The position numbers and the translations under genes are program-made. A stretch of DNA of 50,983 bases from Candidatus Dadabacteria bacterium (GTDB lineage Bacteria > Desulfobacterota_D > UBA1144 > Nemesobacterales > Nemesobacteraceae). Location: the NCBI GenBank assembly GCA_022819805.1, contig JAJEGO010000008.1, forward strand, positions 1 through 50,983, written 5' to 3'. Below the pieces are notes generated by a model, which was not told the origin of the DNA, did no database searches, and saw only the letters and a program-made list of their open reading frames with translations. Positions within the stretch are counted from its first letter, which is position 1. Every line of letters starts with the position of its first letter. This document shows, piece by piece, positions 1-50,983 of the stretch.

Positions 1-37
1 TGTTTATACCGTGACCGGCTTCGCTAAGCTGCTCTGG

Positions 38-106
38 ACTTCCAATCAGTACCGCTCTAAATTTCCAACTAGCACCACCCTAAACTTCCAATCAGCACCG
101 CCCTAA
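38..106. repeat. Three tandem 23-bp repeats, block 1
   Basis: Three head-to-tail copies of a 23-bp unit lie at 38-60, 61-83 and 84-106. The shared core is TTCCAAYYAGYACCRCYCTAA, in which the variable positions are mostly C/T or A/G exchanges. There are no spacers, so it is not a CRISPR array. The block is followed by an AT-rich stretch (107-170) holding the small palindrome CAGAT-caaa-ATCTG at 141-154. Multiple short repeats of this sort occur at the ends of IS21-family insertion sequences, and also as operator arrays; I cannot tell which applies here. Confidence 0.85.
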
Positions 107-170
107 ACTTTTATTTTTCCTGTTATATAACCTTTAATTTCAGATCAAAATCTGAATTATAATTGTAAAA

Positions 171-239
171 ACTTCCAATTAGCACCACCTTGAATTTCCA
201 ATCCATGCCATTTTTAAGTTGCAATCAGCCCCGAAAGAA
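171..239. repeat. Three tandem 23-bp repeats, block 2
   Basis: A second run of the same 23-bp period sits at 171-193, 194-216 and 217-239. The first copy is close to the block 1 units, the second and third are more diverged (TTCCAATCCATGCC and TTGCAATCAGCCCC at the core). The third copy contains the -35 hexamer of the promoter of the downstream ATPase gene, so a protein bound to the repeats would be placed to control that promoter. Function is inference; the period and similarity are seen directly. Confidence 0.75.
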
Positions 240-247
240 CTTATAAT
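219..247 (+). promoter_or_regulatory. Sigma70-type promoter inside repeat block
   Basis: TTGCAA (219-224) and TATAAT (242-247) are separated by 17 bp. The ATG of the ATPase gene begins at 254, only 6 bp after the -10 box, so the transcript would start at or next to the start codon (leaderless) and no Shine-Dalgarno sequence is present. Confidence 0.7.
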
Positions 248-253
248 GGATTT

Positions 254-1582
254 ATGCCCAGTATCGGTTTTTATCCACGCTATATAGAGCAACGTCTCAA
301 AGACGCGTTGGAGGATTCTCCGGTCGTCCTTATTTATGGTCCTCGCCAGTGCGGAAAGACCACTCTGGCACAGACTGTATGCGCACCCGGAAATCCTTCA
401 TGGAATAACGACTCGACAGAACGCAAATACCGGACAGCAAGTCCGGCTGATGATAAATTCGGTGAGTACACGTATATAAGCTTTGACAACAAAGGGCCGC
501 GCGAATTCGCAAAAAACGATCCCGTAGGGTTTGCCTCTGCTCTTCCGCAACGCGTTATTCTGGATGAAGTACAGAAAGTGCCCGAGTTGTTCGAGGCTCT
601 GAAGATAGAAGTGGATCGCAACCGCGTTCCGGGCCGCTTTCTCCTGACCGGTTCAGCCAACGTGCTGCAGGTTCCAGGACTCTCAGATTCGCTCGCGGGC
701 CGTATGCTTATGATTCGTCTGCATCCTCTGGCACAGTGCGAGATGGAGAACCAGCCGCCACCAGGCTTTCTAGACACTCTGTTTGAAAACGGATTCAAGG
801 TTTGCCAGACCAGACGACTGGGCGGGGAACTCGGCGAACGGATATCGGCGGGAGGATATCCTGCCGCGCTCGCTCTGCCGCCCGGTCAACGCCGCTTTGA
901 TTGGTACGACAGCTACATAATGACTCAACTGCTAAAAGACGTAAGCGGCTTTGCAAGGATAAGCACGCTTGAAACATTGCCGCAACTACTTACTATAGCG
1001 GCAACGCGGACCGCAGGCCTGTTCAACGTATCCGGTATAAGTTCATCTTTTGAACTAAGCAGACATACCGTGAAAAGCTACATAAAGCTGCTTGAAATGG
1101 CTTTTCTGCTTGAACGAATACCCCCATGGTACAAAAATCTCAACCTCCGTCTCGTCAAAACCCCGAAACTTCATATGTGCGATACGGGACTAGCGTGCGC
1201 CCTGCTGGGCATAGACGCCGATGGATTGATGCAAAACCGACCCTTGCTGGGTCAGCTTCTGGAAACATTCGTCCTCCAGGAAATGCGTCGCCAGGCAAGC
1301 TGGCATAAAGCTCGTTTGTCATTCTATCACTACCGCGACAGGAAAGGCACTGAGGTAGACATCGTTATTGAGCGCGGAGCTTTAGCGGTAGCAGGTATAG
1401 AAATCAAGGCATCGGGTACAGTTACAAAGGCAGATTTCCGCGGCCTTAACAAGCTTGAAAAAACTGTGGGTCGCCATTTTGTTTGCGGGGCAGTGCTCTA
1501 CGACGGTAACACCTGTCTTAGGTATGGCGATAGAATGTGGGCCATACCTCTTCGTATGCTGTGGGAAAACCCTCAGGCATAG
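254..1582 (+). CDS. AAA ATPase with DUF4143 domain
   Basis: This 442-residue protein belongs to the AAA_14/DUF4143 family of P-loop ATPases, common in bacteria and archaea but with no settled role. The Walker A motif GPRQCGKT is at residues 29-36, the Walker B motif VILDEVQKVP near residue 100 and a sensor-type LLTGSANV near 130. The C-terminal DUF4143 half contains EVDIVIERG...GIEIKAS, which has the spacing of a PD-(D/E)XK nuclease core. Length is normal for the family. The ATG at 254 follows a TATAAT box by 6 bp, implying a leaderless mRNA. It is monocistronic, preceded by 23-bp repeats that overlap its promoter, which suggests that expression is controlled there. Such genes are often variable between strains, consistent with an accessory gene; function unknown. 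Confidence 0.9.
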   Translation: MPSIGFYPRYIEQRLKDALEDSPVVLIYGPRQCGKTTLAQTVCAPGNPSWNNDSTERKYRTASPADDKFGEYTYISFDNKGPREFAKNDPVGFASALPQRVILDEVQKVPELFEALKIEVDRNRVPGRFLLTGSANVLQVPGLSDSLAGRMLMIRLHPLAQCEMENQPPPGFLDTLFENGFKVCQTRRLGGELGERISAGGYPAALALPPGQRRFDWYDSYIMTQLLKDVSGFARISTLETLPQLLTIAATRTAGLFNVSGISSSFELSRHTVKSYIKLLEMAFLLERIPPWYKNLNLRLVKTPKLHMCDTGLACALLGIDADGLMQNRPLLGQLLETFVLQEMRRQASWHKARLSFYHYRDRKGTEVDIVIERGALAVAGIEIKASGTVTKADFRGLNKLEKTVGRHFVCGAVLYDGNTCLRYGDRMWAIPLRMLWENPQA

Positions 1583-1737
1583 CCCGGATTTTTCGCAGAA
1601 GGCAGACAGAAACTGAACCACGAAAAGTTTGTCGGAAAAAGAGAGACAAACAGCCTAAAACTGCATATTCTCATCGAAAGTGAACAGTGATTCTCACTGA
1701 AACTCCAAGTGTTTCCCGGCTGGAATCAACTGAAGTG

Positions 1738-1812
<75 letters not shown>

Positions 1813-1846
1813 GGAAAACCCGAACATGCGTCGAATCACAAAAAAA

Positions 1847-1922
1847 TGGTCGGGGTGAGAGGGCTTGAACCTCCGACCTCAGCATCCCAAATGCTGCGCG
1901 CTCCCAGCTGCGCCACACCCCG
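1847..1922 (-). tRNA. tRNA-Pro (TGG)
   Basis: On the minus strand the acceptor CGGGGTG pairs with CACCCCG; the anticodon loop TTTGGGA gives anticodon TGG (1887-1889). The discriminator is A and the 3' CCA is encoded (1847-1849), unlike the two other tRNAs of the window. A good promoter lies directly upstream. Confidence 0.97.
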
Positions 1923-1937
1923 ATTCAAAAACGAGTA

Positions 1938-1966
1938 ATTATAACGACAGGAACCGAAGAAAACAA
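1938..1966 (-). promoter_or_regulatory. Promoter of the tRNA-Pro/tRNA-Arg unit
   Basis: On the minus strand TTGTTT (1961-1966) and TATAAT (1938-1943) are 17 bp apart. The expected start point is near 1931, about 9 nt before the tRNA-Pro 5' end, which is the usual geometry for a tRNA operon. Confidence 0.65.
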
Positions 1967-1989
1967 AAACCGCAATTCTGATAAAAAGC

Positions 1990-2886
1990 TCAAAAAGCCG
2001 CAAGCCTGTACTTCTTCCAGTACCTTATAAGGCCGCCAGCGTTCATGTGGTAAGGAGCCATAAGAGCATACTTTCTATAGACCTCTTCGTTTACGCCCTC
2101 ACGCTCGAATATCTCGCTGAAGTAGGCGCCGAACTCCTCGGTTATTTCCTCGTCGCCCTTTCCGGCTGACACTCTCTCGCCGATCCACTCAGACCACTCT
2201 TCAAGCTTTTCGGCGGCAGCATCAAGCATGGGACCCACATCCGTGTACCCGCCAAAATGGGTTAGATAAATTATATCGGGGGATATCTCCCTCATCTTGT
2301 CAATGGAAGCGTTCCACTTCTCAAGGTGTATCTCGGGAGGAGGAGTCGCGGGAATCATGGGACCGCCCGCCATCAGGCACCCCGCCGTATCCCCGGTAAA
2401 AAGGGCGTGCTCAATCAGGTAGCAGTGATGATGCCCGGCATGTCCGGCGGTCTCTACAACCCTTATTTCAACGCCCCCGATGTTGATGCTCTGGCCGTCC
2501 TCAATGGCAACCACGCGGTCTTTATCCATTCCCCCAACTTCGCCCCAGAGGCGTTTCATGCTGTCCTCTCCGTATATCCTCGTCGCGGATTTCATAAGTT
2601 TTTCCGGCTCTATGAGGTGCGGAGCTCCAACCGGGTGAACGTATATCGTCGAACCCGTCTCGGCGAGACGCCAGGCGCCTCCAGAATGATCGAGGTGGAT
2701 GTGGGTTACGAACACGTGCTTCACATCCGAGGGGGCGTATCCCAGATCCGAAAGCCCGCTTTTGAGATTCTCAAACACGGTCTCGGGACCCGTCTCTATA
2801 AGTATCGGCCCCTCGCCGGTTTCGATAACGTAAGAGGCTATCGTTTCAGTCATAAAGAAATTAAGGTCAATGATCTTTAAGTCCAT
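1990..2886 (-). CDS. MBL-fold metallo-hydrolase
   Basis: A 298-residue metallo-beta-lactamase-fold hydrolase. The metal motif THIHLDH supplies His62, His64, Asp66 and His67; the second histidine lies in AGHAGHHH (149-154), the bridging aspartate in TGDTAG (Asp166) and the last histidine in LTHFGG (His210). This is the complete set for a dinuclear zinc site, so it should be active. The fold family includes thioesterases, lactonases and glyoxalase II types; the substrate cannot be read from the sequence. The start codon ATG is preceded by AGGAGG at good spacing. It lies 31 bp downstream of a small exported protein gene on the same strand. No signal peptide is seen, so it is cytoplasmic. Confidence 0.9.
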   Translation of the reverse strand: MDLKIIDLNFFMTETIASYVIETGEGPILIETGPETVFENLKSGLSDLGYAPSDVKHVFVTHIHLDHSGGAWRLAETGSTIYVHPVGAPHLIEPEKLMKSATRIYGEDSMKRLWGEVGGMDKDRVVAIEDGQSINIGGVEIRVVETAGHAGHHHCYLIEHALFTGDTAGCLMAGGPMIPATPPPEIHLEKWNASIDKMREISPDIIYLTHFGGYTDVGPMLDAAAEKLEEWSEWIGERVSAGKGDEEITEEFGAYFSEIFEREGVNEEVYRKYALMAPYHMNAGGLIRYWKKYRLAAF

Positions 2887-2917
2887 TTAGTTTTGTCCTC
2901 CTGCATTTGTTCCTTGT

Positions 2918-3379
2918 TTAGAATCCGAAACGTAAACCTGCGTGAAAAGTAGTATTGTCGACTGATAGTGAGTCTATTATGTCGCTGCTTCGGGCGATCC
3001 CCAGTTTCAGCCTTGCGCTCTCTCCCAGGTTAACAAAACCCGCCAGGGCCAACGCAGTATTGCCTACGCAAGGGTCCCCGCCCTTCACCGGGTAAGAGGT
3101 ACCGTTTGTATAGTGACTTACGCCCATGCCCAGTTTCACTCCCGCCACCTTGAAGCCCGCTCCCCCCGTAAACACGCTGATATTGTCAAGCTCCGAGTAC
3201 TTTTCATTAAACGGGGTGTGCGACGCGCTTACGTCAAACGTAACTTTTTGATGAACAAGTTCCGGCACCGCGTGGATTGCCAGATTGTTGTTCTCAACGG
3301 TACTGCAATCGTTTGCGGTTGCCAGTGCCGGCATAATAGCTATTAAGCCCGCTATCAGGACCAGCTTGATTTTATACAT
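2918..3379 (-). CDS. Small exported beta-barrel-like protein
   Basis: A 153-residue protein of unknown function. It begins with a Sec signal peptide (MYKIKLVLIAGLIAIMPALA, cleavage expected after ATA near residue 22). The mature part is rich in alternating polar/hydrophobic segments and glycine, for example VAGVKLGMGVSHY and HAGLRFGF, and ends in phenylalanine, as outer-membrane beta-barrels do. The ATG at 3379 is chosen because AAGGAGG sits 8 bp before it; an in-frame TTG lies 18 bp further upstream but would place that ribosome site inside the gene. Two cysteines occur in the mature part. A porin-like or autotransporter-like role is only inference. Confidence 0.75.
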   Translation of the reverse strand: MYKIKLVLIAGLIAIMPALATANDCSTVENNNLAIHAVPELVHQKVTFDVSASHTPFNEKYSELDNISVFTGGAGFKVAGVKLGMGVSHYTNGTSYPVKGGDPCVGNTALALAGFVNLGESARLKLGIARSSDIIDSLSVDNTTFHAGLRFGF

Positions 3380-3518
3380 TTCACTGCCTCCTTTCAACTA
3401 GAACCAGACCTTTTACACCCGATGGTCACTAAATCAGGATAATTTTTCCTTTTTAAATGTTTTTGGCAATTATCTCGATTTTTCGAAAAAGCAATACCCC
3501 TCGGGACAACGGTATCCC

Positions 3519-4610
3519 TCACGCACCGGCTTTCACCCGGCCGGAGTCAACGAAAAACGAGTGAAACTCCCCGCGACGGGGTATCTCGTCTTTGTCAGTC
3601 GAGGTGACAAAAACCTGCCCCGTAAATTCCGATAGCGTCTGGAAAAGAAAACTCCTGCGTTTCATGTCGAGTTCGCTCGTTATGTCATCGAGAAGAAGTA
3701 TGGGGTTAGTTCCCGTATGCTCCTTAAAAAGCCTTATCTCGGAGGCCTTAAGCGCCAGAACCAGGTTTTTTGACTGTCCCTGCGAGGCGAAGCGCGAAGC
3801 ATTCTGTCCGTTCAGCAGAAAACCGACCCGGTCCCTGTGGGGACCGACGGTCGTGTGACCCCTTTTTCTGTCCAAAGGGAAATTTTTCGAAAGCGCTTCT
3901 CTTATTCCCTCGCCGATATCCTCCCTACGCTCAAAAGAAAACCCGTAGCTTACGCGCGCTGAGGTGTCTGATTCGCCATGCTCTCCGTAAACTTCTGCGA
4001 GCTTGCGGTTAAAGCTTTTTATCATCTCGATGCGCCTGCTTACTATATCGGCTCCGTACCGCGCTATCTGCTCGTCCCAGAGTTCCACGGAAAGCGAAGA
4101 CACTTTTTCCCCCGAGCCGAGCATGTGGTTCCTCTGGCCGACGGCTCTCTGGTAATCGCGAAGCTGCTTGATGTGGGCCGGGTAAATAGCGCTTATAACG
4201 GAATCAAGATAATTTCTCCTCGCTTGAAGCCCTCCCTTTACTATCTCTATGTCCGAGGGGAGAAACAAAACGACTTTGAATCGGCCGAAGTGCTGGCTTA
4301 TGCTTCGCACGGTCTTTGAGTTAAGCCGCGTGTGGCGGCCCTCCTTCTTCACGGTTATGTGCACTTCATTAAGACCGTTTCCCGAAAGAATTTCCCCTTT
4401 TACGAGCGAAGCTTCGCAGCCGAAGCGCACAAGTTCAGAGTTTTTCGCTCCCGAAAAAGGCCGAAGCCCGCAGACAAGATATATGGCTTCGAGAAGATTG
4501 GTTTTCCCCTGGGCGTTTCGGCCGTGGATAACGTTCAGTCCCGGATAAAAGGGAAGAGAAAGGCTCTCGTAATTCCTGTAGTTTCTGAGGCTCAGATGTT
4601 TGAGTTGCAC
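3519..4610 (-). CDS. recF: DNA repair protein RecF
   Basis: RecF is the SMC-like ATPase that loads RecA at single-strand gaps with RecO and RecR. I place the start at a GTG (4610), giving 363 residues with Walker A GRNAQGKT at 30-37, exactly where RecF proteins carry it; an upstream ATG at 4679 would add 23 residues without family similarity and would leave only 41 bp to the divergent cdc48-like gene. The C-terminal ABC-type Walker B LLLDDITSELD is intact. Neither start has a convincing Shine-Dalgarno sequence. The gene stands outside the usual dnaA-dnaN-recF-gyrB neighbourhood, next to a divergent AAA ATPase gene. Confidence 0.93.
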   Translation of the reverse strand: MQLKHLSLRNYRNYESLSLPFYPGLNVIHGRNAQGKTNLLEAIYLVCGLRPFSGAKNSELVRFGCEASLVKGEILSGNGLNEVHITVKKEGRHTRLNSKTVRSISQHFGRFKVVLFLPSDIEIVKGGLQARRNYLDSVISAIYPAHIKQLRDYQRAVGQRNHMLGSGEKVSSLSVELWDEQIARYGADIVSRRIEMIKSFNRKLAEVYGEHGESDTSARVSYGFSFERREDIGEGIREALSKNFPLDRKRGHTTVGPHRDRVGFLLNGQNASRFASQGQSKNLVLALKASEIRLFKEHTGTNPILLLDDITSELDMKRRSFLFQTLSEFTGQVFVTSTDKDEIPRRGEFHSFFVDSGRVKAGA

Positions 4611-4720
4611 TTGATTAGCTGACCGTATTCCCCCGGGAAAAATCGCATCTACGCTTCCCACAGGTGCTTTCTTGACCATAAAATTTTAAGCGTTAATATC
4701 TTTTTTGAAAGGTAAGGCTA

Positions 4721-6820
4721 ATGATATCGCTTAAAATATCGGAAATCCACTCAAAGGACTGGGGAAAGGGTTACGCCAGGATCAGCACTCTGGACATGAA
4801 GGAACTCGGCCTCACGTCCTGGGACCTCATACAGATAGACGGCAGGAAAAAAACCGTTGTGAGAGCCCTGCCGCTTGACGCGGATGAACTGGAAGCAGAG
4901 TCCGTAATAGAAATAGATACGGTAACGAGAGAAAACGCGGGAGTGGAGCTTGACGACATAGTAATAGTAACAAAAGCAGACGTTGAGAAGGCAAGCAGGA
5001 TAACCCTGTGTCCGAGGGACAAGGCCTTTCTCTACGACCCAGCCAAAAGCAAGCGTCTTTCCGACAGACTTGAAGGGCTTGCGGTGACGGCCGGGGACAG
5101 AGTGTCGGTCAGGGTGTCCTCCGCCAAGATCGAAGATTTCGACGTGCTTACCACCATGCCTGAACACTCGGTGGTCATAAGCCAGAAAACCCGCATGGAC
5201 GTAATACAGAGGCCGAGGACCAAGGTAGATGCGGAGAGGGTCTCATACGCGGAGATAGGAGGACTTTCAAGCCAGATAAGAAGAATAAAGGAGATTCTTG
5301 AACTTCCGATACGCTTCCCCTCGCTTTTTGAAAAACTTGGGGTTCAGCCGTCCAGGGGAGTCCTTCTCACAGGACCCCCGGGAAGCGGAAAAACCCTGCT
5401 TGCAAGGGCCATAGCGTTTGAGACGAATTCAAATTTCCAGGTAATAAACGGCCCCGAGGTAATCCAGAGGTTCTACGGAGAAAGCGAAGCCAAGCTGCGC
5501 GAGATATTCGAGAACGCGACCAAGAATCAGCCTTCGATAATATTTCTTGATGAACTCGACGCGATAGCTCCCCGCCGGGACAAGGTAACGGGAGACGTGG
5601 AGAAAAGGGTGGTGGCGCAGCTTCTCTCACTTATGGACGGACTCACACACAGGGGAAACGTTACGGTTATCGGAGCCACCAATCTTCCCGACATGATTGA
5701 TCCGGCGCTGCGCCGCCCGGGCAGGTTTGACAGGGAAATTCACCTTCCGGTTCCCGATACCAAGGCCCGTCTCGAGATATTTCAGGTTCACTCAAGAAGC
5801 ATGCCCCTTTCAAACGACGTGGATCTTCAGAGACTCTCTGAGCTTTCAAGCGGTTACGTGGGAGCCGATATAGAAAATCTCTGCAGGGAGGCGGCCATAA
5901 ATTCCCTTACCAACGTTCTGCCGGACATGGAGCAGGATGCTGACTCCGATGACGCGCACAGTTTTCTTGTCGAAGTCAGCATGGAAGACTTCCTTGAGGC
6001 GCTTCGGAGTATCCATCCCTCCGCAATAAGGGAGATAGTGGCCGAGATACCTAAAACCTCCTGGGATGACGTGGGAGGTCTTGAGGACGTGAAAAGTGAT
6101 TTGATTGAATCCGTGATATGGCCGATGAAGCACAGGAATTTCTACGAAGCTCTCGACGTAACGTCACCGAAGGGAATACTGCTTCACGGTCCACCGGGAA
6201 CGGGAAAGACCCTTCTGGCAAAAGCGCTTGCCAACAGAACGGAAGTCAACTTCATTTCCATAAAGGGAGCGGAACTTCTCTCCAAATATGTCGGCGAGTC
6301 GGAGCGTGCCGTCAGGGAAGTTTTCAAAAAGGCAAAGCAGGTTTCCCCGTGCATAGTGTTTTTCGATGAACTCGACGCTCTTTGCCCCAGACGCTCAGAG
6401 TCCAACTCGACCCGCGTAAGCGAAAGGGTCGTAAGCCAGCTGCTTGCCGAAATCGACGGGGTTGAGGAACTTCCGGATGTTCTTGTGCTGGCCGCGACAA
6501 ACAGAATTGACATGATCGAACCGGCACTCCTCAGACCGGGGAGATTCGACCTGGTGGTTGAGATTCCCACTCCGTCAAAACAGGAAATTCTTGAGATTCT
6601 GAAAATCCATACCCGGAAAAAACCCCTCAGCACGGACGTGAAAATCCCCGCGCTTGCAGAACAGCTGGAGGGCAGAACCGGAGCGGACGTAAGACTTGTA
6701 TGCAACAGAGCTTCCCTGCACGCAATAAAAGAGCATCTGGGGAAAAGCAGAAAAGTCATAAAGCTCTGCAAAAGACATTTTGACCTGGCGCTTTCAGAAC
6801 TCCAGAAAAGAAGCGTTTAA
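4721..6820 (+). CDS. CDC48/VCP-like double AAA ATPase
   Basis: This 699-residue protein has the architecture of archaeal VAT/CDC48: an N-terminal substrate-recognition region (about 1-185, starting with the double-psi barrel segment WGKGYARI), then two AAA modules. D1 has Walker A GPPGSGKT at 218-225, Walker [15 protein letters not shown] and the [10 protein letters not shown] second-region motif; D2 has GPPGTGKT at 490-497, [14 protein letters not shown] and LRPGRFD. All catalytic motifs are complete, so a hexameric unfoldase is expected. The start follows GGTAAGG by a few bases. The C-terminus lacks an obvious HbYX proteasome-docking tail, ending in LQKRSV. CDC48-type proteins are general in archaea and eukaryotes but patchy in bacteria. 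The gene is divergent from recF and 29 bp before a prepilin peptidase gene. Confidence 0.93.
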
Positions 6821-6849
6821 CAAAAGCAGTAACCAAGACAGGAGTCCCC

Positions 6850-7716
6850 TTGGAAAGTTCTTTTTTCTTTCTCGACAGCATTATTCCCGAAGTATGGTTT
6901 TTCATCCTGGGAGCGGTACTTGGAAGCTTCGCTAACGTCTGCGTAAGGAGGGTTCCAGCAGGGGTCTCCATAGTCTCTCCCCGTTCCCGCTGCGCCAGTT
7001 GCGAAACCCCAATCCGGGCCCATCACAACATTCCGCTTCTAAGCTGGGTCTTCCTCGGGGGCAAATGCGCCTACTGCGAAGAGCGGATATCGATCGAGTA
7101 TCCGCTCACAGAACTTCTGTGCGGAGTGCTGGCGCTTCTTCTCTACAGGGAATTTGGAATCTCTCTTGAACTCCTTTTCTACCTGGGACTTTGCCTAGGG
7201 CTCGTTGTCATAACGCTGATAGACATAAGACACCTGATCATTCCTGACGTGATAACCCTTCCGGGAATAGTGGCCGGAGTGGCGCTAAACGCGGTCAGAA
7301 CCGACTGGGGAGCCGCCGGGGAAGCGGTTTTCTCTTCGGGGCTTGCCGATTTTCTGCCCGCAATGGCAAATATCGCGATTTTCAACTCAATATGGGGAGC
7401 ACTGCTTGGAGGAGGAGCTTTTTTGCTTATCGCTGCCGTGTACAGAACGGTAAGAAAAAAAGAAGGAATGGGAATGGGGGACGTGAAGCTTGTCGCGATG
7501 CTGGGCGCTTTTTTCGGGATGTGGGGGGTGCTGGTCGTAATATTTCTCAGTTCCATTCTGGGAACCCTGGTCGGACTCTCGGTTATAATACTGCGCAGGA
7601 AAGATCCGGGACACGCCATCGCCTACGGTCCCTTTCTTTCCCTCTCGGCCGTTTTGTATCTGCTAGGAGAAGATCTTTTTCTTCTTGCCGGAATAAACAT
7701 CGGGCCGCTTGGATAG
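6850..7716 (+). CDS. pilD: Prepilin peptidase / N-methyltransferase (A24)
   Basis: A 288-residue polytopic membrane aspartyl protease that cleaves and N-methylates type IV prepilins and type II secretion pseudopilins. The N-terminal cytoplasmic domain has the zinc tetracysteine CASC...CAYC; the two catalytic aspartates are in the DIRHLIIPD segment and in GMGDVK. The first membrane segment FFILGAVLGSFANVCVRRVP is typical. The start is a TTG preceded by GGAG (6841-6844). No pilin or secretion genes are nearby, so its substrates are encoded elsewhere. A cytoplasmic-membrane location is certain from about eight hydrophobic segments. The next gene starts 4 bp after its stop codon. Confidence 0.93.
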   Translation: MESSFFFLDSIIPEVWFFILGAVLGSFANVCVRRVPAGVSIVSPRSRCASCETPIRAHHNIPLLSWVFLGGKCAYCEERISIEYPLTELLCGVLALLLYREFGISLELLFYLGLCLGLVVITLIDIRHLIIPDVITLPGIVAGVALNAVRTDWGAAGEAVFSSGLADFLPAMANIAIFNSIWGALLGGGAFLLIAAVYRTVRKKEGMGMGDVKLVAMLGAFFGMWGVLVVIFLSSILGTLVGLSVIILRRKDPGHAIAYGPFLSLSAVLYLLGEDLFLLAGINIGPLG

Positions 7717-7720
7717 AACC

Positions 7721-8536
7721 ATGAACAGGATAATCAAAAACCTTTTTCTTCTGGTCGTCATAGTTATCGCGGCCAAGTTTCTGCTTACGGTCTTCGGAAA
7801 AGATATCTCCACCGGATACCAGGAAAAAATAGTCCTTGGGAACTGGACGGAACAGAGCATAGAAACCCTTATGGAGCAGGCCGGCGCAGAAGATGGTACC
7901 GAAGCGAAAATAGAATTTCTCTCGGAGAGTTTTCTTGAGACTCCCTACGCGGGAAACACCCTGGGGGGAGGAAGCGGCGAGACGGAACAGCTTACAGTGG
8001 ATCTCTCGGGACTCGACTGCTTTACCTATATTGACTACGTGGAATCGCTGAGACTGTCCGGAAGTTTCGGGGAATTCAAGGAAAAGCTCGCGAAGATCAG
8101 ATACAAAGACGGCGTGGTGCGGTGGGATAAAAGGAAACACTTTTTCTCCGACTGGGTGAGAGGAAACAAGAAAAACGCGCATGACGTCACCCGGGAAATC
8201 GGAAACGATGCCGCGGTGACGGTGACCAAGGAGTTAAACAGGAAAACAGACGGCTCCCTCTGGCTTCCGGATCTTGCGACAGTAAAAAGGGATATAAGCC
8301 ACATTCCCTCTGAGAAAATCAGCTCCCAGGTACTCGAAGGCATAGAGACCGGAGACTACCTAGGAATCTACTCCGATAGAGACGGTCTTGACGTCTCTCA
8401 CACTGGAATCGCAGTGAGAAAGGACGGCGGGATCTATCTGCGTCACGCTTCTTTGGTGCATAAAAAAGTTCTTGACGAGGAACTTGCCGCCTACATGAGA
8501 AACAAGCCTGGACTTTTGGTATACAGGGTAAAGTAG
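7721..8536 (+). CDS. DUF1460 (NlpC/P60-like) amidase family protein
   Basis: A 271-residue exported protein of the DUF1460 family, related to N-acetylmuramoyl-L-alanine amidases of NlpC/P60 fold. A hydrophobic N-terminal segment (LFLLVVIVIAAKFLLTVF) acts as signal or anchor, so the protein is periplasmic. The catalytic cysteine is Cys100 in LDCFTYIDY, with candidate histidines His227 (DVSHTGIAV) and His242 (YLRHAS), the order expected for the family. The ATG at 7721 was chosen; an in-frame TTG at 7709 would overlap the prepilin peptidase gene. Likely co-transcribed with that gene. The physiological cell-wall substrate is not known. Confidence 0.8.
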   Translation: MNRIIKNLFLLVVIVIAAKFLLTVFGKDISTGYQEKIVLGNWTEQSIETLMEQAGAEDGTEAKIEFLSESFLETPYAGNTLGGGSGETEQLTVDLSGLDCFTYIDYVESLRLSGSFGEFKEKLAKIRYKDGVVRWDKRKHFFSDWVRGNKKNAHDVTREIGNDAAVTVTKELNRKTDGSLWLPDLATVKRDISHIPSEKISSQVLEGIETGDYLGIYSDRDGLDVSHTGIAVRKDGGIYLRHASLVHKKVLDEELAAYMRNKPGLLVYRVK

Positions 8537-8603
8537 TCGATTATGTGGTAGAATCAGAACTGCCCCCGGACGGGGCATTACAGCAATCGAAGGAGGCGGG
8601 TTA

Positions 8604-9020
8604 ATGTCTTTAGACGTAAAGGAACTCACGCAATGTCTTAAGGAAGTGCAAAAAGCGCAGAAATCCCTCGACAATCTTCTTGACTTCGTAGACCTGATGA
8701 AAAACGTAAAGGAATCTTTTCCGGGAGATGTTGTGACTCCGGCCGAGAAGATCAAGGAAACTTCAAGCGCCGCGGCACCTCACTTAAAGGAAATAAAGGC
8801 CATTTTTGACGGGGAACTTAACAAGCTTCCGATAAACGAAGAAGAGGTTTCCGACGCAACGAAAAAACTGGTGCTTTACCACGGAGATCACATGCAGGTT
8901 CTTATCTGGGCAGAGCAGCAGAAGGCGAACCACGAACCGGACTCCTACTGGTGGAAATACTGGGACGGCATAACGGGAAACGTAAAAAAAGACATGGCGG
9001 AACATCAAAAACAGCTCTGA
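8604..9020 (+). CDS. Hypothetical helical protein
   Basis: A 138-residue protein I do not recognise. It has no signal peptide or membrane segment. The composition is rich in Lys, Glu, Leu and Ala with heptad-like stretches (LKEVQKAQKSLDNLLDFV), followed by a tryptophan/histidine-rich C-terminal half (YHGDHMQVLIWAEQQ, SYWWKYWDG). AAGGAGG precedes the ATG at ideal distance, so translation should be strong. A short GC hairpin (TGCCCC-cggac-GGGGCA, 8561-8577) lies in the leader. It stands between the DUF1460 gene and obgE; no function can be assigned. Confidence 0.7.
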   Translation: MSLDVKELTQCLKEVQKAQKSLDNLLDFVDLMKNVKESFPGDVVTPAEKIKETSSAAAPHLKEIKAIFDGELNKLPINEEEVSDATKKLVLYHGDHMQVLIWAEQQKANHEPDSYWWKYWDGITGNVKKDMAEHQKQL

Positions 9021-9091
9021 GGCTTCTTCTCAGACACAGTCGTCCGAAAAACCGTCCGGCCATCTCCGAGACCGAAGCCACCGCAAGATGA

Positions 9092-10532
<1,441 letters not shown>

Positions 10533-10544
10533 AAGAAACAAACC

Positions 10545-11681
10545 TCAGCTTCGCGCGGAATCAACGGCGTAACGAATCTCTTCAAGCACTTCTTCATCGG
10601 TTTCGGTCTCAAGCAAATGCTCAAGTTCAGCCAGACAATCCCCGCCCTCAAGCCTCCAGAGCGCCCAGACCGCATGAGCCCTTATGACCGGCTCATCATC
10701 ACCCAGAAGGCCCCTTACGTATTTTATATACTCCTTATTTCCCGAATTTCCAACAGCCACGAGCACATTTCTCATAAAGCCCCTGCGCTTGGGCCTCTTA
10801 ACGGGACTCTTCCTGAAAACTTCCCGGAAACCGTCCCCGTCAAGCCCCATAAGCCATTTAAAATCGGGGCTGAGAAGTTTCTCCCGCGGTCTGAAACTTT
10901 CTTTCAGGGTAAAAAGGGCTTCGCGGTTCCACGGACACACGTCCTGGCACACGTCACACCCGAAAACATTGTTTTCCACCCCTTCCCTGAGCTCAAGCGG
11001 TATTTTCCCCTTAAGCTCTATCGTAAGGTAGGAAATGCATTTCCTGGCGTCAAGCACATAGGGCTCCACTATGGCATCGGTGGGGCACGCGTCTATGCAT
11101 CTGGTGCAGGTACCGCAGCGATCCTCAACCGCCGAGTCGTAGTCAAGCTCAATATCGGTTATCACCTCTCCCAGGAAAAGCCAGGAGCCGACCCGCTGGT
11201 TAATAAGACAGGTGTTTTTGCCTACCCACCCCACTCCCGAGCGGCCCGCGTGCACTTTTTCCAGAACCGGTCCCGTATCCACATAAGCCCGAACGCCGGC
11301 TTCTTCGGGGCAGAGACCAGTTATGTAGTCGGCCAGTTCCCCGAGCATCCTTCCCATCACGTCGTGGTAATCATCTCCCCATGCGTACCTCGATATCCAG
11401 CCGCCGCCTGAAGCTTCTGTAGAGCGTGGGTTCTCCGTGTTGTAGTTAACGGCGCAGGATACAACCGACCTAGCGCCAGGAAGGACCCTCTCCACCTCCT
11501 TTCTCTTCAAAAGACCCCTCTCAAGATAGTTCATCTCCCCCGCGTAACCCCGCCCGAGCCACCGTTCAAACAGATCCGCCTCCCCGTAATGGCTCTCGGC
11601 CGGACTTATTCCCACAAGGTCAAAGCCCAGGGAAAGCGCCTGGTTCTTTATAAGCATCGAGAGTCGGGTGGCTTCGTTCAT
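10545..11681 (-). CDS. queG: Epoxyqueuosine reductase QueG
   Basis: QueG reduces epoxyqueuosine to queuosine in tRNA anticodons with a cobalamin cofactor and two [4Fe-4S] clusters. The 378-residue protein carries the cluster motifs CGTCTRCIDACPTDAI and CDVCQDVCPWN, the N-terminal family signature GFDLVGISPA and the C-terminal HEAT-like helices (VIRAHAVWALWRL). Length is at the family norm. It is followed after 12 bp by the SnoaL-like gene and preceded after 12 bp by the degenerate KdsC-like gene, so the three probably form one minus-strand operon. Presence implies that this organism modifies tRNA with queuosine, made or salvaged elsewhere. Confidence 0.95.
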   Translation of the reverse strand: MNEATRLSMLIKNQALSLGFDLVGISPAESHYGEADLFERWLGRGYAGEMNYLERGLLKRKEVERVLPGARSVVSCAVNYNTENPRSTEASGGGWISRYAWGDDYHDVMGRMLGELADYITGLCPEEAGVRAYVDTGPVLEKVHAGRSGVGWVGKNTCLINQRVGSWLFLGEVITDIELDYDSAVEDRCGTCTRCIDACPTDAIVEPYVLDARKCISYLTIELKGKIPLELREGVENNVFGCDVCQDVCPWNREALFTLKESFRPREKLLSPDFKWLMGLDGDGFREVFRKSPVKRPKRRGFMRNVLVAVGNSGNKEYIKYVRGLLGDDEPVIRAHAVWALWRLEGGDCLAELEHLLETETDEEVLEEIRYAVDSARS

Positions 11682-11693
11682 CAGAATCGATTT

Positions 11694-12146
11694 TCAACCT
11701 CCGCTCTTTGAGTTTACAATCAGGTTTCCAAGCTCCGTGAAAACGGCTTCTCCGTCAAAATTCGATACGTAATTCGAGACCATCCTGAGGTCAAGCGGAG
11801 CGGAGCGGGGAGTGGCGGAAAAAACCCCGGAAAGAAAGAAATCGATGTCGGAGAGCTCAGAACCCAGCAGTACGCAGTCTTTTTCCCCCAACCTTTCCCG
11901 GACGTAATCGTGGTCGCCAGTGACGCGGTGACCGTTTTTTTCGATCAGGTCCCCAAAACCGCTTGCCGAGGCGAAATCTCCGCCCCCGGAACCGTAAAAG
12001 ACGATCTCGATACTTAGCGAATGGAGTTCCCCAAGAAGTTCGGGTGAAGACAGATTCTGAGGAACCCCAAGGTCACCGCTCGATGGAGAAGCAAACACCT
12101 CGACATTTATCAGAAGGCAAGTGATCTTGCGGAACCTCTCCTCCAT
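11694..12146 (-). CDS. Degenerate KdsC-like HAD protein
   Basis: A 150-residue protein that aligns with the KdsC (KDO-8-phosphate phosphatase) group of HAD hydrolases in overall pattern but without the catalytic residues. The start MEERFRKITCLLINVEVF corresponds to the usual RLKKIKLLLLDVDGV, with both aspartates of DxD replaced (NVE). The motif GDDxxD reads GSELSD, and the C-terminal part SNYVSNFDGEAVFTELGNLI matches the family ADYVT..GG.GAVRE..E.IL. The ATG at 12146 is chosen by this alignment and by AAGGACGG before it; a TTG start 45 bp upstream is possible. I infer a pseudoenzyme, perhaps scaffold or regulator, in an operon with queG. The assignment rests on hand alignment. Confidence 0.6.
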   Translation of the reverse strand: MEERFRKITCLLINVEVFASPSSGDLGVPQNLSSPELLGELHSLSIEIVFYGSGGGDFASASGFGDLIEKNGHRVTGDHDYVRERLGEKDCVLLGSELSDIDFFLSGVFSATPRSAPLDLRMVSNYVSNFDGEAVFTELGNLIVNSKSGG

Positions 12147-12220
12147 GTCCGTCCTTATCCTTGTCAGAACATCCGTGCGACGCTTTTGCAATTTACCCTA
12201 ACTCCCGGAACTGCCTCAAG

Positions 12221-12226
12221 TATAAT
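12221..12226 (+). promoter_or_regulatory. -10 box close to rhomboid start
   Basis: TATAAT at 12221-12226 is followed by the ATG of the rhomboid gene at 12237, a gap of 10 bp, so the transcript would have almost no leader. No good -35 hexamer is present at 16-18 bp. Confidence 0.45.
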
Positions 12227-12236
12227 TGTCACAATA

Positions 12237-12950
12237 ATGATACCGATTAGAAGTACAATAAAAACCGAAATCGTACCCTATGTGAATTACGCGCTTTTGG
12301 CCGTAAACGTGCTGGTTTTCGCGTACACCCTTTCTCTGCAAGGCGGAGCGCTTGAGATGTTCTACCAGACACACGGTATCGTTCCCAGCAAGATAACCGC
12401 CCTTGAGACCTACGGATTCTTTGAGAGGACGGCAAAATACTTCAGTTCCATGTTCATCCATGAGAACTGGATACACATAGCCGGAAACCTGATTTTCCTC
12501 TATATATTCGGAAACGGAATCGAGGACCTGCTCGGCCACACAAGATACCTGCTTTTCTATCTAGTTTGCGGACTGGTGGCCGTATTTATCCAAGTGACTC
12601 TAAACTCCCACTCCGCAATTCCCGTAATAGGGGCAAGCGGGGCGGTCTCCGGAGTTCTCGGCGCGTACATGCTTTTTTTCCCAAGATCAAAGATCCTCAC
12701 GCTTCTGTTAATCCTGGTGTTTGTCTACTTTGTACGCATAAGGGCCTATCTTTTCATAATTTTCTGGTTTAGCGTTCAGTTTCTGACCGGAATCGGCTAT
12801 ATTGGTGACGCGGGAACCGAGGGGCTCTGGGCTCACCTAGGGGGATTCGCCTGCGGAGCCATAGCCGGAGGCGGTTTTCTTTACACGCGGGGATATCGCA
12901 GTAAAAAATACAAAGCCGGTTACGGAACCGGATGGTACGGAGAAGACTAG
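12237..12950 (+). CDS. Rhomboid-family intramembrane serine protease
   Basis: A 237-residue polytopic membrane protease. The catalytic serine is Ser134 in GASGAVSG and the histidine is His200 in WAHLGGF; the upstream HENWIHIAGNLIFL supplies the usual His/Asn transmembrane motif. About six hydrophobic segments are visible, with a charged cytoplasmic tail (YRSKKYKAGYG). The ATG at 12237 is used because an upstream in-frame TTG (12186) would lie before the TATAAT box. The phosphofructokinase gene begins 8 bp after the stop. Substrates are unknown. Confidence 0.92.
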   Translation: MIPIRSTIKTEIVPYVNYALLAVNVLVFAYTLSLQGGALEMFYQTHGIVPSKITALETYGFFERTAKYFSSMFIHENWIHIAGNLIFLYIFGNGIEDLLGHTRYLLFYLVCGLVAVFIQVTLNSHSAIPVIGASGAVSGVLGAYMLFFPRSKILTLLLILVFVYFVRIRAYLFIIFWFSVQFLTGIGYIGDAGTEGLWAHLGGFACGAIAGGGFLYTRGYRSKKYKAGYGTGWYGED

Positions 12951-12957
12951 CAGGACG

Positions 12958-14193
12958 ATGGACAATCTGGGAATAATAGCGGCCGGAGGACCCGCGCCGG
13001 GTATAAACGGCGTGATAAGTTCGGCGACGATCGAGGCGAGAAACAGGGGAAGAAAAGTGATCGGAATTCTCGACGGGTTTAAGTGGATCTCCATGGGAGA
13101 CACGTCGAAAGTCCTGAATCTTGATATTCAGAACACCTCGAGGATCTATACAACCGGCGGCTCGATCATCGGAATATCAAGACAAAGTCCCCTTGCCACT
13201 GAGGAAACCTTTAAAAACACGGTTTCCTCGATTGAAAAACTCGGCATAGGCAGCCTGATAACCATAGGCGGCGACGGAACAATGTTTCTCGCGAAAAGGC
13301 TTCACGAACACTTCGGGGGAAGATTAAAAATAGCGCACCTGCCCAAGACCATAGATAACAACATCCCACTGCCCGACTATATATCCACCTTCGGATTCGA
13401 AACGGCAAGGGACGTCGGGGCAAAGATAATGAACAATATAATGGAAGAGGCAAGGACCACGGCAAGATGGTTTCTGGTTATAACCATGGGCAGGAGAACA
13501 GGCCATCTGGCGCTGGGTATCGGACAGTCATCCGGAGCTACAATTACCATAATCCCCGAGGATTTCGAAGAGGAGAAAGTGCCGCTTGATAAGGTCATAG
13601 CCATTCTTGAGGGCTCCGTAATAAAAAGAATGAGCATGGGAAGAGAGTACGGGGTGGCAATACTCGCCGAAGGGATGCTTGACAAGATAGACCCCGTTGA
13701 TCTGGGGATTATGGACAAGGACGGCATGGGAAGAATAAGATACGTTGACGTTAACTTCGGCCAGCTTCTGAAAAGCACCCTTAACGAAAAACTCTCCGAA
13801 AAAGGAGTCGAAGTGGAACTGGTGCACAAGAGGCTGGGCTATGAAATGCGCTCTGCCAATCCAATTCCGTTTGACGTGGATTATACGCGAAAGCTCGGCT
13901 ACTGCGCCGTCAAGTATCTGCTCGACGGAGAGGGAGACGGGGGGGCCCTTGTATACGTAAGGACGGGCAAAATGCAGGCGGTCCCGTTTCAGGAACTCAT
14001 AGATGAAAAGACAAACAGCATCAAAGTGAGATATATGGACAAAAACACCGAAGCCTATGAAGTTTCGCAGAAATATATGATCAAGTTAAACCGCGACGAT
14101 ATCGAAACGCCTCCGACTCTAAAAAAACTCTCAAAGCTGACCAACCTTAGCAGCAGCGAATTTAGGGAGTATTTCGCGAAAATCTTCCGCTAG
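12958..14193 (+). CDS. pfkA: 6-phosphofructokinase family
   Basis: A 411-residue phosphofructokinase phosphorylating fructose 6-phosphate in glycolysis (or reversibly if PPi-dependent). The N-terminus GGPAPGINGVI is the PPi/long-type signature rather than GGDAPGMN. The phosphoryl-donor determinants are mixed: GGDGT (104-108) has the glycine of ATP enzymes, while PKTIDNN (129-135) has the lysine of PPi enzymes. The last residue of the usual TIDND is asparagine (Asn135). MGRRTGHLALG is present. Length exceeds the 320 residues of short bacterial ATP-PFKs and fits the long group. It probably shares a transcript with the rhomboid gene, and converges on the Cache gene with 10 bp between the stops. 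The donor must be tested. Confidence 0.9.
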   Translation: MDNLGIIAAGGPAPGINGVISSATIEARNRGRKVIGILDGFKWISMGDTSKVLNLDIQNTSRIYTTGGSIIGISRQSPLATEETFKNTVSSIEKLGIGSLITIGGDGTMFLAKRLHEHFGGRLKIAHLPKTIDNNIPLPDYISTFGFETARDVGAKIMNNIMEEARTTARWFLVITMGRRTGHLALGIGQSSGATITIIPEDFEEEKVPLDKVIAILEGSVIKRMSMGREYGVAILAEGMLDKIDPVDLGIMDKDGMGRIRYVDVNFGQLLKSTLNEKLSEKGVEVELVHKRLGYEMRSANPIPFDVDYTRKLGYCAVKYLLDGEGDGGALVYVRTGKMQAVPFQELIDEKTNSIKVRYMDKNTEAYEVSQKYMIKLNRDDIETPPTLKKLSKLTNLSSSEFREYFAKIFR

Positions 14194-14203
14194 ACGCCGC
14201 ACG

Positions 14204-15466
14204 CTACGTTCGGTTACAGCGTGAGCGGTTTCTCAGCAAAACCGCCGGGAACACGGCGGATACGATCAGAAGCAGGTTGAACACGGCGGCTTTAGGAGCG
14301 CTGGCCGTCCCCGCCGCAACCGCACATCCCTTCTCAACTTTCTCCACTTTCGGGTAGATACCGGAGCCGAAAATAATAACCCGATCACTCTTGGGCAGGT
14401 CCAGGGCTTTGACGTAGCCCAGCTTGGGCGAAATGCCGGGTGCGCCGCCCGGGTCGTAGACGTCGTCTTCCTCTGTTCTCGGGTCGTCCCAAAGATATAG
14501 AAAAAAGCCGTCCTCTCCGGGTTCTTTCGCCTCTTTAATAATCGTGGGACCTATATGGACTCCGTTGGCGTCCGTAACCAGCAGGCTCCCGCCCTCAAGG
14601 GATTTGTTGCCCCCGTTAAAAATCACTCTTTCGCCCTCATCATACATCATGAAGAGGTAGACAGCGTTTTGGTCAGACTTCCAGGGCCCTTCCGCCGACC
14701 TCATGACCGGCCGGTAAAGTGAAGTTTTCGAAAGATCGCAAGTCATCGGGTCAGAGGAATCAACGCAGTGCCTCGCGCTGAAGACCTTGTAGGCTTTAAT
14801 CGCCTCCTCCACGAATTTCTTCAGGGTCTCGCGGTCGCGCACCTCGCTGGCCGTTATCGAAGGCTTGTAATCTGAACCCGGGAGTTGGGCAAAAGTTCGT
14901 GCGGGCAGCTTATCATGATGATAGCCCGCAACCAGAAGAAGCCGCTTGCCGAAGTCCAGACCGGAGAAATACGTGGCTGCGCAGCTCCATCTCTGCGTGC
15001 CGGAATCGTCATACTTTAGGCAGACTTCCCGCCCGGCCGCCGCGACCGCGGCTGCGCTTAGCCGCTTCAGGCTCGCAATGTCGATTCCTTCGGTGTCGGT
15101 CGGAAGACTGAACAGGCTTCTTTCTTCCGCTTCTCTGTCGTTTCCGTGAATGAAGACCTGGCCATCTTCAGGATCCATGACGATGAGATAGATGGAGCCG
15201 GACTTCCAAAGCCCTTCCCGCCTCATCTCCTGGCGGAATCTTGATGCCGTAACAAAGTCAAGGCTCTCGATATGCTCTTTTGCGTGCAGCATAAATTTTT
15301 TCAGGGTCGACTCCTTCATCTCGCCCGTCGCGGCCACCACGTCGCCGGCCGTTTCGCTCTGGACGTTGAAATCTTTATAGTGCGCGCTGGCGGGATGAGA
15401 GTCGAAAAAAAGGCCGACCAACATCAGTGCGCACGAAAAAAGACCTGCCAATGTTGCGGTTTTCAT
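14204..15466 (-). CDS. Exported double Cache-domain protein with C-terminal anchor
   Basis: A 420-residue periplasmic protein. It has a signal peptide (MKTATLAGLFSCALMLVGLF...ASA), then two related Cache-type ligand-binding units: the first carries GLWKSGSIYLIVMDPEDGQVF, the second EGPWKSDQNAVYLFMMYDEG, so it looks like an internal duplication. Unlike chemoreceptors or kinases it has no signalling domain. The end has a GCAVAAG motif, a hydrophobic stretch FNLLLIVSAVFPAVLL and a basic tail RNRSR, the three-part layout of C-terminal protein-sorting signals. ATG 15466 is preceded by GAGGGAG; an in-frame TTG-type start 30 bp upstream lacks that. The gene is convergent with pfkA (10 bp). The MFS transporter gene starts upstream, its stop being 33 bp away. 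Confidence 0.75.
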   Translation of the reverse strand: MKTATLAGLFSCALMLVGLFFDSHPASAHYKDFNVQSETAGDVVAATGEMKESTLKKFMLHAKEHIESLDFVTASRFRQEMRREGLWKSGSIYLIVMDPEDGQVFIHGNDREAEERSLFSLPTDTEGIDIASLKRLSAAAVAAAGREVCLKYDDSGTQRWSCAATYFSGLDFGKRLLLVAGYHHDKLPARTFAQLPGSDYKPSITASEVRDRETLKKFVEEAIKAYKVFSARHCVDSSDPMTCDLSKTSLYRPVMRSAEGPWKSDQNAVYLFMMYDEGERVIFNGGNKSLEGGSLLVTDANGVHIGPTIIKEAKEPGEDGFFLYLWDDPRTEEDDVYDPGGAPGISPKLGYVKALDLPKSDRVIIFGSGIYPKVEKVEKGCAVAAGTASAPKAAVFNLLLIVSAVFPAVLLRNRSRCNRT

Positions 15467-15499
15467 GACACTCCCTCTTTTATTCCACTCTAGCACACA

Positions 15500-17194
15500 T
15501 CAGTCCTTTATGTGATGTTTTTCGTGAACCGGTCTTATCAGGACGTTGCTTATCAAAGCGATTATTAATAACGCCGCCATTACATACATTGTCGAGTTGT
15601 ACAAGGAAGCCGTCGGGTCCACTGTCCCCTCAGGCGCGATATCCATGAGTTTCGCGAGCGTTACGGTTTTATTTTGCACCAGTATCTCGAGGTTGTTAAC
15701 TCCGGCTCCGAAAGTCTTGACGAATTCATACGGTGACACCTTTTCGGCAAGGTGATTGATTTCGACCATAAGCGAACGATCCCTAAGCGAGGTGACCGCC
15801 AGAGGACCGAGCACGCCGGCGACGCTCCAAGCAGTCAGCAAACGTCCATAGATGCCGCCGACGTAACGAGTACCAAACAGATCGGCAAGATATGCCGGAA
15901 CGGTAGCGAAGACACCTCCATAGAAAGTGAAAATTATCATCGTCGCCGCGTAAAACATTAACAGCCAGAAAATCGAAGGATTAAGATTCACCTGATGGGC
16001 GGCCACGGGAATGGACAAATACAACAAAAGACCGACTATGCAAAACATCGAACACGTATTGCGCCGCCCGAGTTTATCGGAAGCGCTCGCCCACGTAATG
16101 CGCCCCAGCATGTTGAACACGCCGATCATGAAGACATAAGTGGCAGCAAAGGTGACGTCAACAATGTCCGGAAGCGCGTTACTGAATATCTCGGTCATCA
16201 TTGTCTTGGCGACACAGATAATCCCGATGCCGGCTGTAACGTTAAAGCACAGCACGATCCACACCTGGTAGAACTGAGGTGTTTTTAACGCCTGATCCGT
16301 ATGCACATCCTTCTGACTGATCATCCGCTTGCTAAAATCTTCGTCGGCCGGCGGTTCCCATCCTTGCGGTTTATACCCCGGAACCGGGACACGACATAAA
16401 AATGCCGAGGCCATCATCACAAGGAAATAAACCACTCCGAAAAGAAGAAATGTCTGGGCGACTCCCGCAGAACCGGTGCCAACCATATACACCCCGGCCG
16501 CTTCGGCTCCAGGCGCCAGCATATGTGCCGCATCGGCAGCCCCCGCGACGACGACCTCCTTGAGCTGACCGCCGACTTCGGCAAAGCGTCGGCCGGAATG
16601 AGTGATCATATCGACGGCGTCGACCGTCCCCAAGTATTGAGGCGCCCTGTAAAAGTACTGGAGGAAAAATTCCTTAAGCGGCACTGCGATTATCGCCCCG
16701 CCACCGAAGCCCATGATTGCCATTCCGGTAGCCAAGCCGCGTCGGTCCGGAAACCAGCGAATTAGATTGCTGACCGGGGAGACATAACCAAGACCCAAAC
16801 CGATACCGCCAATTACACCGTAGCCCAGATAAATCAGCCACAGTTGATGCAAAGTAACACCTAGACTGCTGAGCATGTAGCCCCCACCCCAAAAACATGC
16901 TGCCATCACGCCGACCGTGCGCAGTCCCACCTTCTCAATCCATTTGCCGGCAAACGCCGCCGTAAGCCCAGTGAACACGATCGCGACGGTGAATATCCAC
17001 ACTACTTGGCGCAGGGTCCAGTCGTCCGCAGCGCTAGTGGCAACACCAAGTGTCTCAATTAACGCGGGATTGTATATGCTCCAGGCGTAAACCGATCCAA
17101 TGCACAGGTGAACCGCAACAGAGGGAGGCACAACCAGCCAGCGGTTGAATTCCGGACCTCTAAGGATACGTTCCTTTGATAAAAGACTCGCCAT
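15500..17194 (-). CDS. MFS transporter, oxalate/formate antiporter (OFA) type
   Basis: A 564-residue major facilitator of the OFA family (signature GSVYAWSIYNPALIETLG in the first segment). About 12 membrane helices are seen, with an extra periplasmic loop rich in Ala/Gly between helices near residues 190-260 that lengthens the protein beyond the usual 410-430. Members of this family exchange monocarboxylates or dicarboxylates; the substrate here is unknown. ATG 17194 is used; a TTG at 17221 would start only 11 bp after tRNA-Thr. The gene has no promoter room of its own and its coding style, with fewer AGG/AGA arginine codons than neighbours, hints at acquisition. It is followed by the Cache gene on the same strand. 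Confidence 0.88.
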   Translation of the reverse strand: MASLLSKERILRGPEFNRWLVVPPSVAVHLCIGSVYAWSIYNPALIETLGVATSAADDWTLRQVVWIFTVAIVFTGLTAAFAGKWIEKVGLRTVGVMAACFWGGGYMLSSLGVTLHQLWLIYLGYGVIGGIGLGLGYVSPVSNLIRWFPDRRGLATGMAIMGFGGGAIIAVPLKEFFLQYFYRAPQYLGTVDAVDMITHSGRRFAEVGGQLKEVVVAGAADAAHMLAPGAEAAGVYMVGTGSAGVAQTFLLFGVVYFLVMMASAFLCRVPVPGYKPQGWEPPADEDFSKRMISQKDVHTDQALKTPQFYQVWIVLCFNVTAGIGIICVAKTMMTEIFSNALPDIVDVTFAATYVFMIGVFNMLGRITWASASDKLGRRNTCSMFCIVGLLLYLSIPVAAHQVNLNPSIFWLLMFYAATMIIFTFYGGVFATVPAYLADLFGTRYVGGIYGRLLTAWSVAGVLGPLAVTSLRDRSLMVEINHLAEKVSPYEFVKTFGAGVNNLEILVQNKTVTLAKLMDIAPEGTVDPTASLYNSTMYVMAALLIIALISNVLIRPVHEKHHIKD

Positions 17195-17231
17195 TGGCTG
17201 TATTACGCAGTTAGTTGCCAAGGTGGAAGTG

Positions 17232-17305
17232 AGCCGACGAGGGGATTCGAACCCCTGACCTGCTCATTACGAGTGAGCTGCTCTACCGGACTGAGCTACA
17301 TCGGC
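17232..17305 (-). tRNA. tRNA-Thr (CGT)
   Basis: On the minus strand the acceptor GCCGATG pairs with CGTCGGC (with G-T pairs), the anticodon stem GCTCA/TGAGC encloses CTCGTAA, and the T arm is AGGGG-TTCGAAT-CCCCT. The anticodon is CGT. No CCA is encoded. The start codon of the MFS gene is 38 bp past its 3' end. Confidence 0.96.
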
Positions 17306-17467
17306 GGTAACAGGCGTTTAATTGTGCCACAGTAAAAATCTTTGTAAACAGAAAAGGAGAATTTCGGGGCCGAGGTAGCGGCGAATAAGTACGGAAAGCT
17401 TCGGATCGGCATAGAGCCGGCTGCCCGCGTTAGCGTGAAATCACCCTGAACCGGTTACCATATCCTC

Positions 17468-17496
17468 TTGGTTTCCTGTATGTCTCTGGCTATAAT
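17468..17496 (+). promoter_or_regulatory. Promoter of the Tsx-like gene
   Basis: TTGGTT (17468-17473) and TATAAT (17491-17496) are spaced by 17 bp. The predicted start is near 17503, giving a leader of about 53 nt before the ATG at 17556. Confidence 0.65.
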
Positions 17497-17555
17497 GTGA
17501 AAATATTTCCACGGGAATCAGCTTCACAGGCTAGTTGCCGGTTCTATACAGAAAG

Positions 17556-18257
17556 ATGAAAAATCTTTACGGATTCTTGATATTGGCAGTTCTCTGCGCT
17601 ACGTTCCTTAAGGTTTCTGAATCCCGCGCGGAAGTGCTTTTCGCCGACAACAGCCTCACAGTTCTCAGGGGACATGACTACGAGCTGGGTGACAGAGAAA
17701 GAACCGTATTCACCTACGAACATTTCAGCGACCATACGTGGGGAGACGTCTTTGTTTTCATTGACCGTCTGCATTCGGACAACGGAGACGAGGAAACTTA
17801 CATGGAAATCATACCAAGCCTGAAGCTCGTTTCCTTCGAGCGTGGATTCATCAGGGCTTTATACCTCTCGGGCACGGTGGAGTTCGCTGAAGATTTCACG
17901 AATATCCTGGTGGGAGGCGCGGTGGCCATGGACCTTCCCGGCTTCAGGAATCTTGTCGCGCACTTCCACGCACACGAACAAGGAGGATTCCAGATCACTC
18001 CAGTCTGGGCCATACCGATGAGCATCGGGGAGCTTGAGCTTCTCTACGACGGCTTCATCGACTACTGGTTCCTGACGGACGACGGTTCCTCGTCGCAGTT
18101 TCATTTCTCTTCGCAGTTCAAGATAAACGTGGCAAGGGCGCTTGGATTTGAAAAGAGGTTATATCTCGGTATCGAGTACGAATTCTGGCTGAACAAGTTC
18201 GGCATCAAAGACGTGGATGAAAAAAACCTTAACGCCTTGGTCAAGTACCATTTCTAG
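17556..18257 (+). CDS. Tsx-like outer-membrane channel
   Basis: A 233-residue outer-membrane protein related to the nucleoside channel Tsx. A signal peptide (MKNLYGFLILAVLCATFL...SRA) is followed by a beta-rich mature part with the family segment ERTVFTYEHFSDHTWGDVFVF and VFIDRLHSD; the last residues ALVKYHF end in phenylalanine, as barrels do. ATG 17556 is chosen; a TTG 21 bp upstream is also in frame. The downstream neighbour is the truncated start of a purine permease gene, which supports a role in nucleoside/nucleobase uptake that is now partly lost. Confidence 0.8.
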   Translation: MKNLYGFLILAVLCATFLKVSESRAEVLFADNSLTVLRGHDYELGDRERTVFTYEHFSDHTWGDVFVFIDRLHSDNGDEETYMEIIPSLKLVSFERGFIRALYLSGTVEFAEDFTNILVGGAVAMDLPGFRNLVAHFHAHEQGGFQITPVWAIPMSIGELELLYDGFIDYWFLTDDGSSSQFHFSSQFKINVARALGFEKRLYLGIEYEFWLNKFGIKDVDEKNLNALVKYHF

Positions 18258-18281
18258 CGAAAAATCCGGTCGGGTCACCTT

Positions 18282-18395
18282 ATGCGAATAATGAACATTC
18301 TTGAAAAAATATTCTCCCTTAAAAAAATCGGTGCCGCTCCCTCAACCGAGATCATAGCCGGAATCACGACTTTTCAGCGGACCATGTCAGCGTAA
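18282..18395 (+). pseudogene. Truncated NCS2-family purine permease N-terminus
   Basis: The 37-codon reading frame beginning at 18282 encodes MNILEKIFSLKKIGA and then STEIIAGITTF, which is the well-conserved beginning of AzgA/PbuG-type adenine or guanine/hypoxanthine permeases (FKLKENG..VRTEIIAGITTFLTMAYI). After TTF the similarity stops at 18376-18378 and seven unrelated codons lead to a stop. The break falls exactly at the stop codon of the convergent hemG gene (18374-18376), so a deletion has joined the permease start to the hemG end. It lies 24 bp after the Tsx-like gene. Confidence 0.7.
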
Positions 18396-19771
18396 ACTTT
18401 CCGGGCAGCCAGATCCCCCGAATGCACGCAGTCGGGAATGCCAACCCCAAAATAAGCCGCTCCGCAAAGCGCAAGCCCAGAGTGGCGTGAAAGCCTGTGC
18501 ATAACCCCCGAGATTTCCTCTTTATGTCCCAGTGCAAAGCGCGGCATGGACATCTTATACCTCCTGATATAAATCTCCGCCGGGTGGTTATCGAATCCGA
18601 AAATTCTCGCAAGTTCTTCCCTTAAGACAGTTTTTATTTCTTCCTCATCCCAAAGCACCGCATCAGGGTTAAGCTCTCCTCCGAGAAAGCACCTTATCAC
18701 CACTTTTCCCCTTCCAGACTTTCCGGGGAACTTGCGGCTGTAAAGCGAACACGCAACGAGGTTCATTCCCTCCGCAGAAGGAATTATGATCCCCAAGCAT
18801 TCTGGAAGACCGCGGAAATCCTTTTCATCGAAAACAAGGGTCACAACGGCAGAAGAGACATATCGCACGCCCGAGAGGCTGGTTCCAAGCTGCGGGTCGA
18901 CATCGGAAAGCAGCAGACCGGCCGCACCGGCCCCAACGGACAGGATGACAGCGTCAAACTCCTCCTCCCCACGATCAGAGCCTAGAACCCATCCCTTTTC
19001 TGATTTTTTAAGGGAAAGGACCGGGGTCTTGTAATCCTGCCTTGCAAATTCGGCACTCCTGCAAAGTCTTTCGACGATAACGGACATACCCTCCGCCGGA
19101 GTGAGAAAAAGACCGTACCTGGCCCCGCTTTCCCCCCGGGACGTGGGGGGATTTCGAAGAAGGTCCCAAAGGACGCTTCCGCTTCGCCGCTCCATCTCAA
19201 GGAACTGGGGCATGGTGGCCGAGAGGCTGAGCTTATCAGGGTCAGCCATGTAAATTCCGCCCAGAAGAGGCTGGGCGGCCTTTTCGAAGATTTCCCTCCC
19301 GAATCTCCTCTCTACAAAAGAACGGATGCTTTCGTCCCCTCCGCTACCTTGCGGAACTAAGGGTTCAAAAAGCACCCTGAGCTTAGCCCCGGCACTGAAC
19401 AGTCCGCTACGCAGAAACGGGAGAAGCTTCGAGGGAGCCATCAGGAAAAAACCTTCGGGAAGTGGCAAAAGTTTTCCACCGTAGTATACGAATGTGTTTT
19501 TCCCGCGACCGTAACCCACCCCAAGGAGCGAATCCCCAAGTCCGAGTTCTTTTGCAAGATCAAGCGCCCAGGGCTTTGACGTTATAAAGGAGTCGGGCCC
19601 GAGTTCAAGAACCATGCCCTCCTTTTTTACTGTATCAAGAACCCCGCCCGGATGTGTGGAAGACTCGAAAAGAACAAGCTCAAGGGGGACACCCCCCTCC
19701 AGGCAAAGCTTTTTCAGGTAGTGAGCAGAGGAAAGACCCGAGATTCCTGCGCCGACAATCGCGACTTTCAT
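18374..19771 (-). CDS. hemG: Protoporphyrinogen oxidase, HemY type
   Basis: An FAD-dependent oxidase converting protoporphyrinogen IX (or coproporphyrinogen III in some bacteria) to the porphyrin, using oxygen. The 465-residue protein starts with the Rossmann motif VAIVGAGISGLSSAHYLKK and ends with CGAAYFGVGIPDCVHSGDLAA, the C-terminal FAD-binding signature of the family. Length is normal. It is the last gene of the operon hemD-hemE, hemH, hemG, following hemH by 17 bp. Its stop codon overlaps the truncated permease remnant on the other strand. The use of an oxygen-dependent enzyme suggests an aerobic or microaerobic life. Confidence 0.93.
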   Translation of the reverse strand: MKVAIVGAGISGLSSAHYLKKLCLEGGVPLELVLFESSTHPGGVLDTVKKEGMVLELGPDSFITSKPWALDLAKELGLGDSLLGVGYGRGKNTFVYYGGKLLPLPEGFFLMAPSKLLPFLRSGLFSAGAKLRVLFEPLVPQGSGGDESIRSFVERRFGREIFEKAAQPLLGGIYMADPDKLSLSATMPQFLEMERRSGSVLWDLLRNPPTSRGESGARYGLFLTPAEGMSVIVERLCRSAEFARQDYKTPVLSLKKSEKGWVLGSDRGEEEFDAVILSVGAGAAGLLLSDVDPQLGTSLSGVRYVSSAVVTLVFDEKDFRGLPECLGIIIPSAEGMNLVACSLYSRKFPGKSGRGKVVIRCFLGGELNPDAVLWDEEEIKTVLREELARIFGFDNHPAEIYIRRYKMSMPRFALGHKEEISGVMHRLSRHSGLALCGAAYFGVGIPDCVHSGDLAARKVYADMVR

Positions 19772-19788
19772 ACCGAACTATCTTACAC

Positions 19789-20730
19789 TTATTGCCGGGA
19801 GTTTTCTGAATCGATGAGCCTCAGCACCCCGTCACCCAAGGCCTTTATGTAGCGATCATCATCGTTTACGGTCTCGGCCCTGTAGAGGTTCACCCCGCGC
19901 TCGCGCGCGGCTTCGGTGGCCTCAACCCCTATATCGAAAAGGACTTCAATATGATCGCACACAAACCCTATCGGCTGAATCACAATGTCCGTAAACCCCC
20001 GGTCAGCAAGGTTCCCTATCACGTCGCACACATCCGGTTCAAGCCACTTCTCGTTCGGAGAACCGCTCCTGCTCTGATAGGCAATCATCCATTTTTTGTG
20101 GCCAGTTCTATCCGCCACCAGCATGGCGGAAGTTTCAAACTGCAAAGCATAAGGGGATGAATCCGACATTCTCTTGGGAATGCTGTGAGCCGTAAACACA
20201 AGCATGGTGGTATCGAACCTGCTCTCGGGAATACCGCGCATTTGCTCCACCACCTTGGCCGCAGAACCCTCTATGAAAAGAGGATGGTTAAAAAGTGGTG
20301 GAACATATTCCACATGAAGTTCCATCTTGAGATCTTCGCAGGCGTCGCTCACATCCCTCATGTACCTCTCCCAGCTAGCATCGGAACGGTAAACGGCCAT
20401 TATGAGGCCTATAAGATTTTTCACTCCATCCTCCCGCATCTGCTCAAGGGAATCCTTAATGAACGGGTGCCAGTTCCTCATCCCGACGTAAACCGGAAGA
20501 TCGTACCCCCACACTGAAAGGAGCTTCTCAAGTTTCCGGGCCTGCTTGTAAGTGAATTCGTTGAGCGGAGATTTTCCGTCGAAAATTTCGTAGTGATGGG
20601 CGACTTCCCGCAGCCTGTCCTCAGGTATCGGTCTCCCGCTCGCCACGTTCCTGAGAAAGGGCATTATGTCCTCTTTTTTCTCGGGAGCGCCGTATCCGAT
20701 CATCATTACGGCATCAAAATTATTTCGCAT
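19789..20730 (-). CDS. hemH: Ferrochelatase
   Basis: Inserts Fe2+ into the porphyrin ring. The 313-residue protein has the catalytic histidine segment LVFTAHSIPKRM, the SGSPNEKWLEPD motif and GFVCDHIEVLFDIG near the C-terminus. No C-terminal extension or iron-sulfur cysteine set is present, as in the shorter class of about 310-320 residues typical of Gram-positive and some other bacteria. It begins 11 bp after the hemD-hemE stop and is followed by hemG. Whether it acts on coproporphyrin or protoporphyrin is not decidable here, since no decarboxylase for the later step is visible. Confidence 0.95.
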   Translation of the reverse strand: MRNNFDAVMMIGYGAPEKKEDIMPFLRNVASGRPIPEDRLREVAHHYEIFDGKSPLNEFTYKQARKLEKLLSVWGYDLPVYVGMRNWHPFIKDSLEQMREDGVKNLIGLIMAVYRSDASWERYMRDVSDACEDLKMELHVEYVPPLFNHPLFIEGSAAKVVEQMRGIPESRFDTTMLVFTAHSIPKRMSDSSPYALQFETSAMLVADRTGHKKWMIAYQSRSGSPNEKWLEPDVCDVIGNLADRGFTDIVIQPIGFVCDHIEVLFDIGVEATEAARERGVNLYRAETVNDDDRYIKALGDGVLRLIDSENSRQ

Positions 20731-20741
20731 GGAGCTTTTTT

Positions 20742-22703
20742 CTAGACCTCCCCCCGCGCGGAATATTCGTGAACCTCGTCGATCAGCCTGAGAACGTTAT
20801 CAACCGGTGTCTGCGGGAGCACTCCGTGACCCAGGTTGAATATGTGCCCGGGCATCCCTCCCACTCTGTCAAGTATCTTCCTCGCCTCTCCCACGACGTG
20901 AGACGGGGTCGAGAGCATCGAAACGGGATCAAGATTCCCCTGAACCGCAAGAGAACTGCCGGCCCTGCGCCAGCCGTCAAGAATATCGACCCTCCAGTCA
21001 AGACCAATAACCCCCGCTCCGGTTTTCCCCATGAGTTCCAGCAGGGAACCCGTTGCGGTTCCGAACAATATTACCGGAACGTCCGGCGGAAGCGCCGAGA
21101 TGAGTTTCTTTACGTGGGGGAAAACGAATCTTTCGTAGTCCGCCGGTGAGAGACACCCTACCCAGCTGTCGAAAATCTGCACGGCATCGGCCCCGGCATC
21201 TATCTGGGCGCAGAGATAATCCGAAATGCTCGCAGTCAGAACATCCATCAGCCTTTCCCACAGGGAAGGATCTCCATACATGAGTTTTTTCGTGTTGACG
21301 TAGTTTTTCGAGCCGCTTCCCTCAACCGCATAGGAAGCCACCGTAAACGGAGCGCCGCTAAAACCAATAAGCGAAACTTCGGGAGCAAGCGCCCGTCTTG
21401 TGGTACGCAGGGCCTCGTAGACAAAACTCATGCTTTCCGGGTTAAAGTCCCTCAGGGCCTCTATGCGCCTTCGGGTCCTAAGAGGCTTGGCTATCACGGG
21501 ACCGTCGACGCTCGAATACTCAAGGGAAAGTCCCAAGGGTTCCAGTATGAGCAGTATGTCTGAGAAAATGATGGCCGCGTCCACGCCGAAGCGGTCAACC
21601 ACCATGAGCGTGATTTCCGAGGCCATATCGGGAGTCTTGCAAAATTCCTTGAACGAAACGCGGGAGCGGACTTCCCGGTATTCCCGAAGAAACCTGCCCG
21701 CCTGGCGCATAAGCCAGATGGGAGTATGATCGGCTTTTTCAAGGCGACACGCCTTCATAAACGCCCCCGAAGACGTGATTTCTCTCCTTTGGGACTGCGC
21801 TTCGTCCCCCGACCAGACCATCTGCGTGCGGTTCCAGTTTTGCGTATCGACCCCGTTTTGAAAAGCCGTTCTTTTCTTCGCCAGAAGCGCTGATGACCTT
21901 CTGGCCACCTCTCTCACCAGATTTCCCATCTTCGGGCTGTCGGGCTCGTAGTCAACGGATATCCCATTTTCCCTGAGCGTCTCCGTGGTGGTCGGCCCGA
22001 TTGAACATACAAGAGCTTTTTTTATTCCTTCCATGAAGCCGGCCCCGCACTCCTCCTTGCCCGCAATCTCAAAGAGGTTTGATACCTGCCGGGAGCTTGT
22101 GAACAGAAGACAGTCCTCTGTGCCCTCGGATATGGCCCTCACCGCATCCTGGAGGGGGCCCAGGTCCTCCGGCAGTGCCCACCTGTAAATGGGAATTCTT
22201 CTTACGTCCGCCCCCTTTCTCTCAAGGGAAGCGAGAAATTCTTCGTTGGAAACGCCGTACTCCTGAACGTACACTACCAGGGTTTCAAGCGACATGTCCC
22301 TGCGGTCAAAAGTGGTGAGTATATCCCTCCACGTGTTCGGCTCAGGAACGGTGATATCCGGCCTTATCCCCAATTTGCGAAGCGCCGCAACGGGTTTCGG
22401 GCCTCTTGCAAGAATTGTCGTTTCGCGCAGGGCATCGATATATCTCTTCTCCCCAGACTCCGCGATCACCATGTCGGATAGAATTCGGGTGCCCACCCCC
22501 GTCATAAGAACAAGAATATCAACGTTGCCCGAGAAAAGGTCTTCGGCGAACCTGTCAACGTAAGGACTCCTAAGATCGGGAACTTCCCTCATCGAGGGCG
22601 CGACCCTAGGCACGCCGCCATGATAGGAGATAAGTTTTTTCATCTCCTCGCAGCGGCGACTTTCAAAAGACGTTACTCTGAGTCCGTTAAAACCCTGTTT
22701 CAT
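20742..22703 (-). CDS. hemD-hemE: HemD-HemE fusion (uroporphyrinogen III synthase + decarboxylase)
   Basis: One uninterrupted 653-residue reading frame with two heme-pathway enzymes. Residues 1 to about 265 match uroporphyrinogen-III synthase: MKQGFNGLRVTSFESRRCEEM, ILVLMTGVGTRIL, TILARGPKPVAALRKLGI, LLFTSSRQVSNLF and VCSIGPTTTETLRENGI are its usual segments. After a Ser/Gln-rich linker (about 270-310) residues from about 310 to 653 are uroporphyrinogen decarboxylase: PIWLMRQAGRFLREYREVR with the substrate-binding Arg pair, FSDILLILEPLGL with the key Asp, and NLGHGVLPQTPVDNV with the conserved His. HemE alone would begin near Met316 (338 residues, the normal size). The two enzymes act in sequence, so a fusion would channel the unstable uroporphyrinogen III. 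First gene of the heme operon, 42 bp after lysA. Confidence 0.93.
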   Translation of the reverse strand: MKQGFNGLRVTSFESRRCEEMKKLISYHGGVPRVAPSMREVPDLRSPYVDRFAEDLFSGNVDILVLMTGVGTRILSDMVIAESGEKRYIDALRETTILARGPKPVAALRKLGIRPDITVPEPNTWRDILTTFDRRDMSLETLVVYVQEYGVSNEEFLASLERKGADVRRIPIYRWALPEDLGPLQDAVRAISEGTEDCLLFTSSRQVSNLFEIAGKEECGAGFMEGIKKALVCSIGPTTTETLRENGISVDYEPDSPKMGNLVREVARRSSALLAKKRTAFQNGVDTQNWNRTQMVWSGDEAQSQRREITSSGAFMKACRLEKADHTPIWLMRQAGRFLREYREVRSRVSFKEFCKTPDMASEITLMVVDRFGVDAAIIFSDILLILEPLGLSLEYSSVDGPVIAKPLRTRRRIEALRDFNPESMSFVYEALRTTRRALAPEVSLIGFSGAPFTVASYAVEGSGSKNYVNTKKLMYGDPSLWERLMDVLTASISDYLCAQIDAGADAVQIFDSWVGCLSPADYERFVFPHVKKLISALPPDVPVILFGTATGSLLELMGKTGAGVIGLDWRVDILDGWRRAGSSLAVQGNLDPVSMLSTPSHVVGEARKILDRVGGMPGHIFNLGHGVLPQTPVDNVLRLIDEVHEYSARGEV

Positions 22704-22745
22704 GACTTAAACCCCAGGCACTGGCACAGCAACACCATCTCAATA

Positions 22746-24011
22746 CTAGAGAAACTCCGCGATGCTCTCGGCTTTAAGCAGGTCCTCAAGAGTTTCCCTT
22801 GCCCTTATCTCGCAGTACCTCTCACCGCTCACAAGAACCTCGGCAGCCCGGGGTCTTGTATTGTAATTAGACGACATCACGAAACCGTAGGCTCCCGCGC
22901 TGAAAACCGCAAGCAGTTCGCCCGCGGAAACCGTGGGAAAACTCCTGTCTCTTGCCAGAAAATCGCCGGATTCGCATATGGGTCCGACTATGTCCACCAC
23001 CTCGGAAGATCCGGAATCTTTCCCGCGCACCGTTTCTATGCGGTGAAAGGAGTCGTAGAATGCGGGTCTTACGAGGTCGTTCATCGCGGCATCAACTATC
23101 ACGAATTTCTTCGAAGTTCCTTCCTTAACGTAAAGCACCCTAGTGGCCATTATTCCCGCGTTGCCAACCATCGATCTCCCGGGCTCAAGGACCAATCCGT
23201 AACCGGTATCGCGAAGATGCTCCTCGAAAACCCGGGCGTACTCTGATTTCGCCGGGGGCTTTTCCTCGCTCTCATAGCTTATGGCAAGACCCCCTCCTAT
23301 ATCTATGTAAGAAACTTCAATCCCGTCGCTCCCGAGCCTGTCGGCGAGATAGACGAGCTTCGATATGGACTCTGAAAACGATGAAAGATCAAATATCTGG
23401 GAACCTATATGGGCGTCAATTCCCCTTATCTCAACCCCCTTCATCAGCGAAGCGTTTCTGTATACATCCACCGCTTTTTCGATCCCAATTCCGAACTTAC
23501 TCTTCTCAAAACCCGTTGATATGTACGGGTGGGTATCGGGGTCAACATCGGGATTCACCCTTATCGCAACCGGGGCTTTTTCCCCGACGGAAAGAGCCAC
23601 TTCGTTTATTTTCTGAAGCTCCTCTTCGGATTCCACGTTGAAAAAAAGTATCCGGGAGCGGATGGCGGCCTCTATCTCCTCTTCGGTCTTCCCGACTCCC
23701 GAGAACACCACTTTCGAGGTGTCTCCCCCGGCAGCAACAACCCTCTGCAGTTCCCCTGAGGAGACTATATCGAAACCGGAATCCATGGAGGAGAAAATCT
23801 TGAGCACGGATATATTGGAGTTCGCCTTTACGGAGTAGCAGATCAGGGGATCGATTTCAGAAAACGCCTCCTTGTACTCAAGGAAGCTTGAGCGGATGGA
23901 ATTGTGGCTGTAGATATAGACCGGAGTTCCAAAATCCTCGCATATTTTCCTTACGGGAACTCCCTCAACGTAAAGTTCGCCGTTGGTGTATTCAAAATCG
24001 GAAGCCATCAT
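22746..24011 (-). CDS. lysA: Diaminopimelate decarboxylase
   Basis: A PLP enzyme making lysine from meso-diaminopimelate. The 421-residue protein has the PLP lysine in ICYSVKANSN, the HIGSQI segment, DIGGGLAIS and the C-terminal GAYGF region. The start ATG at 24011 is preceded by GGGGA at 9-10 bp; further upstream codons would add a tail of 31 residues with no family match. It is followed after 42 bp by the hemD-hemE fusion, probably on the same transcript. It is divergent from exbB. Confidence 0.95.
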   Translation of the reverse strand: MMASDFEYTNGELYVEGVPVRKICEDFGTPVYIYSHNSIRSSFLEYKEAFSEIDPLICYSVKANSNISVLKIFSSMDSGFDIVSSGELQRVVAAGGDTSKVVFSGVGKTEEEIEAAIRSRILFFNVESEEELQKINEVALSVGEKAPVAIRVNPDVDPDTHPYISTGFEKSKFGIGIEKAVDVYRNASLMKGVEIRGIDAHIGSQIFDLSSFSESISKLVYLADRLGSDGIEVSYIDIGGGLAISYESEEKPPAKSEYARVFEEHLRDTGYGLVLEPGRSMVGNAGIMATRVLYVKEGTSKKFVIVDAAMNDLVRPAFYDSFHRIETVRGKDSGSSEVVDIVGPICESGDFLARDRSFPTVSAGELLAVFSAGAYGFVMSSNYNTRPRAAEVLVSGERYCEIRARETLEDLLKAESIAEFL

Positions 24012-24111
24012 ATAAGTAAATCCCCGCAGGTTTGAAAGTAGAAAACTTACCCGAAAAAAACAGTGGAAACGATTAACGACAAGAGAACCAGAATGCCTCG
24101 TCAAATTCTAC

Positions 24112-24140
24112 TTGGACAAAACCCGGATTTGTTTTATAAT
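24112..24140 (+). promoter_or_regulatory. Promoter of exbB-exbD
   Basis: TTGGAC (24112-24117) and TATAAT (24135-24140) with a 17-bp spacer; start expected near 24147, leader about 55 nt to the ATG at 24202. Confidence 0.6.
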
Positions 24141-24201
24141 GGTTTGGTCGTATCGAAAACCTAAACTTCGGAGCAAAACCTCTCTATAAGGACAAATTCC
24201 C

Positions 24202-24822
24202 ATGGATGCAATTATCGATCTGTTTACCAAGGGTGGAATATATATTTTCCCTCTAGTTCTATGTTCTATATTCGGGCTTGCGATTTTTCTGCAGAAGCTT
24301 CACACGCTCCAGCGCAAAAAGCTTCTCCCCGAGGAATTCCTTTCAAGCCTTTACAACACCGTTGAAACAAAAGGGCTTGAAGAAGCGAAAACGCTTTGCG
24401 CGTCAAACGATTCCGCAGTGGCCAAGATAGCTCTCGCGGCCTCACAGAACTCGGGCAAATCGAAGGAAGAGATGCACGAAGCCGTTGAAAAAGCCGGAAA
24501 GGCCGAGGCACAGGGCCTTGAGAAATATATCGAGACTCTGCTCACCATAAGCAGCATAAGTACTCTGATAGGACTTCTAGGAACGATATCGGGCATGATA
24601 AAAGTGTTCGCCGTAATATCGGAGAAGGATATAGTGGATCCGCCCTCCCTTGCCGGAGGCATCTCAGAAGCTCTTTACACAACGGCTCTTGGACTCACGA
24701 TAGCGATCCCGGCGCTCATAGCCTACAAATACACAGACGGAAAATTCAAGGAGATAATCTCCGAGCTTGAGGACGAAGGCAAAAAAATACTGGAAGCTTT
24801 TTCCGCAAAGGCATCTCTATGA
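24202..24822 (+). CDS. exbB: MotA/TolQ/ExbB proton channel family protein
   Basis: A 206-residue inner-membrane protein of the ExbB/TolQ family, which with ExbD forms a proton-driven motor for TonB- or Tol-type energy transfer. An N-terminal membrane segment (IYIFPLVLCSIFGLAIFL), a large cytoplasmic loop, and two C-terminal segments (LLTISSISTLIGLLGTISGM and GGISEALYTTALGLTIAIP) give the usual topology; the latter contains the conserved IGLLGT...ISEAL...T signature. The stop overlaps the exbD start by 4 bp (ATGA). ExbB rather than TolQ is a guess; no TonB, TolA or TolB is in the window. Confidence 0.88.
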   Translation: MDAIIDLFTKGGIYIFPLVLCSIFGLAIFLQKLHTLQRKKLLPEEFLSSLYNTVETKGLEEAKTLCASNDSAVAKIALAASQNSGKSKEEMHEAVEKAGKAEAQGLEKYIETLLTISSISTLIGLLGTISGMIKVFAVISEKDIVDPPSLAGGISEALYTTALGLTIAIPALIAYKYTDGKFKEIISELEDEGKKILEAFSAKASL

Positions 24823-25217
24823 ACTTCTCGCAGAGAAAATCAGGTAGCAGGTCCGGCATAGACATGGCTCCCATAGTGGACGTGATTTTCAACCTCCTTA
24901 TTTTCTTTGCCCTTACGCTCAATTTCGCCATATCAAGCGGCATAAAAGTCAACCTCCCGAAGGCGACCGGCGAAATCGTTGAGATAAAAGACGTAAACAT
25001 ACACATTGACAAAAACGGAAAAGTTTACTTCAACGACGTGCTTATGCGTTCCGCCAACTCCTTAAAGCGGGAGTTTCAGAAGATACCCAACAAAGACACC
25101 CTGGTAATAATAAGGGCGGATTCCGAGGCCATGCACGGTCCGGTGGTAAGCACCATGGATCTCGCGAAAACCCAGGGGTTCTCAAAAATAGCAATCGGAG
25201 TTGAGCCGAAGCGATAA
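24819..25217 (+). CDS. exbD: ExbD/TolR biopolymer transport protein
   Basis: A 132-residue single-pass protein partnered with ExbB. The segment IDMAPIVDVIFNLLIFFALTL has the membrane aspartate (Asp in VDVIF) that is needed for proton use in the family, followed by a periplasmic domain. Its start overlaps the exbB stop codon (24819-24822), showing translational coupling. Confidence 0.88.
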   Translation: MNFSQRKSGSRSGIDMAPIVDVIFNLLIFFALTLNFAISSGIKVNLPKATGEIVEIKDVNIHIDKNGKVYFNDVLMRSANSLKREFQKIPNKDTLVIIRADSEAMHGPVVSTMDLAKTQGFSKIAIGVEPKR

Positions 25218-25263
25218 AACCTAGAAATCGCTTCCCCGGCTGCCCCGACGGTAACAAACAAAA

Positions 25264-26214
25264 TTGAATTCTGTACAAGGTGTTCTAACTTCGTTAAACG
25301 ACCTCATAACAAGGTTCTTCATCCTCTGGATAATACTGTTCTCGGCCGTCGCGTACTTTTCCCCCTCCGTTTTCGAGGATCTCGGCTTCCTCATAGTGCC
25401 CATGCTCGCGGTGATAATGTTTGCGATGGGGATAACGCTGAGAATAGATGACTTCAGAAGGGTTTTCTTAAGACCGCTTGAGATTCTGGTGGGCGTTTGC
25501 GCTCAATACGTCGTGATGCCCCTTTTGGGCTTCCTGCTCGCCCTCGCGTTCGGAATAAACCCGCTGATCGCGGTCGGAATCGTTCTTGTGGGTTCCTGTC
25601 CCGGGGGAACGGCGTCAAACGTGATTACCTATCTGGCAAGGGGCGACCTCGCGCTTTCCGTAACGCTGACTTCAGTTTCAACGCTCCTTTGCCCGTTTCT
25701 CCTGCCCGCACTGATGTACGTTTACGCGGGAAGGTGGATAGATGTTCCGGTTGCGGATCTTTTTATCTCCGCGCTTCAGATAGTACTGTTGCCGGTGCTT
25801 TTCGGAGTGGTCTTGAGGAAACTGCTCGGGAGAAAATCAGAGACCGTACTGCCCTTCCTGCCCTCCGTATCGTCTCTCGTGATAGCGTTTGTCGTAGGAA
25901 TAGTCGTGGCTCTTAACGCAGAATCCATAAAAACCATCGGTGCCGTGGTCTTCCTTGTAGTAGTTATTCATAACGCCCTGGGACTTATCTGCGGTTATCT
26001 TATGGCAAAGGCGCTGGGCTTTCGGGAAAGCAGCGCCAGGGCGATATCCATAGAAGTGGGAATGCAGAACTCCGGGCTCGCGGCGGCTCTCTCCCAGCTG
26101 CATTTCGGTTATCTCTCCGCCCTTCCTGCCGCGCTTTTCAGCATCTGGCATAATATCTCGGGCGGAGTAATAGCCTCGTTATGGAGAAACAGTAACGTTC
26201 ATGAACAAACCTGA
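25264..26214 (+). CDS. BASS-family sodium symporter
   Basis: A 316-residue membrane protein of the bile acid:sodium symporter family (SBF), with about nine to ten hydrophobic segments. The core signature GSCPGGTASNVITYLARGD is present; the family imports bile acids, pantothenate, 2-keto acids or other organic anions with Na+, so the substrate is open. The start is TTG (25264) with no strong ribosome site, and the next in-frame ATG is too far inside. It lies 46 bp after exbD and overlaps the following DMT gene by 14 bp. Confidence 0.88.
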   Translation: MNSVQGVLTSLNDLITRFFILWIILFSAVAYFSPSVFEDLGFLIVPMLAVIMFAMGITLRIDDFRRVFLRPLEILVGVCAQYVVMPLLGFLLALAFGINPLIAVGIVLVGSCPGGTASNVITYLARGDLALSVTLTSVSTLLCPFLLPALMYVYAGRWIDVPVADLFISALQIVLLPVLFGVVLRKLLGRKSETVLPFLPSVSSLVIAFVVGIVVALNAESIKTIGAVVFLVVVIHNALGLICGYLMAKALGFRESSARAISIEVGMQNSGLAAALSQLHFGYLSALPAALFSIWHNISGGVIASLWRNSNVHEQT

Positions 26215-27112
26215 GAAAAAAGATAGGCTCCCCATAAAGGGCTATCTTTTTCTGATAGCCACCGCTTTTTTCACGGCACTCTCCTACGCCATAGGAAAGG
26301 CGCTTGAGCGAAGCGATCTTCACCCCGAGACCACTACGTTTTTTTGGTTCTTCGGGGCTTTTATAGTCGCCCTGATCCTGTTCCCATTTCTTCGCGCGCA
26401 GAGAGAAGAACTTAAAAGAATCCGCAAGTACCGTGACATTTTCATCTGGAGTTCCGTTATAACCTCGGCCGGAGCCGCCTTGTGGATGGTGGCGCTCTGG
26501 ACGATCGGACCGGCCCTTACCTCCTTTCTGATGAAAGCCCAGACGCTTTTTGCGCTTCTGCTCGGCATAATTTTCCTCGGGGAAAGACTTAACAAGGGAG
26601 AAAGCATAGGAATAGCGATGACGGTGGCCGGAGGAGCGGTAGTCGCCTATCAGAGAGAAGACTACCTCATCTTCGGGACGGCCATGGCTCTGGGGGCCGC
26701 ATTTTTGTATTCCTTTCTCTCTTTCATGGTAAAGAAGATAGCGCAGGACCTCAACATGCTCACAGTCGCGACTCTCAGGACCCTAGGGGTCTCGATTGTT
26801 CTTTTCCTCTACCTTATAGCCACCGGAACCTTCGAGCCCCCCAGTCTAAATCAGGCGCTTATAATGGCGGGCGGAGGGGCGTGCGGAGCGTACATAGCCA
26901 AAGGAAGTCAGTTTCACGCCATAAAGCTGCTTGATATCTCAAGAACAACGGCCGTTATGCCGATGGAATCAATCTTTGTGCTGATTTTCGCACACGTTTT
27001 CTTCGACGACCTGCCGTCGATAACGAAGCTTCTGGGGGGAGCTTCCATAATCGCCGGAGTCGTTTTCCTAGTGCTTTTCCGGGGACAGAAAAACGATATT
27101 CTCGGCAAGTGA
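26201..27112 (+). CDS. EamA/DMT-family transporter
   Basis: A 303-residue permease with about ten membrane helices in two repeated EamA halves (LFLIATAFFTALSYAIGKAL and the second half AFLYSFLSFMVKKIAQ). The substrate is unknown; the family exports metabolites such as amino acids. Start and end: the ATG lies inside the last codons of the BASS gene, and the stop is 3 bp from the convergent ddl stop, so it shares a transcript with BASS. Confidence 0.85.
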   Translation: MNKPEKKDRLPIKGYLFLIATAFFTALSYAIGKALERSDLHPETTTFFWFFGAFIVALILFPFLRAQREELKRIRKYRDIFIWSSVITSAGAALWMVALWTIGPALTSFLMKAQTLFALLLGIIFLGERLNKGESIGIAMTVAGGAVVAYQREDYLIFGTAMALGAAFLYSFLSFMVKKIAQDLNMLTVATLRTLGVSIVLFLYLIATGTFEPPSLNQALIMAGGGACGAYIAKGSQFHAIKLLDISRTTAVMPMESIFVLIFAHVFFDDLPSITKLLGGASIIAGVVFLVLFRGQKNDILGK

Positions 27113-27115
27113 GCT

Positions 27116-28228
27116 CTACTGGAAGTCCGAGAAGTCCGTTCTGAGCTCTCTTCTCATCCGATGTCTCTGCTCCGCAAGCTCAACCAGCATCTCGAGCATC
27201 TCCCCGACGGGAATCCCGCTTGCCTCCCAAAGTTTCGGGTACATGCTTATGGGCGTGAAACCCGGGATCGTGTTTATCTCGCTAACAAATACCTGCTCCG
27301 TACCGGCATCGACCAGGAAATCCACCCTTGCCATACCAGTGCAACAAAGAGCGGAATAGGAAGCAAGAGCGAGAGCCCTGATTTCATCCTGAACCCCCTG
27401 GTCAAGGTCGCAGGGAATCCGAAATTCCGTGGATTCGTCGTGGTACTTCTTTTCGTAATCGTAAAAACTTCCTTGCACAAGAAGTTCCCCTGGAATCGAT
27501 GCTTTTGGATCCTGATTTCCCATTACGCTTACCTCGACTTCCCTTAGATTCAATACGGCCCGCTCAACAATCACCCTCTCGGAAAAATCAAAAGAAGCCT
27601 CCACAGCATCGGAAACTGCCCCGGGAGAATCCACCTTCGAAACTCCTACGCTTGAACCGAGGTTCGAGGATTTTATGAAGCAGGGAAAGCCTATTTCGTC
27701 CTCTATGCGGGAGAGAATTGCTTCTTTATCGTTTTCCCATCCGGTTTTTGAGAAACCGAGAAAGGGAACTACCGGAATGCCGTTATCCCTGAGGATGTTT
27801 TTTGAAACCGTCTTGTCAATGCAAAGCGAAGACCCGAGCAAATCCGCTCCCACGCAGGGAACACCCATAAGATCAATCAGGCCCTGTACCGACCCATCCT
27901 CGCCAAAGGTTCCGTGAAGAACGGGAAAAACAAGATCCACGGAAAAGATTTTGGTTATCTCTCCTTCGATTACTTCACCAAGACGACCGGGAGGAGAACC
28001 TTGGAGCATGGGTACAATTTCGGAATCGGGAATCAGGGCGGGAGATTCCCCCTCAGGCCAGTTCTCAATAACGGCTCTCCGCCAGCGACCCTCTTTGGAA
28101 ATGAAAATCGGCAGCAGAGCAAATTTTGAAGGGTCGAGGTTACTGATGACGAACTTTGAGGAAACAAGCGATATTTCATGCTCAACCGAAATACCGCCGA
28201 AAAGGACCGCAATGGTTTTTTTGCTCAA
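27116..28228 (-). CDS. ddl: D-alanine--D-alanine ligase
   Basis: An ATP-grasp ligase making D-Ala-D-Ala for peptidoglycan. The 370-residue protein has LFGGISVEHEISL near the start, VFPVLHGTFGEDGSVQG and the C-terminal INTIPGFTPISMYP magnesium/substrate region. The start is TTG with GGGAG 7 bp upstream. Length is normal for the vancomycin-sensitive Ddl type. It is monocistronic on the minus strand and converges with the DMT gene (3 bp between stops). Confidence 0.95.
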   Translation of the reverse strand: MSKKTIAVLFGGISVEHEISLVSSKFVISNLDPSKFALLPIFISKEGRWRRAVIENWPEGESPALIPDSEIVPMLQGSPPGRLGEVIEGEITKIFSVDLVFPVLHGTFGEDGSVQGLIDLMGVPCVGADLLGSSLCIDKTVSKNILRDNGIPVVPFLGFSKTGWENDKEAILSRIEDEIGFPCFIKSSNLGSSVGVSKVDSPGAVSDAVEASFDFSERVIVERAVLNLREVEVSVMGNQDPKASIPGELLVQGSFYDYEKKYHDESTEFRIPCDLDQGVQDEIRALALASYSALCCTGMARVDFLVDAGTEQVFVSEINTIPGFTPISMYPKLWEASGIPVGEMLEMLVELAEQRHRMRRELRTDFSDFQ

Positions 28229-28328
28229 CTTACAACTCCCGGCGCGTTTCAGGAAAAATCCTTATGAAAAATTCAAGAAAACAAGAATCTGGAAAATCTC
28301 ATTTTTACGAAATTTTCCACAACTTACT

Positions 28329-28356
28329 TTGACTACTAGAACCATGTGGTTACAAT
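28329..28356 (+). promoter_or_regulatory. Promoter of mltD operon
   Basis: TTGACT (28329-28334), a 16-bp spacer and TACAAT (28351-28356). The leader to the ATG at 28446 would be about 80 nt. Confidence 0.55.
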
Positions 28357-28445
28357 TATTATACAAATAACTAACGGAAAAATAAACCGGAAGGCTCTAT
28401 TCGGGGATTGCCGTTCCCGCCATTGATTCAAAATTGCGAATATAC

Positions 28446-30062
28446 ATGCATAAATTTACTTCAGACAGAATTAACTCTAGCTTAATCTTTACACTTTGCG
28501 CCGTTTTCATCGTTTTTCTGCCGTGGGATTCCGCTACCGCACTCAGCAAGGATTTACTGGGGCCAACCCCATTTTCGCAAGAAGGACAGAACCAGTTCAT
28601 CGAGTCAGCACGGCAAACCGAAGAGCCCGAAGAAGTCAGAAAAATTGCGGAAAAAAGCCCTGATACCGCAACCCAGTTATCTTCCGAATCCGCCAAGCAA
28701 ATCCCGCAGGTTCCCCAGATAGAGCTCGGTACTCAAGAAACTTCGGCAGTCGGACGGACAAATCCCCAACAAAGTTATGAGGACATAAAATTCGAGGTAA
28801 AGAGAAACTCAAGAGTTGAACATTACGTACGCCGGTTCTCATCGGGAAAAGGGAAGAAAAACTTCGCCGAGATCCTCAAAAGGTCCGGCATATTTCTCCC
28901 GGAAATCAAGGAAATCCTCCGCTCCGAGGGAATTCCCTCAGACATTGCTTACCTCCCTCTAATAGAAAGCGGGTTTAACCCTAGGGCCGTTTCAAGAAAA
29001 AACGCCGTCGGGCTCTGGCAATTCATAAGACCGACCGGCCTGAAATACGGACTCAAAGTAAACTACTGGGTAGACGAGAGGATGAACGTAGAGAAATCAA
29101 CCTTGGCAGCGGCCAAATATCTCAAGAAGATGCATGAGGAATTCGGTTCATGGGAACTTGCTCTCGCGGGCTACAACTGCGGAGAGAAAAGAGTATCGAG
29201 GGCCATTAGGAAAACGGGTTCGACCGATTTCTGGACACTCTCGAGAAAGCTTCCGAGGGAAACAAGAAACTACCTGCCGAAATTCAACGCCGCTTTGATA
29301 ATAGCCAAGAACCCTGAGAAATACGGCTTCAGGGTCACGAAAATGGAGAAAGATTATCTAGCCGTGAGCGTTCCGCCCAGAAAGAGCATTGCGGAAATCG
29401 CCAACCTGCTTGACATGGGATACAAGGAAATTTCCAAATACAACCCCTCGCTTATAGGACTCTCCACTCCTCCCGGAGGAACTTATGAACTTAATGTTCC
29501 TAAAGACTACGCAAAGAAGCTCATTTCAGTCCAAGACCAGGTAATTGCCCTCAAGGACGTTGAAATTCCTTTCAGGACAAGGCCCACAAGATACACGGTG
29601 AGACAGGATGACAGCTTATGGAAAATAGCCAGGAAATTCGGAACGTCTGTAGAGAAACTCAAGTACGCAAACCACCTTTCCAGTTCGATCATACGTCCCG
29701 GACAAAGGCTTAAGATACCCTCGAGAGGAAATCTCGTATACGTAAAGCACAAGATCCGCCCTGGGGAAAACATTTACCTTCTGGCGAAAAGATACGGAAC
29801 TTCCATCGATGCGATAAAAAGGGCTAACAACCTCAAGGGTTCGCTTATAATAGCGGGGAAAACCCTCTCTATTCCCCAGAGACTCTCATCCACCTACGTA
29901 TCGCGCGACGTTCCGAGGAAAATGAACCACAAGATAATCCCCGGCGACACTCTGAGCGAACTGGCGCTTCGCTACAGGGTCTCGGTCTCCCAGATCAAGA
30001 GGTGGAACAACATGTCCTCAACCACCCTGATCGCCGGAAGAAATCTGGTCATTTACAAGTAA
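28446..30062 (+). CDS. mltD: Lytic murein transglycosylase with SLT and three LysM domains
   Basis: A 538-residue exported enzyme cutting the glycan strands of peptidoglycan, like MltD. An N-terminal hydrophobic segment (SSLIFTLCAVFIVFLP) is a signal or anchor. The SLT domain has IAYLPLIESGFNPRAVS with the catalytic glutamate, GLWQFIRPTGLKYGL and GYNCGE. Three C-terminal LysM units follow (each with YxVxxGDxLxxIAxx-type cores, for example HKIIPGDTLSELALRYRVS). No lipobox cysteine is evident. Followed 7 bp later by the Ogg2-type glycosylase gene, hence an operon. Confidence 0.93.
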   Translation: MHKFTSDRINSSLIFTLCAVFIVFLPWDSATALSKDLLGPTPFSQEGQNQFIESARQTEEPEEVRKIAEKSPDTATQLSSESAKQIPQVPQIELGTQETSAVGRTNPQQSYEDIKFEVKRNSRVEHYVRRFSSGKGKKNFAEILKRSGIFLPEIKEILRSEGIPSDIAYLPLIESGFNPRAVSRKNAVGLWQFIRPTGLKYGLKVNYWVDERMNVEKSTLAAAKYLKKMHEEFGSWELALAGYNCGEKRVSRAIRKTGSTDFWTLSRKLPRETRNYLPKFNAALIIAKNPEKYGFRVTKMEKDYLAVSVPPRKSIAEIANLLDMGYKEISKYNPSLIGLSTPPGGTYELNVPKDYAKKLISVQDQVIALKDVEIPFRTRPTRYTVRQDDSLWKIARKFGTSVEKLKYANHLSSSIIRPGQRLKIPSRGNLVYVKHKIRPGENIYLLAKRYGTSIDAIKRANNLKGSLIIAGKTLSIPQRLSSTYVSRDVPRKMNHKIIPGDTLSELALRYRVSVSQIKRWNNMSSTTLIAGRNLVIYK

Positions 30063-30069
30063 GCCCCGG

Positions 30070-30714
30070 ATGTTGACAGTACGGTCAATAAAGGAAACCC
30101 TTCCGCAAAAAACCCCCGAGATACAACACAAGCTCAAGGAATTTGAAAACATCATTAAAAACGCTTCTGAAGAAGTGATCTTCGAAGAACTGGTTTTCTG
30201 CATATTCACGGCCGGAACAAGCGCCAGAATGGGACTCAGTGCAGTTAACGCCGTAAGAAGCATACTTCCGAGCGCAAGCGAGGATGAACTCAAGGCAAAA
30301 CTTCGGGGATTATACAGATTTCCGAACGTGCGCTCAAAACACGTGATCCACACAAGAGACTATCTTGCCCGAGAATATGGACTCAAGCTGAGGCCGCTTC
30401 TTCTGTCGTTTGAAGATCCGGTCAAGAGAAGAGATTTTTTCGCCCTTAACAAGGATGTAAAGGGGCTCGGTTTCAAGGAAGCAAGCCATTTTCTAAGAAA
30501 CATCGGTTTTCGTGGTTACGCAATACTTGACAAGCACATACTCCAGTGTCTTTTCGAACTCGGTATAACGGAATCCCCGCGGGCACCGCACTCAAGGTCG
30601 AAATACATCGAGATTGAAAACAAGTTTAAGAGATTCTCCGAGAGAAACGGATTTGATTTTGATGAAATGGATCTGTTTCTCTGGAGTGAAAAAACAGGCG
30701 AAATACTGAAATAA
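30070..30714 (+). CDS. Ogg2-type 8-oxoguanine DNA glycosylase/lyase
   Basis: A 214-residue DNA repair enzyme of the archaeal Ogg2 class (thermostable 8-oxoguanine DNA glycosylase, N-glycosylase/DNA lyase), removing oxidised guanine and cutting the strand by beta-elimination. The helix-hairpin-helix GLGFKEASHFLRN carries the Schiff-base lysine Lys136; the catalytic aspartate Asp154 is in YAILDKHIL, 18 residues later, the spacing of the M. jannaschii enzyme. The N-terminal part and the C-terminal DFDEMDLFLWSEKTGEI match the family. Bacterial carriers of this class are uncommon. It is followed after 25 bp by a diverged paralogue. Confidence 0.88.
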   Translation: MLTVRSIKETLPQKTPEIQHKLKEFENIIKNASEEVIFEELVFCIFTAGTSARMGLSAVNAVRSILPSASEDELKAKLRGLYRFPNVRSKHVIHTRDYLAREYGLKLRPLLLSFEDPVKRRDFFALNKDVKGLGFKEASHFLRNIGFRGYAILDKHILQCLFELGITESPRAPHSRSKYIEIENKFKRFSERNGFDFDEMDLFLWSEKTGEILK

Positions 30715-30739
30715 GGCCTCGGAAAAAAGAACTCCTCGT

Positions 30740-31390
30740 ATGACTGAGAAACAAAAACGGGAACTCCTGGAACTCTACGGGCTCAGAAAAGAAGAAATAC
30801 GGAAGCGGCTTTCGGAATTCAAAGAGACTTTCCAAAAGGCCGATGACCTCCAGGTATTCCATGAACTCTCATTCTGCATATTGAGTTCCGGTGTCGGTCC
30901 CAAAATAGCCGACCGGTGCATTAGGGCCATGGGAGAAAAACTTGCGAAGGGAGAAGAAGATGAACTGTTGGGCCGCATCGAAGCGATTCATAAATATGCC
31001 GAAAACTCCTCCCGCTATATCGTTTTTACAAGGGAATACCTTAAAAAAGAACACGGGTTTCTTCTTAAATCGCTTGTGAGTTCCTTTGAAGACAGGGTGG
31101 AGAGAAGAGATTTCTTTGCAAAGAACCCGGGAATAAAAGGACTCGGATACATGCAGGCAAGCCATTTTCTGAGGAATCTGGGATTCTCCGGCTATGCGAT
31201 TCTTGACCGAAATAACCTGGTGTCCCTTTCCGAACTGGGGATCACGGGCGAGATGAAATATCCCCTGTCAAAGAGAAGGTACATCGAGACGGAAAACCTG
31301 ATGGCGGATGCCGCCCGTGAACTGGGAATGAGTCTTGATGAATTTGACCTGCTCCTTTGGTCAAGGAAAAGAAAATACATCCCGAGATAG
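30740..31390 (+). CDS. Ogg2-like paralogue lacking the catalytic lysine
   Basis: A 216-residue paralogue of the preceding glycosylase. The helix-hairpin-helix reads GLGYMQASHFLRN: position 138, where the active lysine belongs, is methionine; the aspartate Asp156 in YAILDRNNL remains. The shape (FCIL..G, RRDFFAKNPGIKGLGY, SLDEFDLLLWSRK) is otherwise kept, so the reading frame is under selection and not simply broken. It may have become a monofunctional glycosylase without lyase action or a lesion-binding protein. The stop codon is 2 bp from the convergent PIG-L gene. Confidence 0.8.
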   Translation: MTEKQKRELLELYGLRKEEIRKRLSEFKETFQKADDLQVFHELSFCILSSGVGPKIADRCIRAMGEKLAKGEEDELLGRIEAIHKYAENSSRYIVFTREYLKKEHGFLLKSLVSSFEDRVERRDFFAKNPGIKGLGYMQASHFLRNLGFSGYAILDRNNLVSLSELGITGEMKYPLSKRRYIETENLMADAARELGMSLDEFDLLLWSRKRKYIPR

Positions 31391-31392
31391 GA

Positions 31393-32058
31393 TCACTCGG
31401 AGTCGTGTTTTATAAAAACCTCGGCCCAAAGCGGTGCGAATCCATCCGCGGTATCGTGAAAAGCACCCCTGTACCTGTTAAGGCCCATTATACCGTCGGT
31501 GTAGTCCTTGTAGGCAGTCTGGCTCCTGTGCGCCTCGATCGCCTGACGCTTGCGGTCGGCAAAAGACGTTATATCCTCGATACGGTCGTATGAGGGAAAA
31601 GGTGTCCATACCTCATAAAACCAGCATTCGCTCTCAAAAGTAGTCTCCTTAATTGCCGCCTTAAGACAATCAAGCGTCAGACGCGAAACCGTCCTGTGGG
31701 TTCTGTGCTTGTCAATTTCGGGATGCGGGAGGTATACCTCCCCCGGGCGGAGATCTGTTATTATTTCCACCATCCTAGAACTGAATTCATGCTTGTTCAA
31801 ATCGGATTCCATGTCGGAGAACCCGAGAAGAGAAATCTCCACTCCGAGTATTTCTGATGATTCCCTGACTTCGCGCTCCCTTGTCCGCACAAGTTGCTCC
31901 TGCGTGATACCAAGAGGATTAGCACTTCTTCTTCCATCCGTAACGACAACGGAAATCACGTCAATACCTCTTTCCAGAAGCAGGCAGACCGTTCCTCCCA
32001 TGCCTATTTCAAGATCGTCAGGGTGGGGAGAAATTATAAGGGCTTTTGTCTCTTGCAT
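31393..32058 (-). CDS. PIG-L/LmbE-family deacetylase
   Basis: A 221-residue zinc deacetylase of the PIG-L/LmbE fold. The zinc/catalytic motif PHPDDLEIGMGG is near residue 12 and the later conserved histidine in YLPHPEIDKHRTH. The family removes N-acetyl groups from GlcNAc-type sugars (for example in bacillithiol, mycothiol or glycan synthesis); the substrate is unknown. ATG 32058; no strong ribosome site is evident. Confidence 0.9.
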   Translation of the reverse strand: MQETKALIISPHPDDLEIGMGGTVCLLLERGIDVISVVVTDGRRSANPLGITQEQLVRTREREVRESSEILGVEISLLGFSDMESDLNKHEFSSRMVEIITDLRPGEVYLPHPEIDKHRTHRTVSRLTLDCLKAAIKETTFESECWFYEVWTPFPSYDRIEDITSFADRKRQAIEAHRSQTAYKDYTDGIMGLNRYRGAFHDTADGFAPLWAEVFIKHDSE

Positions 32059-32501
32059 ATCGGTCCTTCTCAGTGAAAAGAGTACCGGAATCTACATTAC
32101 ACCGTGAACTCGAATTAGGAAAATACCAATAACAACCTGTTACGCGCTTTGCCGAGAAAGAATCGAAAAGTCCCTTGGTTCAGAAAACCCGCCTATCCTG
32201 CAGTAATTCATCTATGATTTTAAAAATGCCTGAAAAGGACATCTGCCAATAGGTCGTGCTGCTTTCTAGGCCTATCGGGATTTATATCTCGTAGCTCTCT
32301 GAAATTCCGAAGTCTCCGCCGAACTGCAGAAAATTTCTCAGACGCATAAAGACTCCAGCCAGATTCAATATCGCCAAAACGAAATTTAAAGATGGAATCG
32401 GGCAAACAATGGACAAAACAACAGAGGTGAAAACAGACTATCGGATTGCCGCTTGATTATGCTCCTATACTCAAGACTTGACTATACTTCTAAATGCATC
32501 C
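32059..32501. other. 443-bp intergenic region
   Basis: Between the PIG-L and porin genes no clear gene is seen. On the minus strand a 61-codon frame (32220-32405, start TTG) has a protein-like composition with FGDIESGWSLYASEKFSAV and many arginines, which I cannot place; it could be a remnant. The rest is AT-rich. The porin and PIG-L genes both run leftwards; a promoter for PIG-L should lie here but no good boxes were found. Confidence 0.35.
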
Positions 32502-33767
32502 CTAGAAGTAGGTCTGAACCTGCGCCCTTACCATCGACTCATCAGACTCTGCGCCAGTGAGATGCTCTTCTCTCTGGAAGGTGTAGTCAAGCTGCAATTT
32601 CCACCTGTGGTTTCCGCTTAGGTAGTAGTTAAGACCCTGGGTGAACGTCCATACGTTGTCAAGATCGCCGTCTACTCCCGGAACATCGTCGTCAAACATG
32701 ACCATCGCGTACCTAGAGGCAAGCTCGATCTTTTTCGGAAGGAGGAAGAAACCGCCCTGAACCCTGAACCCGGAATCATAGGCAGTGCCTACGCCGGCGT
32801 CGTCGGGATTCACCCATCTTCCGATATACTCACCGGTAAGGTTGAACCTTGGGTCCCTGTAGTTTATGTCCGCCGCAAAGGAAGTTACCCTGCCGCTTTC
32901 AAGCGCTCTCTCTCCGGATGGAATTCCGATATTGCCGTCACTGCCGTCTTCAACATCTATACCCGCAACAGCAGCTGCAACCATGAGCGTTGGCCTCTTG
33001 GCGAAATTCTCTTTTACCTTCTTTGCGTTTCCGCCCAGAAGAGAGGCCTGGACTCTTCCTGCCCAGAGCATGCCGGTGTCGCCCGTGTCGTTTTTCTGGT
33101 TCGCACCTTCGCCTTGGAAAACACCCGCATCATAGCGGATCATCCCGTCGCCGAGAAAACCGTAAACGCCACCGCCGATATCCCTGCCATACCGAAAGTA
33201 ATCGTCTATGATCGAGGTTCCCACAAGCTGCAAGGCGGTAATTGAGTTAAGAAACTCCCTGTTAAACGGAACCTTGTACTGACCCACAGTAGGAATGAAC
33301 ATCTTGTTCTTGGCAAACGAAAGCCTCATATCCTTTAGCCCTCCACCTGCGAGATCATACTGAAACGTGTATTTCATCCAGGGAGCGAAGGCGTTACCGT
33401 TCCAGATCAACCAGAGGCTTCTTACACTGGAACCAAGACCTTCATTGTCATCTCCTTCAGGGTCTGTGTAGTTGGCCAGAAACTGACCAAAAAAGCCCAT
33501 CCTGAGCTTGTAGTTCTTGTCCGCGGTCTGGAAAGTAAGGCCGATGCCCTTTTTGGTTTTTACCTTCATCTTGTTGTACCAGGCCTTAGAATCTTTCACC
33601 GTGGCCTCGTACGCCTTTGCGTTCATCTGCTGCTCAAGCTTTTCTATCTTCTTCTTAAGTTCCTCTATCTGCTCCTTTATGCTCTGGTCGCCGTCGGCTT
33701 GGGCGGGAAGTGACATGAAGAGAAACAGAGTGAAAAAAGAAACAGCCAAAATTGCCAAAATTCTCAT
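32502..33767 (-). CDS. Phosphate-selective-type outer-membrane porin
   Basis: A 421-residue outer-membrane channel of the OprO/OprP type. A signal peptide (MRILAILAVSFFTLFLFMSL) is followed by a short coiled coil (IKEQIEELKKKIEKLEQQM) that may trimerise, then a 16-strand-type barrel with LRMGFFGQFLANYTD and PFNREFLNSITALQLVG, the typical porin segments. The last residue is phenylalanine (VQTYF). AGGAGG stands 9 bp before the ATG. Phosphate selectivity is family knowledge and cannot be confirmed from the sequence. Confidence 0.88.
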   Translation of the reverse strand: MRILAILAVSFFTLFLFMSLPAQADGDQSIKEQIEELKKKIEKLEQQMNAKAYEATVKDSKAWYNKMKVKTKKGIGLTFQTADKNYKLRMGFFGQFLANYTDPEGDDNEGLGSSVRSLWLIWNGNAFAPWMKYTFQYDLAGGGLKDMRLSFAKNKMFIPTVGQYKVPFNREFLNSITALQLVGTSIIDDYFRYGRDIGGGVYGFLGDGMIRYDAGVFQGEGANQKNDTGDTGMLWAGRVQASLLGGNAKKVKENFAKRPTLMVAAAVAGIDVEDGSDGNIGIPSGERALESGRVTSFAADINYRDPRFNLTGEYIGRWVNPDDAGVGTAYDSGFRVQGGFFLLPKKIELASRYAMVMFDDDVPGVDGDLDNVWTFTQGLNYYLSGNHRWKLQLDYTFQREEHLTGAESDESMVRAQVQTYF

Positions 33768-33996
33768 CTTAATGTCCTCCTCTGAGTTGTATTTAAATCT
33801 GGTGTACGGAGAATTTGGAAAAAAGCGGCATATCCGGTTGGTTTGAATTCACCTAAACCAATCAATAAGAAGACATGCCAATATAAATAGAAAGAATAAA
33901 GTTTTTGAACCGAAAGGTCAAAAAAAGATGAATCTGTTGAGAGAGCTTTCCGCTAGACCCGCTCCTTGCCCCAGACAGAAATACGCGGGCCAGAGG

Positions 33997-34024
33997 TTGC
34001 CTGCTGGGCAAGTACATATATAAT
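33997..34024 (+). promoter_or_regulatory. Promoter of gatB with inverted repeat
   Basis: TTGCCT (33997-34002) and TATAAT (34019-34024), spacer 16 bp; leader of about 38 nt. The -35 box forms half of a palindrome, TTGCC-tgctg-GGCAA (33997-34011), which could bind a regulator. Confidence 0.6.
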
Positions 34025-34068
34025 TTTCCCTCGGCTACTTTATCAAATTTCCTCCGAAGGAACGGTCA

Positions 34069-35499
34069 ATGCAATACGAAGCGGTAATCGGTCTCGAAGT
34101 ACACGCACAGCTCGCCACTGAATCTAAGATATTTTCTTCTTCCTCAACGAAATTCGGAAATCCCCCCAACTCCCAGGTGAATCCGGTCTGTCTGGGCATG
34201 CCGGGGGTGCTGCCGGTTTTTAATGAAAGGGTTCTTGAGTACGCAATAAAAGCGGGACTGGCGACCAACTGCGAAATCGCCCGGAAATCCAGATTCGCAA
34301 GGAAGAACTACTTTTACCCGGATCTTCCGAAGGGCTACCAGATTTCCCAGTACGACGAGCCGCTTTGCCTTAGGGGACATCTCGAGATAGATTCGGGGAA
34401 CGGCAAAAAGAAAATCAGAATAACCCGGATACATCTGGAAGAAGACGCAGGGAAACTGGTGCACGAATACTCCGACTTCGAAAGCCACGTTGATCTCAAC
34501 AGGGCAGGAGTGCCGCTTGTGGAAATAGTAAGCGAGCCCGACATCTCAACCGCCGAAGAAGCGGTTGAATACGTAAAGAAACTTAGGACAATCCTCAGAT
34601 ATATCGAGGTCTGCGACGGGAACATGGAGGAAGGAAGCCTGCGCTGCGACGCGAATGTTTCCGTGCGGCCGGTAGGACAGAGCGAACTCGGGACAAAAAC
34701 CGAGATAAAAAACCTGAATTCCTTCCGCTTCATACAAAGAGCCATAGAGTATGAAACAAAGAGGCAGGAGGCGGTCCTTCAAAGCGGAGGGAAAGTTGTT
34801 CAGGAAACAAGGCTTTTTGACTCACAAAAAGGGGTCACGTTTGCGATGAGATCAAAAGAAGAGGCTCATGACTACAGGTATTTCCCGGATCCTGACCTCC
34901 TGCCGGTAGTCGTGGAGGAAGATCACCTGGAGGAAGTCCGTCTCTCCCTTCCGGAACTACCTGACGAAAAACTCAGAAGGTTTGTGGACGAGTTCTCCCT
35001 ACCGAAAAATGATGCGGAAACGCTTTCATCCTCAAAACCGCTTGCCGAATACTTTGAAGAGTGCGCAAAACACGCAAATGACAATAAAACGGCAAGCAAC
35101 TGGATTTTAAACGAGCTTTTAAGAGAAATTGAAAACGAGGACGGGATAGCGGAATTTCCCGTTAAGCCCGGGGATCTTGCCGAACTGCTGAACCTTATCG
35201 GGGAAGGAAAGATAAACCGCAAGACCGCCAAGGAAATATTCTCCGAGATGATAAGCGGAGGTAAACGCGCCGGAGAAATAGTAGCGGAGAAGGGGCTTAC
35301 CCAGATCACGGATGAAGGCGAGATTTCTTCGATTATAGAGAAAATAATCAAAGAAAATCCGAAGGAAGTTCAAAGGTACAAAGCCGGAGATACTAAGCTT
35401 CTCGGATTCTTCGTCGGTCAGGCTATGAAGGCGACCAAGGGGAAAGCCGACCCCGCAGTTGTGAACCAAACGCTCAGAAGATCCCTTGAAGAAGGATAA
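34069..35499 (+). CDS. gatB: Asp/Glu-tRNA amidotransferase subunit B
   Basis: GatB activates Glu-tRNA(Gln) or Asp-tRNA(Asn) for amidation by GatCA, giving Gln-tRNA and Asn-tRNA. The 476-residue protein starts with EAVIGLEVHAQL and has YYPDLPKGYQISQYDEP, MEEGSLRCDANVS and KNLNSFRFIQRAIEYE, with the YqeY-like C-terminal helical domain (about 400-476). GAAGGAACG precedes the ATG. GatA and GatC are not in the window, so gatB is separated from the usual gatCAB cluster. Confidence 0.96.
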   Translation: MQYEAVIGLEVHAQLATESKIFSSSSTKFGNPPNSQVNPVCLGMPGVLPVFNERVLEYAIKAGLATNCEIARKSRFARKNYFYPDLPKGYQISQYDEPLCLRGHLEIDSGNGKKKIRITRIHLEEDAGKLVHEYSDFESHVDLNRAGVPLVEIVSEPDISTAEEAVEYVKKLRTILRYIEVCDGNMEEGSLRCDANVSVRPVGQSELGTKTEIKNLNSFRFIQRAIEYETKRQEAVLQSGGKVVQETRLFDSQKGVTFAMRSKEEAHDYRYFPDPDLLPVVVEEDHLEEVRLSLPELPDEKLRRFVDEFSLPKNDAETLSSSKPLAEYFEECAKHANDNKTASNWILNELLREIENEDGIAEFPVKPGDLAELLNLIGEGKINRKTAKEIFSEMISGGKRAGEIVAEKGLTQITDEGEISSIIEKIIKENPKEVQRYKAGDTKLLGFFVGQAMKATKGKADPAVVNQTLRRSLEEG

Positions 35500-35578
35500 T
35501 GGAGCACAGGGGCGAATTCCATTAAATATCCGCAGCGTAACACTGCACGAGGCAACAGACCTACAGAAAGAGGGTCGC

Positions 35579-36103
35579 ATGAACGAATCAAAGAGAATTT
35601 TCATTATCGCGGGACCGAACGGCGCCGGAAAAACGGTCTTCGCTACGGAGTTTCTGCCTAACGAGGCACATTGCCCGACTTTCATAAACGCAGACCTGAT
35701 AGCGGCGGGTCTGAATCCGCTTCAACCGGACCTCGCCGCTCTTCAGGCAGGCAGACTGATGCTGAAGATGATTCACGATTGCGTGGAAAAAGGAGAGAGC
35801 TTCGCCTTTGAGACCACACTGAGCGGCCGTAGCTACACCCGCCTGATTCCTCTTTGGCAAAAAGAGGGGTACCTAGTAAAGCTGCTCTTCCTGAGATTGC
35901 CATCACCTGAGATGGCTATAGAACGCGTCAGCCAGCGGGTCGTTGAAGGAGGACATGATGTGCCGGAACAAACCGTTCGTAGGCGATTCTATTCAGGATG
36001 GAACAATTTCAATTCAATCTATAGAGATATAGTAGATGAATGGGTAATATATGAGAATTCGGGAGATTCTCCCGTACTGTTGTCGGAGAAGAATCAATTA
36101 TGA
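35579..36103 (+). CDS. Zeta-toxin-like kinase
   Basis: A 174-residue P-loop kinase of the zeta-toxin/COG4185 class. The Walker A GPNGAGKT is at residues 12-19, followed by FINADLIAAGL and the FETTLSGRSY region, both typical. The family phosphorylates UDP-sugars or other small molecules; the target is unknown. It starts 80 bp after gatB with GAGGG in front of ATG. The second gene of the pair overlaps its stop codon by 4 bp, in the order toxin then partner, which is opposite to the classic epsilon-zeta order. Confidence 0.85.
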   Translation: MNESKRIFIIAGPNGAGKTVFATEFLPNEAHCPTFINADLIAAGLNPLQPDLAALQAGRLMLKMIHDCVEKGESFAFETTLSGRSYTRLIPLWQKEGYLVKLLFLRLPSPEMAIERVSQRVVEGGHDVPEQTVRRRFYSGWNNFNSIYRDIVDEWVIYENSGDSPVLLSEKNQL

Positions 36104-36318
36104 CCACGAGAAATCAGGGAAGCCACGACCCAAGCAAAAAGTTGCGGGACCCGGATTTAGCTGGTGCGGATGCGGCAATGCTAAGAGCATCTGAACGCGC
36201 TCGTCGCCGGGCAATAGAAACCACTGGTTCGGTAGCTATTTTCAGGAACGGCGAGATCGTCCGAGAAAAAGATATAAAAAAAATTTTTCCAGAGGATTCG
36301 GAAAGCCGCTCATCCTGA
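36100..36318 (+). CDS. Small partner (antitoxin) of zeta-like toxin
   Basis: A 72-residue basic/acidic protein whose ATG lies in the zeta gene stop (ATGA, 36100-36103). It has a helical middle (AMLRASERARRRAIETTG) and a SVAIFRNGEIV strand. This type of small partner regularly accompanies COG4185 toxins and is presumed to be the antitoxin; that is family pattern plus position, not proof. No signal peptide. It ends 209 bp before the SulP stop. Confidence 0.7.
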   Translation: MTTRNQGSHDPSKKLRDPDLAGADAAMLRASERARRRAIETTGSVAIFRNGEIVREKDIKKIFPEDSESRSS

Positions 36319-36398
36319 ATTAGGGATTTCGAATATCAAAAATCTCTGCATTAATCAACCCTTCTAAGGCTGAACACACTCAATATCTCCCGCAAATC

Positions 36399-36463
36399 CT
36401 AAGACTGCCCTCTTTTTTTCGAACTCGTCCCCGAATTTCCTCACTATTGATTCAATGGGCATG
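36399..36463 (-). pseudogene. Displaced copy of nuoF 3' end
   Basis: This 65-bp stretch matches the nuoF 3' end and the base pairs just past it (38386-38458) at 60 of 65 aligned positions by hand, apart from an 8-nt gap. Read on the minus strand it begins MPIESIVRKFGDEFE, the C-terminus of NuoF with one amino-acid change, and then goes out of frame because of the gap. Upstream of the ATG the similarity ends. The two copies lie in the same direction, one on each side of the SulP gene. Confidence 0.8.
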
Positions 36464-36527
36464 AAGTCAAGCTGAGCCCTAGCTCACCGCCTTCGACGTT
36501 TTGCACTCTTCATTTACGCGGCACCGT

Positions 36528-38210
36528 TCATCCTTCCTCGCTGAGCTTCGTTCCATCGGCACTGCATTCGTGGAGGAGATCCTTAGACAACTGCTTCGCC
36601 TCATCAAGACTGTCCACGAAGTGTCCAGCAGGGACACGGCGGAAGACTTCGAGAGATTGCAGCGTCCTGGCAACGTCACCAGACAGGCCCGATACAACGC
36701 AGGCAGTGTCGTCGTCGATGGCAGCTTGGACAAGTTCCTCGATCGCCAGTGCGGCGCTATCGTCCACACCGGTGGTCTCGGAAAAATCGAGGATGATGAT
36801 GTCGTGATCCTCGATGTCCGCAGCAATCACTCGGGTCAGTTCGTTTGCGGAAGCGATCGAGAAACTTCCCCTCAACTTGATGAGTCCGACCGGCAGGTCG
36901 TAGGGATCGATGTCTTCCAGAGACGAAAAAGACTCGAGATCCAAGAGTGGTACAGAAACCACGCTTTGCAGTTCGCTACGCGCCAAGTCTCTTGAGTGCA
37001 CAACACCCGCCGCGATCAAACCGAGTGCGACGGCGGTAACTAAATCGACAAACACGGTCACAAGCAAGGTGAGGAGCATTACAAGAACGTACTCAAGGCG
37101 GATCGCCCGCAGGTGGACGACGAAGCGCCAGTCAATAATATCCCAACCGACTTTAATAAGAATGCCGCCCAGAGCAGCGAGCGGGATTGGTTCGGCAATC
37201 CAGCCGAAACCGAGCAGCAGGCCGAGCAGGAGAACCGCGGCCAGGGCACCCGCCAGCGGGCTGCGCCCGCCGGCCCGGATACTGGTAACGGTACCCATAG
37301 TGGCACCTGCCCCCGGCAACGCACCTAGAACACCGGCCGCCAGATTGCCGAGGCCTTGCCCCACGAGCTCCCTGTTGGGATTGTGACGTGTGCGGGTCTG
37401 GGAGTCCGCTACCAACGAGGTCAGCAGGCTGTCGATGGAACCGAGAAGCCCGAGGATCAGTGCCAGCTCCACAAAACTCCCGATCAGGCCCCATTCCATC
37501 TGCGGTGCCTGGAACACAGGCAGGCCCATAGGAATCGCACCGATGGTTCGTGCCTCGGTGAGCCCAAAGAACGCAACGCAGGTGCCAATCACCAAGGCGG
37601 CCAGCAACGGGGGCAGGAAGCGTCGTATCCGGCGGGGCCAGAAAACGCAGACAGCCAAGGCGGTCAACCCAACGACGAGATCGTGCGGATTGGGATTGGC
37701 AATGGCATCCGGCCAAGCCGTGATCTGGACAAGTGGCCCTCCCGGAACCGGATCGGCACCGAGAATGGTCAGGATTTGGAGAATTATGATAATTGTGCCG
37801 ATTCCGGTCATGAAGCCGGAAATCACGGAGTAGGGAGTATAACTCACAAAGGTGCCGACCCGGAGGAATCCCAGGGAGATCTGTATCAGACCGGCCAGCA
37901 TTACGATAGTGAAGGCGGTCGCCAGACTGTCGGCATACAGGGTGACAATCGCAGCCATGGCGATAGTCATCGGACCGGTGGGACCGGATATCTGCGAAGG
38001 CGTACCGCCGAACACGGCAGCAAAAAATCCCACCGCAGCGGCTCCGTAGATTCCAGCGACCGGCCCGAGCCCAGAGGCAACGCCAAAAGCCAACGCCATC
38101 GGCAGCATTACAATCGCGGAAGCAACACCACCGAATACGTCACCCAGAAGAGTGGACCTAATCGACGAGAAAAAAGAAAAAATCCCCTCTTCTTTCCCGA
38201 ACAATTTCAA
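36528..38210 (-). CDS. SulP-family anion permease with STAS domain
   Basis: A 560-residue transporter of the SulP/SLC26 family, moving sulfate, bicarbonate or similar anions. The core SulP region has GDVFGGVASAIVMLPMALAFG and SGPTGPMTIAMAAIV; the C-terminal STAS domain spans about 440-555 with LDFSETTGVDDSAALAI. About 10-12 membrane helices. The start is TTG, with AAGGAGG 4 bp before it. The gene is more GC-rich and differs in codon style from neighbours, and sits inside a direct duplication of the nuoF 3' end, suggesting acquisition. Confidence 0.92.
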   Translation of the reverse strand: MKLFGKEEGIFSFFSSIRSTLLGDVFGGVASAIVMLPMALAFGVASGLGPVAGIYGAAAVGFFAAVFGGTPSQISGPTGPMTIAMAAIVTLYADSLATAFTIVMLAGLIQISLGFLRVGTFVSYTPYSVISGFMTGIGTIIIILQILTILGADPVPGGPLVQITAWPDAIANPNPHDLVVGLTALAVCVFWPRRIRRFLPPLLAALVIGTCVAFFGLTEARTIGAIPMGLPVFQAPQMEWGLIGSFVELALILGLLGSIDSLLTSLVADSQTRTRHNPNRELVGQGLGNLAAGVLGALPGAGATMGTVTSIRAGGRSPLAGALAAVLLLGLLLGFGWIAEPIPLAALGGILIKVGWDIIDWRFVVHLRAIRLEYVLVMLLTLLVTVFVDLVTAVALGLIAAGVVHSRDLARSELQSVVSVPLLDLESFSSLEDIDPYDLPVGLIKLRGSFSIASANELTRVIAADIEDHDIIILDFSETTGVDDSAALAIEELVQAAIDDDTACVVSGLSGDVARTLQSLEVFRRVPAGHFVDSLDEAKQLSKDLLHECSADGTKLSEEG

Positions 38211-38385
38211 GCTGCCTCCTTTTTCGGCAGCTTCACATCCAAACCGTAATAAACTTCATCAGGAATACGCCTCCCAATGCCCTGATGACGCCGAAATTCG
38301 TTTGAAATCTACTCTACCTCCCCATACGACTCTTTGTTCTCTAACCGGCCCGTTAGCTTTTAGCTGGTATTTTGAACCAGGAGCG

Positions 38386-38458
38386 CTAAGAATGTCCTCT
38401 TTTTATATGCTCTTCGAACTCGTCCCTGAATTTTCTCACTATCGATTCAATGGGCATG
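38386..38458 (-). repeat. nuoF-end direct repeat (functional copy)
   Basis: This is the intact partner of the 65-bp repeat at 36399-36463. It contains the last 24 codons and stop of nuoF. Between the copies lie about 1.9 kb with the single SulP gene. No integrase gene is present. Confidence 0.8.
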
Positions 38459-39642
38459 GCGCAGCCGTCGGCAAGGGCGCATATGGTCGTTCCCCTCATC
38501 TGCGAGCACGCGTCAAGTATTATGTCGAGGTGCTCAATAGCCCCCTTACCTTCGTCAATCTCCCTAAGTATCTTCTCAAGCCACCATGTCCCTTCTCTGC
38601 ACTGAACGCACTGTCCGCAAGACTCGTCCCTGTAGAAATGAGCAAGATTCTGGGCTACCTTGATCATGCTCACCGTTTCGTCCATCACCGTTACTCCCGC
38701 AGTTCCAAGCATGGAACCCGCAGCCGCCACGGTATCGAAATCCATAGCAATATCCAGTTCATCCGCAGAGAAAACAGCTGAAGAAGAACCACCGGGAGAA
38801 ACAGCCTTGATTTTTCTTCCCCCGGGAATTCCGCCGCCGTACTCCTCAATCAACTCAAGAAGGTTTATCCCGAGGGGAAGTTCGTAAAGCCCGGGATTGT
38901 TTACATGCCCGCTTAACCCGAAAATCTTGGTTCCGGTGTTTCTGGGAGTCCCTATTGAAGCAAACCAGTCCGCCCCGTTGTTTATTATATGGGGAACGCA
39001 AGCAAGCGTCTCCACGTTGTTAACTATGGTGGGACAGCCGAAAAGGCCTATCTGGGCCGGGAAAGGGGGCTTAGGCCTTGGCTCTCCCTTTTTTCCCTCT
39101 ATCGACTCAAGAAGGCCGGTTTCCTCTCCGCATATGTAGGCACCGGCGCCGATGTAGAGCTTCATATCAAGATCAAAACCGCTTAGGAGTATATTTTCGC
39201 CGAGATAGCCGTGCTCATAAGCTTCATCTATGGCCTGCTGTATCCTTTTGGCTCCGTACGGCATCTCTCCCCTTATGTATATGTAGGCCTTGTGGGAGCG
39301 GATAGCGTAGCAGGCGATTATTATGCCCTCGATCATCTGGTGAGGATCTCTCTCCAGAATTTCCCTGTCCTTGAAGCTTCCGGGTTCACTCTCATCGGCG
39401 TTGCAGCAGAGATAAACGGGCTTCTTTGAATCTGGCGGGATGAAGTTCCACTTTATTCCCGCCGGAAATCCCGCCCCTCCCCTTCCGCGGAGACCCGATT
39501 TCTTAACCATGTCTGTTATCTCCGCGGGAGCTATGCCGAGTGCTTTTCTGAGGGCTGAATATCCGCCCGAGGACAGGTAGGACTCTATGGTGTAGGAGTT
39601 GTGCCTGTCAACATAATTTCTTATGATTCTCTGCTCGGGCAT
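38386..39642 (-). CDS. nuoF: NADH-quinone oxidoreductase subunit F
   Basis: NuoF binds NADH and FMN at the tip of complex I. The 418-residue protein has GLRGRGGAGFPAGIKW and NADESEPGSFKDREI for NADH/FMN and the [4Fe-4S] ligand set ESCGQCVQCREGTWW. It stands alone: nuoE and nuoG, normally adjacent, are absent on either side, so either the other subunits are elsewhere or NuoF serves another diaphorase complex. Its 3' end is duplicated beyond the SulP gene. No ribosome site is evident before the ATG. Confidence 0.94.
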   Translation of the reverse strand: MPEQRIIRNYVDRHNSYTIESYLSSGGYSALRKALGIAPAEITDMVKKSGLRGRGGAGFPAGIKWNFIPPDSKKPVYLCCNADESEPGSFKDREILERDPHQMIEGIIIACYAIRSHKAYIYIRGEMPYGAKRIQQAIDEAYEHGYLGENILLSGFDLDMKLYIGAGAYICGEETGLLESIEGKKGEPRPKPPFPAQIGLFGCPTIVNNVETLACVPHIINNGADWFASIGTPRNTGTKIFGLSGHVNNPGLYELPLGINLLELIEEYGGGIPGGRKIKAVSPGGSSSAVFSADELDIAMDFDTVAAAGSMLGTAGVTVMDETVSMIKVAQNLAHFYRDESCGQCVQCREGTWWLEKILREIDEGKGAIEHLDIILDACSQMRGTTICALADGCAMPIESIVRKFRDEFEEHIKRGHS

Positions 39643-39770
39643 TTTAGAGTCCGGTTAAAGCAGTTTCTTAACGGAAAAAAGGATAAGTACGGATAAATAT
39701 TAAATGCGATTGCCGGGATTTTTCAAGGAAAAACGGAAAAAATAAGACCGGGCGGAAAAAAGCCTCGCGT

Positions 39771-40985
39771 TCACTGCGTCTGGGCTGCTTTTTCCTCAAG
39801 GAGCATGTCCGCCGCATACTTCGCAAACGACATTGAGGAGGTAAAGGCGGGCGATATCGTGTTTAGAACGTGAAGACTGTCTCCTTCCTTGTGAACAATG
39901 TAGTCCATGACGAGTTTTTTCTCCCTCCAGTCCACAAGCTGCGAGCGGATACCGGTTTTCGCTGAGGAGACAAGATGACGGGGCGCAAGCCCGGGAACCA
40001 GCTTTTTAGCCTCGGAGTAGAAATGTCGCCCCAGATATTTCTTTGCCTCAGATAACGCGTTTGCCCTGAAGCCACTGTCGCTCATGAACATCGACGCGTT
40101 TCTGTAGATAAAGCGAAACGACTCGAGTCCCAGGTCCTCAAGAAATCCGTAGCTTTCTCTCCCGAGAACCGGCACGGCTGTAGGGCCGATAAAGACACGC
40201 CCAGAGGTGCTCCTTGTAAAGTGCACCCCCAGAAAAGGCATCCTCGCGTCGGGAACCGGGTAGATATTGCCGCGGACAAGATGGGAGCTTTTCTTCGTAA
40301 GCTCCCTGTAGGAACCCATAAAAGGAATCGACCTGTATCTAAGACCCACTTCGAAGTGACTAGCTACCACATCCGCGTGGAGTCCCGCGGCGTTTATGAG
40401 TTTCCCGTAATTTATGTCTCCCTTGCTCGTATGAGCAACGCGGCCTTCTTTTTTTCCGACAAAAGTCGTATCAAAAAGGACACGGACTTTCCCAGTTCCC
40501 TCAATTTTTGAGTAAAGAGCCTCAAGAACGCCCAGAGGATCAAACACGGATGTCGAAGGAGAATATATCGCCTTCTCAAACGTAGCGGCGTGCGGCTCTA
40601 TATCCGCAAGCTCTTTTTCATCAATAAAATACGACTCCACGCCGTTTCTCTGTGCTCTCTGCTGAAGCGCCTCGAGTCCTTCAAGCTTCTCCTCTGAGTC
40701 CGCCACGATGACCTTGCCGCACTCAGATATCGCAACTCCGTTTTCCCGGCAGAAATCCCTCATCAGCCGGTTTCCCTCAATGCAGTACCTTGCCTTGAGA
40801 GAATCGGGCGTATAATAGATCCCGGCATGTAGAACGCCGCTGTTTCGACCGCTTGAGTGGGCCCCCAGATTTTTTTCTTTTTCCAGAACAAGGATGTTCC
40901 CACAACCGCGCAGAAGGAGTTCGTTTGCGATAGTAAGACCCACAATTCCTCCGCCAACTATAAGAAAATCGCAGCTTTTCTCCAT
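39771..40985 (-). CDS. lhgO: L-2-hydroxyglutarate oxidase
   Basis: A 404-residue FAD-dependent oxidase of the DAO superfamily, converting L-2-hydroxyglutarate to 2-oxoglutarate and feeding electrons to the quinone pool. The Rossmann motif DFLIVGGGIVGLTIANELL is at the N-terminus, and GRNSGVLHAGIYY is a signature of the LhgO/L2HGDH group. Start ATG 40985 lies directly before the Rossmann segment; longer frames upstream are not supported. Divergent from carD. Confidence 0.9.
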   Translation of the reverse strand: MEKSCDFLIVGGGIVGLTIANELLLRGCGNILVLEKEKNLGAHSSGRNSGVLHAGIYYTPDSLKARYCIEGNRLMRDFCRENGVAISECGKVIVADSEEKLEGLEALQQRAQRNGVESYFIDEKELADIEPHAATFEKAIYSPSTSVFDPLGVLEALYSKIEGTGKVRVLFDTTFVGKKEGRVAHTSKGDINYGKLINAAGLHADVVASHFEVGLRYRSIPFMGSYRELTKKSSHLVRGNIYPVPDARMPFLGVHFTRSTSGRVFIGPTAVPVLGRESYGFLEDLGLESFRFIYRNASMFMSDSGFRANALSEAKKYLGRHFYSEAKKLVPGLAPRHLVSSAKTGIRSQLVDWREKKLVMDYIVHKEGDSLHVLNTISPAFTSSMSFAKYAADMLLEEKAAQTQ

Positions 40986-41050
40986 TATTCCAACCCTTCT
41001 AACCCGTTTTCTGGTAAATCGGCCGTAAATCAGGTATAGTGTTTGTTTTG

Positions 41051-41056
41051 TATAAC
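41051..41056 (+). promoter_or_regulatory. -10 box close to carD start
   Basis: TATAAC at 41051-41056 is followed by ATG at 41065. The mRNA would be nearly leaderless. No strong -35 is found. Confidence 0.4.
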
Positions 41057-41064
41057 TTAATAAA

Positions 41065-41562
41065 ATGAGCAAAAAATTTAAAGCCGGTCAAAACGCCGTG
41101 TATCCCGTACATGGGGTAGTTGAGGTCCAGGGAGTTGAGGAAAAAGAGATACTCGGTTCAAGAAAATCCTTCTACATTCTTAACGTTCTTGAAAGCAATG
41201 TAAAGCTCATGGTTCCCACCGACAACATCAACTCCGTTGGTTTAAGGCCCGTAGTGCCGAGAAAAGAAGTAAAGAAAATCCTTGACATACTAAGGGAAGA
41301 AGACGGCGAAATACCCAAACTGGGCGTGCAGAGCTGGAACAAGAGATACAAGGAGTACGCCGACAAGGTTAAAAGCGGCGACATATACGAAATAGCCAGA
41401 GTGCTAAGGGACATACATCACCTGAAGAAGGTAAAAAACCTGTCATTCGGCGAGAAAAGAATAATGGAAAACGCCCTCTCCCATGTGGTTAAGGAACTCT
41501 CCATAGCGCTTCGGAAGAAAGAGGGAGACGTAAGCAGCCAGATAGAGGAGATCTTCTCCTAA
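41065..41562 (+). CDS. carD: CarD-family transcription regulator
   Basis: A 165-residue protein of the CarD/CdnL family, which binds the RNA polymerase beta subunit and stabilises open promoter complexes. The N-terminal RID domain (QNAVYPVHGVVEVQGVEEKE) is followed by a helical C-terminal domain (about 80-165). Length is near the family norm of 160. It is divergent from lhgO and converges on a phosphodiesterase gene with 6 bp between the stops. Confidence 0.92.
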   Translation: MSKKFKAGQNAVYPVHGVVEVQGVEEKEILGSRKSFYILNVLESNVKLMVPTDNINSVGLRPVVPRKEVKKILDILREEDGEIPKLGVQSWNKRYKEYADKVKSGDIYEIARVLRDIHHLKKVKNLSFGEKRIMENALSHVVKELSIALRKKEGDVSSQIEEIFS

Positions 41563-41568
41563 AACCAC

Positions 41569-42987
41569 TCACCCAAGAATATCCCTTCCGTCAACACCCC
41601 GGGGAACGTCAAGCCCAAGATATCGGACGATGCTCGTGAATATATCCGCAGTCCGTACGTAGTCGTGCTGCGCCGGTCGGCTCATGAGAATGGGTACCAC
41701 CATGTGTTCTTTGTGCAGGGAGCCGTGGGAACCGTGATGCTCAGGGTTCTCGTGGGTAGACCGAAGGTCATAGCCCGGTTTTGAACTCACCACCACGTCG
41801 CCGGTGCGAGGCGATTCGAAAAGCTGGAGAATCTGGAGAAGAGCATCAGGGTAATCAGAATCTACCGTGAGTTGAAGCGACTCCAAGGTATCCATCTTCT
41901 TTGAGGAAAAACCGTAGCCGAGAGGGTCGCCCGAAACATTGCTGTAGCAAATAAAACCTTTTTCATCCATGCTCACCAGAGCCTCTCCCCTAGGGTTTAC
42001 TATTTTTACCTCCCCGCCTGCCCCGCCGGTTCTGGCACATACAATATCCACTTCCGGACGGTTGGAGAGTTCATCCACCACATCCGCTATTTCTTCACAG
42101 CGCGTATGTCTTTTCCATCCATCGGAATTTTTAAAATAGTAATGCGCCATGGAGTTCCCCGAGACCATGACGGATGAATCAGCGTCTAAGTAATGCCTGA
42201 ACACGTTGGTGTAATAAAGCGGTTTAAAACCCCGTCTGCGAAGAAAACCCAGGGAATCGAAATGAGAATGCGTGGGCGTAAGACCGTGGTCGCTTCCCAC
42301 GACGAAGAGCGTATCGTCAAGTTCCCCTCGCTCTGCGATTTTTTCCGCTACAATCCCCACGTACCGGTCAAGTCTTCTGTAGGATTCCATAACCTTGTGG
42401 TGAAACGGATGGTAGCGGTGGGAGTAGGCATCTGCCGCGGTGAAAACACAGAAAACAAAACGCGGAGAACTCTTAAGAGAGTCAACCAGCATTCTTCCCG
42501 CGGCCTCTTCAACGTCGTCGCTTCTGTCCGTGAAGTGGCTTTTTACGACCAAGTAATACTTAAGATACTTGGTCTTGTTGTTCCCCGAGGGATTTATATC
42601 CCTGGTTATCTCGTTTAGGATGCTCACGCTTCCCGGAACCAGACCGAAAAGCGTCGGGGAATCGCTTTCTATGTCCCGGTTGATAAGGGCCGCCTGGGGA
42701 CCCGCGTAGCTTCTGAATCTTCGCAGGGAAAACGGGGTCTTATCGTAATACCTTCTGTCAAACCACCTTATGCCGGGGAGGTTGCACCTGCCTGGAAACT
42801 TGCCAAGAAGGTACGGAGTATAAGCCGGACCCGTTGTCGAGGGAAAAACCGTGATTCCCCTAAGAAATTTCCCCGGCTCCACGACATACTTCTGTATGTT
42901 CTCAAGTTCTCCTCTTCTGAAAAGTTCAGCAAAGACATCCAGCCTCGTACCATCGGCAAGAAAAAAAATGCATTTCCTTTTATCCAT
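41569..42987 (-). CDS. Type I phosphodiesterase/alkaline-phosphatase-fold hydrolase
   Basis: A 472-residue metal-dependent hydrolase of the alkaline phosphatase superfamily, nearest the nucleotide pyrophosphatase/phosphodiesterase branch. Motifs: FFLADGTR for a metal aspartate, the nucleophile FPSTTGPAYTPYLLG (Thr), TAADAYSHRYH, VVGSDHG and HGSHGSLH. The start ATG overlaps the glnE stop (TGATG), so it is coupled to glnE. No signal peptide, thus cytosolic. Substrate unknown; the operon with glnE and priA does not identify one. Confidence 0.85.
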   Translation of the reverse strand: MDKRKCIFFLADGTRLDVFAELFRRGELENIQKYVVEPGKFLRGITVFPSTTGPAYTPYLLGKFPGRCNLPGIRWFDRRYYDKTPFSLRRFRSYAGPQAALINRDIESDSPTLFGLVPGSVSILNEITRDINPSGNNKTKYLKYYLVVKSHFTDRSDDVEEAAGRMLVDSLKSSPRFVFCVFTAADAYSHRYHPFHHKVMESYRRLDRYVGIVAEKIAERGELDDTLFVVGSDHGLTPTHSHFDSLGFLRRRGFKPLYYTNVFRHYLDADSSVMVSGNSMAHYYFKNSDGWKRHTRCEEIADVVDELSNRPEVDIVCARTGGAGGEVKIVNPRGEALVSMDEKGFICYSNVSGDPLGYGFSSKKMDTLESLQLTVDSDYPDALLQILQLFESPRTGDVVVSSKPGYDLRSTHENPEHHGSHGSLHKEHMVVPILMSRPAQHDYVRTADIFTSIVRYLGLDVPRGVDGRDILG

Positions 42988-45791
42988 CAGGAGTTTCCCA
43001 GGAAATATTTGTTATAAATTCCCCTGATATCCCCGGTCACGCGCGCGTATTCGGACCTGAGAAAACCTCCCTCTCCACCGGAACCACCGAACTCAGGTGC
43101 CATCCGGTCAAAATCGCCCTGCGTGATTTCGTTCTTGCTTCTGTCGTTGAAAAGACTCAGCAGATTTCCCATTTTTCTTAAAAACAGATAGCCTTCGCTA
43201 AGCGTCAGGGCCTCGCCGCTTTTAATTAACCCGGCCCCGTAAAGCGCCCCGATAGCCTCCATGGTGTTTGCCGTTCTTAGATCGGGGTTTGCGGAACCAT
43301 GGGCAAGCTGGAGCATCTGGATGAGGAACTCAATGTCCACCAGCCCTCCCCTTCCCGTCTTTAGGTTAAACCTAGATTCCGTCTCGTTGGCGAGTTCTTT
43401 TTCGACCCTCCCGCGCAACCTGTGGATTTCCTTGGGAAAATCCGGAGCAATCTCTTTCGCATAAACGAAATTCTCTATGACTTTCATTACCTTCTCGCCT
43501 AGCGCACGGTTTCCCGCAACCGCCCGGGCCTTTACAAGAGCCTGCTTTTCCCAGATATCAGCACTTGATTTATGATATTCTTCAAAAGCCTCAAGTGAGC
43601 TAACAAGGGCACCCGAGTTTCCCGACGGACGAAGTTCCACATCCACCTTGTAGCAGAAGCTCTTGGAAGTGTAAACCGAGAGATTGGATATGAACCTCTG
43701 ACCGTACTTGGAGAAAAGCTCGTGGTCATCTCCCTCGTAAATGAAGATTATGTCAAGATCGGAAGCATAGCTCATTTCTTTTCCTCCGAGTTTGCCGAGC
43801 CCCAGGACAACCATTTTATCAAGAAGCTTCCTCTTTCTGGCAGAACACTTAAGAGAATACTTGGCAAGCTCAAGGCTTGAGTCCATTACCACGTCTGCCA
43901 CCATCGACAGATATTTCCCCACGTAGATCGGTTCCAAGTCCTCGGAAAGTTCCTTGAAGCAAAGTTTAAGGGACTCAATGTGCTTGAAGCTTCGAAGGGC
44001 GTTGAGTTTGTCCTCAAAGAATTCCTCTTCCGAAACGGCTTCTCCGAGAGCCTGCGCCATGGCATCTTTCGAATCGTAAAACTGCGTCACGTCCTTCAGT
44101 ATGATGGAGTCAAGATACTCGGGGTGCCTGATAAGAAAATTAGACAGCATTCCGCCTCTTGAAAAGAGTCTGGAGAGCAGAGGAATGATTTTTGGGTTTT
44201 CAGTCAGAAGAAAGTAGACCGACGTCCTGGAACCCAGACCGGAGATAAATCTTTCAAGATTTAAAAGCGCAGAGTCCTGATTGCTAAGCTTGATTATGTT
44301 TGAGAGAAAAGCCGGTATCACTTTTCTCGAAAGCATCCTTCCCCTTTCCGTGAGTCCGGCCCTTTGGGGATTCATGAGGCTCGATATTATTTCGATCGCA
44401 TCGTCCGGTGCCGAGAACCCGAGATTTCCAAGGGTCGAAATCGCTTCCTCGCGGTTTACATTTCCTTCGGCCATAAAATCTGCCACCTCCCAGAATTCCC
44501 TGCCTTTTTCCTCAAGCTCCACCCCGGGATCGAAGAACAGGTTCCCGCAGTTCTTCACGACAAGCGAGGTTGTCTCTTCGTAAGCAGCCTCGAAGTCCGC
44601 CGTCCTTTCAAAACCCATCCTCCTTGAGAGTCTGGCGAGCGAACTCTCCTCCGTGGGAATGCTGTGCGTCTGAAGTTCATCCCAGAGCTGAATCGAATGC
44701 TCCACTTTTCTAAGAAAAAGATAGCAGTGCTCCATCTCTTCCTTTACCTGTTTTGTTATAAAACCCGTCGCTTCCATGGCCCCGAGAGCATCAAGAGTAT
44801 TCATAAGCCCCCTGAGCTTCTTCACCGCCCCACCGCTCATAAGCTGGGTCGCCTGCACGAAAAACTCGATATCCCTTATTCCTCCCCTGCCGAGCTTCAC
44901 GTCGTTTTCCTTCCGGATGCCCTCGAGACGAATCTTCATGTCCTTGAGATCCTCTATGGATTCGTAATCAAGCAGCTTGCGGTATATTATCGGCTCAAGT
45001 TCCCCGAGGAACTCGCGACCGAGTTTAAGATCCCCGGCAACCGGAGTCGCCTTGAGCAGAACCGCTCTCTCCCAAGTCTCGGCCCAGTGGTAATAATGAT
45101 CAAGGGCCGCGTCAATCGACACCGCGACGGGACTCATTGCGCCCCCAGGGCGTAGACCCAGGTCGACTCTGTAGAGAAAACCGCCGGGGGTGACGGAGCT
45201 TATCGTTCTGGTAACTGACGAGGAAAGCGTGAATATCTGTTCGGCGTAGCTCTCGCTTTTGTAGAGATAAACGAGATCTATATCGGAACTGAGGTTAAGG
45301 AGTCTTCCGCCCAGTTTCCCCATGCCAAGCACCACGAACTCAAATTGGTCTCCGTCCTCGATTCGAGACCTGTAGAAATCAAGCACCGCCCTGACCACGG
45401 AACTGGCTAGGTCGGAAATCTCCTCCATGGTCTGGCGAAACGTGCAGAGACCCAGAACTTCCCTGTAGATTATTCTCGAGAGTTCCGTGTACTTGTACCC
45501 CTTGAGTCTTTCCGAGAACCTCTCTGAGCCCTTCGAATTCCTCACAATCGAGGCAAGCGGAGCTCGGTGGGAAGAAATCGTTTTTTTTCTCCCGAGGGCC
45601 TTTTCATTAGTAAGTACGTTTAGCGCACGGGGATTTCTTATGATTGAATTGCCGAGGAATCTGCTGTGCGAAGAGATGACGCGTAGGATTCTTTCCTTTT
45701 CCGCGGAGAGTCTGCCGTTTATCTCCTGGAATCTTTCAACGGTTAAGCGCGCGTTTTCCTCGTCGGGAAGAAGGGTTTTCTTTTTCATCAA
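42987..45791 (-). CDS. glnE: Glutamine synthetase adenylyltransferase/deadenylase
   Basis: GlnE adds AMP to glutamine synthetase or removes it, according to PII state. The 934-residue protein has both nucleotidyltransferase cores: GMGKLGGRLLNLSSDIDLVYLY (N-terminal, deadenylase) and GLGKLGGKEMSYASDLDIIFIY (C-terminal, adenylyltransferase), each with GxDxD metal residues. Length matches the family (about 950). It ends overlapping the phosphodiesterase gene by one base and begins 6 bp after priA, giving the operon priA-glnE-phosphodiesterase. Confidence 0.96.
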   Translation of the reverse strand: MMKKKTLLPDEENARLTVERFQEINGRLSAEKERILRVISSHSRFLGNSIIRNPRALNVLTNEKALGRKKTISSHRAPLASIVRNSKGSERFSERLKGYKYTELSRIIYREVLGLCTFRQTMEEISDLASSVVRAVLDFYRSRIEDGDQFEFVVLGMGKLGGRLLNLSSDIDLVYLYKSESYAEQIFTLSSSVTRTISSVTPGGFLYRVDLGLRPGGAMSPVAVSIDAALDHYYHWAETWERAVLLKATPVAGDLKLGREFLGELEPIIYRKLLDYESIEDLKDMKIRLEGIRKENDVKLGRGGIRDIEFFVQATQLMSGGAVKKLRGLMNTLDALGAMEATGFITKQVKEEMEHCYLFLRKVEHSIQLWDELQTHSIPTEESSLARLSRRMGFERTADFEAAYEETTSLVVKNCGNLFFDPGVELEEKGREFWEVADFMAEGNVNREEAISTLGNLGFSAPDDAIEIISSLMNPQRAGLTERGRMLSRKVIPAFLSNIIKLSNQDSALLNLERFISGLGSRTSVYFLLTENPKIIPLLSRLFSRGGMLSNFLIRHPEYLDSIILKDVTQFYDSKDAMAQALGEAVSEEEFFEDKLNALRSFKHIESLKLCFKELSEDLEPIYVGKYLSMVADVVMDSSLELAKYSLKCSARKRKLLDKMVVLGLGKLGGKEMSYASDLDIIFIYEGDDHELFSKYGQRFISNLSVYTSKSFCYKVDVELRPSGNSGALVSSLEAFEEYHKSSADIWEKQALVKARAVAGNRALGEKVMKVIENFVYAKEIAPDFPKEIHRLRGRVEKELANETESRFNLKTGRGGLVDIEFLIQMLQLAHGSANPDLRTANTMEAIGALYGAGLIKSGEALTLSEGYLFLRKMGNLLSLFNDRSKNEITQGDFDRMAPEFGGSGGEGGFLRSEYARVTGDIRGIYNKYFLGNS

Positions 45792-45797
45792 ACCGGG

Positions 45798-48221
45798 TCA
45801 CATGAAATCATAGGGATCGACATCAACTACAAGCTTAATTCCCGAGGCGTGCTTTTTCAACGAATCGTAAAGCGCCGAGGCGTAATTCCGAAGCAGCCCC
45901 AGGTTACTTGACACGATAATGATCTGCCATCTGAACCTGTTTCTAAGTTTGTATATGGGAGCCTCGGAGGGACCGAGCACCCTGAGCGACCCGGGCGGAA
46001 GCCTGAGAAGAAATTTGTCCGCCGTACGTTTCATTCTTTCGGCGAAATCTCGTGTTTTCTCCTCATCAAGTCCGTTTGCCCTGAAAGATATGAACCTTGA
46101 GAAAGGAGGCTGATCAAGGGACTTTCTAAGCTCCAGTTCTTCATCCAGAAACCCGGAACTGTTATGGGAAATGGCAAATGTTACCGAAGGATGTTCGGGG
46201 TTATATGTCTGCAGAATTACCCCCCCGGGCTTCTCCCCCCTTCCCGTTCTTCCGGCTACCTGCGTGAGGATCTGGAAAGTCCTTTCTCCCGAGCGGAAGT
46301 CGGGAATCCCCAGCATATGATCGGCTGAGAGAACACCGACAAGCGTGACTCCCGGCAGATCATGCCCCTTGGCTACCATCTGGGTCCCGATAAGAACGTC
46401 CACCTCCCCGGACTCAAGCTTTTTGTAAAGGTCAAGAAGTTTGGTTTTTCCGCGGGTGTAATCCCTGTCCATAACAAAAACCCTGGCATCGGGAAGCATG
46501 CTCTTTACCTGCTCCTCCACTTTCTGGGTCCCGAGGCCCTTGCCCATGTATTTGGCCCCGCAGCTTGAGCAGACGTTCTCGAATTCCTGCCTGATTCCGC
46601 AGTAATGGCACTTAATCGAATTATCCTTTTTGTGAAAAGTCAGGGTTATCGAGCAGTTCGGACACTTAAAAAGTTCACCGCAGTCCCCGCAGACCAAGAG
46701 GCTCGAGAAGCCCCTTCTGTTAATGAAGAGAATCGACTGTTCCCCCCGGCTGAAGTTCTCCACCAGGGCGTTTCTCAGACGCGGAGAGAAAACGCTTTCG
46801 TTTATGTTTTTCATATCCACAAGCTCGACATCGGGAAGCCTGCTCGTCCCCACTCTCGCGGGAAGAGAGAGATATTCGTACTTGCCCCTGATCGCGTTTG
46901 CGTAGGATTCAAGGGAAGGAGTCGCCGAACCCAGAAGCACTGGACAGCCGTATACGGTTCCGAGCACAACTGCGGAATCGCGGGCGTTGTAGCAAGGCGC
47001 CTCGTTCTGCTTGTAGGAGGATTCATGCTCTTCATCCACCACCACGAGGCCGAGGCGCTCAAGCGGAGCGAAAACCGCGGAGCGGGCACCTATCAGCACG
47101 CTTAACTCACCGCTACGGGCCCTTCTCCACACGTCAAATCTCTCGCCTTCGCTGAGCGCGCTGTGAATTACCGATACTGCTTCACCGAAACGTGAACGGA
47201 ACCTTTTCACAAGAAGAGGGGTAAGGGCTATTTCGGGAACGAGAACTATTGCCTGCTTCCCCCTGGCAATGACTTCGCTGACGGCCCTTAGGTAGACCTC
47301 GGTTTTCCCGCTTCCTGTAACTCCGTGAAGAAGAAAACAGCGGTACTCTCCCCTCTTGACGTAAGGAAGAATTTTCTCCATAGCCATCCGCTGATCCTGT
47401 GTGAGCTCCTTGGGGGACTCCTCCTCAGTATTGAAAGCACCGTAGGGATCCCTCCCGATTTCCCTTAGTTCCACGGAGACCAGGGAATTATCCACAAGCC
47501 ATTTTACGTGAGTTGTGAAATTGCCAAATATTTCCTTGAGCTCCGAGTGGGGAGCAGAACCCCGGCGGGTTATAAATTCAAGTATTGCTCCCTTGGCCGG
47601 CTTTTTCCGCTTAATCTCCAAAACGGCGTCAGGGTCGCAGGAGGCACCATAGATCTTCTCGTACTTTACCTTCTCGTCGCTTATAACCCTGTAGTCAAAC
47701 TTGACATATCCCCTTCTCTGAAGAGAGTTAAGATTCTCAAGCGATACCCCGCCGGCTAGTTCTAGTAGTTTCTCCGAGGCAAGTTCCTCTTCAAGCAAGA
47801 GAGTTTTTAGGATTTTCTTCTCAAGATTACCCGAACCCTTTTTCCCAAGGCGGTTTTCTCCCTCTTCCGTGATCCGCACGGTTTTCCCCACGCTTTTGCC
47901 AAGCCCCAGGGGATGGGCAAATTTAAGAACGATTCCAAGAGGCGCCATGTAGTACTCGGAGATCCGGCGGAAGAATTCCAAGCGCTTTTCGTCAAAAAGA
48001 GGGGATTCATCGAGAACGTCGATTATATCCTTTAACTTGAAGTCGACTTTCTGTTCTCCCTCGCGCCCGACCACATACCCTATGGCCTTGCGGTTTCCGA
48101 GTGGAACAAACACTCTTTTCCCCGTAGCAACGCCGTCTCGCAGAGGTCTCGGAACCGAATATAGAAAAAGCTGCTCGGAATGAATCGGCAAAGCTACCTG
48201 AACAATTTTTCCTGAATCCAT
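45798..48221 (-). CDS. priA: Primosomal protein N' (PriA helicase)
   Basis: PriA restarts stalled replication forks. The 807-residue protein has the Walker A GVTGSGKTEVY, the VVVDEEHESSYK box, VLLGSATPS and the zinc cysteine clusters CGDCGELFKCPNC and CHYCGIRQEFENVCSSCG. The N-terminal 3'BD region begins IVQVALPIHSEQ. Length is slightly greater than the E. coli enzyme (732). First gene of a three-gene operon, with a 182-bp gap to the divergent toxin operon upstream. Confidence 0.96.
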   Translation of the reverse strand: MDSGKIVQVALPIHSEQLFLYSVPRPLRDGVATGKRVFVPLGNRKAIGYVVGREGEQKVDFKLKDIIDVLDESPLFDEKRLEFFRRISEYYMAPLGIVLKFAHPLGLGKSVGKTVRITEEGENRLGKKGSGNLEKKILKTLLLEEELASEKLLELAGGVSLENLNSLQRRGYVKFDYRVISDEKVKYEKIYGASCDPDAVLEIKRKKPAKGAILEFITRRGSAPHSELKEIFGNFTTHVKWLVDNSLVSVELREIGRDPYGAFNTEEESPKELTQDQRMAMEKILPYVKRGEYRCFLLHGVTGSGKTEVYLRAVSEVIARGKQAIVLVPEIALTPLLVKRFRSRFGEAVSVIHSALSEGERFDVWRRARSGELSVLIGARSAVFAPLERLGLVVVDEEHESSYKQNEAPCYNARDSAVVLGTVYGCPVLLGSATPSLESYANAIRGKYEYLSLPARVGTSRLPDVELVDMKNINESVFSPRLRNALVENFSRGEQSILFINRRGFSSLLVCGDCGELFKCPNCSITLTFHKKDNSIKCHYCGIRQEFENVCSSCGAKYMGKGLGTQKVEEQVKSMLPDARVFVMDRDYTRGKTKLLDLYKKLESGEVDVLIGTQMVAKGHDLPGVTLVGVLSADHMLGIPDFRSGERTFQILTQVAGRTGRGEKPGGVILQTYNPEHPSVTFAISHNSSGFLDEELELRKSLDQPPFSRFISFRANGLDEEKTRDFAERMKRTADKFLLRLPPGSLRVLGPSEAPIYKLRNRFRWQIIIVSSNLGLLRNYASALYDSLKKHASGIKLVVDVDPYDFM

Positions 48222-48331
48222 AGCTATATTAGAAAACCCGAAGATATCCTACCCGCCGTATGAGCAATGATGAAGATAACGCTAAATCCAGACGACGATT
48301 GCCCATCCGTCACTGCTCCCCTCATAAACTC

Positions 48332-48358
48332 TTGACAATTTAGATCAAAGCTTATATT
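48332..48358 (+). promoter_or_regulatory. Promoter of the antitoxin-tail/vapC operon
   Basis: TTGACA (48332-48337) and TATATT (48353-48358), spacer 15 bp (or TATTTT at 48355 with 17 bp). The transcript start should be near 48365, within or beside the palindrome ATCCC-tta-GGGAT. Confidence 0.6.
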
Positions 48359-48366
48359 TTTTTCTT

Positions 48367-48379
48367 ATCCCTTAGGGAT
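48367..48379. promoter_or_regulatory. Palindrome at the predicted start site
   Basis: ATCCC-TTA-GGGAT is a perfect 5-bp inverted repeat directly behind the -10 box, the usual place for an operator bound by a toxin-antitoxin autorepressor. Binding is inference. Confidence 0.45.
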
Positions 48380-48403
48380 TAATCTAAACACACAGAGGTT
48401 TTC

Positions 48404-49309
48404 ATGACTAAGAGTCAGCATTTATGGTTGAGGTCGGCCAGGTTGCTTTCGGACCCTGGTTTTTTTGATTCTGAACGTGAACGGGTTTTGGCGACCTATC
48501 CCATGCTCAATTCACACGGCTTGGGGCAATCGCATCGTCGGGCTTCTTCAGCAGGTAGCGAGCACTCGGGGCGTCGAAAAACGGAGCGTATTCCCGATGA
48601 CTTGGATTCAGCACGGGATGAGTTGCGGGCAGGCGGACAGTATGAGAAGGGTATTCGCAACACGCTGGAATACTTCGTAGAGGGACGGATATCTCTTAGC
48701 TATCGACTGAAGGGGTGTGGCTGGGCGCGTCGTTTCAACGGGCCGTCCCCGCCGAAGGATTCGAGTTATCATCTCAAGCACCAAGTAGAGTCATATTTAC
48801 GTAAAATGGATGAGAGTAAGGGGATGGCGGAGAGTGATCGATATACGTCCAACGGGGCGTTTATTTGCGCGGCACTCATGGCAGGATTACGAATATGGTC
48901 TTATAAGGATTCAATAAATCCGGACCTTCGTTTGGGGCGGCCTTGGGCAGTCGCTGGTCTGCGGCCGGAAGACTATATTCATCCAAACGATGAATATATG
49001 GCGAAGTTCTGGCGTTGGGCTGTACAGCAGGATACCAGCGATCCCCATGTCGAGGGTTTCGTTGCCGATACGGTAGACATCCTTTACAGGGGAGCAGACT
49101 TAAAGCAGTTACGGGAATCTGTAACTCAAGGCTGTTTTGAGGCACGGAATGTGTATAACCGTCTGCGGCATCAGTTTGGCTTCGAAATTTTTGATGAACC
49201 TGTATCATCCCGGTTGGGCTTTATGGCCGGACAAATTGAAGTCCCCGATGACTTCGATAGCATAGGGACTCCAGAAATAGAGAAGATGTTCCGAGGCGCC
49301 GGGGAGTGA
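48404..49309 (+). CDS. Unknown protein fused to a Phd-type antitoxin tail
   Basis: A 301-residue protein. Residues 1 to about 265 are of a type I do not recognise by name: a basic Ser/Arg-rich N-terminus, then SYRLKGCGWARRF, SSYHLKHQVESYL, TSNGAFICAALMAGLRIW and RPEDYIHPNDEYMAKFWRW; no transmembrane segment. The last 34 residues (268-301) RLGFMAGQIEVPDDFD... to EIEKMF match the C-terminal tail of Phd/YefM antitoxins that pair with VapC (RRLGLLAGQFRVPDDFD). AGAGG stands before the ATG. The stop codon overlaps the GTG start of vapC. The normal Phd DNA-binding domain, about 50 residues, is missing and replaced by this unrelated protein. I infer a chimeric antitoxin. Confidence 0.75.
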   Translation: MTKSQHLWLRSARLLSDPGFFDSERERVLATYPMLNSHGLGQSHRRASSAGSEHSGRRKTERIPDDLDSARDELRAGGQYEKGIRNTLEYFVEGRISLSYRLKGCGWARRFNGPSPPKDSSYHLKHQVESYLRKMDESKGMAESDRYTSNGAFICAALMAGLRIWSYKDSINPDLRLGRPWAVAGLRPEDYIHPNDEYMAKFWRWAVQQDTSDPHVEGFVADTVDILYRGADLKQLRESVTQGCFEARNVYNRLRHQFGFEIFDEPVSSRLGFMAGQIEVPDDFDSIGTPEIEKMFRGAGE

Positions 49310-49692
49310 AGCTTTTACTGGATACACATATCCTGCTGTGGGCGGCGGGCGACCCGGGACGCTTAACACCGGAGGCTAGAAACCTTCTCGGCGACCCCGC
49401 CACGGAACTACTGTTCAGCACAGCAAGCATCTGGGAAGTTGTAATAAAAAAAACGCTAGGGAGGAAAGACTTTCAGATTGATCCGCGGCAGTTTCGAGAC
49501 GGCCTGATACAACATGGGTACAGCGAACTTGCTATTCGATCCGAACACACACTCGCTGTCGGTTTTCTTCCACCTATCCACAAAGATCCCTTCGACCGCA
49601 TGCTTATAGCACAAGCGCAGGTCGAAAATATCACGTTGCTGACCATGGACAACAAACTGTCCGGCTATTCCGACCCCGTCAAAGTAGTCTAA
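49306..49692 (+). CDS. vapC: VapC-type PIN-domain toxin
   Basis: A 128-residue PIN-domain RNase toxin. The four acidic residues are present: Asp6 in LLLDTH, the Glu in SIWEVVIK, the Asp in HKDPFDRMLIAQA and the Asp in LLTMDNKL. The sequence is close to the toxins that pair with Phd antitoxins, with the LPPIHKDPFD segment. It starts with GTG inside the stop region of the preceding gene (4 bp overlap), so both are translated from one mRNA. PIN toxins cleave tRNA or rRNA; the target is unknown. Confidence 0.92.
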   Translation: MKLLLDTHILLWAAGDPGRLTPEARNLLGDPATELLFSTASIWEVVIKKTLGRKDFQIDPRQFRDGLIQHGYSELAIRSEHTLAVGFLPPIHKDPFDRMLIAQAQVENITLLTMDNKLSGYSDPVKVV

Positions 49693-49831
49693 AGCAGTCT
49701 ATCGTGGGGATGAGGTTGAAAAAAGCCTTAGAGAGTAAACTGAAGTTCTGGGGAGAAATTCTTGCTGTAGTTGTTGAAGTCTCGGCATATTCCGACCGGA
49801 AATACGGCCTCTGACAACTCAGCAGGCCCGA

Positions 49832-50983
49832 TCAGTTGTCCGCCTCGCACTCGCCTGCGGGATTCCCTTCCAGGTCAATGAGAACAGGGTCAGGCCTTCG
49901 GCCCATGTCATCATAAGTGTGTACGTAGTAAAAACCCTTTGTTACGTCGCCGTTAGCATCGAGATCAATCTCGCCTGAAAAACCGTAATAATCGATATCA
50001 TCGTTGGTACTGTCGCCATCGGTGAGAAATCCCGCGCATTCTGCATAAGTCCTGCATTTGGTCCCATCCCTGCTTATTCCTATCATTTCCCTGACATACA
50101 CAGCGGGATCAGAAGATGCGCTTTTAATGGACGCAAGCTTCATCAGCACAACAGCATCGTATATCTGCCTTGCATATCTCCCCGCTTCATCAAAAATTTC
50201 TTTCCTGTCTTCCAGTCTGCAGGGATCAGGACCCGCGATGGTGGTCACAAAACCTTCCATGTCCTCAAGCGAAAGCACTTCGGGGTCAAGGGCGACAACT
50301 ATTTCAGCAAAGCCCTCAATTGACAATGAATCCGCCCCATAGTATTTCACCTGTCCATTCAGTTCCTTCCTCTTTAGCATACTTGCCATAAAACTCGCTC
50401 CCCCTTCACGAAACAGCGCAAGAATCACAGAGTCTACAGGATTAACATCGGCATTTACCGCACTGACTACGGCATTTACCGCCGCCTCGGGATCTGCCCC
50501 GTACTCAATAGGCTCAATTAAGCTTACTCCCGCTTGTCTAAGGGATTCGACAAGACCGTCCTTAAGGTTTCTTCCGTAGCTGTCGTCACGAAACAGTATG
50601 GCCGCGCGGGTTCCCTCAGCCTGTTTTATCAGCCTGACAAGTATGGGTGCCTGGAATGCGTCCGATGGAATAACTCTGAAGAAGTAGCCGTCATCAGCGA
50701 AAGTGCTTATTTCAACCGAACTAGCCGAAGGTGATATCGCTACCATCTTCGCTCTGGCAAAATCATCCACAAGACCCACAGAATCGGCAGAAGTAGTCGG
50801 ACCTATTATTCCGTCGATCCCCCTATTTAGAACATCCCTTAGAGCATCAGAATCAAAAGAACGGTCAGTGTCGCGACCAAAAACAAGCTCTATATCACCG
50901 CCTGCGGCATTGATATCTTCTACGGCCGAAATTACCGCCTGTCGTCGGCTGTCATAGCTGCCGTCAAATATCCTCTCGGGAAT
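49832..50983 (-). CDS. Branched-chain amino acid-type ABC substrate-binding protein, 5' cut
   Basis: The frame is open to the right edge, giving at least 383 residues without the start. The segment SRRQAVISAVEDINAAGG and DGIIGPTTSADSVGLVDDFA, then ILFRDDSYGRNL and YYGADSLSIEGF, are typical of the periplasmic-binding-protein type I (LivK-like, Leu/Ile/Val family). It would be a periplasmic receptor delivering amino acids, amides or other small polar compounds to an ABC permease; permease genes would be outside the window. The signal peptide and N-terminus are not seen. It ends with an acidic tail (GECEADN). Confidence 0.88.
   Translation of the reverse strand: MPERIFDGSYDSRRQAVISAVEDINAAGGDIELVFGRDTDRSFDSDALRDVLNRGIDGIIGPTTSADSVGLVDDFARAKMVAISPSASSVEISTFADDGYFFRVIPSDAFQAPILVRLIKQAEGTRAAILFRDDSYGRNLKDGLVESLRQAGVSLIEPIEYGADPEAAVNAVVSAVNADVNPVDSVILALFREGGASFMASMLKRKELNGQVKYYGADSLSIEGFAEIVVALDPEVLSLEDMEGFVTTIAGPDPCRLEDRKEIFDEAGRYARQIYDAVVLMKLASIKSASSDPAVYVREMIGISRDGTKCRTYAECAGFLTDGDSTNDDIDYYGFSGEIDLDANGDVTKGFYYVHTYDDMGRRPDPVLIDLEGNPAGECEADN

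Follow-up and report, generated by a model that had tools for sequence, protein, structure and literature searches.

A conserved lysine-less twin of the Ogg2 8-oxoguanine DNA glycosylase in an order of Dadabacteria suggests a second repair or damage-sensing role

We find that a whole bacterial order within the Dadabacteria keeps one Ogg2 protein with the Schiff-base lysine of the family and one Ogg2 protein without it, and that further active-site changes are fixed in the second. The pair was found in a window of 50,983 nucleotides, this being the whole stretch of DNA analysed (contig JAJEGO010000008.1 of a Candidatus Dadabacteria genome), where the two genes, here called ogg2 and ogg2x, lie side by side. 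This lysine attacks the sugar in HhH glycosylases and makes strand cleavage possible (PMC8307549), and it is debated from engineered mutants whether the lysine of OGG proteins serves base removal or just a dispensable lyase step (PMC3397491, PMC13022620). The conservation of the lysine-less twin suggests a second job in repair or in damage sensing. The reading that we favor, with a probability of about 0.5, is that Ogg2x would be an Ogg2-derived glycosylase with altered recognition and without lyase activity.

The two genes follow a gene for an mltD-like lytic transglycosylase, with 7 bases between that gene and ogg2 and 25 bases between ogg2 and ogg2x (Table 1). A preliminary description of this DNA, made from its letters alone, had stated that both frames are intact and that both proteins have the same fold, and both statements are borne out here. 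The frames are open on the forward strand throughout 30070-30714 and 30740-31390. The neighbouring genes mltD, PIG-L and gatB were named by inspection of the sequence and from the preliminary description.

Table 1. Coordinates of the ogg2-ogg2x pair, its diagnostic residues and its neighbours within the window.
Feature	Position	Strand	Basis
gene of an mltD-like lytic transglycosylase (LysM repeats), next gene upstream of ogg2	28434..30062	+	named from sequence
ogg2 (first copy), Ogg2-type 8-oxoguanine DNA glycosylase/AP lyase, 214 aa	30070..30714	+	PF22175, NF002305 and 3fhf matches
Lys136 codon of ogg2, Schiff-base lysine (K129 of M. jannaschii Ogg)	30475..30477	+	alignment
ogg2x (second copy), lysine-less Ogg2 paralogue, 216 aa	30740..31390	+	PF22175, fold, one of 35 full-length copies in the order
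ogg2x Lys85-Tyr86, aligned with Arg84-Phe85 of M. jannaschii Ogg	30992..30997	+	class-switching columns; roles from PMC3397491, PMC9638937
ogg2x Met138-Gln139, in place of the catalytic Lys and the next Glu	31151..31156	+	alignment
ogg2x Asp156, kept catalytic aspartate (D147 of M. jannaschii Ogg)	31205..31207	+	alignment
ogg2x Asn158, in place of a conserved His (H149 of M. jannaschii Ogg)	31211..31213	+	alignment
ogg2x Pro215-Arg216, changed C-terminus	31382..31387	+	alignment; role from PMC3397491
PIG-L-type deacetylase-like gene, convergent neighbour, conserved in order	31393..32058	-	sequence motif ISPHPDDLEIG
gatB, which anchors the conserved gene order on the downstream side	34069..35499	+	named from sequence

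Both proteins belong to the Ogg-HhH family PF22175, which was the sole Pfam match of each (163.4 bits for Ogg2 and 127.4 bits for Ogg2x, against a cut-off of 27). The Ogg2 protein passes the NCBIfam equivalog NF002305 for N-glycosylase/DNA lyase, scoring 184.3 bits against a cut-off of 183, and Ogg2x falls below that cut-off at 148.2 bits. The best solved relatives of both are the Ogg2 structures 3fhf, 3knt, 3n0u and 3fhg, the first copy matching 3fhf with an E value of 1e-31. The hallmarks of Ogg2 are complete in the first copy (K136, D154, H156, W205 and the C-terminal K214), and this protein is presumably a normal bifunctional 8-oxoguanine glycosylase/lyase. The AlphaFold model of Ogg2x is a confident one (pLDDT 95.6, pTM 0.90), and shows an all-helical HhH fold of 216 residues without the A-domain of OGG1; its best structural match is 3knt, with a TM-score of 0.86-0.92 (0.86 on the query, 32% identity). 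Set against the Ogg2 proteins of known structure as a group (M. jannaschii Ogg, 3fhf/3knt; T. maritima TM1821, 3n0u; S. solfataricus Ogg, 3fhg), Ogg2x gives TM-scores of 0.80-0.87 on the query at 27-32% identity. It resembles them in having no N-terminal A-domain and in keeping the catalytic Asp and the pocket residues His133 and Trp198, but differs in having no Schiff-base Lys, in the changes of Glu130 to Gln, His149 to Asn and Arg84-Phe85 to Lys-Tyr, and in a C-terminus changed from Leu-Lys to Pro-Arg. Ogg2x is thus an Ogg2-derived protein of the Ogg-HhH domain family that should not be filed as an Ogg2 glycosylase/lyase, because it has neither the catalytic nor the C-terminal lysine and scores below the equivalog cut-off. 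Automatic annotation probably calls it an ordinary N-glycosylase/DNA lyase.

Alignment with M. jannaschii Ogg (3fhf, 3knt) places K129 of that protein at Lys136 of Ogg2 and at Met138 of Ogg2x (codon ATG at 31151-31153), and places D147 at Asp154 and Asp156, respectively. The 3knt chain has Gln at position 129 where 3fhf has Lys, which fixes the identity of the site. The description of a lysine in the first protein replaced by methionine in the second, with the aspartate kept in both, therefore holds, and the alignment does not place the lysine elsewhere. Relocation of the lysine within Ogg2x was rejected as no class-specific new lysine was found in the pocket; the sole new conserved lysine of the lysine-less class is at position 84, an opposite-base contact, and the position at +4 from the lysine site is His.

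The site was then compared across the 35 full-length second copies, which come from four families of the order (f1, f3, f5 and f7). None has lysine there, the residue being Met in 13, Thr in 14, Val in 5 and Leu in 3, and the residue that follows is Gln throughout. Met138 had been proposed for a check of conservation in orthologues; it is the absence of lysine that is conserved, while Met itself is specific to the family of the window and gives way to Thr, Val or Leu in the other families. Thr and Val at this site are encoded by several synonymous codons, so the class of residue is held while the codon drifts, and no charged or bulky aromatic residue is accepted in the lysine-less clade. The catalytic Asp is kept in all 35 copies, with both Asp codons in use. 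Lysine occupies the site in 45/45 first copies and in 37/37 Ogg2 proteins from other bacterial phyla. The window genome is a draft (1.57 Mb, 71 contigs, 93% completeness), which would leave room for Met138 to be an error of sequencing or of assembly, a mutation private to this genome or the mark of a decaying pseudogene, but we regard this as scarcely credible: sequencing error and private mutation were rejected on the 35 full-length copies from separate assemblies across the order, and pseudogene decay on frames that are open throughout and on the selection data that follow.

The second copy is under purifying selection. Its median pairwise dN/dS, determined within the genus by the Nei-Gojobori method, is 0.137 (66 pairs), a value that answers a check proposed in the preliminary description; the median for the first copy is 0.102 (89 pairs), the two sets differing by two genomes. 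To describe what else has changed, we took the 75 columns that are at least 85% conserved in first copies and found ten of them replaced in at least 90% of second copies, these being positions 48, 51, 52, 84, 85, 87, 129, 130, 149 and 206 in M. jannaschii numbering. Four of the eight positions with a published active-site role are among the ten (hypergeometric p about 0.009, the positions having been chosen post hoc). Residue roles for Ogg2 were taken from a review (PMC3397491). According to this source Arg84 of M. jannaschii Ogg is the only residue bonding the opposite cytosine and Phe85 adjoins the opposite base, and positions 84-85 have the roles of opposite-base contact and DNA filler (PMC3397491, PMC9638937); Arg84-Phe85 is replaced by Lys-Tyr in second copies. 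The His beside the catalytic Asp, numbered His148 in PMC3397491 and 149 here, moves to a phosphate contact with Trp198; at this position Asn is found in 34 of the 35 lysine-less copies and His in 82/82 lysine-bearing ones.

The C-terminus has also changed. Ogg2 ends in an invariant Lys, whose place is taken by Arg216 in the Ogg2x of the window; the carboxylate of this Lys reads the N7-H of 8-oxoguanine (PMC3397491). Across the lysine-less clade the last residue is R in 16, K in 11, V in 5, L in 1 and I in 1, preceded by Pro in 34/34. The length of the chain after the Trp is unchanged in Ogg2x, so the terminal carboxylate may still sit in place. The pocket residues His133 (35/35) and Trp198 (34 of the 34 copies with sequence there) are kept in second copies, corresponding to His142 and Trp207 of Ogg2x. 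Judged by its residues, the second copy is probably a protein of altered recognition with a retained core and not one in decay.

A branch with 100/93 support separates the lysine-less copies from the others. When the diagnostic columns were removed and other phyla used as the outgroup, the lysine-less copies still grouped (85/94) with the exception of the genome G018, both copies of which fall together because most of the 3' half of that pair is near-identical. The order of genes is mltD-ogg2-PIG-L-gatB in family f8, mltD-ogg2-ogg2x-(PIG-L)-gatB in f1, f7 and most of f5, and in f3 is divided between mltD-ogg2 at one place and ogg2x-PIG-L-gatB at another. The simplest account is a tandem duplication of ogg2 in place, in an ancestor of the order, with a later split in f3 of which both halves were kept. 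The duplication is old, and one copy is permanently without the lysine. The preliminary description had considered a location behind mltD to be odd, a view that we revise, as the ancestral location of ogg2 in this phylum is within mltD-ogg2-(PIG-L)-gatB. A phage or plasmid origin was rejected (no match among phages, none among viral contigs, and two weak matches at about 30% identity in a plasmid collection). Horizontal import of the second copy was likewise rejected, the gene lying in the ancestral slot and the lysine-less motif being absent from 282 genomes of other phyla.

The gene order also bears upon the possibility that Ogg2x works as an obligate partner to Ogg2, in a heterodimer or by allosteric action. 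The tandem and probably co-transcribed genes of f1, f7 and most of f5 are consistent with such a partnership, but in f3 and in the genome G022 the two genes are separated, on distinct contigs or at distinct loci, and both are kept, the first copy is found alone in f2, f6 and f8, and second copies showed neither a conserved extension nor a new surface motif. We consider a partnership improbable, and of the roles put forward in the preliminary description (lesion sensor, heteropartner, or glycosylase without lyase action) it is the least likely because the genes are unlinked in one whole family.

The second copy is present in 13 of 15 genomes of f1, in 13 of f3 together with a fragment, in 7/7 of f5 and in 2/2 of f7; families f2, f6 and f8 are single-copy, retaining the first copy alone. 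In the genome G038 just the first copy was seen, and in G017, which is 74% complete, neither. The second copy has been lost without remnant from G004 and G010, which are of the same genus, and is therefore dispensable in some genomes. Ogg2 itself was found in 57/58 Dadabacteria genomes and in 37/282 genomes of other bacterial phyla, and OGG2 is known from bacteria and archaea (PMC3397491), so that the earlier characterization of Ogg2 as mostly archaeal and odd in a bacterium does not stand. All 37 Ogg2 proteins from other phyla have the Lys, the D-x-H motif and a C-terminal Lys, and a search of the 282 genomes did not find the lysine-less motif. Within the genomes searched, the lysine-less form looks special to this order, and a search of openly licensed papers found no description of a natural lysine-less Ogg2.

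Several other sequences were encountered in these searches. Contig JAGWBU010000215.1, titled Poribacteria (L040), holds a version of the Dadabacteria pair that is about 87% identical and has a broken or shifted second frame; the contig is probably mis-binned. Two Ogg2 genes from other phyla, L130 (G244) and L131 (G099), encode proteins that have the Lys and a C-terminal ILK and resemble the first copy of Dadabacteria unusually closely (E about 1e-77); horizontal transfer of these genes is possible. A third and distant PF22175 protein of 239 aa (L098, G005:C9:142598-143149), seen in a single genome of the genus, has the Lys and a different C-terminus.

The genome G018 provides a natural near-chimera of the two classes. 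Across most of the final 126 residues (91-216) its tandem copies (L058) hardly differ in nucleotide sequence, and the segment as a whole has six amino-acid differences: R110K, K138T, E139Q, E213H, L215P and K216R. Codons that differ between the copies are concentrated at the lysine site, with 7 of 11 in 136-146 as compared with 2 of the 45 before and 1 of the 66 after (147-212). This pattern is as expected after a recent gene conversion between the copies that left an unconverted island at the lysine site, although a single genome assembly is its source, in which near repeats may have been assembled wrongly. The copies still differ at the lysine site and at the C-terminus while the rest is homogenised. 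Asn at 149 is lost in the G018 second copy, and is therefore not essential to the lysine-less class. Comparison of the two classes, this near-chimera included, could show what allows an OGG site to function, or to take on another use, without its lysine.

We favor a lyase-free glycosylase because Ogg2x shows the pattern of a monofunctional HhH enzyme: the monofunctional enzymes MutY, AlkA and MBD4 have a non-basic residue at the lysine site and keep the Asp (PMC8307549). Ogg2x is like them in both respects, and differs in belonging to the Ogg-HhH family by sequence and structure. Most likely Ogg2x would still bend DNA and flip the base, and would employ the kept Asp with a water molecule, by monofunctional chemistry, in place of the lysine Schiff base. 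The abasic site would be left intact and could then be processed by endonuclease IV, for which the genome has a candidate gene, or by the lyase of the first copy. The target is probably not simply 8-oxoguanine opposite any base, because the base pocket and the opposite-base contacts have changed in a fixed way. Catalysis, the absence of lyase action, the changed specificity and the hand-off are what we infer for Ogg2x; consistent with them are the Asp147 equivalent, kept in every copy while the site is never Lys, the retained His133 and Trp198 with few switched columns (10/75), the low dN/dS and strong clade support, and the concentration of G018 differences at the lysine site and the C-terminus. 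A review has argued that hOGG1 itself may act monofunctionally in cells (PMC3397491).

Against a lyase-free glycosylase is the observation that removal of the lysine abolishes excision in enzymes that normally use it. For AGOG, the K142Q form is described as inactive, and K140 in Pae-AGOG as absolutely necessary (PMC9638937); NTHL1 K220Q has no catalytic activity but stays bound at lesions (PMC13022620). In addition, no substitute lysine was found in Ogg2x, His being present at +4 where an engineered Lys makes NTHL1 monofunctional-like; the conserved Asp could be structural; and the gene has been lost from two genomes of one genus. The main rival is accordingly a non-catalytic binder that flips the lesion or abasic site without cutting the base and serves as sensor or shield, handing over to Ogg2 or endonuclease IV; it holds this place because the lysine mutants of AGOG and NTHL1 are inactive and because paralogues of the Mag2 and AlkD2 type exist. 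We regard it as a tentative but genuine possibility. Single substitutions of the Lys in relatives give proteins that bind without cutting, as with NTHL1 K220Q, and 3knt carries Gln at 129. Non-catalytic glycosylase paralogues are known in Mag2 of fission yeast (S. pombe), AlkF, AlkG and AlkD2 (PMC4433238), and Mag2 is among the Foldseek matches of Ogg2x. Like these proteins Ogg2x is a conserved glycosylase paralogue with altered recognition features, but it strictly keeps the catalytic Asp, seemingly more than a binder needs. Furthermore, the site takes M, T, V and L and no charged or bulky aromatic residue, as if a pocket were being kept open, and the fixed opposite-base changes suggest that the target has changed, not that the enzyme is dead and still directed at the former target. 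The engineered mutants (AGOG K142Q, NTHL1 K220Q and the Gln129 of 3knt) are altered at the same residue position as Ogg2x but were made in the laboratory with the rest of the site unchanged, whereas Ogg2x represents a natural clade in which several positions changed together.

The repair setting of the genome was examined by family searches. The window genome has an Nth, a 3-methyladenine-glycosylase-like HhH protein, members of the uracil-DNA glycosylase family and an endonuclease IV-like gene. Fpg was not found in it, and is present in 2/58 genomes of the phylum. MutY above the curated cut-off was found in 0/58 Dadabacteria genomes, the best matches inspected being Nth-type or 3-methyladenine-glycosylase-like, but the same cut-off was reached in just half of the well-known control genomes (7 of 14), so MutY may be present in a divergent form. 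The oxidised-guanine repair set of Dadabacteria seems to rest on Ogg2.

These gaps raise the question of whether Ogg2x stands in the place of MutY, removing adenine or another normal base opposite 8-oxoguanine. The lack of recognized MutY and the scarcity of Fpg would accord with such a replacement, as would the presence of the opposite-base positions 84, 85 and 87 among the switched columns. We nevertheless find it unlikely: the catalytic Glu of MutY is not at the equivalent place when judged by eye, Ogg2x has no match to MutY models (its sole matches are NF002305 in NCBIfam, with E values up to 0.1 considered, and PF22175 in Pfam), and single-Ogg2 families are also without a recognized MutY, so the second copy does not track the MutY gap. 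Equally doubtful is the wider proposal of a two-enzyme system for oxidised guanine derived from one gene, in which Ogg2 would remove 8-oxoguanine and the lyase-free twin would handle the replication mispair, filling the MutY slot. The searches also brought up a second Nth-like protein (motif GVGRKTANL), not found in the draft genome of the window, in many relatives (L178, L179, L182, L186, L188 and L193); that of L178 scored 191.6 bits against an nth cut-off of 211.7.
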